Below are positions 1-64,000 of a stretch of 64,000 nt of DNA, one piece after another (position 1 is the stretch's first letter; each line of letters begins with the position of its first letter). Location: assembly GCF_001605725.1 (NCBI RefSeq), contig NZ_CP011530.1, positions 1,426,001 to 1,490,000 on the forward strand, written 5' to 3'. The stretch is from Mycobacteroides immunogenum (GTDB lineage: Bacteria; Actinomycetota; Actinomycetes; Mycobacteriales; Mycobacteriaceae). The position numbers and the translations under genes were made by a program. The notes below the pieces were generated by a model. It saw nothing but the letters and a program-made list of their open reading frames with translations, had not been told where the DNA came from and did no database searches.

Positions 1-2
1 TG

Positions 3-953
3 GAAGCGGCTGGACTGCCGCCGGGTGTTATCAACCTGGTCAACGGCGACGGGATCGCGGTCTCCGATGTGGCACTGGCCGATCCGCGGCTGGCGGGTAT
101 CCACTTCACCGGCTCCACCCGCACGTTCCAACACCTGTGGCGGGAGGTGGGTACCAACATCGATAGGTACAACACCTACCCGCGGCTCGTCGGTGAGACC
201 GGCGGCAAGGATTTCGTTGTCGCGCATACGTCGGCACGTCCAGACATATTGCGCACGGCCCTTATTCGCGGCGCCTTCGACTACCAGGGGCAGAAATGCT
301 CCGCGGCTTCCCGTGCGTTCGTGGCGCGGTCGGTGTGGGATCAGATGGGCGATGAATTCCTGGATGCCACGTCGGGACTGAGCTACGGCGACGTCACCGA
401 CCTCGCCAACTTCGGCGGCGCCGTCATCGACGAGAAGTCGTTCACACGCAACGCCGCCGCCATCGATCGCGCCAAGAGCGCTGGGGTCACCATCGCGGCA
501 GGCGGTGAGTATGACGACAGCCAAGGCTATTTCATCCGTCCCACGGTGCTGCTCTCGGACGACCCGACGGATGAGGCGTTCTCCACCGAATACTTCGGCC
601 CTATTCTGGCCGTGCATGTCTATCCGGACGACGACTACGCTCGCATCCTCGATGTCGTCGATACCGGCTCGCCGTACGGACTGACGGGCGCCGTGGTCGC
701 CGACGATCGTGCGGCGATACAAGCGGCCAGCGATCGGCTTCGCTATGCGGCCGGGAACTTCTACATCAACGACAAGCCCACCGGTGCCGTCGTGGGTCAG
801 CAGCCCTTCGGTGGTGGCCGCGCATCCGGTACCGATGACAAGGCCGGATCGCCCCTGAACCTGAATCGTTGGCTGTTGCCGCGGTCCATCAAGGAAACAT
901 TCGACGCCCCAACGGAACACCGATACCCACACATGGAGGGTGAGGATGGCTGA
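3..953 (+). CDS. pruA: 1-pyrroline-5-carboxylate dehydrogenase, 3' part (5' end outside window)
   Basis: This is the C-terminal 316 codons of an aldehyde dehydrogenase; the reading frame is open at the window edge, so the start lies upstream. The family oxidises glutamate-5-semialdehyde/P5C to glutamate with NAD, the second step of proline catabolism. The sequence shows the ETGGKD motif and the active-site Cys in GQKCSAAS (codon at 297-299), followed by the FGPILAVHVY region typical of the family. Its stop overlaps the start of the proline dehydrogenase gene, so the two are translationally coupled. The pair matches the M. tuberculosis rocA/pruA-putB order (Rv1187-Rv1188). It is a single-function enzyme, not a PutA fusion. 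Confidence 0.95.
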   Translation, partial: EAAGLPPGVINLVNGDGIAVSDVALADPRLAGIHFTGSTRTFQHLWREVGTNIDRYNTYPRLVGETGGKDFVVAHTSARPDILRTALIRGAFDYQGQKCSAASRAFVARSVWDQMGDEFLDATSGLSYGDVTDLANFGGAVIDEKSFTRNAAAIDRAKSAGVTIAAGGEYDDSQGYFIRPTVLLSDDPTDEAFSTEYFGPILAVHVYPDDDYARILDVVDTGSPYGLTGAVVADDRAAIQAASDRLRYAAGNFYINDKPTGAVVGQQPFGGGRASGTDDKAGSPLNLNRWLLPRSIKETFDAPTEHRYPHMEGEDG

Positions 954-1911
954 ATGGTTCGGGAAAACAGCCAGACCCGCCATCCTGGCGGCCAGTAGGT
1001 CAGCACGGCTGCGGCACGCCGCCGAACGCATGCCGTTGACCCGGCAGGTGGTGCGGCGCTTCGTGCCCGGCGAATCTCAGGACGACGTGCTCGGTGCCAG
1101 TACCGGGCTGCTCGATTCGGGCCGGTTCATTTCCATCGATTACCTCGGCGAAGACACCACCGACAGCGAGCAAGCCACCCGCACGGTGTCGGCGTACCTC
1201 GCGCTGCTGGATGCGTTGGCGCAGCGCAGCGACGCCGTGCACACCGGTGTGCGACCACTGGAAATCTCGCTCAAGCTGTCCGCGCTGGGGCAGGCACTGC
1301 CGCGTGACGGGGAGCGTATCGCCCTGGAGAACGCACAACTGTTGTGTGCCAAGGCCGATCAGGCGGGAGTGTGGGTCACCGTCGACGCCGAGGACCACAC
1401 CACCACGGATTCAACACTGAGCATTGTGCGCGCCCTGCGCGCCGACTTCCCCTGGCTGGGCACCGTACTGCAGGCATATCTCAAGCGCACCTACGCCGAT
1501 TGCGCTGACCTATCAGGCAAGGACTCACGCATCCGGTTGTGCAAGGGGGCCTACGACGAGCCCGCCTCCGTCGCGCATCGCGATCCGGAGGATGTCGACG
1601 TCTCCTACTTGCGTTGCCTGCGCGTGTTGATGGAGGGTGACGGATATCCCATGGTGGCCTCACACGATCCGGCCATCATCGAGGCGGCCGGCCTGATGGC
1701 ACGCGCGACGGGCAGGGGACCCGGCGATTACGAGTATCAGATGCTCTACGGCATTCGGGAAGCTGAACAGCGCCGGCTCAGCGGTGCCGGTCACCATATG
1801 CGGGTCTACGTCCCGTTCGGGGAACAGTGGTACGGATACTTCGTGCGACGTATCGCCGAACGCCCCGCCAACATGACGTTCTTCCTTCGCGCACTGGTGT
1901 CCGGGGGCTAG
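946..1911 (+). CDS. putB: Proline dehydrogenase
   Basis: A 321-residue FAD-dependent proline dehydrogenase that oxidises proline to P5C and passes it to the adjacent pruA product. The C-terminal motifs YEYQMLYGIRE and RVYVPFGEQWYGYFVRR are the conserved substrate- and FAD-binding signatures of the family. ATG at 946 is preferred because GGAGG lies six bases upstream (935-939); a GTG at 940 is in frame but overlaps that site. The start overlaps the pruA stop by 8 bases. Length is usual for monofunctional actinobacterial enzymes. The assignment is firm; only the exact start is open. Confidence 0.93.
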   Translation: MAEWFGKTARPAILAASRSARLRHAAERMPLTRQVVRRFVPGESQDDVLGASTGLLDSGRFISIDYLGEDTTDSEQATRTVSAYLALLDALAQRSDAVHTGVRPLEISLKLSALGQALPRDGERIALENAQLLCAKADQAGVWVTVDAEDHTTTDSTLSIVRALRADFPWLGTVLQAYLKRTYADCADLSGKDSRIRLCKGAYDEPASVAHRDPEDVDVSYLRCLRVLMEGDGYPMVASHDPAIIEAAGLMARATGRGPGDYEYQMLYGIREAEQRRLSGAGHHMRVYVPFGEQWYGYFVRRIAERPANMTFFLRALVSGG

Positions 1912-1914
1912 CTC

Positions 1915-1926
1915 TAGGCTGGCTTC
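1915..1926 (+). promoter_or_regulatory. Candidate leaderless promoter of fadD36 (-10 TAGGCT)
   Basis: TAGGCT (1915-1920) is followed by six bases and then the ATG at 1927, the geometry of mycobacterial leaderless transcripts. It lies four bases after the putB stop, so fadD36 may be transcribed separately from pruA-putB. Confidence 0.5.
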
Positions 1927-3318
1927 ATGCTGCTTACCTCGCTTCACCCCAAGTCGCCAGATCTCGCGGACGCGATCCGCGTCGGTGAGGACAGTTGGGG
2001 GCGCGGTGACCTGGTGGGTGCGGCGACGGCAGCCGCCGAGCGTATCGGCGGGGCTTCCGGTCCGATAGCGGTGCTTGCCCGCCCCAGCATTGACACAGTC
2101 CTGGCGGTGGTCGCCGGACTCATCGCGGGCGTGCCGATTGTGCCGGTACCGGCAGATGTGGGCGTGGCCGAGCGGCGCCACATTCTGACCGACAGCGGCG
2201 CGGTCGCCTGGTTGGGTGAATCACCGGATGAGGCAGAGGGATTGCCCCATGTGCCGGTACGCCGGCACGCACGGTCGTGGCACAAGTACGCTGAGCCGCG
2301 CCCCGAGTCGACGGCGCTGATCGTGTACACCTCGGGCACCACCGGCGCCCCCAAAGGGGTGCAGCTGAGCAGGCGCGCGCTGGCCGCCAGCCTTGACGGA
2401 CTGGCGGAAGCATGGGCGTGGACACCTGATGACGTTCTGGTGCACGGACTTCCGCTGTTTCACGTACACGGTCTGGTGCTCGGGCTGCTCGGTTCACTGC
2501 GGGTGGGAAATCGATTTGTGCACACCGTCAAGCCCACCCCGGAGGCCTATGTGGCGGCTAAGGGCAGCTTGTACTTCGGCGTGCCGACGGTGTGGTCGCG
2601 GGTCGCCGCCGACGAATCCTGTGCGCGCGCACTGTCCGCCGCACGGCTGCTGGTGTCGGGGAGCGCGCCACTGCCGGTGCCGGTTTTCGATGAGCTACGC
2701 CGCCTGACCGGCCATGCGCCCATCGAGCGCTACGGCGCCACCGAAACGGTCATCACCCTGTCCACCCGCGCCGAGGGGGAGCGCCGGGCCGGCTGGGTTG
2801 GCCACCCGCTCACGGGGGTACGGACCCGTCTGCTGGGAGAGGATGGCTCTGCGGCCGCCCATGATGGGGAAACCGTTGGCCAGCTGCAGATTCAGGGATC
2901 GACATTGTTCAGCGGCTATCACAACCTGCCCGAGAAGACCGCCGAGGTACTTACCGAAGACGGGTGGTACCGCACCGGTGACGTCGCCGTCGTCGACGCG
3001 GGGGGAATGCACCGCATCGTCGGGCGCGAATCGGTCGACCTCATCAAGTCCGGCGGTTACCGCATCGGCGCCGGTGAAATCGAAACCGTGCTGTTGGGGC
3101 ATCCCGGAATCGTGGAAGTCGCGGTGGTGGGAGTTCCCGATGACGACCTGGGGCAGCGAATCGTCGCCTACGTTGTGGGTGAGGTGGCTGAGGATGACGT
3201 CATCAATTTTGTGGCACAGCAGCTCTCGGTGCACAAGCGTCCCCGCGAAGTGCGACGGGTGGACTCCTTGCCCCGCAATGCCATGGGCAAGGTTCTCAAG
3301 AAGGAGCTGATCACGTGA
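1927..3318 (+). CDS. fadD36: Acyl-CoA synthetase, FadD36-like
   Basis: A 463-residue AMP-binding (ANL superfamily) ligase that activates a carboxylic acid to acyl-AMP and then acyl-CoA. The P-loop YTSGTTGAPKG is at about residues 134-144, the ERYGATET core motif follows, then GWYRTGDVA, the hinge motif KSGGYRIGAGEIE and the C-terminal catalytic lysine in NAMGKVLKKEL. It is short for a FadD protein and resembles the Rv1193 (fadD36) group, whose gene also lies near putB. The natural substrate is not shown by the sequence. The start lacks an obvious Shine-Dalgarno site but has a leaderless-type -10 box. Its last codons overlap the next gene by 4 bases (GTGA). Confidence 0.85.
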   Translation: MLLTSLHPKSPDLADAIRVGEDSWGRGDLVGAATAAAERIGGASGPIAVLARPSIDTVLAVVAGLIAGVPIVPVPADVGVAERRHILTDSGAVAWLGESPDEAEGLPHVPVRRHARSWHKYAEPRPESTALIVYTSGTTGAPKGVQLSRRALAASLDGLAEAWAWTPDDVLVHGLPLFHVHGLVLGLLGSLRVGNRFVHTVKPTPEAYVAAKGSLYFGVPTVWSRVAADESCARALSAARLLVSGSAPLPVPVFDELRRLTGHAPIERYGATETVITLSTRAEGERRAGWVGHPLTGVRTRLLGEDGSAAAHDGETVGQLQIQGSTLFSGYHNLPEKTAEVLTEDGWYRTGDVAVVDAGGMHRIVGRESVDLIKSGGYRIGAGEIETVLLGHPGIVEVAVVGVPDDDLGQRIVAYVVGEVAEDDVINFVAQQLSVHKRPREVRRVDSLPRNAMGKVLKKELIT

Positions 3319-3863
3319 ACGTGGCCGAGGAGGTCGTCGATCAGATCAACTGGCACTGGACCTCTCAGCTGCGTCCCCGGTTTGAAGGGTTGACCGACGA
3401 AGAGTATTTCTGGGAGCCGGTGCGTGGCTGCTGGAGTCTGCGCCCACGCGGCACCGCGGTCGCGCCGCTGCAGGGCGGATCGGGTGACTACGTGATCGAG
3501 TTCGCTGCTCCGCCACCTGAACCCGCGCCGGTGACCACCATTGCGTGGCGGCTGGGCCACATCATCGTGGGAGTACTGGGGGCGCGCCTTGCCAGCCATT
3601 TCGGTGGGCCACCTGTCGATTACCTGACCTACGACTACCCGGTCACCGCGGGTGAGGCCCTGCGGCGTCTTGACGTCATGTATGCGGCATGGCGTGACGG
3701 TGTGGCGAGCAAGGACGATGCGGCGCTCGCCTCGCCGGTCGGACCCGCCGAGGGGCCTTGGGCCGAGAAGCCTTTCCTGACACTGGCATTGCACATCAAT
3801 CGTGAGTTACTGCATCACGGCGCGGAGATCGCACTACTGCGCGATCTGTACGCCTGGCGGTAA
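3315..3863 (+). CDS. DinB-superfamily protein
   Basis: A 182-residue protein with the helical-bundle signature of the DinB/YfiT superfamily: an N-terminal EEVVDQINWHW segment, a central WRLGHIIVG helix with a candidate metal-ligand histidine, and a C-terminal LALHINRELLHHGAEIALLRDLY helix with more histidines. Related proteins include metal-dependent thiol transferases acting on mycothiol or bacillithiol, but no specific substrate can be read here. The GTG start overlaps the fadD36 stop by 4 bases, so the two are probably co-translated. It faces the convergent GDSL hydrolase gene with only 8 bases between. Confidence 0.75.
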   Translation: MNVAEEVVDQINWHWTSQLRPRFEGLTDEEYFWEPVRGCWSLRPRGTAVAPLQGGSGDYVIEFAAPPPEPAPVTTIAWRLGHIIVGVLGARLASHFGGPPVDYLTYDYPVTAGEALRRLDVMYAAWRDGVASKDDAALASPVGPAEGPWAEKPFLTLALHINRELLHHGAEIALLRDLYAWR

Positions 3864-3871
3864 GGCCCGGT

Positions 3872-4825
3872 CTACCTCTTGGTGAGGGCCTTGTTGATTG
3901 CGCCCGCGATCACCGTCATCGCGCGCATGGTCGGGTGGAAAGCCATCGGCCCGTAGTTCAATGGCGTCGCGGGGAACGTGTAGCCATACACCCAGGGATC
4001 GGCCGAACAGATATCGTGCCCACGGGTCAGGTCGGCGGCGGATACCAGTAGCGAACCGGTGCTGCGCGCGGCTTCTTTCGTTGTGGCCGCAAGGGTTTTC
4101 GCCAGCGACCTGGCGCGGTCGAATTGAGCGTTGGTGATCGGCAGCTTGTCCGGGCAGTATCCGGTGTCCGGTAGCACCGTCACATAGTCGACGTAGACGA
4201 CGATGGCGTTCGGCCCACGCCGGTGCGCCTCACGGCCGATCTCCTGCAGGCTAGCGCCCACGCGTGTCGCGGCGCTGTCGACGTCGTCATCGGACCGGAT
4301 GCCGCACACGCTCAGCCGCCACGAGAATGGCAAGGCGCTGGGATCTTTCGCGCATGACCATGCGACGAGGTTGGGCAGGTAGTAGATATCGTTTCCGCCC
4401 GCGGTGATGGTGACGAGCTTGGTGCTATCACGAACCGCGTCGAGCTGGGGCGGCTGAAAGTGTTGCCCACCGTGCAGAACATGCTGGGTGGTGGCCCCCG
4501 AACAGGTGACGTCGGTGAGGCCCAGGTGCCGCAGCCTGGCCAGCTGGTGGGGGTAGTTGTTGCCGGATCGGATGCAGAGAATGGGGCTCGTCGGATCTCG
4601 GTTGGGTACCCCCGGCCCGGCGCCGAACGAACTTCCCAGGGCTACATATTCATGATTGCCGGCCGGGGCCCGCTTGCCCTGATATGCGATCAGTGCCGTC
4701 GCGGTACCGATCACCATGAGAACCGCGATGATGAAGGCGCCCAACACCTGCAGCGCGAGCACCACACCCCGCGCCAGTCGCGACCGCTGCGAAGGTGCGT
4801 CGGTCTGTGCCGGCGATGGGGACAT
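3872..4825 (-). CDS. Membrane-anchored SGNH/GDSL-family hydrolase
   Basis: A 317-residue protein with one N-terminal hydrophobic segment (about residues 20-48), so probably exported or anchored with its catalytic domain outside. The block I motif YVALGSSFGAG (about 60-70) carries the likely nucleophile serine, GGND is the block III oxyanion motif, and AFHPT near the C terminus supplies the catalytic histidine. Such enzymes are esterases or lipases; the substrate is unknown. The gene starts 7 bases after the dapD stop on the same strand and probably forms a two-gene operon with it. An extracytoplasmic esterase next to a cell-wall precursor gene is suggestive but proves nothing. Confidence 0.8.
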   Translation of the reverse strand: MSPSPAQTDAPSQRSRLARGVVLALQVLGAFIIAVLMVIGTATALIAYQGKRAPAGNHEYVALGSSFGAGPGVPNRDPTSPILCIRSGNNYPHQLARLRHLGLTDVTCSGATTQHVLHGGQHFQPPQLDAVRDSTKLVTITAGGNDIYYLPNLVAWSCAKDPSALPFSWRLSVCGIRSDDDVDSAATRVGASLQEIGREAHRRGPNAIVVYVDYVTVLPDTGYCPDKLPITNAQFDRARSLAKTLAATTKEAARSTGSLLVSAADLTRGHDICSADPWVYGYTFPATPLNYGPMAFHPTMRAMTVIAGAINKALTKR

Positions 4826-4832
4826 GGCGGAA

Positions 4833-5789
4833 CTAGTTGGCGTGGAGCGCTGCGTTCAGCTCGAACGCACCGCCGTCGCGCGACACCACCTCAACCGCCC
4901 CGGTCTGCGAATTGCGCCGGAATAGCAGGTTGTTGGCGCCGGAGAGCTCGAGTGCCTTGATGGTCTTGCCGTCGGGCGTAGCGACCTTGGTGCCCGCGGT
5001 GACATATAGGCCGGCCTCGATGATGCAGTCATCGCCGAGGCTGATGCCCAGGCCGGAGTTGGCGCCCAGTAGCGAGCGCTGACCGACCGAGATCACCTGG
5101 CTGCCGCCGCCGGACAGCGTGCCCATGATCGACGCGCCGCCGCCGATGTCGGAGCCGTCGCCCACCACGACGCCCGCGGAGATTCGGCCCTCCACCATCG
5201 ACGCGCCCAGCGTGCCGGCATTGAAGTTCACGAATCCCTCGTGCATGACCGTCGTGCCGGGCGCGAGGTGCGCGCCGAGGCGTACCCGGTCGGCGTCGGC
5301 GATACGCACGCCCGAGGGCACCACGTAATCGACCATGCGGGGGAATTTGTCGATACCGAACACGGTGACCACACCGCGGGCGCGGAGCCTGGCGCGGACC
5401 GTCTCAAATCCCTCGACCGCGCAGGGGCCGAAGTTCGTCCACACCACGTTGGTGAGCACGCCGAACAGTCCGTCGACGCTGGCGCCGTGTGGCTGGATCA
5501 GCCGGTGCGAGAGCAGATGCAAGCGCAGGTAGGCGTCATAGGCGTCGACGGGCTTGTCTTCCAGCGAGCCAATCGTGGTGCGTACCAACACCTTCTCGAC
5601 ACCACGAGCGGGATCCGAGCCGGCCAGCCCGGCCAGCTCGGCGGATGCTTCCGGCTCGAAGATTCGCTCGGTACCCGGGGTGCCCGGGGTATCGGTCAAT
5701 TCGGGGGCCGGGAACCAGGTATCCAGAACCGATCCGTCCGCCGCGATGGTCGCCAGGCCAAGTGCTACTGCTCCGCTCACGGTGTACAC
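4833..5789 (-). CDS. dapD: Tetrahydrodipicolinate N-succinyltransferase
   Basis: A 318-residue enzyme that succinylates tetrahydrodipicolinate in the succinylase branch to meso-diaminopimelate and lysine. It matches M. tuberculosis DapD (Rv1201c) throughout: [14 protein letters not shown] at the N terminus, [14 protein letters not shown], then the hexapeptide left-handed beta-helix ([45 protein letters not shown]). GTG 5789 gives MYTVSGA, aligning with the recalled tuberculosis MSTVTGA. GTG 5780 is an alternative favoured by a -10 box TAGCGT seven bases upstream of it. The gene is head-to-head with dapE with about 14 bases between start codons. Confidence 0.93.
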
Positions 5790-5806
5790 GCTAGCCTGAA
5801 TCAGTG
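5780..5806. promoter_or_regulatory. Overlapping divergent dapD/dapE promoter with a shared GCTAGC core
   Basis: The palindrome GCTAGC (5790-5795) contributes to two opposing -10 boxes. On the plus strand TAGCCT (5792-5797) is followed by six bases and the dapE GTG (5804). On the minus strand TAGCGT (5793-5788) is followed by seven bases and a dapD GTG (5780). Both fit leaderless initiation, and RNA polymerase could not occupy both at once. Confidence 0.55.
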
Positions 5807-6880
5807 GCGCTTGAACTCGCTGGTGACCCCATCGCCCTGACGGCTGCCCTGGTAGACATCCCCAGTGAGTCCCGTCACGAGGCCGAAATCGCCGATGCGG
5901 TCGAGGTTGCGCTGCGGGACCAGACCAGTGGCTTTGAGGTGATCCGCAACGGCAACGCGGTGCTGGCCCGCACCAACAAGGGCCTCGGCACCCGGGTGAT
6001 GCTGGCCGGGCACCTGGACACTGTGCCCGCCGCCGACAACGTGCCCAGTCGCTGGGAACGTGGGGAGGGCGGCGACATTCTGTTTGGCTGCGGCACCGTC
6101 GACATGAAGTCCGGGGACGCCGTCTTCTTGCACTTGGCTGCCACCGTGACACCCCGCGTCGATCTAACCCTGGTGTTCTACGACTGCGAGGAGATCGAGT
6201 CCTCGGCCAACGGTCTGGGCCGTATCGAACGTGAACTACCCGAATGGCTCGACGCGGACCTCGCCATCCTGGGCGAGCCCACCGCCGGGCTCATCGAAGC
6301 AGGCTGTCAGGGCACCTTGCGCGTGGTCATCCGGGCTGCGGGTACCCGTGCGCACTCGGCGCGATCCTGGCTGGGGGACAACGCCATTCATAAGCTGGGT
6401 ACCGTGCTGGACCGACTTGCCGCGTACCGGGCGCGCATCGTCGACATCGACGGCTGCGAGTACCGGGAAGGCCTGTCAGCGGTACGGATCGACGGCGGTG
6501 TCGCCGGAAACGTCATCCCCGACGCGGCGGCCGTCACCGTCAACTTCCGGTTCGCCCCTGACCGCAGTCCGGAACAGGCGCTCGCGCATGTGCGTGAGGT
6601 TTTCGACGGGCTGGACGCCGAGATCGAACTCACCGACTCGGCCGCCGGCGCGTTGCCGGGCCTGGATCGTCCGGCCGCCGCTGAATTGATCGGTGCGGCA
6701 GGGGGAGTGGTGCGCGCGAAGTACGGCTGGACCGACGTGTCCCGATTCGCGGCTCGCGGCATCGCCGCGGTCAACTACGGGCCGGGCGATCCCAACTTGG
6801 CGCACACGCGTGGCGAACACGTTCCGGTCCGGCAGATCACCGATGTCACCGAGGTGCTTCGCCGCTATCTCAGCGTGTGA
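5804..6880 (+). CDS. dapE: Succinyl-diaminopimelate desuccinylase
   Basis: A 358-residue M20-family metallohydrolase that removes succinate from N-succinyl-LL-diaminopimelate, the step after transamination in the same pathway as dapD. Visible motifs are the metal ligand [19 protein letters not shown] with the bridging Asp, YDCEEIES with the catalytic Glu pair, GEPT, and the late histidine in [15 protein letters not shown]. Length matches the tuberculosis enzyme (354). The start GTG has no Shine-Dalgarno site and is probably leaderless. The 3' end overlaps the convergent AraC-type gene by 11 bases. Confidence 0.95.
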
Positions 6881-7652
6881 CGGGTGCGGCGTACGTTCCC
6901 GGCGTCTGACCGAGAGTGCGCCGGTACACGTCGATGAAGGCGCTCGGCGTGGCCCAGCCGCATTGATGCGCCACGTAGGTCACCGGACGATCCTCGGCGA
7001 GCAGCCGCAACGCGTGATGAAGGCGGATCTGGGTACGCCACTGCGGGTAGGTCATGCCCATATCGGTGCGGAACAGCCTGGTCAGGGTGCGCTCGCTGGC
7101 ACCCACGCGCCGCCCCAGGTCGGCCACCGTCCATACCTGGGTGAGGTCTTCTTCCACCAGGGCGCACGCCTCGGCCAAGCGTTCGTCGTGTGGGGTGGGC
7201 AGTTTGAGTGCCTGCTCCGGGCTGTGCCGGAGTTGATCGATGAGGACCACACGTAGCCGCGCGACCTCGTCTTCGGGTAGCTCGCCGGGATCGGAGCAGG
7301 TGATGATGAGCTCACGTAGCAAGGGCGAGACCGCGATGACGGTGGGGTTCGCCAGCTCCACGGAGTAGGCCGCCGGATCGAATGCCACCGAGTGGAACTG
7401 GGTGGGGCCGTAAAAGCGATGTTCATGACCGGCGCCGGAGGGGATCCACAACGCGCGGTTCGGTGGTGCGATCCAGGTGCCGTCATCGGTGGTCACCGCC
7501 AGAACGCCGCTGGCCGGGTACACGATTTGGTGTTCCTCGTGCCAATGGCGATTGATGCGATGGCCCCCGGCCACCGACATCGCCCCGGTGAGATGGCGGT
7601 TAATCAACACAAGATGGCATTTTATCGGAGGCTTGCGCGCCGGCGCATCCAT
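6870..7652 (-). CDS. AraC-family transcriptional regulator
   Basis: A 260-residue regulator with an N-terminal cupin-like sensor ([32 protein letters not shown]) and a C-terminal double helix-turn-helix ([44 protein letters not shown]) typical of AraC/XylS proteins. ATG 7652 is chosen because AAGGA lies about ten bases upstream on the minus strand. It is divergent from the Fsr-like exporter with 13 bases between start codons, so it is the likely regulator of that exporter. The inducer is unknown. Confidence 0.88.
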
Positions 7653-7657
7653 AATCT
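7652..7657 (+). promoter_or_regulatory. Candidate -10 box of the Fsr-type exporter overlapping the araC-type start codon
   Basis: TAATCT is followed by eight bases and the GTG at 7666. It overlaps the first base of the divergent regulator's start codon, so transcription of the two genes should interfere or be mutually controlled. Confidence 0.4.
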
Positions 7658-7665
7658 CGTCCTTC

Positions 7666-8865
7666 GTGACCGATTTGGCGAACGATGAACAGCTGACAGC
7701 GCGGCATACCCCACGGATCGCGCCCGCACCGGTATCGGCGTGGAATCGCATGCGGTACTGGGCAGTTGCGCATGCCGTCGACGACTTCTATCAAGGCCTG
7801 GTGCCCGCGGCAATTCCCTTCTTCGTGCTGGAGCGCCACTACAGCTACGCGGCAGCATCGGGCCTGGCGCTCGCGGCGACGCTGGGAAGTGCACTGCCCC
7901 AACCACTGCTCGGTCTCATCGCGGATCGGTGGCGGCTGCTGTGGATGGCGCCCGTGGGCCTGGCAGCCGCCGGAGTCGGTGCCGGCCTTGCCGGACTGGT
8001 GCCGGGCTACTGGCTGGTCTGGGCCATGCTGCTCATCTCAGGACTGGGGGTGGCGGCTTTTCATCCTGCCGCCGGACGCGATGCCCGGCGCGACGCGGGA
8101 GACAGCGCCACCGCGATGAGTCTGTTCGCCGCCGGAGGCAGCGTCGGCTTCTTCCTGGCGCCCGCACTGGTGACTCCCGCGCTGGTGTCCTCAGGTCTGG
8201 GTGCCACGGCCTGGTTCATCCCGCCCGCCGTCATCATGGGATTCGTGTTGTGGCGCTATCAGCTGCGGCTGGGATCGGCTACCTCCGTGCAGCGACAGCT
8301 GGCCGGCAGGGATCGTTGGGGCGCCTTCTCGGTGCTGGTGGCCGTCGAGGTGGTGCGTTCGGCGGTCTACTTCGGCATGAACACTTTCATCGCGCTGTAC
8401 CTGATCAATCACCTCGGTGTTTCCGCCGCCATCGGTGGTGCCGGGCTGGCGATGTTCCTGGGCGGCGGTGTGATCGGCACCCTGCTCGGCGGCCGGATCA
8501 GCGACCGGATCGGGATGATCGCCACCATCCGGGTCGGCAGCATCGTGGCGATCCCCGCCTTCGTGGCGCTGCGCATATGCCCGCAGCCCTGGGTCGCGCT
8601 GGCGCTGGCCGCCGTGGTCGGCATCGCCGTGAACATCCCCTTCGCGGTACTGGTCAAACTCGGACAGGACTATCTGCCGACACGTCCCGGCACGGCCGCC
8701 GGGGTGACACTGGGGCTGGCCGTGAGCGTCGGCGGATTCTTCGTTCCGCTGCTGGGCGTGCTGGCCGATCACCATGGCCCCGCGGCGGTGTTGACCACGC
8801 TGTGCGGCATACCGATTCTGGCGATTGTGCTGGCCTTCCTGCTGCCGCAACCCGGGCGGGAATAG
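7666..8865 (+). CDS. MFS exporter of the fosmidomycin-resistance (Fsr) type
   Basis: A 399-residue membrane protein with about 12 hydrophobic segments. The conserved N-terminal region AVAHAVDDFYQGLVPAAIPFF is characteristic of Fsr-type efflux proteins, and the loop motif GRISDRIGM between later helices is the MFS signature. GTG 7666 is preferred since a leaderless-type -10 precedes it; ATG 7750 would remove 28 residues and start at MRYWAVAHAVDD. It is divergent from an AraC regulator. Fsr relatives export fosmidomycin or other small molecules in enterobacteria; the mycobacterial substrate is not known. Confidence 0.85.
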   Translation: MTDLANDEQLTARHTPRIAPAPVSAWNRMRYWAVAHAVDDFYQGLVPAAIPFFVLERHYSYAAASGLALAATLGSALPQPLLGLIADRWRLLWMAPVGLAAAGVGAGLAGLVPGYWLVWAMLLISGLGVAAFHPAAGRDARRDAGDSATAMSLFAAGGSVGFFLAPALVTPALVSSGLGATAWFIPPAVIMGFVLWRYQLRLGSATSVQRQLAGRDRWGAFSVLVAVEVVRSAVYFGMNTFIALYLINHLGVSAAIGGAGLAMFLGGGVIGTLLGGRISDRIGMIATIRVGSIVAIPAFVALRICPQPWVALALAAVVGIAVNIPFAVLVKLGQDYLPTRPGTAAGVTLGLAVSVGGFFVPLLGVLADHHGPAAVLTTLCGIPILAIVLAFLLPQPGRE

Positions 8866-8894
8866 CGCACCGAATGTGGGGGGTTGGCCGAGAG

Positions 8895-9833
8895 GTGAAA
8901 CTCGGAGTGGCCATCGGCCGACCCCTCAGCGTTCAGAGTGACACCAACCTGGTCGACTCGTTCATCGCGCACGCACGCCGGGTGGCAGACGCCGGGGTAA
9001 GCACGCTATGGCTGGGGCAGATGTACCACTATGACTCGATCACCATGGCTGCCGTCGTAGGGCAAGCAGTTCCCGATGTCACTGTGGGGGTTTCGGTCAT
9101 TCCCATCAACCCGCGCCATCCCATCGAGGTGTCGGCGGCCGCGCAGACCGCGCAGGCCGCCACCCACGGGCGCTTCCAGTTGGGCTTGGGGCTCGGCGCC
9201 CCGGTGATCGAAGGTCCCAGTTACGGCCTGCACGTAGACAAACCGATACGCCGTCTACGTGAGTACCTCACCACCCTGCGGCAACTGCTGGACACCGGAA
9301 CCGCGCAGTTCCATGGTGAGACTCTCACCGTCGCACCTGAATTCACCACCGCCCAGCCTGGCGGCGAGAACATTCCCGTGTTGGTGGCGGCGATGGCGCC
9401 GCAGGCGCTGCGCGCCACTGGCGAGCTGGCCGACGGCACGATTCCGCTGCATGCCGGACCGCGCGCGCTCAGCCAACAGATCGTCCCCGTCATCAACACC
9501 GCCGCCGAACACGCCGGCCGGCCGCGCCCACGGGTCATCGCCGGCGTGGCTGTCGTCGTCACTTCCGAGCCCGAACGGGTGCGGGCGCTGGCCATTGAAG
9601 ACATGGCCTTTTACGAGAACATCCCGTCGTATCGGAAAGTGCTTGACGCCGAAGGTGTTCAGCACACCGGAGAGCTGGCGATCATCGGCGATGAGCAGCA
9701 TGTGGCCACGGAGCTGCAGCGCTATTTCGACGCCGGGGCCACCGAAGTCTTCGCCAGCCACACCGAGTTGGGCGGGGCCCAGGACGAGGCCCGCACACTG
9801 GCGCTGCTGGGGGAGCTGTCCCGCGGAAACTGA
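8895..9833 (+). CDS. LLM-class (probably F420-dependent) oxidoreductase
   Basis: A 312-residue luciferase-like TIM-barrel oxidoreductase: MKLGVAIGRPLS at the start, TLWLGQMYHYDSI, VGVSVIPINPRHP, GRFQLGLGLGAP, and NIPVLVAAMAPQALRATGELADGTIP are standard LLM landmarks. In mycobacteria most such proteins use coenzyme F420; the substrate cannot be told. GTG 8895 gives the usual MKLGVA start; ATG 8874 in the same frame would add seven residues. It begins 29 bases after the exporter stop and may be co-transcribed with it. Confidence 0.82.
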   Translation: MKLGVAIGRPLSVQSDTNLVDSFIAHARRVADAGVSTLWLGQMYHYDSITMAAVVGQAVPDVTVGVSVIPINPRHPIEVSAAAQTAQAATHGRFQLGLGLGAPVIEGPSYGLHVDKPIRRLREYLTTLRQLLDTGTAQFHGETLTVAPEFTTAQPGGENIPVLVAAMAPQALRATGELADGTIPLHAGPRALSQQIVPVINTAAEHAGRPRPRVIAGVAVVVTSEPERVRALAIEDMAFYENIPSYRKVLDAEGVQHTGELAIIGDEQHVATELQRYFDAGATEVFASHTELGGAQDEARTLALLGELSRGN

Positions 9834-9848
9834 ATTGCCGGCGGCCCC

Positions 9849-9854
9849 TAGGCT
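9849..9854 (+). promoter_or_regulatory. Candidate leaderless -10 (TAGGCT) for the first LOG-family gene
   Basis: TAGGCT is followed by six bases and then GTG 9861, with no Shine-Dalgarno site. It is the same hexamer at the same spacing as in front of fadD36. Confidence 0.5.
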
Positions 9855-9860
9855 GGCTAG

Positions 9861-10613
9861 GTGCCCGATCAACCGCTAACCCAACTGCACGGACCCGTCC
9901 GGCTGCGCCGCGACCGTTGCGAGCTGACCACCGCCGATCAACGCCTGCTGGACAGTCACGAATCCGGCGCGTGGACACACACGGATCAATGGCGGGTGCT
10001 GCGCATCCAGAGTGAGTTCGTCGAGGGATTCGACGCGCTGGCGCAAACCCCCAAGGCGGTCACCGTTTTCGGCTCGGCCCGGACCACCCCGGATTCATTC
10101 GAGTACCGGCTGGGGCGTGACCTGGGCACCGCCCTGGTGAACGCCGGGTACGCCGTCATCACCGGCGGCGGACCGGGCGCCATGGAGGCCGCCAACCGCG
10201 GCGCCAGTGAATCGGGTGGTTACTCGGTGGGGCTGGGCATCGAGCTGCCGTTCGAGCAGGGCCTCAACGAATGGGTGGACCTCGGTATCAACTTCCGCTA
10301 CTTCTTTGTCCGCAAGACGATGTTCGTCAAATACGCCCAGGCCTTCGTATGTCTGCCCGGCGGATTCGGGACTCTCGACGAACTTTTCGAGGCGCTCACC
10401 CTGGTGCAGACCCGTAAGGTGACGCGGTTTCCGATCATCCTGCTGGGCACCGAGTACTGGTCGGGCCTGCTCGACTGGATCCGCGGCACGCTGCTGCCCG
10501 CGGGCAAGGTCGGTGAGCAGGATCTTGCGCTGCTTTCGGTGACCGACAGTGTCGACGAGGCCGTCGAGATCATTCTCGCGTCGGCCGCTAACGGAAACGG
10601 AAGCCACCGATGA
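9861..10613 (+). CDS. LOG-family protein (TIGR00730-type), first of a tandem pair
   Basis: A 250-residue Rossmann-fold protein of the LOG/lysine-decarboxylase-like family. The nucleotide-binding TGGGPGAMEAANRGA and the hallmark PGGFGTLDELFE are present, matching the PGGxGTxxE motif of cytokinin riboside 5'-monophosphate phosphoribohydrolases. It has about 60 extra N-terminal residues compared with its neighbour. The family hydrolyses nucleoside monophosphates to base and ribose phosphate; whether this member makes cytokinins is not shown. The last 4 bases overlap the second LOG gene (ATGA). Confidence 0.85.
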   Translation: MPDQPLTQLHGPVRLRRDRCELTTADQRLLDSHESGAWTHTDQWRVLRIQSEFVEGFDALAQTPKAVTVFGSARTTPDSFEYRLGRDLGTALVNAGYAVITGGGPGAMEAANRGASESGGYSVGLGIELPFEQGLNEWVDLGINFRYFFVRKTMFVKYAQAFVCLPGGFGTLDELFEALTLVQTRKVTRFPIILLGTEYWSGLLDWIRGTLLPAGKVGEQDLALLSVTDSVDEAVEIILASAANGNGSHR

Positions 10614-11152
10614 GCCTCTCCGTCTGTGTGTACTGCGCGTCCGGGCCACGCCACCCTGAGCTCTTGACATTGGCGAGTCGTCTGGGCACTGCCATCGCCG
10701 AGCGCGGCTGGACCCTGGTGTCCGGTGGCGGCAATGTGTCGGCGATGGGAGCGATCGCCCAAGCGGCGCGGGCGGCCGGTGGACGCACCATCGGCGTCAT
10801 TCCGAAGACGCTCGTGCACCGAGAGGTCGCCGACACCGATGCGGACGAACTGATCGTTACCACCACCATGCGGGAGCGGAAGCAGATCATGGAGGATCGG
10901 GCCGACGCCTTCATCACGCTGCCCGGTGGGATCGGCACTCTGGAAGAGGTTTTCGAGACCTGGACCGCCGGCTACCTGGGATTGCACGAGAAGCCGGTGG
11001 TGCTGCTGGACCCTGACGGCCACTACACCGGCCTGTTGCGCTGGCTCGACGAACTTCAGGACAAGGGCTACGTCGCGGCCCCGGCCCGGGACCGGCTGCT
11101 GGTGCACACCGATATCGCCGCCGCACTCGACGCGTGTAAACCAACGGATTGA
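10610..11152 (+). CDS. LOG-family protein, Rv1205-like
   Basis: A 180-residue compact LOG protein with SVCVYCASG at the N terminus, SGGGNVSAMGAIA, the conserved RERKQIM segment and the PGGIGTLEEVFE motif. It resembles Rv1205, the M. tuberculosis LOG enzyme reported to be involved in cytokinin production, and sits at the same place next to fadD6. Catalytic Arg and Glu residues are intact. The ATGA overlap with the upstream paralogue implies translational coupling, so the two may act together or form mixed oligomers (inference). Confidence 0.87.
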   Translation: MSLSVCVYCASGPRHPELLTLASRLGTAIAERGWTLVSGGGNVSAMGAIAQAARAAGGRTIGVIPKTLVHREVADTDADELIVTTTMRERKQIMEDRADAFITLPGGIGTLEEVFETWTAGYLGLHEKPVVLLDPDGHYTGLLRWLDELQDKGYVAAPARDRLLVHTDIAAALDACKPTD

Positions 11153-11255
11153 CGGGGCCCTACGGTTCGTCAACAATGCGGTGAGCCAATGCCTACTGAG
11201 CGGTAATAAACACGGATGACCCGCGCGCGGGACGACCGACAACAGGGAGAATCAG

Positions 11256-13046
11256 ATGTCCGCAAGCAGCACCATTCCGTCCACGGCCCGTAACCGGGTG
11301 CGGCTGACCGAAGTGCTGGCACAGCTCCCGTCGCTGGCGCTCGATCTGCCGATCATGGCGGGTGGTGTGTTGGGCGGCATCAAGGCGAACCCCAATGGGC
11401 GCCTCTCGATCGGCGCGCTGTTCGCCGAGCGCGCCGCCAAGTACGCCGACAACGTGTTCCTGCGGTTCGAGGGCAACGACATCACCTACGCGCAGGCCAA
11501 CGCCACCGCCAACCGATACGCGGCCACCCTGGCCTCGCACGGTGTCGGCCGCGGCGACGTGGTCGGCATCATGCTGCGTAACTCGCCGCAGACCGTGCTG
11601 CTGATGCTGGCGACGGTCAAGCTCGGTGCCATCGCGGGCATGCTCAACTACAACCAGCGCGGCGATGTGCTCGCCCACAGCATCGGGCTGCTCGATTCCA
11701 AGATGTTGGTCACCGACGCGGAGTTCGAGGACGCCATCGGTGAGTCGGGCGTCAACGTGGTCTCACAGCTGACCGCCGACGAACTCGACCGGTTGTCGGT
11801 GCTGGCGCCCACCACCAACCCCAGCGCCACCGAGGCCGTGCTGGCCAAGGACCGTGCCTTCTACATCTTCACCTCCGGCACCACCGGGCTGCCGAAGGCC
11901 AGCGTGATGACGCACTACCGGTGGCTGCGCGGCATGTATGGCATCGGGAGCCTGGCCTTGCGGTTGCGGTCCAGCGACGTGCTGTACAGCTGCCTTCCGC
12001 TGTACCACAACAACGCGCTGACCCTCGCGGTATCGACGACGATCAATGCCGGAGCCACCCTGGCGATTGGCCGCTCGTTCTCGGTGTCGCGTTTCTGGGA
12101 TGAAGTGATCGCCAGCCGCGCAACGGCATTCATCTACATCGGCGAGCTGTGCCGTTACCTGCTGAACCAGCCGCCCAAGCCCACCGACCGGCAGCACAAG
12201 GTGCGCGTGATCATCGGCAACGGTTTGCGGGCCGAGTTGTGGGGTGAGTTCACCAAGCGCTTCGGCATCAAGCGGGTGTGCGAGTTCTACTCGGCCAGCG
12301 AGTCGAATACCGCATTCGTCAACGCGCTCAACATCGATCGCACCGTAGGTATCTGCCCGTACCCGCTCGCCTACGTCAAGTACGACGTGGAGACCGGCGA
12401 GCCGCTGCGCGACGCGAAGGGCTTCCTGACCAAGGTCGGGGCGGGCGAGGCGGGGCTGTTGCTGAGCAAGGTAACCAGCATGTCCCCGTTCGATGGGTAC
12501 ACCGACCCGACCGCCTCGGAGAAGAAGCTGGTGCGCGACGCCTTCAAGAAGGGCGACACCTGGTTCAACACGGGCGATCTGATGCGCAATCTGGGCTGGG
12601 GTCACGCGGCGTTCGGGGACCGGCTGGGCGATACCTTCCGCTGGAAGGGCGAGAACGTCGCCACCACCGAGGTAGAGGCTGCCCTCGACAACAACGACGC
12701 GGTGGAAGAGTCCACCGTGTTCGGCGTCGAGGTGCCGGGCACCGATGGGCGTGCCGGCATGGCCGCCATCAAGCTGCATGACGGCGTCGAACTCGATCCA
12801 AAGTCGTTGAGCGATACCGTTTATCAGCATCTTCCCGCCTATGCGCTGCCGCTGTTCATCCGGATCGTCGACACCCTGGAGCACACCACCACCTTCAAGA
12901 GCCGCAAGGTGGAGCTGCGTGAGCAGGCGTACGGCGAGTCGGTGTCCGATCCGCTGTACGTGCTGGCCGGTCGCGCCGAGGGGTACGTCCCGTTCTATCC
13001 CGGGTACCCGGAGGAATTGGCGGGCGGCCAGCGCCCCAAGGGCTAG
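11256..13046 (+). CDS. fadD6: Very-long-chain acyl-CoA synthetase FadD6, copy 1
   Basis: A 596-residue FATP-type acyl-CoA ligase. The P-loop FTSGTTGLPKASVMTHYRW, FYSASESNTAF, FNTGDLMRNLGWGHAAFGDRLGDT and the C-terminal segment FKSRKVELREQAYG are family landmarks. FadD6 proteins load long-chain fatty acids onto CoA, and the FATP family has also been linked to uptake. A Shine-Dalgarno AGGGAGA precedes the ATG. It corresponds in position to Rv1206. A closely similar second copy follows immediately, an arrangement not present in M. tuberculosis. Confidence 0.9.
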   Translation: MSASSTIPSTARNRVRLTEVLAQLPSLALDLPIMAGGVLGGIKANPNGRLSIGALFAERAAKYADNVFLRFEGNDITYAQANATANRYAATLASHGVGRGDVVGIMLRNSPQTVLLMLATVKLGAIAGMLNYNQRGDVLAHSIGLLDSKMLVTDAEFEDAIGESGVNVVSQLTADELDRLSVLAPTTNPSATEAVLAKDRAFYIFTSGTTGLPKASVMTHYRWLRGMYGIGSLALRLRSSDVLYSCLPLYHNNALTLAVSTTINAGATLAIGRSFSVSRFWDEVIASRATAFIYIGELCRYLLNQPPKPTDRQHKVRVIIGNGLRAELWGEFTKRFGIKRVCEFYSASESNTAFVNALNIDRTVGICPYPLAYVKYDVETGEPLRDAKGFLTKVGAGEAGLLLSKVTSMSPFDGYTDPTASEKKLVRDAFKKGDTWFNTGDLMRNLGWGHAAFGDRLGDTFRWKGENVATTEVEAALDNNDAVEESTVFGVEVPGTDGRAGMAAIKLHDGVELDPKSLSDTVYQHLPAYALPLFIRIVDTLEHTTTFKSRKVELREQAYGESVSDPLYVLAGRAEGYVPFYPGYPEELAGGQRPKG

Positions 13047-13136
13047 CCCACCCGTCGGTAGTACTTGACGTATCTACTCCATTCGTCAACGATTCGTTAG
13101 GCCCGGACAGCGTGGTACGGCGAATTCGGAGGACAC

Positions 13137-14927
13137 ATGGTGGTGCGCGAAAACATTCCGGCAGCAGCTCGCGAGCGGGTGAATCTGGCTGACGTGCTGG
13201 TACGGCTGCCGGCCCTGTTGCCTGATCTGCCGACCATCGTGCGCGGCGTGCTCAGCGCGGCCAAGGCGACACCCGGGGCGCGCACCTCGATCGGCAGCGT
13301 GTTCGCCGAGAGTGCTGCCCGCCATGCCGATCGGGTTTTCTTGCGGTGCGAGGGCAAGGACGTCACCTACGCGCAGGCCAACGCCACCGCCAACCGGTAC
13401 GCGGCCACGCTGGCGTCCCAGGGTGTGCGGTGCGGTGACGTGGTGGGCATCATGCTGCGGAACTCCCCGGAGGTGGTGCTGCTGATGTTGGCGGCCACGA
13501 AGCTGGGGGCAGTGGCCGGCATGCTCAACTTCAATCAGCGCGACAATGTGCTGGCGCACAGCATCGGGCTGCTCGACGCGAAGGTCCTCGTCGCCGACTC
13601 GGAATTTGTCTCCGCGATCCAGGACTGTGGTGTACGGGTCGACGTGCTGTTCACCGTCGAGCAGTTCGACGAGTTGGCGCAGCACGCTCCGGCCACCAAT
13701 CCCGCGGCTACCGCGGCGGTGCGCGCGAGTGACAAGGCGCTCTACATCTGCACCTCCGGGACCACCGGCCTGCCCAAGGCCAGTGTGATGACGCACTACC
13801 GCTATCTGCGCGCCGCGGCCGGATTCGGCAGTGTGACACTGCGATTGCGGCCCTCGGAAGTGTTCTACAGCTGCCTGCCGCTCTACCACAACAGCGCGCT
13901 CACCGTGGCCGTGGGATCCACCATGACCACCGGCGCGACCCTGGCCATCGGCCGCTCCTTCTCGGCTTCGCGCTTCTGGGACGAACTCATCGCGAACCAG
14001 GCGACGGGCTTCATCTACATCGGAGAACTGTGTCGGTATCTGCTGAACCAGCCCGCGAAACCCGTTGACCGCCAACACAAGGTGCGGGTGATGGTGGGCA
14101 ACGGCCTGCGGGCGGAGCTCTGGGGCGAGTTCAGCCGGCGATTCGGAATCAAGCAGATCAGCGAATTGTATTCGGCCAGTGAGGCGAACACCGGATTCGT
14201 CAACGTACTCAACATCGATCGCACGGTGGGAATCTGTCCATCGCCGATCGCCTTCGTCGAATACGACGTGGAGACCGGCGAGCCCGCCCGGAACGCCAAA
14301 GGCTTCCTGACCAAGGTCGGTACCGGTGAGCAGGGGCTGCTGTTGAGCAAGGTGACCTCGCTGGCTCCCTTCGACGGTTACACCGATGCGAAGGCGACAG
14401 AAAAGAAGTTGGTACGTAACGCCTTCAAGAAGGGCGACGTCTGGTTCAACACCGGTGATCTGCTCCGGGACCTGGGCTGGCGCCACGCCGCGTTCGGGGA
14501 TCGACTGGGCGACACCTTTCGGTGGAAGAGTGAAAATGTCGCCACCACCGAAGTTGAGGCGGCGCTGGACCAGGATGACGCGATCGAGGAGTCGACGGTC
14601 TTCGGCGTCGAGGTACCGGGCTGCGATGGCCGCGCGGGGATGGCCGCCATCAAACTTCACGGCGCGGCGCACTTCGATCCGGAAAGGCTGGGGCAGTTGG
14701 CCTTCAAGACGCTGCCCGGCTATGCGCTACCGCTGTTCATCCGGATAGTGGACAGCCTGGAACATACCGTCACGTTCAAGAGCCGCAAGGTGGAGCTGCG
14801 CGATGAGGCCTACGGCGATGCGGTGAGCGATCCGCTCTATGTACTGGCCGGCCGCGCCGAAGGTTACGTGCCGTTCTACCCGGAATACCCCGCCGAGCTC
14901 GCCGCCGGGCAACGTCCCAAAGGTTAG
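13137..14927 (+). CDS. FadD6 paralogue, copy 2
   Basis: Also 596 residues and colinear with the preceding FadD6 along its whole length, sharing long identical blocks such as AQANATANRYAATLASQG/HG and TSGTTGLPKASVMTHYR. All ligase motifs are intact, so it is not decaying. GGAGG five bases before ATG 13137 sets the start. Differences cluster in the N-terminal lid and in the segment after the P-loop, which could alter substrate choice. The pair arose by tandem duplication; equal length and lack of gaps suggest either recent duplication or constraint. Confidence 0.88.
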   Translation: MVVRENIPAAARERVNLADVLVRLPALLPDLPTIVRGVLSAAKATPGARTSIGSVFAESAARHADRVFLRCEGKDVTYAQANATANRYAATLASQGVRCGDVVGIMLRNSPEVVLLMLAATKLGAVAGMLNFNQRDNVLAHSIGLLDAKVLVADSEFVSAIQDCGVRVDVLFTVEQFDELAQHAPATNPAATAAVRASDKALYICTSGTTGLPKASVMTHYRYLRAAAGFGSVTLRLRPSEVFYSCLPLYHNSALTVAVGSTMTTGATLAIGRSFSASRFWDELIANQATGFIYIGELCRYLLNQPAKPVDRQHKVRVMVGNGLRAELWGEFSRRFGIKQISELYSASEANTGFVNVLNIDRTVGICPSPIAFVEYDVETGEPARNAKGFLTKVGTGEQGLLLSKVTSLAPFDGYTDAKATEKKLVRNAFKKGDVWFNTGDLLRDLGWRHAAFGDRLGDTFRWKSENVATTEVEAALDQDDAIEESTVFGVEVPGCDGRAGMAAIKLHGAAHFDPERLGQLAFKTLPGYALPLFIRIVDSLEHTVTFKSRKVELRDEAYGDAVSDPLYVLAGRAEGYVPFYPEYPAELAAGQRPKG

Positions 14928-14940
14928 GCGTCTCAGGAGT

Positions 14941-14946
14941 TACTGT
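14941..14946 (+). promoter_or_regulatory. Candidate leaderless -10 (TACTGT) for the HNH gene
   Basis: TACTGT is followed by six bases and then GTG 14953. No Shine-Dalgarno site is visible. It starts 13 bases after the fadD6 copy 2 stop. Confidence 0.45.
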
Positions 14947-14952
14947 TCCCCG

Positions 14953-15285
14953 GTGGGAGTCAGCCGGAGAGTGCGTGCGTCGCGGCGCCGTCGTCTGCGG
15001 GTGAGCCGAGCCGACAACGACCTCACCAATGAGCAGTGGTTGGGGCTGGTACGGGCCTGGGGTGGCTGCGCCTACTGCGGTGCGACCGAAACCGCACTAC
15101 AGCGCGATTGCGTGCAGCCGATCTCGCGGGGCGGCCGATACACGCAATCCAACGTGGTCCCGGCCTGCGCGTCCTGCAACTCCAGCAAGTGCAATGCCGA
15201 GGTGACCAGCTGGATGCGGCGCAAGCGCCTTGATGAGACGGCCTTTCTGCGCCGGTATGTGGAGGTCACTCAAGCGCTCGCCTAG
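14953..15285 (+). CDS. Small HNH endonuclease-domain protein
   Basis: A 110-residue protein: an Arg-rich basic N terminus (VSRRVRASRRRRLRVSRADN, about 20 residues), then CAYCG and CASCNSSK, two CxxC-type pairs that would bind a structural zinc, flanking DCVQPISRGGRYTQSNVVPAC, where the usual HNH 'DHxxP' is replaced by D-C-V-Q-P. The catalytic first histidine therefore appears missing (Cys instead), which could mean a degenerate or non-nucleolytic zinc-binding protein. The start GTG is placed at the basic segment. The gene is convergent with the epimerase, the stops overlapping by 4 bases. Confidence 0.7.
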   Translation: MGVSRRVRASRRRRLRVSRADNDLTNEQWLGLVRAWGGCAYCGATETALQRDCVQPISRGGRYTQSNVVPACASCNSSKCNAEVTSWMRRKRLDETAFLRRYVEVTQALA

Positions 15286-16259
15286 GTGGTGTAGACGCCC
15301 GTCGGCTCATCGTGATAGCCCTTAGTACCTATCTCACGCGCCAGCGGGCTGCGGAAATCCGCTTCCCCGGCAAGGCAATCGAGGACATGACGGTAGTCGT
15401 ATCGCGGCCGCCAGCCGAGTTCTGTTCGGGCCCTGGTATTGACGTAGACCCTGTCGATCGTCGGGAACATGGACCAGCCGTGCGCGGCGTACAGGCCGGG
15501 CTGATCCGGGAAGTATCGGGCCACCACGGCGCCCGGATCGGTGCGTAGTTGTGCGCCGTCATCCGGCGTGAAGGGCGTCGTCGCCGACACCACATACATG
15601 GCCCAGCCGATGGCTGGCGCACGATCGGCAGCCAGCAGATGTGCGTCGACCACATCGGCGAGATCCACCCGGCGGTACAGGTACTCGTTGGCTTTCGCGT
15701 TCTCGTCGCGGTACCGATTACGTACCGCGTCGTTGTCGTCCTGCTCGGGGAAGAACCGCGAGGTGCGCAGCACGATGACCGGAAGACCGCTGTCCTGATG
15801 CACCACATGGGCGATGTCCTCGGCGGCGGTTTTGGTGGCGCCATAGATGTTCTTGGGTACCGGGGCCACGTCCTCGGTGATCCAAGCCGCCTCGCCCGAA
15901 CCGACGAGCGCGTGCCCGAACGCGCTGGTGGTGCTGGTGTAGACGAAGCTGGTGACCCCGGCGGTCACCGCCGCTTCCAGGAGCGCCAGGGTGCCCTCGA
16001 TGTTGGTCTCGATGAAGTCGGCGCGCGTATGCGATCCGACGTGTGGTTTGTGCAGGGTCGCGGTGTGTAGCACCGAGGTCACCCCGGCCATCGCCGCGCC
16101 GACGAGTTCACGGTCGGCGATCGAGCCCACGATGTCGGTTGCCGGGCCCGCGGCGATATCGATTCCTGCGACGTCGGCTCCGCCTCGCCGCAACGTGCGT
16201 ACCAGCGCCTCGCCCAGGTGGCCCGAGGACCCGGTAACCAGGAATCGATTCTCGCTCAT
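15282..16259 (-). CDS. NAD-dependent epimerase/dehydratase family protein
   Basis: A 325-residue extended short-chain dehydrogenase. FLVTGSSGHLGEALV is the Rossmann glycine-rich motif; FVYTSTTSAFG supplies the active-site Ser/Thr region and NIYGATKTAAED the YxxxK pair. The substrate-binding half ends in ELGWRPRYDYRHVL, typical of nucleotide-sugar or sugar epimerases. No pathway partner is adjacent. ATG 16259 is the start because upstream codons of the open frame run through an intergenic hairpin. The gene is divergent from folP2 across a 133-base spacer. Confidence 0.8.
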   Translation of the reverse strand: MSENRFLVTGSSGHLGEALVRTLRRGGADVAGIDIAAGPATDIVGSIADRELVGAAMAGVTSVLHTATLHKPHVGSHTRADFIETNIEGTLALLEAAVTAGVTSFVYTSTTSAFGHALVGSGEAAWITEDVAPVPKNIYGATKTAAEDIAHVVHQDSGLPVIVLRTSRFFPEQDDNDAVRNRYRDENAKANEYLYRRVDLADVVDAHLLAADRAPAIGWAMYVVSATTPFTPDDGAQLRTDPGAVVARYFPDQPGLYAAHGWSMFPTIDRVYVNTRARTELGWRPRYDYRHVLDCLAGEADFRSPLAREIGTKGYHDEPTGVYTT

Positions 16260-16295
16260 ATGCCCATACTGCCAAGGCCTGCAAGTCATTTCGTT

Positions 16296-16357
16296 CGCCG
16301 AGTGTGAAGCTGTTGCGAGAAAACGGGGCAAATCCCGCAATAGCTTCACACTCGGCG
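16296..16357. repeat. Long intergenic stem-loop with GCCGAGTGTGAAGC arms
   Basis: Perfect 16-base arms (16296-16311 and 16342-16357, CGCCGAGTGTGAAGCT and its complement) are extended by a further near-perfect segment, TTGCG with CGCAA. It lies between two divergent genes, so it is not a normal terminator for either. The arm sequence is a variant of the GCCGAGTGTGAGC element found near 18.2 and 30.2 kb. Confidence 0.75.
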
Positions 16358-16392
16358 CGTGGCGCCATGGGTTTGGCCTGCACAATGAGGGC

Positions 16393-17268
16393 GTGCGTGA
16401 GACGTTTTGTGGGCGACCCGTCCGCACCGATCGTGCCCTCATCATGGCGATCGTCAACCGCACACCGGACTCCTTTTACGACCGTGGAGCCACCTTTACC
16501 GACGAAGCCGCCCAGGCCGCCGTGCACCGCGCCGTGCAGGAGGGCGCCGATGTGGTGGACATCGGAGGCGTCAAGGCAGGTCCGGGGGAGACCGTCGACA
16601 CCGAAGCCGAGACCGCGCGGGTGGTGCCCTTCATCGAATGGGTACGTGGCGCGTATCCGGACCTGCTGATCAGCGTGGACACCTGGCGTGCCGAGGTCGC
16701 GGAGCAGGCCTGTGCGGCAGGCGCCGACCTGATCAACGACACCTGGGCGGGGGTCGATCCCGAGCTACCGGCCGTCGCCGCCGCCCACGGTGCCGGATTG
16801 GTTTGCTCCCATACCGGAGGCGCCATGCCGCGCACCCGGCCCTACCGCGTCAACTACGGAACCGAGGTCGACGGCGTCGTACGCGCCGTCATCGCCGAAG
16901 TGACCGCTTCCGCCGAGCGCGCGATGGCTCTGGGCGTATCAAAAGACGCGATCCTGATCGATCCGACGCATGACTTCGGCAAAAACACGTTCCACGGGCT
17001 CGCTTTGTTGCGCCACGTAAACGATCTCGTTAATACCGGATGGCCCGTGCTCATGGCGTTGAGCAACAAGGATTTCATCGGGGAGACTCTTGGTGTGGGA
17101 CTGACAGAACGACTCGAGGGCACCCTCGCCGCCACCGCGCTGGCGGCGGCCGCCGGTGCCCGGATGTTCCGGGTGCACGAAGTCGGGCCCACACGCCGCA
17201 CGCTGGAAATGGTGGGCTCCATCGTCGGAACTCGCCCACCGGCGCGAACAGTGAGGGGGTTGGCATGA
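16393..17268 (+). CDS. folP2: FolP2, dihydropteroate synthase-like protein
   Basis: A 291-residue pterin-binding TIM-barrel protein: MAIVNRTPDSFYDRG (NRTPDSF in place of the usual NVTPDSF), ADVVDIGGVKAGPG, LISVDTW, DLINDTW, and LIDPTHDFGKNTFHGL. It matches Rv1207 (FolP2), the mycobacterial paralogue that, from recall, does not replace FolP1 in folate synthesis. The ATGA overlap with gpgS means the two are co-translated, hinting at a role beyond folate. GTG 16393 is chosen as the first plausible in-frame start; no clear ribosome site precedes it, so this is moderate. Confidence 0.88.
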   Translation: MRETFCGRPVRTDRALIMAIVNRTPDSFYDRGATFTDEAAQAAVHRAVQEGADVVDIGGVKAGPGETVDTEAETARVVPFIEWVRGAYPDLLISVDTWRAEVAEQACAAGADLINDTWAGVDPELPAVAAAHGAGLVCSHTGGAMPRTRPYRVNYGTEVDGVVRAVIAEVTASAERAMALGVSKDAILIDPTHDFGKNTFHGLALLRHVNDLVNTGWPVLMALSNKDFIGETLGVGLTERLEGTLAATALAAAAGARMFRVHEVGPTRRTLEMVGSIVGTRPPARTVRGLA

Positions 17269-18188
17269 CCTCGACAATTGGCATCGAACAGAGCTGGCTG
17301 GACACCCACAGCTGGAACCGGCCCGAATGGACCGTCGAACAGCTCATCGCCGCGAAGAAGGGCCGCACCGTCTCGGTGGTGCTCCCCGCGCTCAATGAGC
17401 AGGAGACCGTGGCGGCCGTCATCGACACCATCAGCCCGCTGCTGGGCGGTCTGGTGGATGAGCTGATCGTGCTGGACTCGGGCTCCACCGATGACACCGC
17501 GATCCGGGCCGTGGCCGCGGGTGCGCGCGTGGTCAGCCGCGAACAGGCGCTGCCGGAAGTGCCGCCGAACCCGGGCAAGGGCGAGGTGCTGTGGCGGTCG
17601 GTGGCCGCGACCACCGGTGACGTCATCGCATTCGTCGACTCCGACTTGATCGATCCCGACCCGATGTTTGTGCCCCACCTGCTGGGTCCGCTGCTGTTGG
17701 GGCAGGGCATCCATCTGGTCAAGGGCTTCTATCGGCGTCCGCTCAAGGTCAGCGGGGCAGAGGATGCCAACGGTGGTGGGCGAGTGACCGAGCTGGTGGC
17801 CCGGCCCATGCTCGCGGCGCTACGGCCCGAGCTGAGCTGCGTGGTGCAGCCGCTGGGCGGCGAGTACGCGGGCACCCGTGAGCTGCTGTCCTCGGTGCCG
17901 TTCGCGCCCGGCTACGGCGTGGAGATCGGACTGCTCATCGACACCTACGACAAGCTGGGGCTGACGTCCATCGCCCAGGTGAACCTGGGTGTGCGCAGTC
18001 ACCGCAACCGGCCGCTGGTGGAACTCGGGGTGATGAGCCGGCAGGTGATGGCGACCATGCTGTCGCGGTGTGGGATTCCGGACTCCGGTGTGGGTATCAC
18101 GCAATTCTTCGCCGACGGCGACGGATTCACCCCGCGCAGTTCGGCGGTTTCGCTGGAGGACCGCCCGCCGATGAACACCCTGCGATAG
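17265..18188 (+). CDS. gpgS: Glucosyl-3-phosphoglycerate synthase
   Basis: A 307-residue GT81 glycosyltransferase that moves glucose from a nucleotide-glucose donor to 3-phosphoglycerate, the first step towards methylglucose lipopolysaccharide. Motifs are SVVLPALNEQETV (GT-A N terminus), LDSGSTDDT, FVDSDLIDPDP (metal-binding D-S-D), and the acceptor-loop region GYGVEIGLLIDTYDKLG. It corresponds to Rv1208. The start overlaps the folP2 stop (ATGA). The end is convergent with a PNPOx-like gene across a 26-base spacer holding one copy of the GCTCACACTCGGC element. Confidence 0.94.
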   Translation: MTSTIGIEQSWLDTHSWNRPEWTVEQLIAAKKGRTVSVVLPALNEQETVAAVIDTISPLLGGLVDELIVLDSGSTDDTAIRAVAAGARVVSREQALPEVPPNPGKGEVLWRSVAATTGDVIAFVDSDLIDPDPMFVPHLLGPLLLGQGIHLVKGFYRRPLKVSGAEDANGGGRVTELVARPMLAALRPELSCVVQPLGGEYAGTRELLSSVPFAPGYGVEIGLLIDTYDKLGLTSIAQVNLGVRSHRNRPLVELGVMSRQVMATMLSRCGIPDSGVGITQFFADGDGFTPRSSAVSLEDRPPMNTLR

Positions 18189-18198
18189 GTACGCACTA

Positions 18199-18214
18199 GC
18201 GCTCACACTCGGCG
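18199..18214. repeat. Single arm of the GCCGAGTGTGAGC element
   Basis: GCGCTCACACTCGGCG lies exactly between two convergent stop codons. It matches the arms of the hairpin at 30237-30270 without a partner arm nearby, so it looks like a half-element or remnant. Confidence 0.6.
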
Positions 18215-18706
18215 TCAGGTCTTCTGAATTTCGCGTTCGCCCCCGGTTGGCGACCAGACCGTGACGATCATGTGGCCGTCATCGAGCCGCACCGAGGACG
18301 CGCCCTCGATATCGGCGACATAGAACGGCGTGAATCGCCGTCCGCGTAGATCGAATCCGATGGTGGCGTAGAGATTCTGGGCGAACCTGGCATGCAGATC
18401 GAGATCCTGCTCGTCGTGCACGGTGCCCCACACTTTGGCATCGCCCTGGGTGAGCTGGGTGTCGGTGGTCGCGGTGTGCAACTCGAAGCGGGGATCGCGC
18501 GCCAGGTCTGCGAGCTTGGTGGTGTCGGGCATGCCGCCCACGATGAGTCTGCCGTCGAAGATGCGGGGCTCCATCGGGCTGATGCGAGGCGCGCCGCTGC
18601 GGCGAAGCGTGGACAGGAAGCACAGGTTGCGCGTCGCGGCGTGGCGGCGAGTGAACACGTCGGCGACGGTCGGGGCCTGCCGGGTGAACTCTCGCCAGGT
18701 GGTCAT
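18215..18706 (-). CDS. Pyridoxamine 5'-phosphate oxidase-like protein
   Basis: A 163-residue split-barrel flavin-binding protein: RHAATRNLCFLSTLRRSGAPRISPMEPRIFDGRLIVGG contains the beta-strand pattern of the PNPOx-like fold, followed by TTKLADLARDPRFELHT and AKVWGTVH, common in F420- or FMN-binding relatives. No substrate is evident. ATG 18706 is supported by a -10 box TACCGT six bases upstream on the minus strand, a leaderless arrangement. It is divergent from the DivIVA-domain gene. Confidence 0.75.
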   Translation of the reverse strand: MTTWREFTRQAPTVADVFTRRHAATRNLCFLSTLRRSGAPRISPMEPRIFDGRLIVGGMPDTTKLADLARDPRFELHTATTDTQLTQGDAKVWGTVHDEQDLDLHARFAQNLYATIGFDLRGRRFTPFYVADIEGASSVRLDDGHMIVTVWSPTGGEREIQKT

Positions 18707-18712
18707 GGCCCC

Positions 18713-18718
18713 ACGGTA
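18713..18718 (-). promoter_or_regulatory. Candidate leaderless -10 (TACCGT) for the PNPOx-like gene
   Basis: On the minus strand TACCGT is followed by six bases and the ATG at 18706. Confidence 0.45.
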
Positions 18719-18755
18719 GGTCGGGATGTCGGACCCCGCTGGCAAGATCTGTGGG

Positions 18756-19070
18756 GTGACGTTCGCACTGACGTATCTGCTGGTTCTCATCGCGGTGGCC
18801 GCCGTGCTGTTCGTGCTGGGCTCGATGCTGTTCGGTCGGGGCGAGGAGCTGCCGCCGCTGCCCAAGGGCACCACCGCCACCGTCCTGCCCGCCGACAAGG
18901 TGACCGGGGCCGACGTGGACGCCGTCAAGTTCTCCCTGGTGTTCCGTGGGTACAAGGCCGGCGAGGTTGACTGGGTGCTGGACCGGCTGGCCCGCCAGAT
19001 CGACGACCTGCGTGCCGAGCTCGACGAGGTGCGGGGCGCCCGAGTCAACATCGAAGCAAATGCCGACTAA
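18756..19070 (+). CDS. DivIVA-domain membrane protein, Rv1209-like
   Basis: A 104-residue protein with one N-terminal transmembrane helix (FALTYLLVLIAVAAVLFVLG), a short linker GRGEELPPLPKGTTAT and a DivIVA-type segment VDAVKFSLVFRGYKAGEVDWVLDRLARQIDDLRAEL ending in a coiled coil. DivIVA domains guide proteins to curved membranes or the cell pole. GTG 18756 places the helix at the N terminus; ATG 18726 would add ten residues. It overlaps the start of tag by 11 bases. Confidence 0.75.
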   Translation: MTFALTYLLVLIAVAAVLFVLGSMLFGRGEELPPLPKGTTATVLPADKVTGADVDAVKFSLVFRGYKAGEVDWVLDRLARQIDDLRAELDEVRGARVNIEANAD

Positions 19071-19638
19071 GGAGCCCACCCGCTGTTCCTGGGCCGTGGA
19101 TTCGGCCGGGTCCACGCTGTACACCGACTACCACGACAACGAATGGGGACGGCCGCTGTACGGCCGTGACGCCCTGTTCGAGCGGGTCTGCCTCGAGGCC
19201 TTCCAGAGTGGTCTGGCCTGGATCACCATCCTGCGTAAACGGGAGGGATTCCGGCGGGCGTTCGACGGGTTCCAGCCGGAGAAGATTGCCCGATACACCG
19301 ACACCGATGTCGCCCGGCTGATGGCAGACGCCGAGATCGTGCGGAACCGCGCCAAGATCGAATCGGCGATTTCCAATGCCCGTGCCGTTCTGGATCTGGA
19401 CACCGATCTGTCCAACCTACTGTGGTCGTTTGCGCCGAAACGCCGCGCCCGGCCGCAACGTCTTTCCGACGTGCCCGCGGTGACCGAGGAGAGCACCGCG
19501 ATGGCCAAGGAGCTCAAACGCCGCGGGTTCCGTTTTGTGGGTCCTACCACGGCATATGCGCTGATGCAGGCCACCGGCATGGTGGACGATCATGTGCGTT
19601 CCTGTTGGGTTCCGCGGGCCGACACCACGCCCGACTGA
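19060..19638 (+). CDS. tag: DNA-3-methyladenine glycosylase I
   Basis: A 192-residue Tag-family glycosylase that excises 3-methyladenine from alkylated DNA. CSW at the N terminus and YHDNEWG, with DDHVRSC near the C terminus, give the Cys-His-His-Cys zinc site of the family; LCLEAFQ-like ERVCLEAFQSGLAWITILRKR is the conserved helix and FVGPTTAYALMQATGMVDDH the base-pocket region. It corresponds to Rv1210 (tagA). It overlaps the DivIVA-domain gene and is probably co-transcribed with it. Confidence 0.94.
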   Translation: MPTKEPTRCSWAVDSAGSTLYTDYHDNEWGRPLYGRDALFERVCLEAFQSGLAWITILRKREGFRRAFDGFQPEKIARYTDTDVARLMADAEIVRNRAKIESAISNARAVLDLDTDLSNLLWSFAPKRRARPQRLSDVPAVTEESTAMAKELKRRGFRFVGPTTAYALMQATGMVDDHVRSCWVPRADTTPD

Positions 19639-19675
19639 GGGGCCAGTTGAGGGTCTGCTGTCCCCAGATGCTCCC

Positions 19676-19727
19676 GATAGGGAAGAATGGTCCAGTGAAA
19701 CGGCAGCTCAGATAGGGAACAATGGTC
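19676..19727 (+). repeat. Imperfect direct repeat GATAGGGAA(G/C)AATGGTC upstream of the DUF3117 gene
   Basis: Two 17-base copies, at 19676-19692 and 19711-19727, differ at one base and are spaced 35 bases apart. They lie in the tag-DUF3117 spacer, upstream of a good ribosome site. They may be tandem activator sites or duplicated promoter elements. Confidence 0.55.
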
Positions 19728-19771
19728 GGAGATGCCGAACACCCTTGGCTGGAATTTGGAGGGAGCACACG

Positions 19772-19939
19772 ATGGCGGCCATGAAGCCCCGAACAGGCGA
19801 CGGTCCTCTCGAGGCTACGAAAGAGGGGCGCGGAATCGTCATGCGCGTGCCACTGGAAGGTGGCGGTCGCTTGGTGGTCGAGCTGACCCCGGATGAGGCT
19901 GCCGCGCTCGGCGACGAACTCAAGAACGTCACCAGCTAG
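19772..19939 (+). CDS. DUF3117 small protein, Rv1211-like
   Basis: A 55-residue soluble protein: MAAMKPRTGDGPLEATKEG, then IVMRVPLEGGGRLVVELTPDEAAALGDELKNV. It matches the highly conserved actinobacterial DUF3117 family (Rv1211), which from recall has been reported to bind calcium in a calmodulin-like manner; this is not readable here. GGAGGGA about eight bases before ATG 19772 gives a strong ribosome site. It sits between tag and the convergent glgM, as in M. tuberculosis. Confidence 0.88.
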   Translation: MAAMKPRTGDGPLEATKEGRGIVMRVPLEGGGRLVVELTPDEAAALGDELKNVTS

Positions 19940-19958
19940 GGCCTACCAGCCCCCGGCG

Positions 19959-21170
19959 CTAGCTGCAGACCTTCTGATAGATCTGCAGGGTCATCTCCGC
20001 GATGTGCGCCCACGAGAACTCTTCGATACAGCGGGCTCTACCGGCGTTGCCGTATTCGGTGGCGCGGGCTGGGTCCGCGACTAGCGCGTTGACCGCGTCG
20101 GCGATACCCGACTCGAATGCGGCGGCTTCGCTGCTCTCGTACGGCACCAAGGTCCCGGTGACTCCGTCAGCAACCACCTCGGGTATCCCGCCGACGCGTG
20201 ACGCCACCACGGCGGTACCGCACGCCATGGCCTCAAGATTCACGATGCCCAAGGGTTCATAGATCGACGGGCACACAAAAACTGTTGCCGCGGAGAGCAC
20301 CTCTCGCAGCTTGGGGATGGGCAGAAACTCGCGGATCCAGTGCACACCGGGCCGGGCAGCGGCCAACTCGGTGACGGCGCCGGTGATCTGTTCGGCGATT
20401 TCGGGAGTATCGGGCTCACCCGCGCACAGAATCAGCTGCACCTCGGGCGAGAATTGATGCGCTGCCGCCACCAGATGTCCCAGCCCCTTCTGCCGGGTGA
20501 TTCGTCCCACGAAGGCGACAATCGGGCGGTTCAGGTCCACGCCGAGTTCGGCGAGCACCGATCCAGGCTGGGTGATCGCATCCGCCGGATCTACCGGGTA
20601 CCACGAGGCGGTGTCGATCCCGTTGCGCACCACATGAATACGGTCAGGGTCCAGGTCGGGGTAGGTGACGAGGATGTCATCGCGCATCCCGCTGCTGACC
20701 GCGATGACGGCGTCGGCGGCGTGTATGGCGGTGTGTTCCACCCATGAGGACACCCGATAGCCGCCGCCGAGCTGCTCGGCCTTCCAGGGGCGGCGTGGCT
20801 CCAGGGAATGTGCCGTCAGGACATGCGGGATGCCATGCAGCAGCTTGGCCAGGTGACCGGCCATCCCGGTGTACCAGGTGTGTGAATGCGCCACCGTCGA
20901 ACCGGCTGCCGCGGCGGCCATCACCAGATCGGCCGACAGCGTCGTCAGCGCCGGGTTGGCGCCATCCAGCGCGGGGTCGGGCCGATGGACAAAGGCGTTG
21001 TCCCGGGGTGCGCCCATGCAGTGCACGTCGACATCGCATAGCGTGCGCAGCTGCGCCACCAGCTCGGTGACGTGCACACCGGCCCCGCCGTATACCTCGG
21101 GCGGATACTCCCGCGTCATCATCGCCACCCGCGTCGTGGATGCGTCAGATGCGCCAGGACCGTCGGTCAT
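19959..21170 (-). CDS. glgM: GT5-type glycosyltransferase, alpha-maltose-1-phosphate synthase (GlgM/GlgA)
   Basis: A 403-residue GT-B transferase. MMTREYPPEVYGGAGVHVTELV is the N-terminal glycogen-synthase-like loop, AFVGRITRQKGLGHLV and FVCPSIYEPLGIVNLEAMACGTAVVAS form the nucleotide-sugar site with the E-x7-E pair. It corresponds to Rv1212c, described as GlgM, which makes maltose-1-phosphate from ADP-glucose and glucose-1-phosphate for the GlgE alpha-glucan pathway. ATG 21170 is supported by a -10 box seven bases upstream; GTG 21128 is an alternative. It is divergent from glgC, which supplies ADP-glucose. Confidence 0.9.
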   Translation of the reverse strand: MTDGPGASDASTTRVAMMTREYPPEVYGGAGVHVTELVAQLRTLCDVDVHCMGAPRDNAFVHRPDPALDGANPALTTLSADLVMAAAAAGSTVAHSHTWYTGMAGHLAKLLHGIPHVLTAHSLEPRRPWKAEQLGGGYRVSSWVEHTAIHAADAVIAVSSGMRDDILVTYPDLDPDRIHVVRNGIDTASWYPVDPADAITQPGSVLAELGVDLNRPIVAFVGRITRQKGLGHLVAAAHQFSPEVQLILCAGEPDTPEIAEQITGAVTELAAARPGVHWIREFLPIPKLREVLSAATVFVCPSIYEPLGIVNLEAMACGTAVVASRVGGIPEVVADGVTGTLVPYESSEAAAFESGIADAVNALVADPARATEYGNAGRARCIEEFSWAHIAEMTLQIYQKVCS

Positions 21171-21177
21171 AGCCACG

Positions 21178-21183
21178 ACCGTA
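21178..21183 (-). promoter_or_regulatory. Candidate leaderless -10 (TACGGT) for glgM
   Basis: On the minus strand TACGGT is followed by seven bases and the ATG at 21170. It faces the glgC promoter within a 93-base spacer, so both enzymes of the pathway can be controlled from one region. Confidence 0.45.
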
Positions 21184-21250
21184 GTAGGTGGCTCCGACGG
21201 CCGCAGGCCCGCCACGGGGTGTAGCGCTGGCCGCTTCTGCCGACTGCCGA

Positions 21251-21256
21251 TAGGTT
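21251..21256 (+). promoter_or_regulatory. Candidate leaderless -10 (TAGGTT) for glgC
   Basis: TAGGTT is followed by seven bases and ATG 21264, the codon that gives the same protein length as tuberculosis GlgC. Confidence 0.5.
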
Positions 21257-21263
21257 GATTGCT

Positions 21264-22478
21264 ATGAGGGCATCGCCACACGTTCTGGGGATCGTGCTTG
21301 CCGGCGGTGAAGGCAAGCGGCTCTATCCGTTGACCGCCGATCGAGCGAAACCGGCGGTGCCTTTCGGAGGCGCGTACCGCCTCATCGATTTTGTGCTGAG
21401 CAACCTGGTCAACGCGCGGTTCCTCCGTATTTGTGTTCTGACCCAATACAAGTCGCACTCACTGGACCGGCACATCTCACAGAACTGGCGTCTGTCAGGT
21501 TTGGCGGGCGAGTACATCACCCCGGTCCCGGCCCAGCAGCGGCTGGGCCCGCGCTGGTACACCGGTAGCGCTGACGCCATCCACCAGTCGCTCAACCTTA
21601 TCTTCGACGAAGATCCCGAGTACATCGTCGTCTTCGGTGCCGACCACGTGTACCGGATGGATCCCGAGCAGATGCTGGACTTTCACATAGAAAGTGGAGC
21701 AGCGGTGACCGTCGCCGGAATCCGGGTGCCGCGCACCGAGGCAAGCGCCTTCGGATGTATCGATGCCGACGACACCGGGCGCATTCGTGAGTTCGTCGAG
21801 AAGCCCGCGAATCCGCCCGGCACGCCCGATGATCCCGATGCGGCCTTTGTCTCGATGGGCAATTACATCTTCACCACCAAAGAACTCATCGACGTCATCC
21901 GTGCGGACGCCGAGGATGACCACTCCGATCACGACATGGGTGGCGACATCATTCCCCGGCTGGTGGCCGACGGCCGCGCCGCGGTGTACGACTTCAACAC
22001 CAATCTGGTGCCCGGGGCCACCGAACGCGACCACGCGTACTGGCGCGACGTGGGAACCCTCGACGCGTTCTACGACGCGCACATGGACCTGGTGTCGGTG
22101 CATCCTGTGTTCAACCTGTACAACCGGCGCTGGCCGATTCGCGGTGAATCGGAGAACCTGGCGCCCGCCAAGTTCGTCAATGGCGGTTCGGCACAGGAAT
22201 CGGTGGTAGGAGCCGGCAGCATCGTTTCGGCCGCCTCGGTGCGCAACTCGGTGCTGTCCTCCAACGTCGTCATCGACGACGGCGCCGTTGTCGAGGGCAG
22301 CGTGCTCATGCCCGGTGTGCGGGTGGGGCGCGGGGCCGTGGTGCGGCACGCGATTCTGGATAAGAACGTGGTTGTCGGTGTGGGAGAACAGGTTGGCGTC
22401 GATATCGAACGCGACCGGGAACGGTTCAACGTCAGCGCGGGCGGCGTTGTCGCCGTCGGCAAGGGCGTTTGGATCTGA
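21264..22478 (+). CDS. glgC: Glucose-1-phosphate adenylyltransferase
   Basis: A 404-residue ADP-glucose pyrophosphorylase, the supplier of ADP-glucose for glycogen and maltose-1-phosphate synthesis. [16 protein letters not shown] is the nucleotide-binding motif, [11 protein letters not shown] the metal-binding region, and VSMGNYIF and [17 protein letters not shown] are substrate motifs; the C terminus is a left-handed beta-helix. Length and sequence match Rv1213. ATG 21264 is chosen over an ATG nine bases upstream because of the -10 position and length match. Confidence 0.96.
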
Positions 22479-22491
22479 GCCGAATCGGACG

Positions 22492-23895
22492 CTAGGGGCC
22501 GTCGCTCTCCCGTAACACGGGCAAGGCGGCCAATCGACTCACCGCGTGCCGGATTGTGGCGGGTTTGAGCTGTCCATATCCGAGGACGAGCCCGGGGTGC
22601 CGTGGGTCGGGCTGCGCCCGGTAGTCATCGAGATCGGTGATGTGGATGCCGCGGCCGCGTGCCTGCTCCACCGTCACTGACGCTGAAATGCCTTGGCGCA
22701 GTGATGCCAACACGTGCAGACCGGCCTCGGTTCCGGTGACGTGAGTGACGGCGCTGATCTTTTCCAGTGACTGCAGCATGGTCGCTCGACGGTCTTGGTA
22801 TCTCTTGCGGACCCGGGCGGTGTGCCGGGCGAGTTCACCACTGGTGAGAAGGTGCGTAACGGCTTGCTGGACAGGGGCGGCGACAGTAGCGCCGAGTGCG
22901 TCCCGGGTGTTGAGGACGGGTTCCAGCAGATGCGTTGGTACGCGCAGATAACTGAGCCGCAGGCCCGGGTCGAGCACCTTCGACATCGTCCCCAGATAGA
23001 TGGTGCTCGCGCTGGTGTCGAGACCGGCCAGACTGGGCAGGGGTGAGACCCCGAACCGGAATTCACTGTCGTAGTCGTCCTCCACCAGGATTACTCCCGC
23101 TTTGCGTGCCCAGCGCAGGATGTCGCCGCGCATACCGGGATTGATGCGGTGGCCCAGCGGATACTGATGGCTGGGCGTCAGACACACCGCCGCAATGGAT
23201 TTCTCGGTGGATTGCAGTCTGGTCAGGATCTGCTCGGGATCGGTGACATCCACGGGCACCCACCGCACCCCGAGGGCCTGGAAAGTCCGGCGGATGTCGG
23301 GATATCCGGGGTCTTCCACGGCGACCGCATGCCCTTGCCATCTGAAGGCAAGGGTCAACAGCGTGAGAGCCTCGGCGGTTCCGGCGCACACCACGATCTG
23401 TGACGGGTCGCAAGGCAATCCGCGCGAGGACCGCAGATAGGCCGATAGCGCCTCACGCAGTGCTGCGTTGCCGGGTGGCGGCGGAGGCGTTGCGGAGGGT
23501 TCGATCGACCGCCAGGCGGCGCGCCAGCCGACCCGCGAGATGTCCTCAGGATTGAGATCTCCTGGGCGCATGTCGATTTCGATGTCTTCTTCTGCTGGTA
23601 TCGCCAGCCGAACTTGACGATGCCCCGCGCTGCGCGGGGAATGCTGGCGGTGTGCGACCACGGTGCCCGCGCCTTGGCAGGATTCGATCCAGCCTTCACC
23701 TTCAAGCTCTTGAAGCGCCGCCACCACGGTGCTCCTGGACACACCCAACCCGGATGCCACCGCACGGCTTGAGGGCACCGGTGACCCCGGGGCGAGCAGC
23801 CCGGATTCCAGCACGTTGCGAAACTGCTGCACGATCTGCGCTCGAATGCTCACCCTGGACGCACGATCAACGCTCATCGGGATGTCCAGAGTCAA
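22492..23895 (-). CDS. pdxR: MocR/PdxR-family transcriptional regulator
   Basis: A 467-residue fusion of a GntR winged helix (SRAVASGLGVSRSTVVAALQELEGEGWIES, about residues 43-75) and a class I aminotransferase-like domain. The PLP lysine lies in IYLGTMSKVLDPGLRLSYL, with AVEDPGYPDIR and LVEDDYDSEF upstream. PdxR members sense pyridoxal phosphate and activate vitamin B6 synthesis genes. TTG 23895 has GAGG eight bases upstream; ATG 23877 is an alternative. It is divergent from a flavin-binding PNPOx-like gene, which fits a B6 role, but pdxS/pdxT are not in this window. Confidence 0.82.
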   Translation of the reverse strand: MTLDIPMSVDRASRVSIRAQIVQQFRNVLESGLLAPGSPVPSSRAVASGLGVSRSTVVAALQELEGEGWIESCQGAGTVVAHRQHSPRSAGHRQVRLAIPAEEDIEIDMRPGDLNPEDISRVGWRAAWRSIEPSATPPPPPGNAALREALSAYLRSSRGLPCDPSQIVVCAGTAEALTLLTLAFRWQGHAVAVEDPGYPDIRRTFQALGVRWVPVDVTDPEQILTRLQSTEKSIAAVCLTPSHQYPLGHRINPGMRGDILRWARKAGVILVEDDYDSEFRFGVSPLPSLAGLDTSASTIYLGTMSKVLDPGLRLSYLRVPTHLLEPVLNTRDALGATVAAPVQQAVTHLLTSGELARHTARVRKRYQDRRATMLQSLEKISAVTHVTGTEAGLHVLASLRQGISASVTVEQARGRGIHITDLDDYRAQPDPRHPGLVLGYGQLKPATIRHAVSRLAALPVLRESDGP

Positions 23896-24009
23896 GGCAA
23901 CACCTCACCGCCGCAGTTCTTCGGCATCATTTCACACCGGCACTGGACTGGTCGTAATCGCAGAATGTGGTCTGTCGCCGCACTGTGCTTTCGCGGCACC
24001 ATCAGTCGC

Positions 24010-24714
24010 ATGACAGCGAGTACCACGAATACCGGCGCCGAACTGCTCGACAGCCCAGACCTTCTGGTGCACCGATATAAATGGCTACAACGGCATGAAC
24101 GTGGGGATTTGTTTGCGATTCTCGATGCGGGGACCATCGCGCATGTCGGATTCGTGCGTGCGGACGGCAAGCCGATGGTGATTCCGATGGCCTATGCGCG
24201 GGACGGTGACTTCCTTCTCATGCACGGGTCCACGGGTTCGGGCCTGACGAAATCGGCCAACTCGGGCGTGGACCTGGCGGCCACGATCTCCATCTTCGAT
24301 GGTCTGGTCTACGCGCAGTCGCTGTTCGACTCGACGGTAAACTACCGTTGCGCAATGATTTTCGGTAATGCGGTGCCGGTTCCGGAGCAGGAACACCTGG
24401 ATTGCATCCGGATCATTTCCGAGCGGCTGATGCCGGGCCGCTGGGCTGAAGTGCGCCCGCCGACGAAGCGGGAACTTGCCGCAACTCATGTCCTGCGGCT
24501 GCCGTTGGAGATGGCGAGTGTGAAAGTACGGACAGGGCAACCCACCGAAGACGTCAGCCCCGGAGTGTGGACGGGATACGTTCCCTTTGAATCCGCGGTG
24601 GGGGAGCCGGTACCGCAGCCCGGTGTAGATGTCGCGCAGGCCGCATCCATCGCCACGGCGTCTGATGTCTGGAAAGCGCGGCTGTCGCGACCAATCCCGG
24701 ACGGGCCGCTGTAG
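24010..24714 (+). CDS. Pyridoxamine 5'-phosphate oxidase-family (flavin-nucleotide-binding) protein
   Basis: A 234-residue protein with a split-barrel: LFAILDAGTIAHVGFVRADGKPMVIPMAYARDGDFLLMHGSTGSGL is characteristic of the putative flavin-nucleotide-binding (NimA-like) group, followed by VNYRCAMIFGNAVPV. It could be a flavin oxidoreductase acting on B6 vitamers. Divergence from pdxR strongly suggests control by it. The 114-base spacer holds two GGTC-containing boxes (around 23949 and 23967) that could be PdxR sites. ATG 24010 has no obvious ribosome site. Confidence 0.78.
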   Translation: MTASTTNTGAELLDSPDLLVHRYKWLQRHERGDLFAILDAGTIAHVGFVRADGKPMVIPMAYARDGDFLLMHGSTGSGLTKSANSGVDLAATISIFDGLVYAQSLFDSTVNYRCAMIFGNAVPVPEQEHLDCIRIISERLMPGRWAEVRPPTKRELAATHVLRLPLEMASVKVRTGQPTEDVSPGVWTGYVPFESAVGEPVPQPGVDVAQAASIATASDVWKARLSRPIPDGPL

Positions 24715-24802
24715 GGATCATTGCCCGCGACGGCGTGTCGCGGGCCGTAACTTCGCTTCCGCGAGTTTGACTCGGGGTGTGACGGCGGGGGCGTGGGGCG
24801 CG

Positions 24803-26290
24803 ATGGACCGGCGGGGCTTCCTGGCGGCCACCGTGGCGATAGCAGCTGGGGCGGCGGCAGCGTGCGCCGCACCGCCGCCACCTCGTGCCACTTCTCTCGG
24901 CCAGGCGCACTACGCCTCACTGCTCGACGCGGCGAACGCCGTGCGTAGCGGGCGGGTGTCGCCCACAGAGCTCACGTCGATGATGCTGGCTCGAATAGCC
25001 CGCCTGCAGCCCCGGCTACACGCTTACGTGACGGTTACCGAAGAGCTGGCCATGCGCCAGGCCGCGATCGCTGACAGGGAGGTCCGCGATGGCCATTATC
25101 GCGGACCACTGCACGGAATCCCTATCGCCGTCAAGGATTTGATTCGAACCAGGGGTGTCCTCACCACGGCAGAGATGCCGATTCACGCGCAGTACCGGCC
25201 GGACTACAACGCGACGGTCATGGACAGGTTGGAGCGAGCCGGGGCGATCCTGCTCGGCAAGCTCGCGATGACGGAGGGCGCTGGCGGGGACCACCATCCC
25301 GCGTTCGGGCCGGCACCGGTCAATCCGTGGAACAAGGACCACTCACCCGGGGCCTCATCGAGTGGTCCGGGAGTGGCCACCGCGGCTGGTCTCTGTTTCG
25401 GTTCCATCGGAAGCGATACCACGGGCTCGATCAGGTATCCGGCGGCGGCGAACGGTGTCACGGGCATTAAGCCGACATGGGGCCGGGTGAGTAGATACGG
25501 TGTATTCCCCTTGGCGGAGAGCCTCGATCACGTTGGCCCGATGGCTCGTTCCGCGGCGGACGCGGCGGCGCTGTTGGCCGCGATCGCCGGGTTCGACGAC
25601 AACGACCCCACCACGCTCACCGCATCCGTGCCCGACTATCTGGCCGAGATCGGTGCAGGTGTCGAAGGTTTGCGGGTGGGTATCGACACGGAATACAACG
25701 AGAGAGACGCAGTCCCGGAGACCGTCGCCATGGTGCGGGAAGCCGGGGCGGTGCTGGAATCTCTTGGTGCGGTGACCCAACATGTCAAAGTCCCAGATAC
25801 CCGCGAATTGATAGACGCGGGATTCGCCTCGTGCGCGGCAGAGGCGGCCCTTGCGCACGAGGCGACGTACCCTTCGCGTGCTTCCGAGTACGGTTCACTG
25901 CGGCAACTTTTGGATGCGGGCAGGGCGGCGACGGGCGCCGAGGTGATGAAGGCCCAGCATGCGCGTGTGGTCTTCTCGCGTGGTCTCGAGGACCTGTTCT
26001 CCACCATCGACGTGCTCCTCACGCCCACACAACCGCTGTCCAATCTGACCATCGGACAGATGGAGCACGTCTGGACAACCGCCCAGGGGCGCGCGCTCAT
26101 GTGGCGATTCACCGAGCCGTTCAACATGTCCGGTAACCCCACGATCACACTGCCCGGCGGATTCACGGCAGACGGATTACCGCTGGCGTTTCAGCTTGTC
26201 GCGCGGCATCTCGGCGAAAGCCTTTTGATAAGAACCGGTTATGCGTACCAGCAGGTCACTGATTGGCACTGTAGACACCCGTTGTTGTGA
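24803..26290 (+). CDS. Tat-exported lipoprotein amidase (amidase signature family)
   Basis: A 495-residue amidase-signature hydrolase. The N terminus MDRRGFLAATVAIAAG carries a twin-arginine motif, and the run AAAAC at residue 21 is a plausible lipobox, so it appears to be a Tat-dependent lipoprotein. The catalytic triad is complete: Lys in IPIAVKDLI, Ser in GASSSGPGVATAAG and the nucleophile Ser in GSDTTGSIRYPAAANGVTGIKPTWG. The family hydrolyses amides; a surface substrate is inferred from the signal. It is not in an obvious operon: an 88-base spacer follows the flavin gene. Confidence 0.85.
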   Translation: MDRRGFLAATVAIAAGAAAACAAPPPPRATSLGQAHYASLLDAANAVRSGRVSPTELTSMMLARIARLQPRLHAYVTVTEELAMRQAAIADREVRDGHYRGPLHGIPIAVKDLIRTRGVLTTAEMPIHAQYRPDYNATVMDRLERAGAILLGKLAMTEGAGGDHHPAFGPAPVNPWNKDHSPGASSSGPGVATAAGLCFGSIGSDTTGSIRYPAAANGVTGIKPTWGRVSRYGVFPLAESLDHVGPMARSAADAAALLAAIAGFDDNDPTTLTASVPDYLAEIGAGVEGLRVGIDTEYNERDAVPETVAMVREAGAVLESLGAVTQHVKVPDTRELIDAGFASCAAEAALAHEATYPSRASEYGSLRQLLDAGRAATGAEVMKAQHARVVFSRGLEDLFSTIDVLLTPTQPLSNLTIGQMEHVWTTAQGRALMWRFTEPFNMSGNPTITLPGGFTADGLPLAFQLVARHLGESLLIRTGYAYQQVTDWHCRHPLL

Positions 26291-26300
26291 CTGGTTCTGC

Positions 26301-26975
26301 TCACCACACCAGCGGCACCAGACGGCTGTGAACTTTCTCGGTGTATTCGTCGTAGCCCGGTAGGTCGTTGCGCAGCATCTTTTCCTCATCGACGATGCGT
26401 ATCACCAGTGATGCCGCCGCTGGGATGACCGCCAGCAGACCCCAATACGACCCCAAGGCCAGCGGCATACCCGCCATCATCACCAGAGAGCCGGTGTACA
26501 TGGGATGGCGAACCAGCCCGTACAAGCCGGTCGAGGTGACGGTCTGACTGGATTCGACCGTGATGCTGGCGGCGGCGTAGTTGTTTTGGACCACCACCAA
26601 GGTGGCGACGCCCAATCCGCCGATCATCAGTACCTCACCGACGATCGTCAGCCAGGTCGGTACATGAGACCAGCCGAACCGGTGATCGAAGGCGCTCACC
26701 ACGACGATCGCGAGGAACGAGCTCAGTAGCACCGAGACCGCGAACTTTTGCACCGGGCGGGTTTCCGCGATGGGGCCACCGTGGAGACGCCGCCGCAACA
26801 CTGCGGGGTTCGATCTGGCCAAGTAGATCGAGGAGACAGTGGAGCAGACCGCAAAGATCGCCAGAAAGGCCCAACCCTGCCAGTAGTCGAATGTGCCAGC
26901 GGGCCAGAAGAGTGCCGCCCCAAACACCGCGAGCGCGATGATTCCTGAAACGAATGCCTGTACACCAGTTTTCAT
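26301..26975 (-). CDS. Isoprenylcysteine carboxyl methyltransferase-type membrane protein, Rv1216c-like
   Basis: A 224-residue protein with about five transmembrane segments and the ICMT/PEMT C-terminal signature YGLVRHPMYTGSLVMMAGMPLALGS followed by EEKMLRNDLPGYDEYTEKV. Members methylate lipids or small molecules with S-adenosylmethionine. Length and position match Rv1216c, last gene of the raaS-efflux cluster. It starts 13 bases after the permease gene on the same strand, so it is probably in the same operon. Confidence 0.8.
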   Translation of the reverse strand: MKTGVQAFVSGIIALAVFGAALFWPAGTFDYWQGWAFLAIFAVCSTVSSIYLARSNPAVLRRRLHGGPIAETRPVQKFAVSVLLSSFLAIVVVSAFDHRFGWSHVPTWLTIVGEVLMIGGLGVATLVVVQNNYAAASITVESSQTVTSTGLYGLVRHPMYTGSLVMMAGMPLALGSYWGLLAVIPAAASLVIRIVDEEKMLRNDLPGYDEYTEKVHSRLVPLVW

Positions 26976-26988
26976 GGAACTTCCCTTC

Positions 26989-28611
26989 TCAGATTGCGTC
27001 GCGCCGGCGATATATCTCGCCCGCCGCCGCTGCTAAACCGGAGCCGATCACGACAAGAAGCGACATGGTGAGCCATGGGTAGTCGACAGGTGCGCTGACG
27101 CGCATCACCGGCGATAGCTTCACCAACCACGACGGCAGCTGCAATATCCCGGCATAGAGCATGCCCACCGAGAAGGCGACCACCAGCCAGCCGATCCAGC
27201 TCTGCCGCAAGGAGACTGCGATAGCGGCTATGCCACATACCACCAACAGCGCTGGAATTTGAGCCAGCCCGGCAAGGATGAGACGCCACACCAGATCGGG
27301 TTCGTGCAGAGTGCTGGCGGCGCCCAATCCCGCGCCGAGACCGGCGATTGTCATCAGCAGTGCGCTGCCCAACGCGGTTATTGCGACGGCGGACAGCAGC
27401 CAGTTCCAGCGCGACACGGCGCGGGCCAGCACGGCCTCGGCAATACCCGACTGCTCATCCTTGGCCAGCTTCAGGATCGCTGAGACGACGTAGGCGGTTA
27501 CCGCGATGGCGAGTACCTGGTTGAAGGTGGCGAAAATGCTGTCGAGGCCGTGGGACTTGAACGCGCGCGCCAGCAGCGGGTTGGTATCAATGGAATCGCG
27601 AAGGCTCTTGGCCATCGATCCGAATGCCATGCCGCCCAGAAAGACTCCGACGGACCATCCGGTGAGTAATCCGCGCTGCAGTTGCAGGTTCAGCCCGAAC
27701 AAAGACTTGATCTCATGTGCGTTGGGGTTCTCGCCGCGCGACGGCAGCACACCCGCGTCGTATTGGCGGTGCCCCTCCAGGATATGTGCGGTGAGCATGA
27801 GTCCGAGGGTGGTGCCCACCAGCAGCAGGAAGGGCCACCAGCGCAAGTCGACGAACGGCCGCATCTGCTGCGCCCAGGCCAGCGGCGAGAGCCAACTGAG
27901 GGCGCTGCCCTTGTTGTCGATGATATCGCCGAGCCCACGAATCACGACCGCCGCGGCGAGGGCCGCCATGGCGGCGCCGCTGCCGGCCCGAGAGGTTCGC
28001 CAGAGTTGTGCTGTGACAGCGGCAATACCGGCGAAGACCATGGAAGCGCCGGTGATTCCGAGGCTGATTCCGAGGCTGTTGGCGAAGTCGAAGCCCGCCG
28101 CTGACAATGCCACCGTCATGGCGACGGCGAGGACGGCATTCATCAGGCCCACCACGATCAGGGCGGCGTACGTGCGTGCCTGATGGCCGATGACTGCCGA
28201 CATCACCAGCTCGGCACCGCCGGACTCTTCTTCGGCGCGGGTATGGCGGATCACGGTCAGAATCGACATGATCGCTGCCGCCGCGATCATGACGGTCATG
28301 AGTTCATTGGCGACCATGACACCGATATCGGTTTCGTTGATCCCAAAGTTCGGTCCACCCATGATGATTCCGGCCGGCGTCTTCATCATGGTGACCCGGG
28401 CCATGCGGTCGGCGGCCGTGGGATACATCGACTTGAACGCCAACGGTGTGTAGGTCATCAGCAGTGTCAGCCAGCCCACCCACATGCAGATCCGGAACCG
28501 GTCGCGGCGCAGCGCCAAGACGATCAACGTGCTGATACCGGTCAGTGGGTGTCGGGGGGTGCCCTCCGCGATCGGCCGGCGGAGGGGAAGTGTCGCGTAG
28601 TCGGTGGTCAC
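26989..28611 (-). CDS. ABC exporter permease, Rv1217c-like (tetronasin/antibiotic type)
   Basis: A 540-residue polytopic membrane protein with roughly 12 hydrophobic segments, typical of the actinobacterial ABC-2 'polyketide antibiotic exporter' permeases. [48 protein letters not shown] is the characteristic first periplasmic-to-cytoplasmic stretch. It overlaps its ATPase gene by 4 bases. The Rv1217c-Rv1218c pump is linked to multidrug efflux and to RaaS-dependent survival in M. tuberculosis (recall). Confidence 0.87.
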
Positions 28612-29513
28612 CGGGACACGCCCTGATACTCACGCATGAACAGTTCCTCGAGGGAGGCGGGAGCCACACTGAGATCGACTATTCCAAGGGCTGCCAGTTG
28701 TTCCATGGTGCGGTCCAGGTCACTGCGGTCCACCGTGAAGGATGCCCGGTTACCGCCGATGGTGACATCGCGCAGCTGCGGAATCGATTTGAGCCCTGAA
28801 GGATTGGACAACGTTCGGACCGTGACCGATGTTCGCATGAAATGCCGGAGCTCGGCCAGCGAGCCGGAGAGCACGGTACGTCCGGCGCGCACGATGGTCA
28901 CCCGGTGGCAGAGTTTCTCCACCTCGGCCAGGATGTGGCTGGAAAGTAGGACCGCGCAGCCGCGGGTGGAAACCTCGGCCACGCACTGTTGAAACACGGT
29001 TTCCATCAAGGGGTCCAGGCCGGACGTCGGCTCGTCGAGAATGAACAGCTCCGCGTCTGAACAGAAGGCGGCAATCAGCGCCACCTTCTGCCGATTTCCC
29101 TTCGAATACGTGCGTGCCTTCTTCGAGGGGTCCAGTTCGAAGCGTTCGATGAGTTCGTTGCGCCGGGGAATCGAAATATGTTCGGCGCCTCTCATTCTGG
29201 TCAAGAAATCGATGGCCTGACCACCGGTGAGATTGGGCCATAGCGTGACATCACCGGGCACGTAGGCGATGAGCCGATGCAGGTCGACGGCATTGACCCA
29301 CGGGTCGCCACCCAGCAGCTGTACCGTGCCGGCGTCCGCGCGCAGCAGTCCCAGCAGCACCCGAATGGTGGTGGACTTGCCTGCGCCGTTGGGGCCCAGG
29401 AATCCTGCCACCTCGCCGTGGGCAACCGAGAGGTCTAGACCGTCAAGCGCCTTGGTCTTTCCGAATGACTTGGTGAGTCCTCGTATTTCGACGGCCAGAT
29501 TCTGGTATGTCAC
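28608..29513 (-). CDS. ABC exporter ATP-binding protein, Rv1218c-like
   Basis: A 301-residue ATPase with Walker [10 protein letters not shown] (about residues 40-48), a signature-like [11 protein letters not shown], Walker [14 protein letters not shown], and the H-loop in LLSSHILAE. The C-terminal 90 residues resemble the regulatory domain of drug-export ATPases. It overlaps both the permease (4 bases) and the raaS gene (4 bases), giving a tightly coupled regulator-ATPase-permease operon. Confidence 0.93.
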
Positions 29514-30154
29514 TTCGGATCTCCTTCGTTGAGAGGTTTATCCCGTTCTGCGGCAAAGGCGTCGAGCATGGTGGAGTCGGTCATGAGACCTTCGGTGTAG
29601 ACCTCGATCGCGGGGAAGATCAGTTCATCGGAGTAGCGCCGCAAGATTGTCCGCAGATCCTCGTTGGGGTGCATCTGCACGTAAATGATCAGAGAGCCAA
29701 CGCTGTTCAGGGAAAGCCACAAGGCACGCCCTTTGGGATCGCGGCTGGCCCTGATGGTGCCCGCGCGTACGCCCTCTTCGAGGTATTCCTCGGCATTGTC
29801 AATGGAGCGTTGCAGGAAGGCCCGGCCCGGCTCACCGCCGGACTGCACGCTGTGTAGCAGGTATCGCACCATCGGCGCGAACGTTTCGATCTCGTCGAGG
29901 GCGTCCAGCCAGACCTGCGGATCGTTCGAGGTGATGGTGCGTGATTTCTCCGAGCGGATGTATTCCAGCAGGTACTCGTCCACCGCCTGCCGCAGCCCGT
30001 CCTTGGACCCGTAGTGGTGGATGACCAGCCCGGGGCTGACCCCCGCCGCGTCGGCGATGGATCGCACGCTCGCTCCGTAACCCTGCTCGCCCCACAGCTT
30101 GATGGCGGCGTCGCGAATGCGGGCGGAGGCGGTGAGGTCATCGACTGAACGCAT
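29510..30154 (-). CDS. raaS: TetR-family regulator, RaaS-like
   Basis: A 214-residue TetR protein with the helix-turn-helix [31 protein letters not shown] at about residues 28-58 and a variable helical ligand domain. It corresponds to Rv1219c (RaaS), which represses the Rv1218c-Rv1217c pump. ATG 30154 lies inside a perfect inverted repeat, with a -10 box seven bases upstream, so the transcript is probably leaderless and autorepressed. An in-frame codon at 30172 would add six residues but is upstream of the presumed RNA start. Confidence 0.9.
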
Positions 30155-30181
30155 GTTTAATAGGCTAAACATGCGTTCAGT
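30144..30181 (-). promoter_or_regulatory. raaS operator-promoter: perfect 16-6-16 inverted repeat containing the -10 box and start codon
   Basis: Arms ACTGAACGCATGTTTA (30144-30159) and its exact complement (30166-30181) flank six bases. The minus-strand -10 TAGCCT (30162-30167) spans the centre, and the raaS ATG (30154-30152) lies in the left arm. Repressor bound here would occlude polymerase and the RNA start together. A TetR dimer pair could occupy arms this long. Confidence 0.8.
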
Positions 30182-30206
30182 GGGAAGTCAAGGATGTTTG
30201 TGGTGG

Positions 30207-30220
30207 CGCCGAGTGTGAGC
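30207..30220. repeat. Copy of the CGCCGAGTGTGAGC element
   Basis: This copy is a direct repeat of the left arm of the hairpin at 30237-30270, offset by 30 bases. It is intergenic. Confidence 0.65.
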
Positions 30221-30236
30221 GCAGGTGCGACAAAAA

Positions 30237-30270
30237 CGCCGAGTGTGAGCACTGGTGCTCACACTCGGCG
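30237..30270 (-). terminator. Intrinsic terminator-like hairpin after the O-methyltransferase gene
   Basis: Perfect 16-base arms, CGCCGAGTGTGAGCAC and its complement, with a two-base centre. On the minus strand the stem is followed by TTTTTG, a true U-tract. It lies 18 bases downstream of the Rv1220c-like stop and would stop transcription before the raaS promoter. The arms are copies of the GCCGAGTGTGAGC element. Confidence 0.75.
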
Positions 30271-30288
30271 GGGGAGAAGGTGGACTGT

Positions 30289-30978
30289 TTAGTCGCGGGT
30301 GGCGGCGAGCAGGCCGTCGCCCAGCGGAATCAGTACCGCGGTGAACCGCCCGTCGTCGGCGATGATGCGCGCGGCCTCGCGTGCCCCCACCACATCGGGA
30401 TCGTTGGCGCTCGGATCACCCGCACGGCCACCCGCGGATATCCCGTGGATGACGACGGCGCCGCCCGGCCGCAGCAGACGAATGCCGCCGGCCAAGAAAT
30501 CCGGTTGGTCGGCCGGGGCGGCATCGATCACAAGCAGGTCGTAGGACTCATCGGCCAGCCGGGGCAATACCTCTTGGGCACGCCCACCGATCAGCCGGGT
30601 GCGCGAGGGCGCGATGGAGGCCTCCGAGAATGCCTGTTTGGCGCTGCGCTGATGTTCGGGTTCCACGTCGATGGTCGTCAGCACGCCGTCCTCACGCATA
30701 CCTGAGAGCAGCCAAAGGCCGCTGACCCCGGCGCCTGTGCCGACTTCGACCACGGCCTTGCCACCCGAAAGGCGCGCGAACACGCTCAGGAGTGCGCCTA
30801 CCGCAGGCGTCACCGGGCCCGCGCCCAGGTCAACGGCTCGTTCCCTGGCCGCGGCGACGATGTCATCTTCGAAGATGGCGCCCTCGGCGTGGCTCACCAT
30901 CGCCTCGACGCGGGATCGATCTGCGCTGCTGGTCACGATTCGATCCTGTCGAGCCTGAGTGAATCTGTCCTGCGACAC
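30289..30978 (-). CDS. SAM-dependent O-methyltransferase, Rv1220c-like
   Basis: A 229-residue class I methyltransferase of the catechol/caffeoyl-CoA O-methyltransferase type. [19 protein letters not shown] is the SAM glycine-rich loop, [11 protein letters not shown] the acidic loop and [17 protein letters not shown] the metal-binding region. It corresponds to Rv1220c, upstream of and divergent from sigE. GTG 30978 has GGGAG six bases upstream; GTG 30936 would give 215 residues, the recalled tuberculosis length, so the start is uncertain. Confidence 0.88.
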
Positions 30979-31076
30979 GCCGAACTCCCGAAGGATCGGG
31001 CGGGTTTCCCGTGTGGAAATCCCTGGTGAGATCGGATCGAGACCGCATTCTCAGGAAGAGTTAAGTTAGCTCCTAA

Positions 31077-31880
31077 GTGACCCATACCTGGGTGGTAGAG
31101 GGTCAGTGCATGTCGCGATCCATCCTGAACCAGAGCCTGAGTGCCCCGCGTCTTTCCGGGAATAACACCGATGGCATCTGGGTTGAGCAAGCTGACGGTC
31201 TCCCCACTGGGGGCGAGGCAGCCACAACCGAACAGGAGGAACACGCGATTTCGCTTACGCGTATCAGCGAGCCCGAGTACACCGAATTCGTCGAGGACAT
31301 CAACCCCGACGAGCTATCTGGGACCGCAGTATTCGATGCCACCGGCGACCAGGCGGCCATGCCGTCGTGGGACGAGCTGGTTCGTGAGCATGCCGACCGC
31401 GTGTACCGCCTGGCCTATCGGCTCTCGGGCAGCCAGCAGGACGCCGAGGATCTGACTCAGGAAACGTTCATCAGGGTGTTCCGCTCGCTGCAGAACTACC
31501 AGCCCGGCACCTTCGAAGGTTGGCTGCACCGCATCACCACCAACCTGTTCCTGGACATGGTTCGCCGCCGCGGCCGCATCCGTATGGAGGCCTTGCCTGA
31601 GGACTACGACCGTGTGCCGGCAACCGACCCCGATCCTGAGCAGATCTACCACGACGCTCAGCTGGACGCGGACCTGCAAGCGGCGCTGGACTCACTGGCA
31701 CCGGAGTTTCGTGCCGCCGTGGTCCTGTGTGACATCGAAGGCCTGTCCTACGAGGAAATCGGCGCCACCCTGGATGTGAAGCTCGGCACCGTCCGCAGCC
31801 GCATCCACCGCGGTCGGCAGGCGATCCGTGACTACCTGGCTGCACACTCCTCGGCGTCCGCACTCGCGGCCGCTGAGTAG
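31077..31880 (+). CDS. sigE: ECF sigma factor SigE
   Basis: A 267-residue extracytoplasmic-function sigma factor for envelope, heat and detergent stress. Sigma-2 covers about 97-165 ([56 protein letters not shown]) and sigma-4 about 200-255 ([25 protein letters not shown]). From residue 83 it is nearly identical to Rv1221; the N-terminal 80 residues are divergent, as in other species. GTG 31077 has TAAGTT nine bases upstream; ATG 31110 is an alternative. SigE is known to have several promoters, so more than one start could be used. Confidence 0.93.
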
Positions 31881-31986
31881 CGCGCGACACCGCGCAGGTT
31901 GGTACGCAATGAGTGCATTCGCGCGCTATCTTCGAGGTAGGCCGGTACGAGTCCGTCGGCCTTTCCGAACCGAAGGGAGCGTCGCC

Positions 31987-32430
31987 GTGGTGGATAGCGG
32001 CTCGTTCCGCAGGGCATTCTCGAGCTTCTCGTCCTTCTCGCGATTGCCGTCCCCGTTCGCCTCGCAGAGCGGGGCGCCGGTAGGCGCCCCACGGCAGTTC
32101 GGATCCACCGAGCATCTGTCCACGGAGGCGATAGCGGCATTCGTCGATGGCGAACTCCGGATGAGTGCGCACCTGCGGGCCGCACACCATCTGTCGATGT
32201 GTGCCGAATGCGCACTGGAGATCGACGCGCAACGTCAGGCGCGTAGCGCGCTGCGCGACTCCGGAGCCATCCGGGTGCCGGGTTCGCTGCTCGGGCTGCT
32301 CAGCCAGATTCCTCATATTCCGCACGATGTCGCCTCGCCCCAGCAGTCGGCCCATGACGGCGACCTGCCGCAGACATTGGGCAATGACGCGGTGCGGCCA
32401 GATAGCCGAGCACGCCGTAAGCGCCGGTAG
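31987..32430 (+). CDS. rseA: Anti-sigma-E factor RseA
   Basis: A 147-residue cytoplasmic zinc-associated anti-sigma factor. The ZAS motif H-x3-C-x2-C is seen in AHHLSMCAEC, preceded by TEAIAAFVDGELRMSAH, matching Rv1222. It holds SigE inactive until redox change or phosphorylation-triggered degradation. GTG 31987 has GGGAG seven bases upstream; an Arg/Ser-rich N terminus (SFRRAFSSFSSFSRL) precedes the domain. It lies 106 bases after sigE and 9 before htrA in one operon. Confidence 0.92.
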   Translation: MVDSGSFRRAFSSFSSFSRLPSPFASQSGAPVGAPRQFGSTEHLSTEAIAAFVDGELRMSAHLRAAHHLSMCAECALEIDAQRQARSALRDSGAIRVPGSLLGLLSQIPHIPHDVASPQQSAHDGDLPQTLGNDAVRPDSRARRKRR

Positions 32431-33917
<1,487 letters not shown>

Positions 33918-33918
<1 letters not shown>

Positions 33919-34328
33919 TGTTCGGCAGCGTCGGCTGGGGAGAGCTACTGGTCCTGCTGATCGTGGGGCTCGTGGTCCTCGGCCCAGAGCGACTACCCGG
34001 GGCTATCCGGTGGACCACCGAATCGCTGCGCAAGGTCCGCGACTACGCCAGCGGCGCGACGGCGTCGTTGCGCGAGGAGCTGGGGCCGGAATTCGACGAT
34101 GTGCGCAAGCCGCTGGCCGAGTTGCAGAAGCTGCGCGGTATGACGCCGCGCGCCGTCATCACCAAACATCTTTTGGACGGCGATGATTCGGTACTCGATT
34201 CACTGACGAGGCCGTTGGATGACGTGCGGAAGGCTGTCACCGAGCCGGCGCCCACGCCTGTCGTCAACCCCGAACTCACCAAACCCGCGGAGCCCGGGCC
34301 GACGCGCTACGACGCCGACGCGACCTAA
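33918..34328 (+). CDS. tatB: Sec-independent translocase protein TatB
   Basis: A 136-residue protein with the TatA/B N terminus [22 protein letters not shown], an amphipathic helix after the [11 protein letters not shown] hinge, and a charged, Pro-rich tail. TatB forms the substrate receptor with TatC for folded twin-arginine proteins, of which the amidase in this window may be one. Its ATG overlaps the htrA stop, so it is co-translated. It corresponds to Rv1224. Confidence 0.93.
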
Positions 34329-34352
34329 CCCGCGCCCGCCTTCACCCCGTCC

Positions 34353-34411
34353 GCGAGCATGCCGAAATGTGCCCGATTCACGCCGAAAAAGGCACATTTG
34401 AGCATGCTCGC
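34353..34411. terminator. Bidirectional stem-loop between tatB and mrp
   Basis: Outer arms GCGAGCATG (34353-34361) and its complement (34403-34411), then a 3x3 internal loop, then inner arms AAATGTGCC (34365-34373) and its complement (34391-34399), with a 17-base loop. It lies between convergent genes and could terminate both. There is no clean U-tract, so function is inferred from position. Confidence 0.65.
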
Positions 34412-34423
34412 GCAGGCAAGGGC

Positions 34424-35560
34424 CTAGTTCCGCCGGGTGGTGTCGATGTTCAGCGACATACCCGCCAATCCGCGGCTGCGTGTCGAGAGCTTGTCCGCCA
34501 CCGCCCGAAGGGCCTGGCCCGCGGCTGAATCCGGCTGGCTGAGCACGATCGGCAGCCCGTCGTCGCCGCCCTCGCGCACGGCAGGGTCCAGTGGAACCTG
34601 GCCGAGCAGTGGCACCTTGGTGCCCACCACCTTGGTCAGGCTTTCGGCGACGGTGTCGCCACCGCCGGAACCGAACACTTCCATCCGGGTGCCGTCCGGC
34701 AGCACCAGCCAGGACATGTTCTCGACCACGCCGACAATGCGCTGACGGGTCTGGGTCGCGATGGCGCCCGCGCGCTCGGCCACCTCGGCGGCGGCCTGCT
34801 GCGGCGTGGTGACCACCAGGATCTCGGCGCCCGGAATCAGCTGCGCCACCGAGATCGCGACGTCGCCGGTACCCGGCGGCAGGTCCAGCAGCAGCACGTC
34901 CAAATCGCCCCAGAACACGTCGGCCAGGAACTGCTGCAGGGCACGGTGCAGCATCGGGCCGCGCCAGACCACCGGGGTGTTGCCCTGCGTGAACTGCGCG
35001 ATCGAAATGACCTTCACGTCATGAGCCACCGGGGGCAGGATCATCCGCTCCACTTGGGTCGGCCGGTCCGAGGTGCCCATCATGCGGGGCACCGAGTGGC
35101 CGTAGATATCGGCGTCGAGCAGCCCCACGGACAGTCCCTTGGCTGCCATCGCGGCAGCGAGATTGACTGTGACACTAGATTTTCCGACGCCACCCTTACC
35201 GGAGGCCACCGCGTACACGCGAGTGAGCGAACCCGGCTGGGCAAACGGGATGACCGGTTCGGGGCTGTCTCCGCGCAGCTGCTTGCGCAGCTCGGTGCGT
35301 TGCTCGTCATTCATGACGTCCAGCTGCACCCGCACGGTGCCCACCCCGTCGACGTCGGCGGCGGCCTGCGTCACCCGCTCGGCGATCTCGGCTTTCTTCG
35401 GGCATCCGGAAGTGGTGAGGTAAATGCCGATCTCGACGTTGTGCGCGTCGTCGAACGTGATGTCCTTGACCATCCCCAACTCGGTGATGGGACGGCGAAG
35501 TTCAGGGTCGATAACCCCGGCAAGTGCGCTGCGCACGGCCGAGGTGAGCTCGGATGTCAC
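34424..35560 (-). CDS. mrp: Iron-sulfur cluster carrier protein, Mrp/ApbC family
   Basis: A 378-residue P-loop ATPase. An N-terminal MIP18/DUF59 domain (about 1-85, with the Cys in TTSGCPKK) precedes the deviant Walker A VASGKGGVGKSS (about 118-129) and LLLDLPPGTGD. These proteins deliver iron-sulfur clusters to apoproteins. The usual C-terminal CxxC of the family is not evident in this sequence, as in other actinobacterial forms I recall, but I cannot be sure. It corresponds to Rv1229c. GTG 35560 has a leaderless-type -10 box. Confidence 0.9.
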   Translation of the reverse strand: MTSELTSAVRSALAGVIDPELRRPITELGMVKDITFDDAHNVEIGIYLTTSGCPKKAEIAERVTQAAADVDGVGTVRVQLDVMNDEQRTELRKQLRGDSPEPVIPFAQPGSLTRVYAVASGKGGVGKSSVTVNLAAAMAAKGLSVGLLDADIYGHSVPRMMGTSDRPTQVERMILPPVAHDVKVISIAQFTQGNTPVVWRGPMLHRALQQFLADVFWGDLDVLLLDLPPGTGDVAISVAQLIPGAEILVVTTPQQAAAEVAERAGAIATQTRQRIVGVVENMSWLVLPDGTRMEVFGSGGGDTVAESLTKVVGTKVPLLGQVPLDPAVREGGDDGLPIVLSQPDSAAGQALRAVADKLSTRSRGLAGMSLNIDTTRRN

Positions 35561-35566
35561 TAGCCG

Positions 35567-35572
35567 AGTCTA
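35567..35572 (-). promoter_or_regulatory. Candidate leaderless -10 (TAGACT) for mrp
   Basis: On the minus strand TAGACT is followed by six bases and GTG 35560. It falls in the 23-base spacer after the lytic transglycosylase gene, giving mrp its own promoter. Confidence 0.45.
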
Positions 35573-35583
35573 GGGCGTGCCGC

Positions 35584-36867
35584 TTAGTGCTTCGGCGCTG
35601 CCGGTGCCGGAGCCGGCCCGGGGGCGGGTCCCAGCTCCACCGGAGGCGGTGGCGGGGCGAAGGGATTGAACGGCTGGGGCGCCGGGTTGGGGGAGAAGGG
35701 ATTGAACGGCTCGGCTGGTGGCGGCGGCGCGAACGGGTTGAACGGTTCGGCCGGGGGAGGCGGCGGCGCGCAGAAGAACATGCAGGGCGCCTGCGGTGCC
35801 TCAAGAGCAGGTTGGACGGCTCCGGGCGGGCCCGCGACGCCGCCCCGGTCCGCGGTCAGCGGGTTGACGATCGGCAGCTGGGCCAGCGGATCGTTGGGGG
35901 AGAGGCCCGCGACATCGGTCACCGAGCCGGGACCCAGTCCGCGTGATTCGCCGCCACCCAGGTGGGCCTTGCGTTCGGGTGCCACGTCGGCTGCGGTGAG
36001 CGGCGGCAGGTTGAGCGGAATCACGCCTGTCGCGTAGCCGGCCGCCCAGGCGAGCACGTTCTGGGCGTAGGCCACGGAGTTGTTGTAGCGCAGGATGGCC
36101 GACATCGTTTGCGAGCGGTCCCGCAAATTCAATCCACCGCTGCACAAATAGCGGGCGGCGGCCAGGCTGGCGTCGAAGACGTTCTGCGGATCGGCCTTGC
36201 CATCACCGTCTCCGTCGGAGGCGTACCGGCTCCAGGTGCTCGGCAGGAACTGCATGGGGCCGATGGCCCGGACGTATACCTGCGCACCCTGGGTCCGGGT
36301 TTGTTCGTGATCGACGATCACCTCGTTGCCGGGCAGGGTGCCGTCCAGGCTCGGGCCGTAGATGGGCTGGACGACGCGCCCCTTCGCGTCGGTGGCGCCG
36401 TTATTGGCGTGGCCCGATTCGATGCGGCCGATGCCCGCCAGCAGATTCCAGCTCACGCCGCAGCCCGGCGCCGCCTTGGCCATCATCTTCTCGGCGTTCT
36501 GATAGGCCTCCAGGGCGATTTTCGGAATGCCAAGGCCCCCAGGCGCCATCACGATCCCGGGTGGTGGTGGCGCGATCGCGGCGCTCGGCGCGATGCGGTA
36601 CTGGGTCGGCGGACGCATCACGGTGACCAGATTCAGTTCACCGACATCTGCCTGCACGGTGGCCGCGGACACGATGGGGACAGGTACCGGCACCACGGCC
36701 TGACCGCTCACCTGGGCGCTGCTGGCCGCGACCGCCAACCCGGCGATCGTCAGGGCGCTGAGTCCACCGACACGCAACCACGGCACGGGGGCCGAGGTGC
36801 CCTTGAGGCGCGATGCCGCGCTGCGGGCATGATCTACCGAGGTCGCAACCCAGCTTGGCAGCTCCAC
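35584..36867 (-). CDS. Lytic murein transglycosylase-like membrane protein, Rv1230c-like
   Basis: A 427-residue exported protein: an N-terminal signal anchor (about 33-50, GGLSALTIAGLAVAASSA), a lytic transglycosylase domain with the catalytic Glu in GIGRIESGHANNG and the GPMQFLPSTWSRYASDGDGDG segment, and a C-terminal Pro-rich tail with imperfect repeats of AEPFNPFAPPPP. It should cleave peptidoglycan glycan strands outside the membrane. The tail may span or bind wall polymer. GTG 36867 follows GGAAGGAA. It matches Rv1230c. Confidence 0.87.
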   Translation of the reverse strand: MELPSWVATSVDHARSAASRLKGTSAPVPWLRVGGLSALTIAGLAVAASSAQVSGQAVVPVPVPIVSAATVQADVGELNLVTVMRPPTQYRIAPSAAIAPPPPGIVMAPGGLGIPKIALEAYQNAEKMMAKAAPGCGVSWNLLAGIGRIESGHANNGATDAKGRVVQPIYGPSLDGTLPGNEVIVDHEQTRTQGAQVYVRAIGPMQFLPSTWSRYASDGDGDGKADPQNVFDASLAAARYLCSGGLNLRDRSQTMSAILRYNNSVAYAQNVLAWAAGYATGVIPLNLPPLTAADVAPERKAHLGGGESRGLGPGSVTDVAGLSPNDPLAQLPIVNPLTADRGGVAGPPGAVQPALEAPQAPCMFFCAPPPPPAEPFNPFAPPPPAEPFNPFSPNPAPQPFNPFAPPPPPVELGPAPGPAPAPAAPKH

Positions 36868-37103
36868 TCGGTTCCTTCCTCGGGCCTATTCGGGTCCCTG
36901 TCCGCGCCCCATCTGTCGGCACTCATTCTGACCTATGCGGTCGTGACGGGTGTGGCCGATGTGAACCGGAGAAACGATACCGGCGTGATCACTGCCGGGT
37001 TGCGAAATAGGCAAACCCCAGCGAATTTCGGGCAGCGGCCCAATCTTCCTTGTCTGCGCCGAGTTCGGTCCGCGCGGCCGCCGGAAATTGACGATTGGCT
37101 ATC

Positions 37104-37125
37104 TTCCGCTCGAGTTCCGCTCGAG
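37104..37125 (+). repeat. Tandem TTCCGCTCGAG x2 upstream of the MpaB gene
   Basis: Two identical 11-base units are immediately adjacent (37104-37114 and 37115-37125), each containing palindromic CTCGAG. Eleven bases is one helical turn, so two bound proteins would lie on the same face. They end about 57 bases before the candidate -10. Confidence 0.6.
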
Positions 37126-37181
37126 AGCCTCTGCGCGAGCTGACTTAGGGTCAGTATCTGGACGTAAACATAATCACTTGA

Positions 37182-37187
37182 TAGCGT
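37182..37187 (+). promoter_or_regulatory. Candidate leaderless -10 (TAGCGT) for the MpaB gene
   Basis: TAGCGT is followed by six bases and ATG 37194. Confidence 0.5.
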
Positions 37188-37193
37188 TGCAGT

Positions 37194-38144
37194 ATGACCG
37201 CATCACCGGATGTCGCCGTCCACTGGGAGCTGGGCTCCGATCGGCCGCGAGAGGATCACGGCTTCTTTGGACCCGATTCGCCGACATGGAAGGTGTGGAC
37301 CAGTCCGACCGCCCTCATCGGGTTCCAGCGCTCGGTGGTGCTGGAGCATTTCGAGCCCCATCTGGCCGCCGCGGTCGCCGACGCGGCCGGCATCTATCGC
37401 GATCCGCGTGGACGGATGGACGGGACCCTTGCCTACTTCCTGATCGTGGCGACGGCCGACTCGCGGACCGCCGTCGAGGCCTCCGAACATCTGCAGAAGG
37501 TGCACGCGCGATCCAAGGGCATCGACCCGGTCACCGGAACGCGCTACAGCGCCAACGATCCGGCGTCGCAGTTGTGGATCCATGTCACCGGGTGGCATTC
37601 GGTGCTCAAGTGCTACGAGGTGTTCGGTCCGGGGCCACTGAGCCGGGCCGAGGAGGACCGCTACTGGTCCGAGTGTGTGATCGCCGCCGAGCTACAGACC
37701 GTCAATCCGGCCGACGTGCCGCGATCACGCGATGAGGTCCGCCAATACTTCGCGCGGATGCGGCCCACGTTGTGCACCTCCGAGCGGGCCCAGCACGCCA
37801 TGCACTACCTGCTGCGCACCCCGCGCTCGGGGAACAGCAACATGCAGTTCTGGGCGATCAGCCGAATGCTGGCACCGGCGACCATCGCGACGCTGCCGCG
37901 CTGGATGCGTGAGCTGGGACAGTTCGACCAGCCCGGAATCGTGGACGCCGCGTACCGTCCGCTGGTGTCCGCCGGTGTGCGCATCGCCGGCATCCCGAAG
38001 GTGGAGACCACGATTCTGCGGCGCAGCCTGCCGATGACCCGCAGCGCTCTGCGCGACTTCTACAAGGCCAAGGCGCCGCTGCGGCCCGTCACCGTCACAC
38101 CGGCCGAGGCCAAGGAGCGGTACGGGAGGCGGGCCACCGCATAG
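37194..38144 (+). CDS. Oxygenase-type MpaB-family protein (DUF2236)
   Basis: A 316-residue protein of the MpaB/latex-clearing-type superfamily. GDxxG-like FFGPDSPTWKVWTSPTALIGFQRSVVLEHFEPHLAAAV, followed by ASEHLQKVHARSKGID and LWIHVTGWHSVLKCYEVFGPGPLS, shows the conserved histidines (HARS, HVT, WHS) that bind heme or metal in the family. Members are putative oxygenases; substrate unknown. Mycobacteria carry many paralogues. No operon partner upstream; a CitE-like gene follows after 23 bases, with its own promoter. Confidence 0.82.
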   Translation: MTASPDVAVHWELGSDRPREDHGFFGPDSPTWKVWTSPTALIGFQRSVVLEHFEPHLAAAVADAAGIYRDPRGRMDGTLAYFLIVATADSRTAVEASEHLQKVHARSKGIDPVTGTRYSANDPASQLWIHVTGWHSVLKCYEVFGPGPLSRAEEDRYWSECVIAAELQTVNPADVPRSRDEVRQYFARMRPTLCTSERAQHAMHYLLRTPRSGNSNMQFWAISRMLAPATIATLPRWMRELGQFDQPGIVDAAYRPLVSAGVRIAGIPKVETTILRRSLPMTRSALRDFYKAKAPLRPVTVTPAEAKERYGRRATA

Positions 38145-38153
38145 GGTGGCGCC

Positions 38154-38159
38154 TACGCT
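38154..38159 (+). promoter_or_regulatory. Candidate leaderless -10 (TACGCT) for the CitE-like gene
   Basis: TACGCT is followed by eight bases and GTG 38168. It lies in the 23-base spacer after the MpaB gene. Confidence 0.4.
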
Positions 38160-38167
38160 GATTACCT

Positions 38168-39130
38168 GTGACAGCTCCCGCGTACCGTCCGCGCCGCACT
38201 ACCCTGGCCGTTCCCGGCAGCAGCCAGAAGATGATCGACAAGGCGAAAACGCTTCCGGCAGATGAGATTTTCTTAGATCTCGAGGACGCGGTCGCGGCCC
38301 CGGCCAAGGTTGAGGCGCGTCAGCGTATCGCCGATGCCCTCAACGCTCCGGGATGGTCCGGGCAGCTGTTGTCGGTACGCGTCAACGACTGGACCACCGA
38401 ATGGACCTACGCCGACGTCGTAGAGGTTGTTTCGCGGGCCGGTGCCCACCTCGACAACATCCTGCTGCCCAAGGTCATTGACGCCGCGCATGTGTCCGCG
38501 CTGGATCTGCTGCTGACTCAGGTAGAGCGAGCCCACGGGCTTGCGGTGGGCGCCATCGGTATCCAGGCCCAGATCGAGAACGCGCAGGGGCTCACCAACA
38601 TCGACGCGATCGCATCGGCGAGCCCGCGCGTGCGCTCACTCGTCTTCGGCCCGGCCGACTTCATGGCCAGCCTGGGCATGCGCACGCTCGTGGTCGGTGA
38701 GCAGCCTCCTGGATATGACGGCGAGGCCTATCACCATGTGCTGATGACCATCCTGGTCGCCGCCCGTGCACACGGCATCGACGCCATCGACGGTCCGTAT
38801 CTGAAGGTGCGCGACGTCGAGGCCTTCCGGGTCGCGGCAAGTCGTTCGGCCGCACTCGGTTTCGACGGGAAGTGGGTGCTGCACCCCGCGCAGATCGAGG
38901 CGGGTAACGAGATGTTCAGCCCGCGCCAAGAGGACTACGACAGGGCCGAGCTGATCCTGGACGCCTATGAGTGGCACACCTCGGTGGCCGGGGGCGCCCG
39001 CGGCGCGGTGATGCTGGGTGAGGAGATGATCGACGAGGCCAGTCGCAAGATGGCACTGGTGATCGCCGGCAAGGGACGTGCTGCGGGAATGGTGCGGCAG
39101 GCGGCGCCCTACGAACCGTCGACGGGCTAG
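38168..39130 (+). CDS. HpcH/HpaI aldolase, CitE-like CoA-ester lyase
   Basis: A 320-residue CitE-superfamily enzyme: RRTTLAVPGSSQKMIDKA and DEIFLDLEDAVAAPAKVEAR with the metal-binding Glu/Asp, VRVNDWTTEWTYADV, QIENAQGLTNIDAIA and FGPADFMASLGM are the conserved blocks, and GFDGKWVLHPAQIEAGNEMF is the C-terminal signature. Mycobacterial relatives act on malyl-, methylmalyl- or citramalyl-CoA. It lacks citrate lyase partners, so it is stand-alone. The stop overlaps the convergent DUF4190 gene by 4 bases. Confidence 0.87.
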   Translation: MTAPAYRPRRTTLAVPGSSQKMIDKAKTLPADEIFLDLEDAVAAPAKVEARQRIADALNAPGWSGQLLSVRVNDWTTEWTYADVVEVVSRAGAHLDNILLPKVIDAAHVSALDLLLTQVERAHGLAVGAIGIQAQIENAQGLTNIDAIASASPRVRSLVFGPADFMASLGMRTLVVGEQPPGYDGEAYHHVLMTILVAARAHGIDAIDGPYLKVRDVEAFRVAASRSAALGFDGKWVLHPAQIEAGNEMFSPRQEDYDRAELILDAYEWHTSVAGGARGAVMLGEEMIDEASRKMALVIAGKGRAAGMVRQAAPYEPSTG

Positions 39131-39789
39131 AAGGAGCCTGAGGTACCGCTGCTGCTCCCCGCGGCCACCAGGATGAGGACCACTATCCAGAGCACAGGGA
39201 TCGCCGCGCCCAGGATGATGCCCGCAATCGCGATGCCCTTGCCGTCCTGCTGGCGGGTCTTGAGCTGATTCAGCGCGATGACGCCAAGGATGACGCCGAC
39301 GATGCCGAGGATGATGCCCAGGTAGCAGGTCACGATGGCCGCGATCGACGTGATCAGTGATGCGATGGCCAGCCCGTTGGTGCCGCCGGCCTGCCCGTAC
39401 CCGCCATACCCGTAGGGGTCGGCGTACCCCGGGGGCGGATATCCGGGGTAGCCGCCGGTAACGGGATAGCCCGGGGGCGGGTACGCGCCGGGCTGCACCT
39501 GCTGATATGACGGATAGCCCTGGCCGTATTGGGGGTATGCGGGCGGTGCCGTCGGATACGGCGGCGGCGCGGTGGGATAAGCGGGGGGAGCGGCCGGATA
39601 TCCGGAGGCCGGATACGCGGGGTAGGTCGGCGTGGGCCCAGGCGTTTCCCAGGCCGGTGGGGCGCTCGGCGCGGGGTTCGCCGCAGCCGCTGCATCGGCC
39701 GGCGGCACGGACTGTTCCAGGGACGGGTACTCGTATCCGGATGAGACGTCGGGGCTGGATCCGGAGGGTTCGTTACCCGGGCTAGTCAT
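39127..39789 (-). CDS. Pro/Tyr/Gly-rich DUF4190 membrane protein, Rv1233c-like
   Basis: A 220-residue protein. The first 130 residues are low-complexity, with repeats of YPTAPPxYP and PPGYP, probably disordered and cytoplasmic. Then come two transmembrane helices (LAIASLITSIAAIVTCYLGIILGIVGVILGVIALNQL and a second near the C terminus) with a short polar loop TRQQDGKGIAIAG, the DUF4190 pattern. Function is unknown. The start ATG has a -10 box TAAATT six bases upstream on the minus strand. Confidence 0.82.
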   Translation of the reverse strand: MTSPGNEPSGSSPDVSSGYEYPSLEQSVPPADAAAAANPAPSAPPAWETPGPTPTYPAYPASGYPAAPPAYPTAPPPYPTAPPAYPQYGQGYPSYQQVQPGAYPPPGYPVTGGYPGYPPPGYADPYGYGGYGQAGGTNGLAIASLITSIAAIVTCYLGIILGIVGVILGVIALNQLKTRQQDGKGIAIAGIILGAAIPVLWIVVLILVAAGSSSGTSGSF

Positions 39790-39795
39790 GGCGCA

Positions 39796-39801
39796 AATTT
39801 A
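39796..39801 (-). promoter_or_regulatory. Candidate leaderless -10 (TAAATT) for the DUF4190 gene
   Basis: On the minus strand TAAATT is followed by six bases and ATG 39789. Confidence 0.5.
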
Positions 39802-39946
39802 GCGTATAGAGGGGGCTGGGGGCCGCGCTGTGGACGGAAAGTCGCAGGTCGCGGTCAAAGGGGCACCAACTGGCCGCCCTGGGCGTTAAATAAGTGCTAG
39901 CCAGTGCGCCACCGCGCGCCGTCGACTCTCCAGGAGGACCGTACTC

Positions 39947-40468
39947 GTGGGACAACCGCTCACACCCGGGCAACCACCGCGTTCGACATCGCAGCGTTCC
40001 CAGCTGTCTTCGTCATTGTCTCTGCCGACACCGCCACAGGGCTGGCCGATCGGCTCGTACCCGACATACGCCGAGGCCCAGCGCGCCGTCGACTATCTGT
40101 CCGATGAGCAGTTCCCGGTCGAGAACGTCACCATCGTGGGCGTGAACCTGATGCAGGTGGAACGGGTGACCGGTCGCCTGACCTGGCCCAAGGTGCTGGG
40201 TGGGGGCATGCTCAGCGGAGCGTGGCTGGGTCTGTTCATCGGGCTGGTGCTGGGTATGTTCAGCACAAATCTCGCCGGATCGTTGGTAGTGGGACTTACC
40301 GTCGGGCTGGTGTTCGGGTTGGTGACAGCCGCTGTGCCCTATGCCATGACAAGGGGCACAAGGGATTTCGCGTCGACGATGCAGCTTGTCGCGGGACGTT
40401 ACGACGTGTTGTGCGAGCCGGCGCAGGCCGAGGCCGCGCGCGACATGTTGGCCAAGCTGGCTATCTAG
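39947..40468 (+). CDS. General-stress-type membrane protein, Rv1234-like
   Basis: A 173-residue protein. A polar Ser/Pro-rich N terminus precedes the general-stress motif PIGSYPTYAEAQRAVDYLSDEQFPVENVTIVG, which is the YflT/GSP17-type fold, then two close transmembrane helices (about 85-130, GGGMLSGAWLGLFIGLVLGMF and GLTVGLVFGLVTAAVPYAM) and a C-terminal VAGRYDVLCEPAQAEAARDMLAKL. It matches Rv1234. GTG 39947 follows AGGAGG. It precedes the trehalose importer operon, with 198 bases between. Confidence 0.82.
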   Translation: MGQPLTPGQPPRSTSQRSQLSSSLSLPTPPQGWPIGSYPTYAEAQRAVDYLSDEQFPVENVTIVGVNLMQVERVTGRLTWPKVLGGGMLSGAWLGLFIGLVLGMFSTNLAGSLVVGLTVGLVFGLVTAAVPYAMTRGTRDFASTMQLVAGRYDVLCEPAQAEAARDMLAKLAI

Positions 40469-42983
<2,515 letters not shown>

Positions 42984-42987
<4 letters not shown>

Positions 42988-43817
42988 CCCGTACTGACTC
43001 CTCACGTGCGGCCGGGTGGGCGATCGCCGACGCGTTGGTGCTGTGTTACGCGCTGGTTCCGGTGCTGTGGGTACTGAGTCTGTCCCTCAAACCGACGTCG
43101 TCGGTCAAGGACGGCACGTTTTTTCCGTGGCCGATGACTCTGGACAACTACCGTGGCATCTTCAGCGGCAACGTCTTCACGTCGGCACTGGTCAACTCCA
43201 TCGGCATTGGACTCATCGCGACGGTGATCGCCGTGAGTGTGGGCACCATGGCGGCCTATGCGGTCGCGCGCCTGGACTTCCCCGGGAAAAAGGCGCTCAT
43301 CGGTGCCGCACTGCTGATCGCGATGTTCCCGCAGATCTCCCTGGTGACGCCCATTTTCAATATCGAGCGGTCCGTCGGTCTGTTCGACACCTGGCCCGGA
43401 TTGATCATCCCGTACATCACTTTCGCGCTGCCCCTGGCCATCTACACGCTGTCGGCGTTCTTCCGCGAGATCCCGTGGGAGCTGGAGAAAGCGGCCAAGA
43501 TAGACGGCGCCACACCGGCACAGGCCTTCTGGAAGGTCATTGCCCCGTTGGCCACGCCCGGCATCGTCACCTCCGCGATCCTGGTGTTCATCTTCGCGTG
43601 GAATGACCTGCTGCTGGCGATCTCGCTGACGGCCACCGACCGATCCATCACCGCACCGGTCGCTATCGCGAACTTCACCGGCAGTTCGCAATTCGAGGAG
43701 CCCACCGGATCGATCGCCGCGGGCGCCATTGTCATCACCGTGCCGATCATCATCTTCGTGCTCATATTCCAACGACGGATCGTCGCCGGATTGACCTCCG
43801 GCGCAGTGAAGGGTTAG
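42984..43817 (+). CDS. sugB: Trehalose ABC importer permease SugB
   Basis: A 277-residue permease with six transmembrane segments and EAA loop [31 protein letters not shown]. It pairs with SugA to form the trehalose channel. It starts in a 4-base overlap with sugA and ends two bases before sugC. It corresponds to Rv1237. Confidence 0.95.
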
Positions 43818-43819
43818 CG

Positions 43820-44992
43820 ATGGCTGAGATAGTGCTCGACCAGGTGTCCAAGACGTACGCGGACGGTTCGGCCGCGGTAGAGGACGTCAGCCTGAGCATC
43901 GCCGACGGCGAGTTCATCATCCTGGTCGGACCCTCCGGTTGCGGCAAGTCGACAACGCTGAACATGATTGCCGGACTTGAGGACATCTCGTCCGGAGAAC
44001 TCACCATCGCCGGTGAGCGGGTCAACGAGAAAGCGCCCAAGGATCGCGATATCGCGATGGTGTTCCAGTCGTACGCCTTGTACCCGCATATGACGGTGCG
44101 CCAGAACATCGCCTTTCCCTTGACGCTGGCCAAGATGAGTAAGGCCGATATCAACGCCAAGGTCGAAGAGGCCGCGAAGATCCTGGATCTCACCGACTAC
44201 CTGGATCGCAAGCCCGCCAACCTTTCTGGTGGCCAGCGGCAACGGGTGGCGATGGGGCGCGCGATCGTGCGCAGCCCCAAGGCGTTCCTGATGGACGAGC
44301 CGCTGTCCAATCTCGATGCCAAGCTGCGGGTGCAGATGCGTACCGAGATCGCGCGGCTGCAGAAGCGGCTGGGCACCACCACCGTGTACGTCACCCACGA
44401 TCAGACCGAGGCGATGACACTCGGAGACCGGGTGGTGGTGCTGCGCGCCGGCAAGGTGCAGCAAGTGGGCGCCCCGCAGGAGCTGTACGACACGCCCGCG
44501 AATCTGTTTGTCGCGGGCTTCATCGGTTCTCCTGCCATGAACTTCTTTCCGGCGAAACTCACCGATGTGGGGGTGCAGCTGCCCTTCGGCGAGGTAACGC
44601 TGGATGCCGGGGTGTACGCGGGCATCACGGCCCGGAAGCCGTCCGGTGATGTGATCGTGGGCATTCGGCCCGAGCAGTTCGAGGACGCGGCTCTTGTCGA
44701 CACCTACAAGCGCATCACCGGTCTGACGCTGACCGTCAATGCCGATGTGGTCGAGTCGCTGGGGTCGGACAAGTACGTGCACTTCACTACCGAGGGCGGC
44801 GCGGCTCATTCGGATGAGCTGACCGAGCTCGCGCAGGAGTCCGAGGTTGCCGAGAATGAGTTCGTGGCACGGATTTCCGCGGCCTCGAAGGTCGTCGCTG
44901 GGCAGCCGATCGAGCTGATCATCGATACCGGCAAGCTGGTGATCTTCGATGCCGAGTCGGGTGAGAATCTCTCCCTGGCTGCCGGCGAGTGA
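43820..44992 (+). CDS. sugC: Trehalose ABC importer ATPase SugC
   Basis: A 390-residue MalK-type ATPase: Walker A GPSGCGKST (about 36-44), Q-loop AMVFQSYALYPHMTV, signature LSGGQRQRVAMGRAIV, Walker B AFLMDEPLSNLDA and H-loop VTHDQTEAM, then the C-terminal regulatory OB/TOBE-like domain. It energises trehalose uptake. It matches Rv1238. The stop overlaps the start of an unexpected fifth gene by 4 bases. Confidence 0.96.
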   Translation: MAEIVLDQVSKTYADGSAAVEDVSLSIADGEFIILVGPSGCGKSTTLNMIAGLEDISSGELTIAGERVNEKAPKDRDIAMVFQSYALYPHMTVRQNIAFPLTLAKMSKADINAKVEEAAKILDLTDYLDRKPANLSGGQRQRVAMGRAIVRSPKAFLMDEPLSNLDAKLRVQMRTEIARLQKRLGTTTVYVTHDQTEAMTLGDRVVVLRAGKVQQVGAPQELYDTPANLFVAGFIGSPAMNFFPAKLTDVGVQLPFGEVTLDAGVYAGITARKPSGDVIVGIRPEQFEDAALVDTYKRITGLTLTVNADVVESLGSDKYVHFTTEGGAAHSDELTELAQESEVAENEFVARISAASKVVAGQPIELIIDTGKLVIFDAESGENLSLAAGE

Positions 44993-45609
44993 ACAGTGCG
45001 CCCATGAACTCGGACGAGATCGTCCGCCGCGTGCGCGCGCAGCTGGCCGATCATTTCGCCGGTCGTGGTGTGGGAGAGCCGGATTCGGCGTCCGTCACCT
45101 TCCTGGGCGCTGAGCCCTATGAGCTGTTGCGTTATGGGCCCGACGACTCCGGCCTGACACACTTTGCTTCGGTGGGGGCCAGCAGGTACCCGATGACCGA
45201 CCCGGGCGAGATGCTCGCCTCCGAGCACCTCGGCCCGCGTGCCGAGGTGCTGATCAGTTTGCGTGGCAATGTCTTCCCGGGCCTGGCCCGCTCGCTCGCG
45301 GTGTTGGCCGCTTCGCCCGCCGTGGAGGGGCTGGTGCTTACCGAGGACGCACTTGTCGATCTGGGCCAGCCGCTGTGGGACGACCCGGACCGGCAAGCCT
45401 TCACCGCGGTACTGCTACAGGCCAGCGATATCCCGGATCTGCCACTGCCCGAACCACTCTCGCCTGTGCGATTCCTGGCCGCGGTACCCATCACCGCCAA
45501 CGAAGCCGCCTGGGTCCGGATCAAGGGCGCCGAGGCTCTGCAGGACACTTGGCGGCAGGCAGGCATCGACGTGACGGACCCGTCACGCGCCCACGCGCAA
45601 CCGAGTTAG
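44989..45609 (+). CDS. Suppressor-of-fused (SUFU)-domain protein, coupled to sugC
   Basis: A 206-residue soluble protein. The central block TFLGAEPYELLRYGPDDSGLTHFASVGASRYPMTDPGE and LISLRGNVFPGLARSLAVLAASPAVEGLVL is typical of bacterial suppressor-of-fused proteins, which are small, widespread and often linked to toxin immunity; no toxin is seen here. GTG 44989 overlaps the sugC stop (GTGA), so it is likely the last gene of the trehalose operon; ATG 45004 is an alternative. The cause of that link is not known. Confidence 0.7.
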   Translation: MNSAPMNSDEIVRRVRAQLADHFAGRGVGEPDSASVTFLGAEPYELLRYGPDDSGLTHFASVGASRYPMTDPGEMLASEHLGPRAEVLISLRGNVFPGLARSLAVLAASPAVEGLVLTEDALVDLGQPLWDDPDRQAFTAVLLQASDIPDLPLPEPLSPVRFLAAVPITANEAAWVRIKGAEALQDTWRQAGIDVTDPSRAHAQPS

Positions 45610-45618
45610 TCGCGGGCG

Positions 45619-46119
45619 TCACTGCCCAATGACGGCGAAGTCGGCGAGGCCGGCGACGAAGCCAACCGGTGAGTCCTGGATGTTCATGACGCACGCGAGC
45701 TGATATCCGGCAATGTATGCGCAGTGTGAATTGTCGAACGCATAGTCAACACCCGGCAGCAGCAGAGGGAGTGGATGCCCTTCGAACTCAGGGGTTTTGG
45801 TGAAGTCCACGTCTTCGGTGCCGAACCGCAGCGGCTCCGCCGAGTTGTTGAACAGGTGGGCGGAGTTGGCTCCGTCGGGCGCGCCGAAGAACCTGCCGTG
45901 GCAATCGAGCGCGGACATCCCGCGATGTGACGACGATGTGCAGTATGCGCCGCTGGGAGTGCGGAATCCGCGGACCGAGTAGACCAGACCGTCTCGCACG
46001 GTGAAGTCCTTGGCGGCCGCCTTCGGCATGGAGGAGAAGTCGGGGAGCGCCGGGTCCGCGAGTGCGTTCGGCGCGCACACGAGGGCCAGCATCAGCATCA
46101 ACGCCATGCGCAATGTCAT
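45619..46119 (-). CDS. Secreted protein of unknown function
   Basis: A 166-residue protein beginning MTLRMALMLMLALVCAPNALADPA, a clear Sec signal peptide with a likely cut after ALA. The mature part has four cysteines (YCTSSS, LDCHGRF, SHCAYIAG, LACVM), which suggests two disulfides, and conserved aromatic residues. I do not recognise the family; it resembles mycobacterial small exported proteins of unknown function. ATG 46119 puts the signal at the N terminus. It lies in a 26-base gap from corA on the same strand. Confidence 0.72.
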   Translation of the reverse strand: MTLRMALMLMLALVCAPNALADPALPDFSSMPKAAAKDFTVRDGLVYSVRGFRTPSGAYCTSSSHRGMSALDCHGRFFGAPDGANSAHLFNNSAEPLRFGTEDVDFTKTPEFEGHPLPLLLPGVDYAFDNSHCAYIAGYQLACVMNIQDSPVGFVAGLADFAVIGQ

Positions 46120-46145
46120 TGCCGGGTGTGGATATCGGTGCGGGA

Positions 46146-47240
46146 TTACAGCCAGCCGTTCTTGCGGAAGTTCCGGTACAGCAGTGTGCACACCAGAACC
46201 ATGACCAGCAAGACGATCGGGTAGGCCGCGGGTTCGGCCAACTCGGGCATGTGCTCGAAGTTCATCCCGTAGATACCGGCGAGCATGGTCGGAAATGCGG
46301 CGATACCGACCCAGGCACTGATCTTGCGCATATCGGTGTTCTGCTGCATGGCGACCTTGCCCAAAGCCGCGTTGACCAGCGAGGTGAGCAACTCGTCGTA
46401 GCTCCCGATCTTGTCCGCCGCGTGCGTCTGATGATCGAGTACGTCACGCAGATACCGGCGTACTTCCTTGGTGATGAGGTCGTTGTGGTCCTGGGTGAGC
46501 TTGCTGAGCGCTCCCGTCAACGGGCTGATGGCGCGGCGCAGCTCCACGACTTCACGCTTGAGCATGTAGATGTGTTCGATGTCGGTGCTGGATCGGGGAG
46601 AGAAGACGTTCTGCTCCATCGCGTCGATATCGTTCTCGACGAGATCGGAGACCTCCATATAGGAGTCGACCACGCGGTCCGCGATGGCATGCATGACGGC
46701 GTAGGGGCCAAGACGCATGTGGTCGGGGTCCGCGTCCATCTGGGCGCGTACCTTAGCCAGCCCGCTGTGGTCGCCGTGGCGCACCGTCACCACGAAGTCA
46801 CCGCCCACGAAGATCATGATCTCGCCGGTCTCCACGATCTCGCGTGCCGATGAGATCGACTCGTGCTCAACATAATTGACTGTCTTCAGGATCAAGAACA
46901 GCGTGTCGTCATAGCGCTCCAGCTTGGGCCGGTTGTGGGCGTGCACGGCGTCTTCGACGGCCAGCCGGTGCAGCCCGAAAGGCTGGGCGACCGCTTCCAT
47001 CTGGTGTTCGTCGGGTTCGTGCAGACCCACCCAGACGAACCCGCGGTCCAGCGAGCGCACCTTCTCCAGCGCGGCGCTCGGGGTGTACTTGCCCGGCAGC
47101 CGTACCCCGTCGACATAGACGGCGCAGTCGACGATGGCCCGGGCGAGCGGGACGGGGATGCGTTTGGCATCGGTCTCTGGTTCGCGGCCCCGGATGGGCG
47201 AACGCAACGACGACGGAGTGACCGACGGAAATCGCGCCAT
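46146..47240 (-). CDS. corA: Magnesium/cobalt channel CorA
   Basis: A 364-residue CorA-type channel: a large cytoplasmic domain, a long helix (ERYDDTLFLIL to LRRAISPLTGALSKL), two C-terminal transmembrane helices and the selectivity motif YGMNFEHMPE between them, then a Lys/Arg-rich tail. It takes up Mg2+ and related ions. AGGGAG nine bases before ATG 47240 supports the start. It corresponds to Rv1239c. It is divergent from marC with about 93 bases between starts. Confidence 0.95.
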   Translation of the reverse strand: MARFPSVTPSSLRSPIRGREPETDAKRIPVPLARAIVDCAVYVDGVRLPGKYTPSAALEKVRSLDRGFVWVGLHEPDEHQMEAVAQPFGLHRLAVEDAVHAHNRPKLERYDDTLFLILKTVNYVEHESISSAREIVETGEIMIFVGGDFVVTVRHGDHSGLAKVRAQMDADPDHMRLGPYAVMHAIADRVVDSYMEVSDLVENDIDAMEQNVFSPRSSTDIEHIYMLKREVVELRRAISPLTGALSKLTQDHNDLITKEVRRYLRDVLDHQTHAADKIGSYDELLTSLVNAALGKVAMQQNTDMRKISAWVGIAAFPTMLAGIYGMNFEHMPELAEPAAYPIVLLVMVLVCTLLYRNFRKNGWL

Positions 47241-47333
47241 GATGAGGGCTCCCTGCTCGCAAACCAATTCTGCGGAACCGTGCTGCGCGATGGTAACCCG
47301 CGAACCTGTGGGAGCGCCTGGGAGACTGATGAT

Positions 47334-47945
47334 GTGGCATTCGATATCGCGGTGTTCACCTCAGTGTTCATCACCCTTGTGGTCATCATGGACCCCCCGG
47401 GTGCGGTGCCGGTTTTCTTGTCGCTGACGGGGCGGTTGCCCGCATCCGAACGGCATCGCGCCGCGTGGCAGGCGCCCGCGGTGTCGTTGACGGTCATTTC
47501 GATGTTCGCGATCGGTGGACAGGCGATCCTGGCGTACCTACATATCGGTGTGCCGGCACTGCAGGGCGCCGGTGGCCTGCTGCTGCTGATCACCGGTCTG
47601 TCGTTATTGATGGGCGGGGCGACCAGCCACGACGCCGATAGCGGCGTGAATGTCGCCTTGGTGCCGCTCGGCACCCCGTTGATGGCGGGGCCGGGGGCCA
47701 TCGCGGCGACCATCATCGCGGTCCGCCAAGCGCAGGGGTACTTCGGCACCTATCTGGCCATCGCCACGGCGATTCTGTGTGTGCATGTGGTGCTGTATCT
47801 GACGCTGAGGTTCTCGACAGTGCTGATCAGGGTGCTGCGAGAGGGCGGAATCATGCTGTTGGCGCGGGTAGCCGGCCTCTTGTTGGCCTCGATCGCGGTG
47901 CAGATGATCGCCGAGTCGGTACGCGGATTCGTGGCGGGCGGGTAA
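47334..47945 (+). CDS. MarC/UPF0056-family membrane protein
   Basis: A 203-residue protein with six transmembrane segments. MDPPGAVPVFLSLTGRLPASERHRAA in the first loop and VPLGTPLMAGPGAIAATI later are the family's two conserved regions. Function is unknown; the family was once wrongly linked to multiple antibiotic resistance. GTG 47334 is preceded by GGGAG about nine bases upstream. Not recalled in the M. tuberculosis corA-mdh spacer. Confidence 0.82.
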   Translation: MAFDIAVFTSVFITLVVIMDPPGAVPVFLSLTGRLPASERHRAAWQAPAVSLTVISMFAIGGQAILAYLHIGVPALQGAGGLLLLITGLSLLMGGATSHDADSGVNVALVPLGTPLMAGPGAIAATIIAVRQAQGYFGTYLAIATAILCVHVVLYLTLRFSTVLIRVLREGGIMLLARVAGLLLASIAVQMIAESVRGFVAGG

Positions 47946-47996
47946 CGCGCGGCTCACAGTTCCAGAGTCGGCACCAGTGACCTCGATGGGGGCCAG

Positions 47997-48002
47997 TAGT
48001 CT
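47997..48002 (+). promoter_or_regulatory. Candidate leaderless -10 (TAGTCT) for the malic enzyme
   Basis: TAGTCT is followed by six bases and GTG 48009. Confidence 0.5.
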
Positions 48003-48008
48003 CACGCT

Positions 48009-49172
48009 GTGACCGCATCCGACGTTGTTGTGACAGATGAAGAGATTTTCGACGCACATATCGACGGGAAGCTGTCGGTAGAGCTCAAGTCGCCACTGGA
48101 TACCCAGCGCGCGCTGTCCATCGCCTACACCCCGGGTGTCGCACAGGTATCGCGGGCCATTGCCGCCGACGCCAGCCTGGCCAAGAAGTACACCTGGGCG
48201 CATCGCCTGGTCGCGGTGGTCAGCGACGGCAGCGCCGTGCTGGGGCTGGGCGATATCGGCCCGTCCGCCTCGCTGCCGGTCATGGAGGGCAAGAGCGCGC
48301 TGTTCAAGACGTTCGCCGGCCTCAACTCCATCCCGATCGTGCTCGACACCAAGGATCCCGATGAGATCGTCGAGACCCTGATCCGGCTGCGGCCCACCTT
48401 CGGCGCCGTCAATCTGGAGGACATCTCGGCGCCGCGCTGTTTCGAGATCGAACGGCGCGTCATCGAAGCGCTGGACTGTCCCGTCATGCACGACGACCAA
48501 CATGGCACCGCCATCGTGGTGCTCGCCGCGCTCATGGGTGCTTCCCGGGTGTTGGGCCGTGACCAGCAGTCGCTCAAGGTCGTCATCTCCGGCGCCGGTG
48601 CGGCCGGCGTCGCCTGCGCCAACATCCTGCTGGCCGATGGCATCAGCGATGTGACGGTGCTGGACTCGAAGGGCATCGTGCACGCCGGCCGCGATGACCT
48701 CAATGAATTCAAGGCAGATCTCGCGTCGCGCACCAATCCGCGCGGTCTCACCGGTGGGCAGGCCGAGGCGCTTGCGGGTGCCGATGTGTTCCTGGGCGTT
48801 TCGGCAGGCAAGGTCGACGAGTCGCTCATCGCGACCATGGCCGACGAGAGCATCGTCTTCGCGTGCTCCAACCCCGACCCCGAGATCCACCCGCATGTCG
48901 CGGCCAAGTACGCCGCCATTGTGGCGACGGGGCGCAGCGACTTCCCGAACCAGATCAACAACGTGCTGGCCTTCCCGGGTGTGTTCCGTGGGGCATTGGA
49001 CGCCGAGGCCACCAAGATCACCGAGCGAATGAAAGTGGCAGCGGCTGAGGCGATTTTCTCGGTCGTGGAGCCGGAATTGGCTCCCAACAAGATTGTGCCC
49101 AGCCCACTGGACCCACGCGTCGGGCCGGCCGTGGCGGCCGCCGTGCAGGCTGTCGCGCACGAGAGCGACTAG
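48009..49172 (+). CDS. Short NAD(P)-dependent malic enzyme (oxaloacetate-decarboxylating malate dehydrogenase)
   Basis: A 387-residue malic enzyme that converts malate to pyruvate and CO2 with NAD(P) reduction. YTPGVAQVSRAI, DGSAVLGLGDIGPSASLPVMEGKSALFKTFAGLNSIPIVLDT, VNLEDISAPRCFEIE and HDDQHGTAIVVLAAL are the active-site blocks, and VISGAGAAGVACANILL is the dinucleotide fold. There is no C-terminal phosphotransacetylase domain, so it is like the compact Corynebacterium/Streptomyces type. It occupies the place where M. tuberculosis has mdh (Rv1240). Confidence 0.92.
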   Translation: MTASDVVVTDEEIFDAHIDGKLSVELKSPLDTQRALSIAYTPGVAQVSRAIAADASLAKKYTWAHRLVAVVSDGSAVLGLGDIGPSASLPVMEGKSALFKTFAGLNSIPIVLDTKDPDEIVETLIRLRPTFGAVNLEDISAPRCFEIERRVIEALDCPVMHDDQHGTAIVVLAALMGASRVLGRDQQSLKVVISGAGAAGVACANILLADGISDVTVLDSKGIVHAGRDDLNEFKADLASRTNPRGLTGGQAEALAGADVFLGVSAGKVDESLIATMADESIVFACSNPDPEIHPHVAAKYAAIVATGRSDFPNQINNVLAFPGVFRGALDAEATKITERMKVAAAEAIFSVVEPELAPNKIVPSPLDPRVGPAVAAAVQAVAHESD

Positions 49173-49176
49173 CCAT

Positions 49177-50037
49177 TTGAGGTTTCGTGCGTGGTCGGCG
49201 GGGCTGCTGGTGGCAGCGTCCGTACTCGCCGGTTGTTCGGAAAATGACGGTCCGGCACCGTATTTGACGGTGGTGACTACCAATGACCCGCAATATCGGG
49301 TGCTCGCTTTCATTTACGCGGCGGTGGTCAAAGCAACCGGTATCGATACCAAGGTGCGCGAGAGTGCCGATCCGATAGCGGAATTGGACACCGGTATCGC
49401 GAGCGTCGCGCCCGGTTTCACCGCGCGCGTGCTACGTCAGTTCGCGCCGCAGCAGCGGCCCAGCGGTGACGAGGAGACCACGTACAAGTCCATGATCGCG
49501 GCGTTGCCCGCCGGTGTCGCAGCGGCGGACTACGGCACGGCCGAGGATCGTGCGGCGCTGGCCGTTCCTTCCGCCGCGATGAGCGCCTCGGCCAAGCCCA
49601 CATTGGCCGGGCTGGCCCGCCATTGCGATGAACTGGCGCGGGCGGGCCAGGTGGGCCCGGGCACCGTTCCGGCTGCCCGCATCGGTTCGTGTCCGACCGG
49701 CACCCCTCGCCAATTCCCGGACACCGCAGCGCTTTTCGGGGCTCTCAGGCACGGCGACGTGGCGGTCGCGTGGACGTCCACCGCCGATCCCGCCCTTCCC
49801 GCGGCCGGAGTCACCGTTGTCGATGACGAGAAGAGTTGGCTTCCGGCCAACAACGTTGTCCCGTTGTACCGGCGCAATGAGCTGTCCGAACCGCAGGTGC
49901 TATCGCTTAACAAGGTTGCCGGCGAGCTCACCACCGGGGATCTGGCGGCCATGACCAGGGAGGTCTCCGCCGGCGGAGATCCGCAGCGCGTGGTGGACGC
50001 CTGGCTCAATGATCACCAGATTTTGCTGCGCGGCTAG
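49177..50037 (+). CDS. lpqZ: Lipoprotein LpqZ (glycine betaine-type substrate-binding fold)
   Basis: A 286-residue lipoprotein with signal RAWSAGLLVAASVLAGC ending in an LAGC lipobox. The mature part follows the OpuAC-type periplasmic binding fold (LTVVTTNDPQYRVLAFIYAAVVKATGIDTKVRE, YKSMIAALPAGVAAADYGTAEDRA, KSWLPANNVVPLYR). TTG 49177 gives exactly the 286 residues recalled for Rv1244, four bases after the malic enzyme stop. A weak site (GAGAG) precedes it. The ligand is unknown and no permease is adjacent. Confidence 0.85.
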   Translation: MRFRAWSAGLLVAASVLAGCSENDGPAPYLTVVTTNDPQYRVLAFIYAAVVKATGIDTKVRESADPIAELDTGIASVAPGFTARVLRQFAPQQRPSGDEETTYKSMIAALPAGVAAADYGTAEDRAALAVPSAAMSASAKPTLAGLARHCDELARAGQVGPGTVPAARIGSCPTGTPRQFPDTAALFGALRHGDVAVAWTSTADPALPAAGVTVVDDEKSWLPANNVVPLYRRNELSEPQVLSLNKVAGELTTGDLAAMTREVSAGGDPQRVVDAWLNDHQILLRG

Positions 50038-50098
50038 CCGTGGCACCGTGACCTGCGTAAATACGGCAGGCAATCAGATTGTGACTTGACCCGATTAT

Positions 50099-50114
50099 TT
50101 GACACGTGGTACCT
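50099..50114 (+). promoter_or_regulatory. TTGAC-N5-GTACCT box before the first esterase
   Basis: TTGACACGTGGTACCT ends 11 bases before ATG 50126. The second esterase has TTGACGTCTAGTACCT, ending 17 bases before its ATG. The pair could be a shared operator or promoter motif. Confidence 0.45.
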
Positions 50115-50125
50115 AAATGTTCATT

Positions 50126-51397
50126 ATGGCGATCCCACTGGGCCCCAATGTTGCGGCCACGGCACCTACCCGTAGTGACGAACTGTATCCGGGTGATCAG
50201 CCCGGGTTACGGCTGCCGGACGCAGTCGAGGGCTGGGCGCGCCCCGAACTGTCCTCAGTCGTGCGGACCTTCGAGTGGCTGTTCACCAAGTACCGGCTCG
50301 GCGGGGGTGGTCTCAGCGTCTACGTCGATGGTGAACTCGCCCTCGATATCTGGGCCGGCGCGGCCGCGGCGGGGCAGGGCTGGACGCGCGACACCGGGGC
50401 CCTGGTCTTTTCGGCATCCAAGGGTATTGCCGCCACGGTGATTCATCGCCTGGCCGATCGCGGGCTGCTGTCCTATGACGCCCCGGTCGCGCGCTACTGG
50501 CCGGAGTTCGGCGCCAACGGGAAGTCCGCGATCACCGTCCGGCAGGTGCTCGATCATCGCGCAGGTCTCTCCCGTCTTGACGGAATCGCTTACCACGCAG
50601 AGGAAGTCGTCGATCACGAGTTGATGGAGCGGCGCCTCGCGGCGGCCTCAGTCGACAAGTTCTACGGCAAGCGCGCCTATCACGCGCTCACCTTCGGATG
50701 GTTGCTCGCGGGTCTGGCCCGATCGGTCACCGGCAAGGACATGCGTGAGCTGTTCCGCACCGAGATCGCTGAACCGCTCGGAGTGGACGGTATCCATCTG
50801 GGACGCCCGCCACGTACCTCGGTGACCAAGGCCGCTTCGATGTACCCATTTCTGGACGCGGTGGCGAACAAGCCCGTGGTGGGGCGGGTGCTGCCCACCG
50901 TCATTCGCGCCATTGATCGCCTTCCTGGTTTCGAGGGCGCTATCGGCACCATGTACGAGCCGGGCATGGAGCGGATTCTCGCCGACGACGGCACGTTGAA
51001 TTCGGCTCTGTATGACATGCAGGCACCCGCCGCCAACGCGGTGGCCACCGCACCCGCACTCGCGAAGATGTACGCGGCCCTGGCAGGTAGGGGTAGCGTC
51101 GACGGCCGCGAGTTCCTGTCGCCGGAAACTGTTGCCGGACTGGGGCGTAAGACCAACCTGACCATCGACCGCACTGTCCTGTTCCCGATGGGTATGCATC
51201 TGGGATACATGTCGCTGCCGATGAACGGATTCCGCGGCGGTTTCGGGCATATCGGGCTGGGTGGCTCGATGGGATGGGCTGATCCCCGGCGCAACATTGC
51301 CGTCGGCTTCGCGCACAACCGGCTGCCGCTGACCATGGCGCTCGATCAGATCTCGTTCGCGTTCTTGTGGCCGCAGATCGTCAAGGCGGTCAACTGA
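50126..51397 (+). CDS. Serine beta-lactamase-fold esterase (EstB/LipP type), copy 1
   Basis: A 423-residue serine hydrolase with a class C beta-lactamase fold: the S-x-x-K nucleophile in FSASKGIAATV (about residues 92-101), LDHRAGLSRLDG, and the tyrosine-containing YHALTFGWLLAGL as the second catalytic motif. Such proteins are esterases, peptidases or lipases in mycobacteria (LipP, LipE, LipL groups). ATG 50126 is chosen over 50117 because it aligns end-to-end with the second copy's N terminus. It is followed by a tandem paralogue. Confidence 0.85.
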   Translation: MAIPLGPNVAATAPTRSDELYPGDQPGLRLPDAVEGWARPELSSVVRTFEWLFTKYRLGGGGLSVYVDGELALDIWAGAAAAGQGWTRDTGALVFSASKGIAATVIHRLADRGLLSYDAPVARYWPEFGANGKSAITVRQVLDHRAGLSRLDGIAYHAEEVVDHELMERRLAAASVDKFYGKRAYHALTFGWLLAGLARSVTGKDMRELFRTEIAEPLGVDGIHLGRPPRTSVTKAASMYPFLDAVANKPVVGRVLPTVIRAIDRLPGFEGAIGTMYEPGMERILADDGTLNSALYDMQAPAANAVATAPALAKMYAALAGRGSVDGREFLSPETVAGLGRKTNLTIDRTVLFPMGMHLGYMSLPMNGFRGGFGHIGLGGSMGWADPRRNIAVGFAHNRLPLTMALDQISFAFLWPQIVKAVN

Positions 51398-51468
51398 GTT
51401 GGTGACGTGCCCCCAAGTGGTGCACGTCGATTGGGATGCCGCCTGATTTCAGCGCCGCGGGCCTTGCC

Positions 51469-51484
51469 TTGACGTCTAGTACCT
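51469..51484 (+). promoter_or_regulatory. TTGAC-N5-GTACCT box before the second esterase
   Basis: TTGACGTCTAGTACCT matches the box upstream of the first esterase at 11 of 16 positions. It continues into a palindrome, AGTACCTGGTACT (51478-51490), which is a better operator candidate. Confidence 0.5.
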
Positions 51485-51501
51485 GGTACTGACTGTTACC
51501 T

Positions 51502-52770
51502 ATGGCACAACCGCATGGCCTCGATGACGCGGCCGCAGAACCCCGTCCGCCCTTTGCATACCCCCCGCTGGAACGCGGCACGGACCTGCCGCCGGGGGTG
51601 AGCGGTTGGGCGCGCCCCGAGTTTCGAGGGGTGGTGCGCGTCTTTTCCCTGGCCTTCACCCGGTACCGCGTCGGTGGTGGCGCCCTCTGTGTGTACGTGG
51701 ATGGTGAGCCCGTGCTGGACCTGTGGGCGGGGACGGCGCAGAAGGGTGCGCCATGGACCCGTGACACCGCGCCGGTGATCTTCTCGGCCTCCAAGGGCGT
51801 GACTGCCACGATCATCCACAAACTCGTAGACCGCGGGCTCCTGGATTACCGGGCGCCCGTCGCCAGGTACTGGCCGGAATTCGCCGCCAACGGCAAGGCG
51901 GCGATCACGGTCGATGAGATCCTCTCGCACACCGCGGGGCTGTCGCGGCTGACGGGTATCGCGCACAACTACGAGGAGATGTTCGACCCGGATCTGATGG
52001 CAGACCGGCTGGCCGCGGCGCCCGTGGACCGCTACTTCGGCAAGCCCGCGTACCACGCGTTGTCCATCGGCTGGCTCATGGGACGGCTGGCCAAGGCTGT
52101 TACCGGTAAAGACCTGGAGCAGCTGTACCGCACCGAGCTGGCCGAGCCGCTCGGCGTCGACGGCATCTACATGGGGCGCCCACCCGTCGGGGCGCCATCG
52201 GAATCTGCCGCGCTCACACCGTATTTGGATCGGGTCGCCCGATCCGCCTTCATCCGTCGCACGGCCCCGCCCGTCATGGGTGTGCTCGACAGGATGCCCG
52301 GCGCCAAGGGTGCCGCGTCGACGCTGTATCAGCCGGGTGCGGAGATGCTGCTGGCGGATGACGGACACGCCAGCGCGCCGGTGATGGATCTGCGGTGCGG
52401 GGCCGGCAGTGCCTGCTGCACCGCGCCGGCGCTGGCCAAGCTCTATGCCGCCCTGGCTGGTGACGGCAGCGTGGATGGCGTGCGACTGCTGTCACCGGAG
52501 ATCACCAAGGGGCTGGCGCGCAAGCCCAGCTACCAGATCGATCACACGCTGGGGCTACCGATGGGCTGGCACCGGGGGTATCACTCTCTGACGGTGCCGG
52601 TGATCGGAGGCGGTTTCGGGCATATCGGCGCCGGTGGCTCCTTTGGCTGGGCCGATCAGAAACGCAAGATCTCGGTGGCCGTCGTGCATAACCGACTACC
52701 CAGCACGATGGTGTTCGATCAGACCGTCATCGGGACCTTCTTGCCGTCGATCATTCGCGCGGCGCGCTGA
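51502..52770 (+). CDS. Serine beta-lactamase-fold esterase, copy 2
   Basis: A 422-residue paralogue of the preceding gene with the same motifs: SASKGVTATII as S-x-x-K, LSHTAGLSRLTG, YHALSIGWLMGRL and the C-terminal GGGFGHIGAGGSFGWAD. It is intact. The two proteins are close in length, so tandem duplication is the simplest origin, with promoter duplication as well. It is convergent with the SDR gene across a hairpin. Confidence 0.85.
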   Translation: MAQPHGLDDAAAEPRPPFAYPPLERGTDLPPGVSGWARPEFRGVVRVFSLAFTRYRVGGGALCVYVDGEPVLDLWAGTAQKGAPWTRDTAPVIFSASKGVTATIIHKLVDRGLLDYRAPVARYWPEFAANGKAAITVDEILSHTAGLSRLTGIAHNYEEMFDPDLMADRLAAAPVDRYFGKPAYHALSIGWLMGRLAKAVTGKDLEQLYRTELAEPLGVDGIYMGRPPVGAPSESAALTPYLDRVARSAFIRRTAPPVMGVLDRMPGAKGAASTLYQPGAEMLLADDGHASAPVMDLRCGAGSACCTAPALAKLYAALAGDGSVDGVRLLSPEITKGLARKPSYQIDHTLGLPMGWHRGYHSLTVPVIGGGFGHIGAGGSFGWADQKRKISVAVVHNRLPSTMVFDQTVIGTFLPSIIRAAR

Positions 52771-52789
52771 CGCGGCGCGCGAATGATCG
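52748..52789. terminator. Hairpin spanning the second esterase stop codon
   Basis: CGATCATTCGCGCG (52748-52761) pairs perfectly with 52776-52789. The stop codon (52768-52770) lies in the 14-base loop region. The location between convergent genes suggests a bidirectional terminator; there is no U-tract. Confidence 0.6.
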
Positions 52790-52799
52790 ATCGGGCGGT

Positions 52800-53633
52800 T
52801 TACTTGCCGGGCCGGGGCAGGATGAAGCGGGTTACCAGCGAGAAGATGTCCTGGTAGCGGGCTCCGGTGAGCCGAACGATGACGTCCAGGATCTTGGCGT
52901 CGGGGCCGACCAGCACGCGCGGCTTCTTCTTGCGCACCGCGGTCAGGATGATGCGGGCCGCGGCCTCGGGGCTGGTGTTCGCCAGGTACTTGTCGAACAT
53001 CGCGGCCATCGCCTGCTGGTCATAGCCCTCGGCGGTGGTGGAGTTGCGCGCGATGGCGGTCTTGATGCCGCCGGGGTGCACGCAGGTGACGGCGACGGGC
53101 TTCTTGCCGATGATCATTTCCTGGCGCAGCGACTCGGTGAATCCGCGGACCGCGAACTTGGCCGAGTTGTAAGCACTTTGGCCCGGCATCGAGAGCACGC
53201 CGAACAGGCTGGAGACGTTGACGACGTGGCCGTCGCCGGAGGCGATCAGGTGCGGCAGGAACGCCTTGGTGCCGTTGACGACCCCCCAGAAGTCCACATC
53301 GATGATGCGCTCGATGTCCTTGAACTGGCTTTCCTCCACCTCGCCCTGGAAGGCGATACCGGCGTTGTTGTAGATCTGGTTGACCTTGCCGAAGTGGTCC
53401 TTGATGGCGTCGGCGTAGAGCAGGAAGGCCTCGCGCTCAACGACATTGAGACGATCCGAACGTACCTCGGCGCCCAGGGCCTTGACCTGGCGTTCGGTCT
53501 CGGCCAGCCCCTCGGCGTCGACATCGCTGATGGCGACCTTGGCGCCCGATCGTGCCAGCTCGACGGCCAGTGCGCGGCCGATACCCGAACCCGCGCCGGT
53601 CACCACGGCAACCTTGCCGCTGAAGCCTTCCAT
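52800..53633 (-). CDS. Short-chain dehydrogenase/reductase, Rv1245c-like, copy 1
   Basis: A 277-residue SDR: VTGAGSGIGRALAVELARSG (NAD(P) motif), DVDAEG (Asp at the end of beta-2, likely NAD preference), YNNAGIA, and the catalytic SAYNSAKFAVRGF with Ser upstream. It oxidises or reduces an unidentified alcohol or ketone, probably lipid-derived given its neighbours. ATG 53633 has AAGGAG about eight bases upstream. It is the closest to Rv1245c by position. Confidence 0.88.
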   Translation of the reverse strand: MEGFSGKVAVVTGAGSGIGRALAVELARSGAKVAISDVDAEGLAETERQVKALGAEVRSDRLNVVEREAFLLYADAIKDHFGKVNQIYNNAGIAFQGEVEESQFKDIERIIDVDFWGVVNGTKAFLPHLIASGDGHVVNVSSLFGVLSMPGQSAYNSAKFAVRGFTESLRQEMIIGKKPVAVTCVHPGGIKTAIARNSTTAEGYDQQAMAAMFDKYLANTSPEAAARIILTAVRKKKPRVLVGPDAKILDVIVRLTGARYQDIFSLVTRFILPRPGK

Positions 53634-53678
53634 AAGTGTCTCCTTGTTAGACGACTGTCAAATAGTCAGAGTAGTGGG

Positions 53679-54509
53679 TCAGTGGGAACGTTTGGGCATC
53701 AGGAATCGTGCGCCCAGCGAGAACAGATCCTGGTACCGGGCACCGGTGAGCCGCACCAGCACGTCGATCAGCTTGGCGTCCGGCCCGACGAGCACGCGCG
53801 GCTTTTTCTTGCGCACCGCGGTCAGGATGATGCGGGCCGCGGCCTGGGGGCTGGTGTGTGCGAGCAGATCGAACAACTTCGCGAATTCGGCGGGGTCGTA
53901 GCCTTCGGCCATGGTGGCGTTACGGGCCACGTTGGTCTTGATGCCGCCGGGGTGCACGCAGGTGACGGCGACGGGCTTCTTGCCCACGATCATTTCCTGG
54001 CGCAGCGACTCGGTGAATCCGCGTACCGCGAATTTGGCTGCGTTGTAGGCGCTTTGGCCCGGGCATGCCATCACCCCGAAGATCGACGAGACGTTGACGA
54101 CGTGGCCGTCGCCGGAGGCGATCAGGTGCGGCAGGAACGCCTTGGTGCCGTTGACGACCCCCCAGTAGTCGACGTCGATGATGCGCTCGATGTCCTTGAA
54201 CGCGCTGGCTTCCACTTCGCCGTGAAAGTCGATGCCGGCGTTGTTGTAGATCTGGTTGACCTTGCCGAAGTGTTCCTTGACGACGTCGGCGTAGAGCAGG
54301 AAGGCCTCCCGCTCGGCGACGTTCAGGCGGTCGGATCGCACCTCGGCGCCCAGGGCCTTGACCTGGCGCTCGGTTTCGGCCAGCCCCTCGTTGTCTATAT
54401 CGCTGATGGCGACCTTGGCGCCCGATCGTGCCAGCTCGATGGCCAGTGCGCGGCCGATTCCCGAACCGGCGCCGGTGACCACGGCGACCTTGCCGCTGAA
54501 ACCCTCCAT
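53679..54509 (-). CDS. Short-chain dehydrogenase/reductase, copy 2
   Basis: A 276-residue paralogue with almost identical blocks: MEGFSGKVAVVTGAGSGIGRAL, DIDNEGLAETERQVKALGAEV, YNNAGIDFHGEVE, SAYNAAKFAVRGFTESLRQEM. It starts 35 bases after a TTGACG box and has AGGAG before ATG 54509. Both copies lie on one strand, 45 bases apart, with copy 2 upstream. Each seems to have its own ribosome site, so either operon or separate transcripts is possible. Confidence 0.88.
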   Translation of the reverse strand: MEGFSGKVAVVTGAGSGIGRALAIELARSGAKVAISDIDNEGLAETERQVKALGAEVRSDRLNVAEREAFLLYADVVKEHFGKVNQIYNNAGIDFHGEVEASAFKDIERIIDVDYWGVVNGTKAFLPHLIASGDGHVVNVSSIFGVMACPGQSAYNAAKFAVRGFTESLRQEMIVGKKPVAVTCVHPGGIKTNVARNATMAEGYDPAEFAKLFDLLAHTSPQAAARIILTAVRKKKPRVLVGPDAKLIDVLVRLTGARYQDLFSLGARFLMPKRSH

Positions 54510-54604
54510 TGGGCACTCCTGACAGATTTACGTTGCGAGGCTGACGTCAATCAGTGAGGGTAATGGATGGCCCGGTGCCGTGGTCATGGCGGCGGGGGTG
54601 ACCG

Positions 54605-55246
54605 TCAGGTCTTGAGGCCCACACAAATCCAGTCGACGGAGACCAGCGGCGGTGTGACGGGGCGTGCCACCGGGCGATGTACGACGACATCGAAACCGGC
54701 GGCCGTGAAGAGCCGCTCCATCTCGCCGGCCGTGGGGAAATGCGCCGGCCCGCGCTCGCCCATCCCGTTGCGCGTCCAGCGGCGCTCCTTGGGGCAGATC
54801 GTGGCGACCGACACCATGCCGCCCGGAGCCAACACGCGAGAGAACTCCGCTAACGCGGCGGGCTGATCGAAGAAGTGAAACGCCGACGTCGTCACCACGG
54901 CGTCCAGGCTGGCGTCGGCGAAGGGGAGCTGCTCGGCCGGAGCCTTGCGCCACTGCACCTCGGCGCAGCGCGCCCGGGCTTTGGCCAGCATGCCGTCGGA
55001 CATATCGACCCCGAACACTGTCGCATGTGGCAGCTCGGACCGGATGCGCGAAGCCAATATGCCGGTACCGCAAGCGATATCGGCGATACGCCGGGCGTCA
55101 TGTTCGCATAGCTGCTTGATGGTGTCGGTCTGGGCCGGGCTATAGATGTGGCGTTGTACGAAGGGGAAGTTGTAGACCCTGGACATCAGGGTCCAGTACC
55201 GGGTGACCAGTTCGTTGAACGAACGCCGTTGGACGATGACAGTCAT
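54605..55246 (-). CDS. Class I SAM-dependent methyltransferase (UbiE/COQ5-like)
   Basis: A 213-residue methyltransferase: IADIACGTGILASRIRS (motif I), VFGVDMSDGMLAKARARC (acidic loop), AEQLPFADASLDAVVTTSAFHFF (motif II) and LAPGGMVSV (motif III). The substrate is not apparent. ATG 55246 has a -10 box TAGGTT seven bases upstream on the minus strand, so it is probably leaderless; an upstream open frame is not needed. It is divergent from the PucR gene. Confidence 0.85.
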   Translation of the reverse strand: MTVIVQRRSFNELVTRYWTLMSRVYNFPFVQRHIYSPAQTDTIKQLCEHDARRIADIACGTGILASRIRSELPHATVFGVDMSDGMLAKARARCAEVQWRKAPAEQLPFADASLDAVVTTSAFHFFDQPAALAEFSRVLAPGGMVSVATICPKERRWTRNGMGERGPAHFPTAGEMERLFTAAGFDVVVHRPVARPVTPPLVSVDWICVGLKT

Positions 55247-55253
55247 CTTTGGA

Positions 55254-55259
55254 AACCTA
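55254..55259 (-). promoter_or_regulatory. Candidate leaderless -10 (TAGGTT) for the methyltransferase
   Basis: On the minus strand TAGGTT is followed by seven bases and ATG 55246. Confidence 0.5.
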
Positions 55260-55487
55260 GAAGCGGTGCCGGGCAATGTCCGTGACTCGGCGCGACCTTT
55301 GTGAAAGATACGAGGCAGACGCCCCAAAGCTATGACCGGCCCCAATTCCTGGTGGGCCGCGGGATGAACCTCGGAGCAAACCGCCGAACTCAACTGCCAG
55401 ACGGTAGGGTGCGCAAGGGTCTCACGGATCTGATCCGCGAGGGATACGGGAATTCCACACTGCGGTGGGAGAAGGTTGAGTCCGCTG

Positions 55488-56642
55488 ATGACGGCGTCGC
55501 TGAGTGATCGGTTCATGCGCAGGCTGCCCGAGACGGCGCGCCGCGCGGTGGACTGTTTCGCCGCCGAGGTGCCCTACTACGGGATGCTCCCGCGCGAGAT
55601 TCTCGACGGCGAGATCACCGAGTTCACCAAGCAGCATTTCCGGATATTCGCGCGGGTGATGCTCGAAGCGCGGCCGCCCACCGAGGATGAGTTCGCGGTG
55701 GCGATCCTGGCCGCATCGCGGCGGGCGCAGGAGGACATCCCGCTTCCGGCAATCCTGGCCGTCTACAACGTCGCCGCGCGCGTCGGCATCGAGACGCTCC
55801 GGGAGTTGGCGAGTCCGGATGAAGCCGATGAGGTACTTGCCGTCAGTGTGCAGTTGCAACGCTATCTGCAGTTGTTACTGCCGGCGGTCGCCGCCGCCTA
55901 TCTCGAAGAGCGGCAAGGTCTTTACAGTGCGACGTCAGAAGCCCGGCGCGATCTGTTCGACGCGCTGATCAAGGGCACACCGTGGCGGGAGGCGGCCGAA
56001 CGGGCCAGCGTGACGTTGGCACTGGCGTATAACGTGCTGTTTCTCTACATGCCGGAACCCGCGGCGAACACCGTGGTGGCTCGCCTGCGCGCGCACCGGG
56101 TGCAGGACATCGTCGACCAATACGCACGCGAACCCGTGCTTACCTCGTTGGATGGCCGCGGCGGCATTGTTCTGCTGCCCGCGGTGGGCAAGGTGGAAGC
56201 ACTGCTACCGCTGTTCTCCGAGGTGGCGGGTGGGGCTGTCACCGTGGGCGTCTCCGACGCCAACGACCCCGGCGAGATTGCCGACGCCGCCGAAGAGGCA
56301 CGCGAATTGGCTTTACTGGCACTCAAACTCGGCCGGGTGGCGGGGGCGTACCGGCTCTCCGATCTGTTGTTGGAGTACCAGATCACCCGGCCAGGCCGGG
56401 CCCGTGACCTGCTCGCCGCGGCCGTGCAGCCACTGGCGGCGCACCCGCATCTACAGCAGGCGCTCAGCGCATACCTACAGCACGAGCACGGTCGACAGTT
56501 GGCGGCCAAATCGCTGCATGTGCATCCCAACACCCTGGATTATCGGCTGCGCCGGGTCGCCGAACTCACCGGTCTTGACCCGGCTCAGCCGTCGGCCGCG
56601 CGGACCCTGGCGGCCGCGTTGTTGGCCGTGAAGGCGCGCTGA
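55488..56642 (+). CDS. PucR-type transcriptional regulator
   Basis: A 384-residue regulator with a long helical sensor domain and a C-terminal helix-turn-helix: YLQHEHGRQLAAKSLHVHPNTLDYRLRRVAELTGLDP, the PucR/CdaR signature. Such proteins control purine, sugar-acid or lipid genes. ATG 55488 is chosen; a TTG at 55476, four codons upstream, has a better-placed GGGAGA, so the start is uncertain. It is divergent from the methyltransferase and convergent with a lipase gene, either of which may be a target. Confidence 0.8.
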   Translation: MTASLSDRFMRRLPETARRAVDCFAAEVPYYGMLPREILDGEITEFTKQHFRIFARVMLEARPPTEDEFAVAILAASRRAQEDIPLPAILAVYNVAARVGIETLRELASPDEADEVLAVSVQLQRYLQLLLPAVAAAYLEERQGLYSATSEARRDLFDALIKGTPWREAAERASVTLALAYNVLFLYMPEPAANTVVARLRAHRVQDIVDQYAREPVLTSLDGRGGIVLLPAVGKVEALLPLFSEVAGGAVTVGVSDANDPGEIADAAEEARELALLALKLGRVAGAYRLSDLLLEYQITRPGRARDLLAAAVQPLAAHPHLQQALSAYLQHEHGRQLAAKSLHVHPNTLDYRLRRVAELTGLDPAQPSAARTLAAALLAVKAR

Positions 56643-56650
56643 TCTCCTGC

Positions 56651-57991
56651 TCAGAGCTTGCCGGCGAGCAACTGGATGATGCCCCGCTGCCAGCGCAACA
56701 GCATCCGGATCGCCCGCATGGTCAACGAAGTGGACAGCACGGTGCGAACATCCGACTTGGCGGGTAACGCCTTGCCGCGCAACCTTTCATCGAGCCACGC
56801 CAGCGCGTCGGCGCCGCCGGCCAGAGCCAGCACGATGTGCTCGCTGGCGCGGTCGCGCCGATAGGTCACGTGAGCGCCGCCCGCGATGTAGTCCTCCGCC
56901 AGCTGGTCGGTGTACTGGATCGGCAGCAGCAGATCGTGGATGGGGTGGTACAGGTACACCGGCGCGGTCGGTGTGCGCTGCCCGAGCGTCATCTCGTCGG
57001 TGAGCGCGGTGATCTCGGGCCCGTCCATGACCTCTTCGAGGGGCCGATCGAGAATCTTGTTGAAGTCCAGGAACGGCCAGCGCAGTACCGATTCCAGCAG
57101 CGTCATGCGCTCGGACTTCTCCACGATCCGGCGCCCTCTGCGATTGAGATGGCGCTCCAGGAACTCGCGGGCCGGCGGATGGGCGCGCATCATCGCGGCG
57201 AGCACCGGGATGATCAGGCCCGAGGCGGGCCGCCCACTGTGAAAGTGCACCAGGGGGCCGGGTTGCGCGGCGGGTGCCCCGATCAGCGCCCCGACCATGT
57301 TCAGCTCCGGGGCGTACTCGCCGGCAAGCTCTGCCGCCCACGCGCTCGCGGTGCCGCCTCCGGAGTATCCCCAGACCGCGACAGGGGTTTGTGGGGACAG
57401 TTGCGGGATGCCGTCGACGCCGGAAGCGGCGATGGTGGCTCGTAGCCCATCCAGAACGTGATAGCCGGGCTGCCGGGCCACCATCCAAAGTCCGTGCGGC
57501 CCCTCGTGATCACTGATGGTGACAACCCACCCCTTGGTGAGTGCGGCCACCACCAACAGGAATTCGTTTTGCGATTGGGTCAGGCCGAATGATCCCTGCT
57601 GCAGGTAGTACGACGGGAACCGTTTTGGAGTGACGGCGTCGATGGCGCTCTGGAACGCCAGCAATGGTGAGTCCGGTGTCGCGCGCTGCGGCACCACCAC
57701 CGTCGTCACCGTGGTCTCCGGATTGCCGTGCAGGTCGGTGCTGCGGTACAGAACCTGCCAGGCATGCAGCTTTATCGGGATGAATCCGAACAGCCCGAGC
57801 CGGACCCGTCTGCGGCGCAGCGGCGTTCCGGGCGCGGTGGCCTCCCACCCCTCCGGAGCCGGGCCGAAGAACGGGTCATACGCGGCCGATAACGGCTTGT
57901 CGACCTGCAGCGGCCAGTCGTCGATCGACGGTGGTGCCACGGCAGGCGTGGATGCGGCACCGGCCGTCATCGAGCCCGGGTGTCCTTGCAC
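56651..57991 (-). CDS. Secretory-lipase-family (LIP) esterase
   Basis: A 446-residue alpha/beta hydrolase of the LIP family, with the nucleophile Ser in WGYSGGGTASAWAAEL, an acid in the later YHPIHDLLLPIQYTD and a His in ASEHIVLALAG. No signal peptide is evident, although family members are often exported. GTG 57991 has AGGA six bases upstream; ATG 57970 would remove seven residues. Substrate unknown; triacylglycerol or lipid ester is likely by family. Confidence 0.82.
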   Translation of the reverse strand: MQGHPGSMTAGAASTPAVAPPSIDDWPLQVDKPLSAAYDPFFGPAPEGWEATAPGTPLRRRRVRLGLFGFIPIKLHAWQVLYRSTDLHGNPETTVTTVVVPQRATPDSPLLAFQSAIDAVTPKRFPSYYLQQGSFGLTQSQNEFLLVVAALTKGWVVTISDHEGPHGLWMVARQPGYHVLDGLRATIAASGVDGIPQLSPQTPVAVWGYSGGGTASAWAAELAGEYAPELNMVGALIGAPAAQPGPLVHFHSGRPASGLIIPVLAAMMRAHPPAREFLERHLNRRGRRIVEKSERMTLLESVLRWPFLDFNKILDRPLEEVMDGPEITALTDEMTLGQRTPTAPVYLYHPIHDLLLPIQYTDQLAEDYIAGGAHVTYRRDRASEHIVLALAGGADALAWLDERLRGKALPAKSDVRTVLSTSLTMRAIRMLLRWQRGIIQLLAGKL

Positions 57992-58129
57992 TGGCGGTCC
58001 TATCGTCCGGTTCAGGGGATGCGCACTGCTGTGAGCAGCGTATTAACCGGCCTGGTGCCGTCGTACCGCATTGAGTCCAGATCATGTTGACTCACCAAAC
58101 GGCCGACGGCACCTTGTGACCGCTCACTC

Positions 58130-61819
<3,690 letters not shown>

Positions 61820-61877
61820 GGCAGTCTTCGCCTCGCTCCGTCTCGTTCGATATTCAGTCCGTTTAGCGACCGGTACC

Positions 61878-61912
61878 AGGCTAACGCGTCGCCATTGGGG
61901 GTGACATGTCAC
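61878..61912 (-). promoter_or_regulatory. kgd promoter with a palindromic operator at the -35
   Basis: On the minus strand TAGCCT (61883-61878) is a good -10, giving a leader of about 50-60 bases. Seventeen bases upstream, the perfect palindrome GTGACATGTCAC (61901-61912) covers the -35 position. A protein bound there would block or activate transcription of kgd. Confidence 0.6.
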
Positions 61913-61992
61913 GTTCCATCACAGGGGCGACAGCATCGGCGCCACGGATGGCTCAGGGGTGGATACCTGGTGAACAACCACCCCCGTCCTGG

Positions 61993-62748
61993 CTAGCTGT
62001 CCGGCGCCACCAGTCGTAGTTGTACCGGCCACGCCGTCGGGGGATTCCCAAAGGCATTGCGTGCGTTGGTAATTATTCGCTTGCCGATAAACCGGTTGCC
62101 ACCGGCACCGATCACCGCCCCGATTCCGGCGGGCAGCAGCTTGCCGGCCGCCATCGCGCCGCGCTTCAACGCGAACTTCTTGGTGAACCGCTTGAGCAGG
62201 GTGGCGTTCAAATGGCTGAGCGCGGGCACCGGCAGTGTCGAGGTCGCTTCGGCCAGCCAGCCGCCGCCGACGGTGCGCTCCTTGCCCAGCACGTCCGACA
62301 CCGTGGTCTCGCCGTCATCGCCCAGCAGAACGGCAAGCACCAGCGTGTGGCGGTGTTCGATCTTGGCAAGCTCGATGTCGTGGACCGCGGCCAGCGCCAA
62401 GGTGAACAGCGATGTCGCCTCCAGGAACAGCACTGCTTCGCCGGCGGTGGCAGACAGCGCGGCCAGCGTGCCGACTCCCGGGAAGGCGGCGGCCGCGCCG
62501 ACCGCCGCGCCGCTGCCTATCACCGTGGCCAGGTACCGCTTCTCCAACATGGTGATGATGTCGGCGGGCGTGGCGGTGGGATGGGCGGCGCGTAGCTTCT
62601 GCACATACGCGCGCACCGCGGGCTCCTGAACCTTGGTGCTCTGGTCCAGCACGAGCGAGAGTAGCTTCCCCGAGGCGCCGGGCTTGGATTCCTTGCCCTT
62701 GCCTCCGAGTGTCAACTGCCGCTGCGGTTCGGTGATGCGTGTGCTCAT
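61993..62748 (-). CDS. Membrane protein of unknown function, Rv1249c-like
   Basis: A 251-residue protein with two close hydrophobic hairpins (VIGSGAAVGAAAAFPGVGTLAALSATAGEAVLFLEATSLFTLALAAV) and a weaker third near the C terminus (GAMAAGKLLPAGIGAVIGAGGN). It resembles EcsC-like proteins in Gly-rich pattern, but I do not claim that. Function is unknown. ATG 62748 has AGGAA about nine bases upstream. It lies directly upstream of kgd on the same strand, with a 173-base spacer that holds the kgd promoter. Confidence 0.78.
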   Translation of the reverse strand: MSTRITEPQRQLTLGGKGKESKPGASGKLLSLVLDQSTKVQEPAVRAYVQKLRAAHPTATPADIITMLEKRYLATVIGSGAAVGAAAAFPGVGTLAALSATAGEAVLFLEATSLFTLALAAVHDIELAKIEHRHTLVLAVLLGDDGETTVSDVLGKERTVGGGWLAEATSTLPVPALSHLNATLLKRFTKKFALKRGAMAAGKLLPAGIGAVIGAGGNRFIGKRIITNARNAFGNPPTAWPVQLRLVAPDS

Positions 62749-63210
62749 CGGCGTGTGTTCCTTCAGTGCTGTGGTCTGGGTGGGTCCACTGGGTGTGAGC
62801 GAAGGGTTTGTGCTCACAGTAGTGAAGACGAATGGCGAGGGTCATTCGTTCCTCAAATAGGGGTCCAACGGGGTGATTTACGCGACGTTTTGGGTCCTCT
62901 GGCCGGTGCTGGCAACCGTTTGGGTAGCTACGGCAGGTCGAGTGGCGCAGTGATGAGCAAAGTCGCGATGACTCGGGCGGGACCGGAAAACGCAGTGACG
63001 GGACGCGCACGCTGTGCTTCGATGTTGACGGGCGGGCACTGTCCTGTGTTGTCTAGAGCAACGGCGTGCCCGCGCCGCCGACTCGGGGAATCGTTCTGTC
63101 GGCGCTGATCACGCCTCTCGGGGTGGCGTCTCCTCCCTGTCGGGAGCGCAGACTTGACCAATTGAGTGAGACCCGGCTCACATTTGTTAGAGAAGGGAAG
63201 GTTCTGCCAC
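62749..63210. other. 462-base divergent intergenic region with several inverted repeats
   Basis: No convincing gene. From left: an inverted repeat TGTGAGC...GCTCACA (62794-62818) overlapping a candidate minus-strand -10 TACTGT (62818-62823), a second repeat ACGAATG...CATTCGT (62828-62849), a nested stem with arms GCGGGCAC/GTGCCCGC (63032-63073), and GTGAG...CTCAC (63166-63181) before the MFS gene, near a TTGACC box (63154-63159). Confidence 0.5.
63032..63073. other. Nested stem-loop in the Rv1249c-MFS spacer
   Basis: Outer arms GCGGGCAC (63032-63039) and its complement (63066-63073) enclose a smaller GTTG...CAAC stem (63048-63051 and 63059-63062) with the palindromic loop TCTAGA. It lies 138 bases before the MFS start. 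It may be a structured leader or a small RNA. Confidence 0.4.
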
Positions 63211-64000
63211 GTGCGCGCGCTGAGCACTGAGGTGAGTGCTGCCCCTGGTAAGACGGCCGGTGAGACGACTGCGGAGGACGCGGCGGCCGCTCACACTGCC
63301 GCCGGCTCCGTCGCACCCCCGGCGACCCGATTGGGCAGGGCATGGCTCATCACGGTGCTGGGGGCCATGGTTGCCCTGGGCCCGCTCACCATCGACATGT
63401 ACCTACCGGCCTTGCCCGATATCGGGTCGGATCTGCACGTCAACTCCACGCTCACTCAGCTGACGCTGACCGGAACGCTGGTGGGGTTGGGTCTGGGGCA
63501 GCTCCTGGTGGGGCCGCTGTCGGATTCGCTCGGCAGACGACTCCCGCTGATTGCCGGGGCGGCGCTGCACATCGTGTCCTCACTGGCCATCACCGTCGCA
63601 CCCAACATCGTGGTGCTGGGCGTGCTGCGTGCGGTTGAAGGAATGGGTGCGGCGGCGGCCATGGTGGTGGCGATGGCGGTGGTGCGCGACCTTTACACCG
63701 ATAAGGCGGCGGCGACCGTGATCTCCCGCCTCACGCTGGTCATCGGTATCGCGCCGATCCTTGCCCCGTCGTTGGGTGCGGCCGTGCTGGTGCATGGGTC
63801 GTGGCAGAACGTGTTCGCGGCCCTGTCATGTCTGGGCGTTCTGCTTCTCATTCTCGCCGTGGTCGCGCTGCCGGAGACGCTGCCACCGCCCGTCCGGCGC
63901 CCGTTGCGGGTGGGGGCCATCCTGCGGACGTATCGCGATCTGCTGCGCGACAAGGTGTTCGTGGTTCTGGTGCTGGTAGCCGGGCTGTCGTTGTCCGGTC
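63211..64000 (+). CDS. MFS drug-resistance transporter (Bcr/CflA-type, Rv1250-like), 5' part
   Basis: The frame is open to the end of the window: 263 codons of an MFS exporter. An Ala/Thr-rich cytoplasmic tail of about 40 residues precedes six or more hydrophobic segments. LTIDMYLPALPDIGSDLHVNSTLTQLTLTGTLVGLGLGQLLVGPLSDSLGRRLPLI holds the first loop motif G-x-L-S-D-x-x-G-R-R, and LRAVEGMGAAAAMVVAMAVVRDLY is motif C-like. AAGGGAAGG about ten bases before GTG 63211 sets the start. Its position next to Rv1249c matches Rv1250. The substrate is unknown. Confidence 0.88.
   Translation, partial: MRALSTEVSAAPGKTAGETTAEDAAAAHTAAGSVAPPATRLGRAWLITVLGAMVALGPLTIDMYLPALPDIGSDLHVNSTLTQLTLTGTLVGLGLGQLLVGPLSDSLGRRLPLIAGAALHIVSSLAITVAPNIVVLGVLRAVEGMGAAAAMVVAMAVVRDLYTDKAAATVISRLTLVIGIAPILAPSLGAAVLVHGSWQNVFAALSCLGVLLLILAVVALPETLPPPVRRPLRVGAILRTYRDLLRDKVFVVLVLVAGLSLSG

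Follow-up and report, generated by a model that had tools for sequence, protein, structure and literature searches.

Bidirectional promoters have been defined as promoters with two transcriptional start sites (TSS) lying 7–25 bp apart (PMC10268837), and among those with a shared −10 element the common distances between TSS are 18, 10, and 23 bp (PMC12825309). In Mycobacterium tuberculosis, a TANNNT hexamer was found upstream of 73% of the primary TSS (PMC3898074), and an RTG codon placed at +1 is sufficient for leaderless translation (PMC4633059). Closely juxtaposed divergent promoters were described as a common feature in the same M. tuberculosis study, where prpD and its divergently transcribed regulator are both leaderless (PMC3898074). 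Here, we compared with these systems the spacer between the divergent genes dapD and dapE, which is probably a bidirectional SigA-type promoter, where two leaderless promoters, both conserved, have come to share a single TA dinucleotide through compaction.

The window, i.e., the whole stretch of 64,000 nucleotides that was analyzed, corresponds to bases 1426001–1490000 of a single-contig genome of 5.57 Mb. Profile searches identified the minus-strand gene (4833..5780) as dapD (TIGR03535, 518.8 bits) and the plus-strand gene (5804..6880) as dapE (TIGR01900, 513.7 bits); the 5′ end of dapD was set at a conserved GTG (5780), and that of dapE was predicted from the spacing to its −10 hexamer. Because the best named matches of DapD, in Mycobacterium sp. 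D16Q14 and Mycobacteroides chelonae, were 93% identical (records very near the window may have been omitted), the source genome was placed in the abscessus-chelonae group. A second dapE-like gene, 50% identical to the first, was observed elsewhere in the genome (G000:C1:4314114-4315157, locus L002).

A GCTAGC palindrome is located at positions 5790–5795, between the two genes. As proposed in the initial annotation, it supplies TAGCCT for dapE on the plus strand (5792..5797) and TAGCGT for dapD on the minus strand (5788..5793, read from 5793 to 5788). These predicted −10 hexamers lie 6 nt before GTG 5804 and 7 nt before GTG 5780, respectively, and have in common, on both strands, the TA at 5792..5793 (ANNNTANNNT, hereafter offset −1). 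The idea of a −10 core shared between opposing genes was thus upheld, both by this common TA and by a leaderless spacing conserved on the two sides. In the 12 loci of the abscessus-chelonae clade that were examined, the shared GCTAGC core was always present and a 15-nt block, TACACGCTAGCCTGA (5785..5799), was unchanged, whereas the flanking columns (5782–5784 and 5800) vary; two of these loci, L011 and L033, do not differ in dapD and may represent a single species.

A simple gene caller chooses another start for dapD, GTG 5789, three codons earlier than GTG 5780, and annotations may therefore carry a longer form of dapD. However, the codon matching 5780 is kept in relatives, TANNNT is found at a fixed distance from that codon, and in locus L005 the GTG matching 5789 is directly followed by an in-frame TAG. 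GTG 5789 was thus rejected as the dapD start. From these three observations, the start codons of dapD and dapE are most likely separated by 23 bases; the gap of about 14 bases given in the initial annotation presumes GTG 5789 and was not borne out. Its description of hexamers located 6–7 bases from a GTG holds for GTG 5780 and dapE GTG 5804, and is itself inconsistent with a 14-base gap.

The comparison with relatives relied on a set of dapE matches, which were found in 386 of the 396 genomes searched. The best 30 loci, including that of the window, and the next 80 places were taken from these matches, with G086 passed over; because the best dapE matches were fetched first, close relatives are over-represented in the sample. 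Starting from 191 loci, 172 were kept after skipping L002 (the dapE paralogue) and 18 loci whose retrieved sequence lacked a match to dapD, and 132 after removal of 40 loci without a dapE anchor, all among the named loci L032–L111. The 132 anchored loci include non-mycobacterial ones, and some genomes are represented twice (by L038 and L118, and by L035 and L157). Ten loci lacked one of the two hexamers, leaving 122 for the analysis of offsets.

Comparing dapD/dapE spacers across mycobacteria had been suggested as a check of the shared core, and the placement of the dapD-side hexamer proved to be almost invariant. In 126 of the 132 loci in which both genes were anchored, a TANNNT was found 6–8 nt before the dapD start (6 nt in 3 loci, 7 nt in 64, and 8 nt in 59), compared with a total of 8 matches when the rest of the range from −25 to 59 (82 spacings) was scanned in the same 132 loci. 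For each locus, a small number of in-frame codons were tried as the dapD start (114 loci fitted at offset 0, 12 at offset 6 or 9, and 6 at none of them), and this choice introduces a mild circularity into the spacing test; L160 was scored as a dapD-side miss and looks like an anchoring error. On the dapE side, a TANNNT was located 5–9 nt before an in-frame ATG or GTG in 128 of the 132 loci, in a test that permitted several in-frame starts; the dapE start shifts by several codons between lineages. When dapE was anchored on a conserved protein motif, 98 TANNNT matches fell at the six positions from −17 to −12, versus 36 at 79 others. Among 80 named actinobacterial loci, the dapD motif was present in 74, whereas control spacings of 12–14 gave 0/80, the same 13 in-frame positions being tried for both. 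The presence of the motif in so many of these loci suggests that the leaderless state of dapD is probably ancient in this phylum.

Shine-Dalgarno tetramers (AGGA, GGAG, or GAGG) at −17 to −6 were found in 0/132 loci before the conserved dapD start and in 1/128 before dapE, and none was present before either gene in the window itself. In particular, the outcome that had been named as contradicting the shared core, namely a ribosome site accompanying a conserved dapD start located upstream of 5789, was not found among these loci. Both genes thus combine a TANNNT placed so that +1 can be the R of an RTG codon with no Shine-Dalgarno sequence, and the comparison supports the view that both dapD and dapE are transcribed as leaderless mRNAs. 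A literature search for mapped 5′ ends of dapD or dapE in any mycobacterium found none among the matches listed; a dRNA-seq study of M. abscessus has been published (PMC4974804).

Among the 122 loci with both hexamers, offset −1, where one TA serves both strands, was the commonest single value (26 loci), and the −10 elements were separate in the 96 others. L113 and L176 were counted with the latter, though they too would have offset −1 if dapE started far upstream. The other compact offsets were 2 (2 loci), 7 (11), 10 (3), 11 (4), 17 (2), 19 (4), and 20 (14). Spacer length is very variable, offsets spanning −1 to 340, and the TA steps are at most 40 bp apart in 78 of the 122 loci. An overlap of the 18-bp type (TANNNTA) was found neither among these 122 loci nor among offsets of up to 30 in the source genome. 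In the two loci with offset 2 (L065 and L103), the −10 elements stand back to back with one base between them (ACCGTACTAGCCT) and are not shared. Inspection by eye also showed that long dapD-dapE spacers (L025, L044, L145, and others) often carry an inverted repeat of the type GAGCAGACGC...GCGTCTGCTC.

The shared cores are of three kinds, GCTAGC (12 loci), GGTACC (one locus, L022), and GAYTAMC (13 loci). A tree was built from about 480 nt of dapD, with 128 rows, of which 14 lie outside the mycobacteria and 10 have no state. On this quick tree, the grouping of all shared-TA loci (23 distinct shared rows) as a single clade was rejected (p-AU 1.5e-5), whereas joining the GAYTAMC groups (p-AU 0.066) or joining L038, L172, and L043 (p-AU 0.52) was not. 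The shared or non-shared state changed at least six times, four of these changes being forced by the starred branches. On a cautious count, the shared-TA state would represent three separate groups, on a tree that is blind to gain versus loss; an ancestral shared TA followed by several losses may also be compatible with it.

A possible origin of the shared state is suggested by the 11 loci with offset 7, in which the TA steps are 8 bp apart, nine of them as TACTGGACTA. Omitting those 8 bp yields a shared core in all 11 loci. For L184, the product, AGATTACCGT, is as in L035, L119, L120, L138, L157, L166, and L168, and this is the only exact match among the 11. Loss of DNA between neighboring TA steps would thus lead to the shared state, and since both hexamers and both −10-to-start spacings survive such a deletion, the shared state may arise in this way. 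As TA is its own reverse complement, sharing needs only one further fixed base. However, L184 is not a neighbor, on the tree, of the loci carrying AGATTACCGT, and the deletion route is therefore only plausible. A wider proposal, to which we give a little under an even chance, is that spacer compaction in mycobacteria repeatedly ends in divergent leaderless promoters sharing a TA, and that at dapD/dapE alone this state was attained several times as the DNA separating two TA steps was lost.

The source genome was also scanned over 1.264 Mb from the window onward, in which a simple caller predicted 1116 genes and 169 divergent pairs. A TANNNT located 6–8 nt from a candidate start was present in 56 of these pairs on the plus side and in 56 on the minus side, while decoy patterns gave 4–27; it was present on both sides in 20 of the 169 pairs, versus 0–2 for six decoys. 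Offset −1 was found in four of the 169 pairs versus none for the six decoys, of which two (ATNNNT and GCNNNC) allow the same kind of dinucleotide sharing as TANNNT and the other four do not. After shuffling of the spacers, the mean was 0.023 shared pairs and 0/300 shuffles reached four, which makes the arrangement as a whole unusual, but shuffling also destroys single hexamers and hence is no test of sharing alone; pairs with predicted starts less than 12 bases apart were scored as zero. If four pairs in 1.26 Mb are typical, the genome may contain approximately 18 shared-TA pairs.

The three pairs other than dapD/dapE consist of a HAD-like phosphatase beside an aminotransferase-like protein (L219:18033-18056), two unassigned proteins (L221:12667-12691), and a glycerate-kinase-like protein paired with a basic membrane protein (L222:16786-16809), the names having been read from the sequence. 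Only in the L222 pair did the arrangement involve the caller's own starts on both sides; in the three others, including dapD/dapE, one or both sides relied on an in-frame start located less than 20 codons or at most 20 codons from the predicted one. The motifs of the L219, L221, and L222 pairs were found only once outside their own genome, in L253, in DNA searches of 31 genomes each, which used queries of 322–323 bases and returned many matches spanning one gene only.

The bidirectional promoter that we propose would work as follows. RNA polymerase is predicted to bind in either orientation, presumably with a SigA-type sigma factor, and would melt the duplex on a single side of the shared TA. 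Transcription would begin on the initial base of the start codon, predicted at 5804 on the plus strand for dapE and at 5780 on the minus strand for dapD, where translation is also predicted to start; these coordinates are 24 apart, and the outcome would be two mRNAs without 5′ leaders. Any −35 regions, which are hypothetical, would lie inside the opposite gene, as previously stated, by geometry alone. This reading draws on the anatomy of the spacer, on the conservation of both hexamers at leaderless spacing, on TA sharing in loci not grouped in a single clade, and on the lack of Shine-Dalgarno sequences.

Two other explanations were considered. It is quite improbable that only one of the two genes is leaderless from this core while the mRNA of the other begins further upstream and carries a leader: an upstream in-frame GTG does exist at 5789 and is the one chosen by the simple caller, but the TANNNT spacing is conserved on both sides, Shine-Dalgarno tetramers are as good as absent (0/132 for dapD and 1/128 for dapE), and L005 has a TAG after the upstream GTG. 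GCTAGC could also be merely a common hexamer that happens to lie in the spacer, its number in the window (8, with 9.84 expected) being ordinary. With the same count, and with GGTACC or GAYTAMC in other lineages, GCTAGC was rejected as a palindrome special in itself; a chance occurrence is nevertheless extremely improbable, as placement with respect to the two starts is maintained across the genus with different cores, and the dapD-side placement over much of the phylum.

The consequences of sharing are a separate matter. The initial annotation argued that polymerase cannot use both promoters at once and that this would create a built-in antagonism between consecutive steps of diaminopimelate synthesis; in that view, selection would have favored sharing because a polymerase bound for one gene obstructs the other, which would balance the two steps. 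Steric exclusion is indeed likely: two polymerases cannot occupy a bidirectional promoter simultaneously (PMC12825309), and with TA steps within 40 bp in 78/122 loci, exclusion would be probable even without sharing. The identity of the shared core in 12/12 clade loci, together with exact TA sharing in loci outside a single clade, is also in line with selection. A regulatory use of exclusion is, however, unsupported. The −10 elements are not shared in 96/122 loci, and competition was slight at basal activity for five bidirectional promoters of E. coli, although strongly activating one direction can repress the opposite one (PMC12825309). In M. tuberculosis lacking crp, where the type of spacer may differ, dapD and dapE were mildly upregulated together (log2 0.67 and 0.62, PMC7938724). 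In addition, DapC acts between DapD and DapE in the pathway (PMC3102117), and the two steps are thus not consecutive. Because competition in E. coli is slight at basal activity, because both genes rise together without crp, and because DapC intervenes, we consider a selected antagonism unlikely.

It is likely, instead, that loss of spacer DNA led neutrally to the shared TA, which would affect regulation only where one of the two directions is strongly activated; this explanation refines the bidirectional promoter proposed here and is not exclusive. The wide variation in spacer length, the 11 loci in which the TA steps are 8 bp apart, the natural shared core obtained from L184 minus 8 bp, and the slight basal competition reported for E. 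coli are all consistent with it. Alone, it fails to explain why offset −1 is the commonest value, which shared descent combined with a small sequence cost may account for. The observation that opened this analysis was thus partly confirmed, in its hexamers and its shared TA but not in its start distance or its consecutive steps; of its interpretation, two leaderless promoters on a shared −10 core agree with the sequence comparison, whereas the built-in antagonism does not.

For the bidirectional promoter with a shared TA, several points follow. The likely dapD start is corrected to GTG 5780. The data suggest that two genes of the lysine and cell-wall pathway can keep leaderless promoters while sharing part of the element melted by polymerase. 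As the distance between these two promoters takes many defined values among relatives, the locus would allow bidirectional-promoter competition in cells to be compared directly in a laboratory mycobacterium and, if the compaction reading is true, offsets −1, 2, 7, 10–11, 17–20, and beyond would form a natural series for the distance of polymerase exclusion. The shared arrangement would be of a known type and may have originated repeatedly in this bacterial group.

Among systems already described, lysG/lysE of M. tuberculosis (PMC5648196) is alike in that divergent genes of lysine physiology have overlapping −10/−35 motifs; it differs, in the part of that report considered here, by an intergenic region of 108 bp, by a regulator facing its target, and by LysG control with lysine, a type of control for which no report concerning dapD/dapE was found in the literature covered. 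In the prpD case, a shared −10 is not described in the portion of the report consulted (PMC3898074), unlike at dapD/dapE. Searches of titles and the beginnings of abstracts returned, among the matches listed, no description of a shared TA at dapD/dapE, which is weak evidence of absence with most subscription papers outside their scope.

The locus resembles the leaderless mycobacterial promoters (PMC3898074, PMC4633059, PMC6448022) in having a TANNNT shortly upstream of an RTG and no Shine-Dalgarno sequence. With the bidirectional promoters of Warman, Grainger, and colleagues (PMC12825309, PMC10268837), it has in common a short piece of DNA with −10 hexamers on both strands. It differs from their E. 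coli and Salmonella examples, as far as these were described in the sections consulted, in that both transcripts are predicted to be leaderless, the two start codons leave the promoter little room, and a −35 element, if there is one, would fall in coding DNA. Opposite-strand −10 elements that overlap or share key bases, a hallmark of these promoters, were found here (TA 5792–5793) and at offset −1 in 26/122 loci. Two hexamers set back to back on one TA give, with the usual spacing, a distance of 23, and with the 6 and 7 nt of the window a distance of 24; the predicted TSS are therefore beside the common 23-bp class and inside the 7–25 bp definition (PMC12825309, PMC10268837). In its anatomy, the dapD/dapE spacer thus appears to fit the bidirectional promoters with a shared −10 element, of the 23-bp class.
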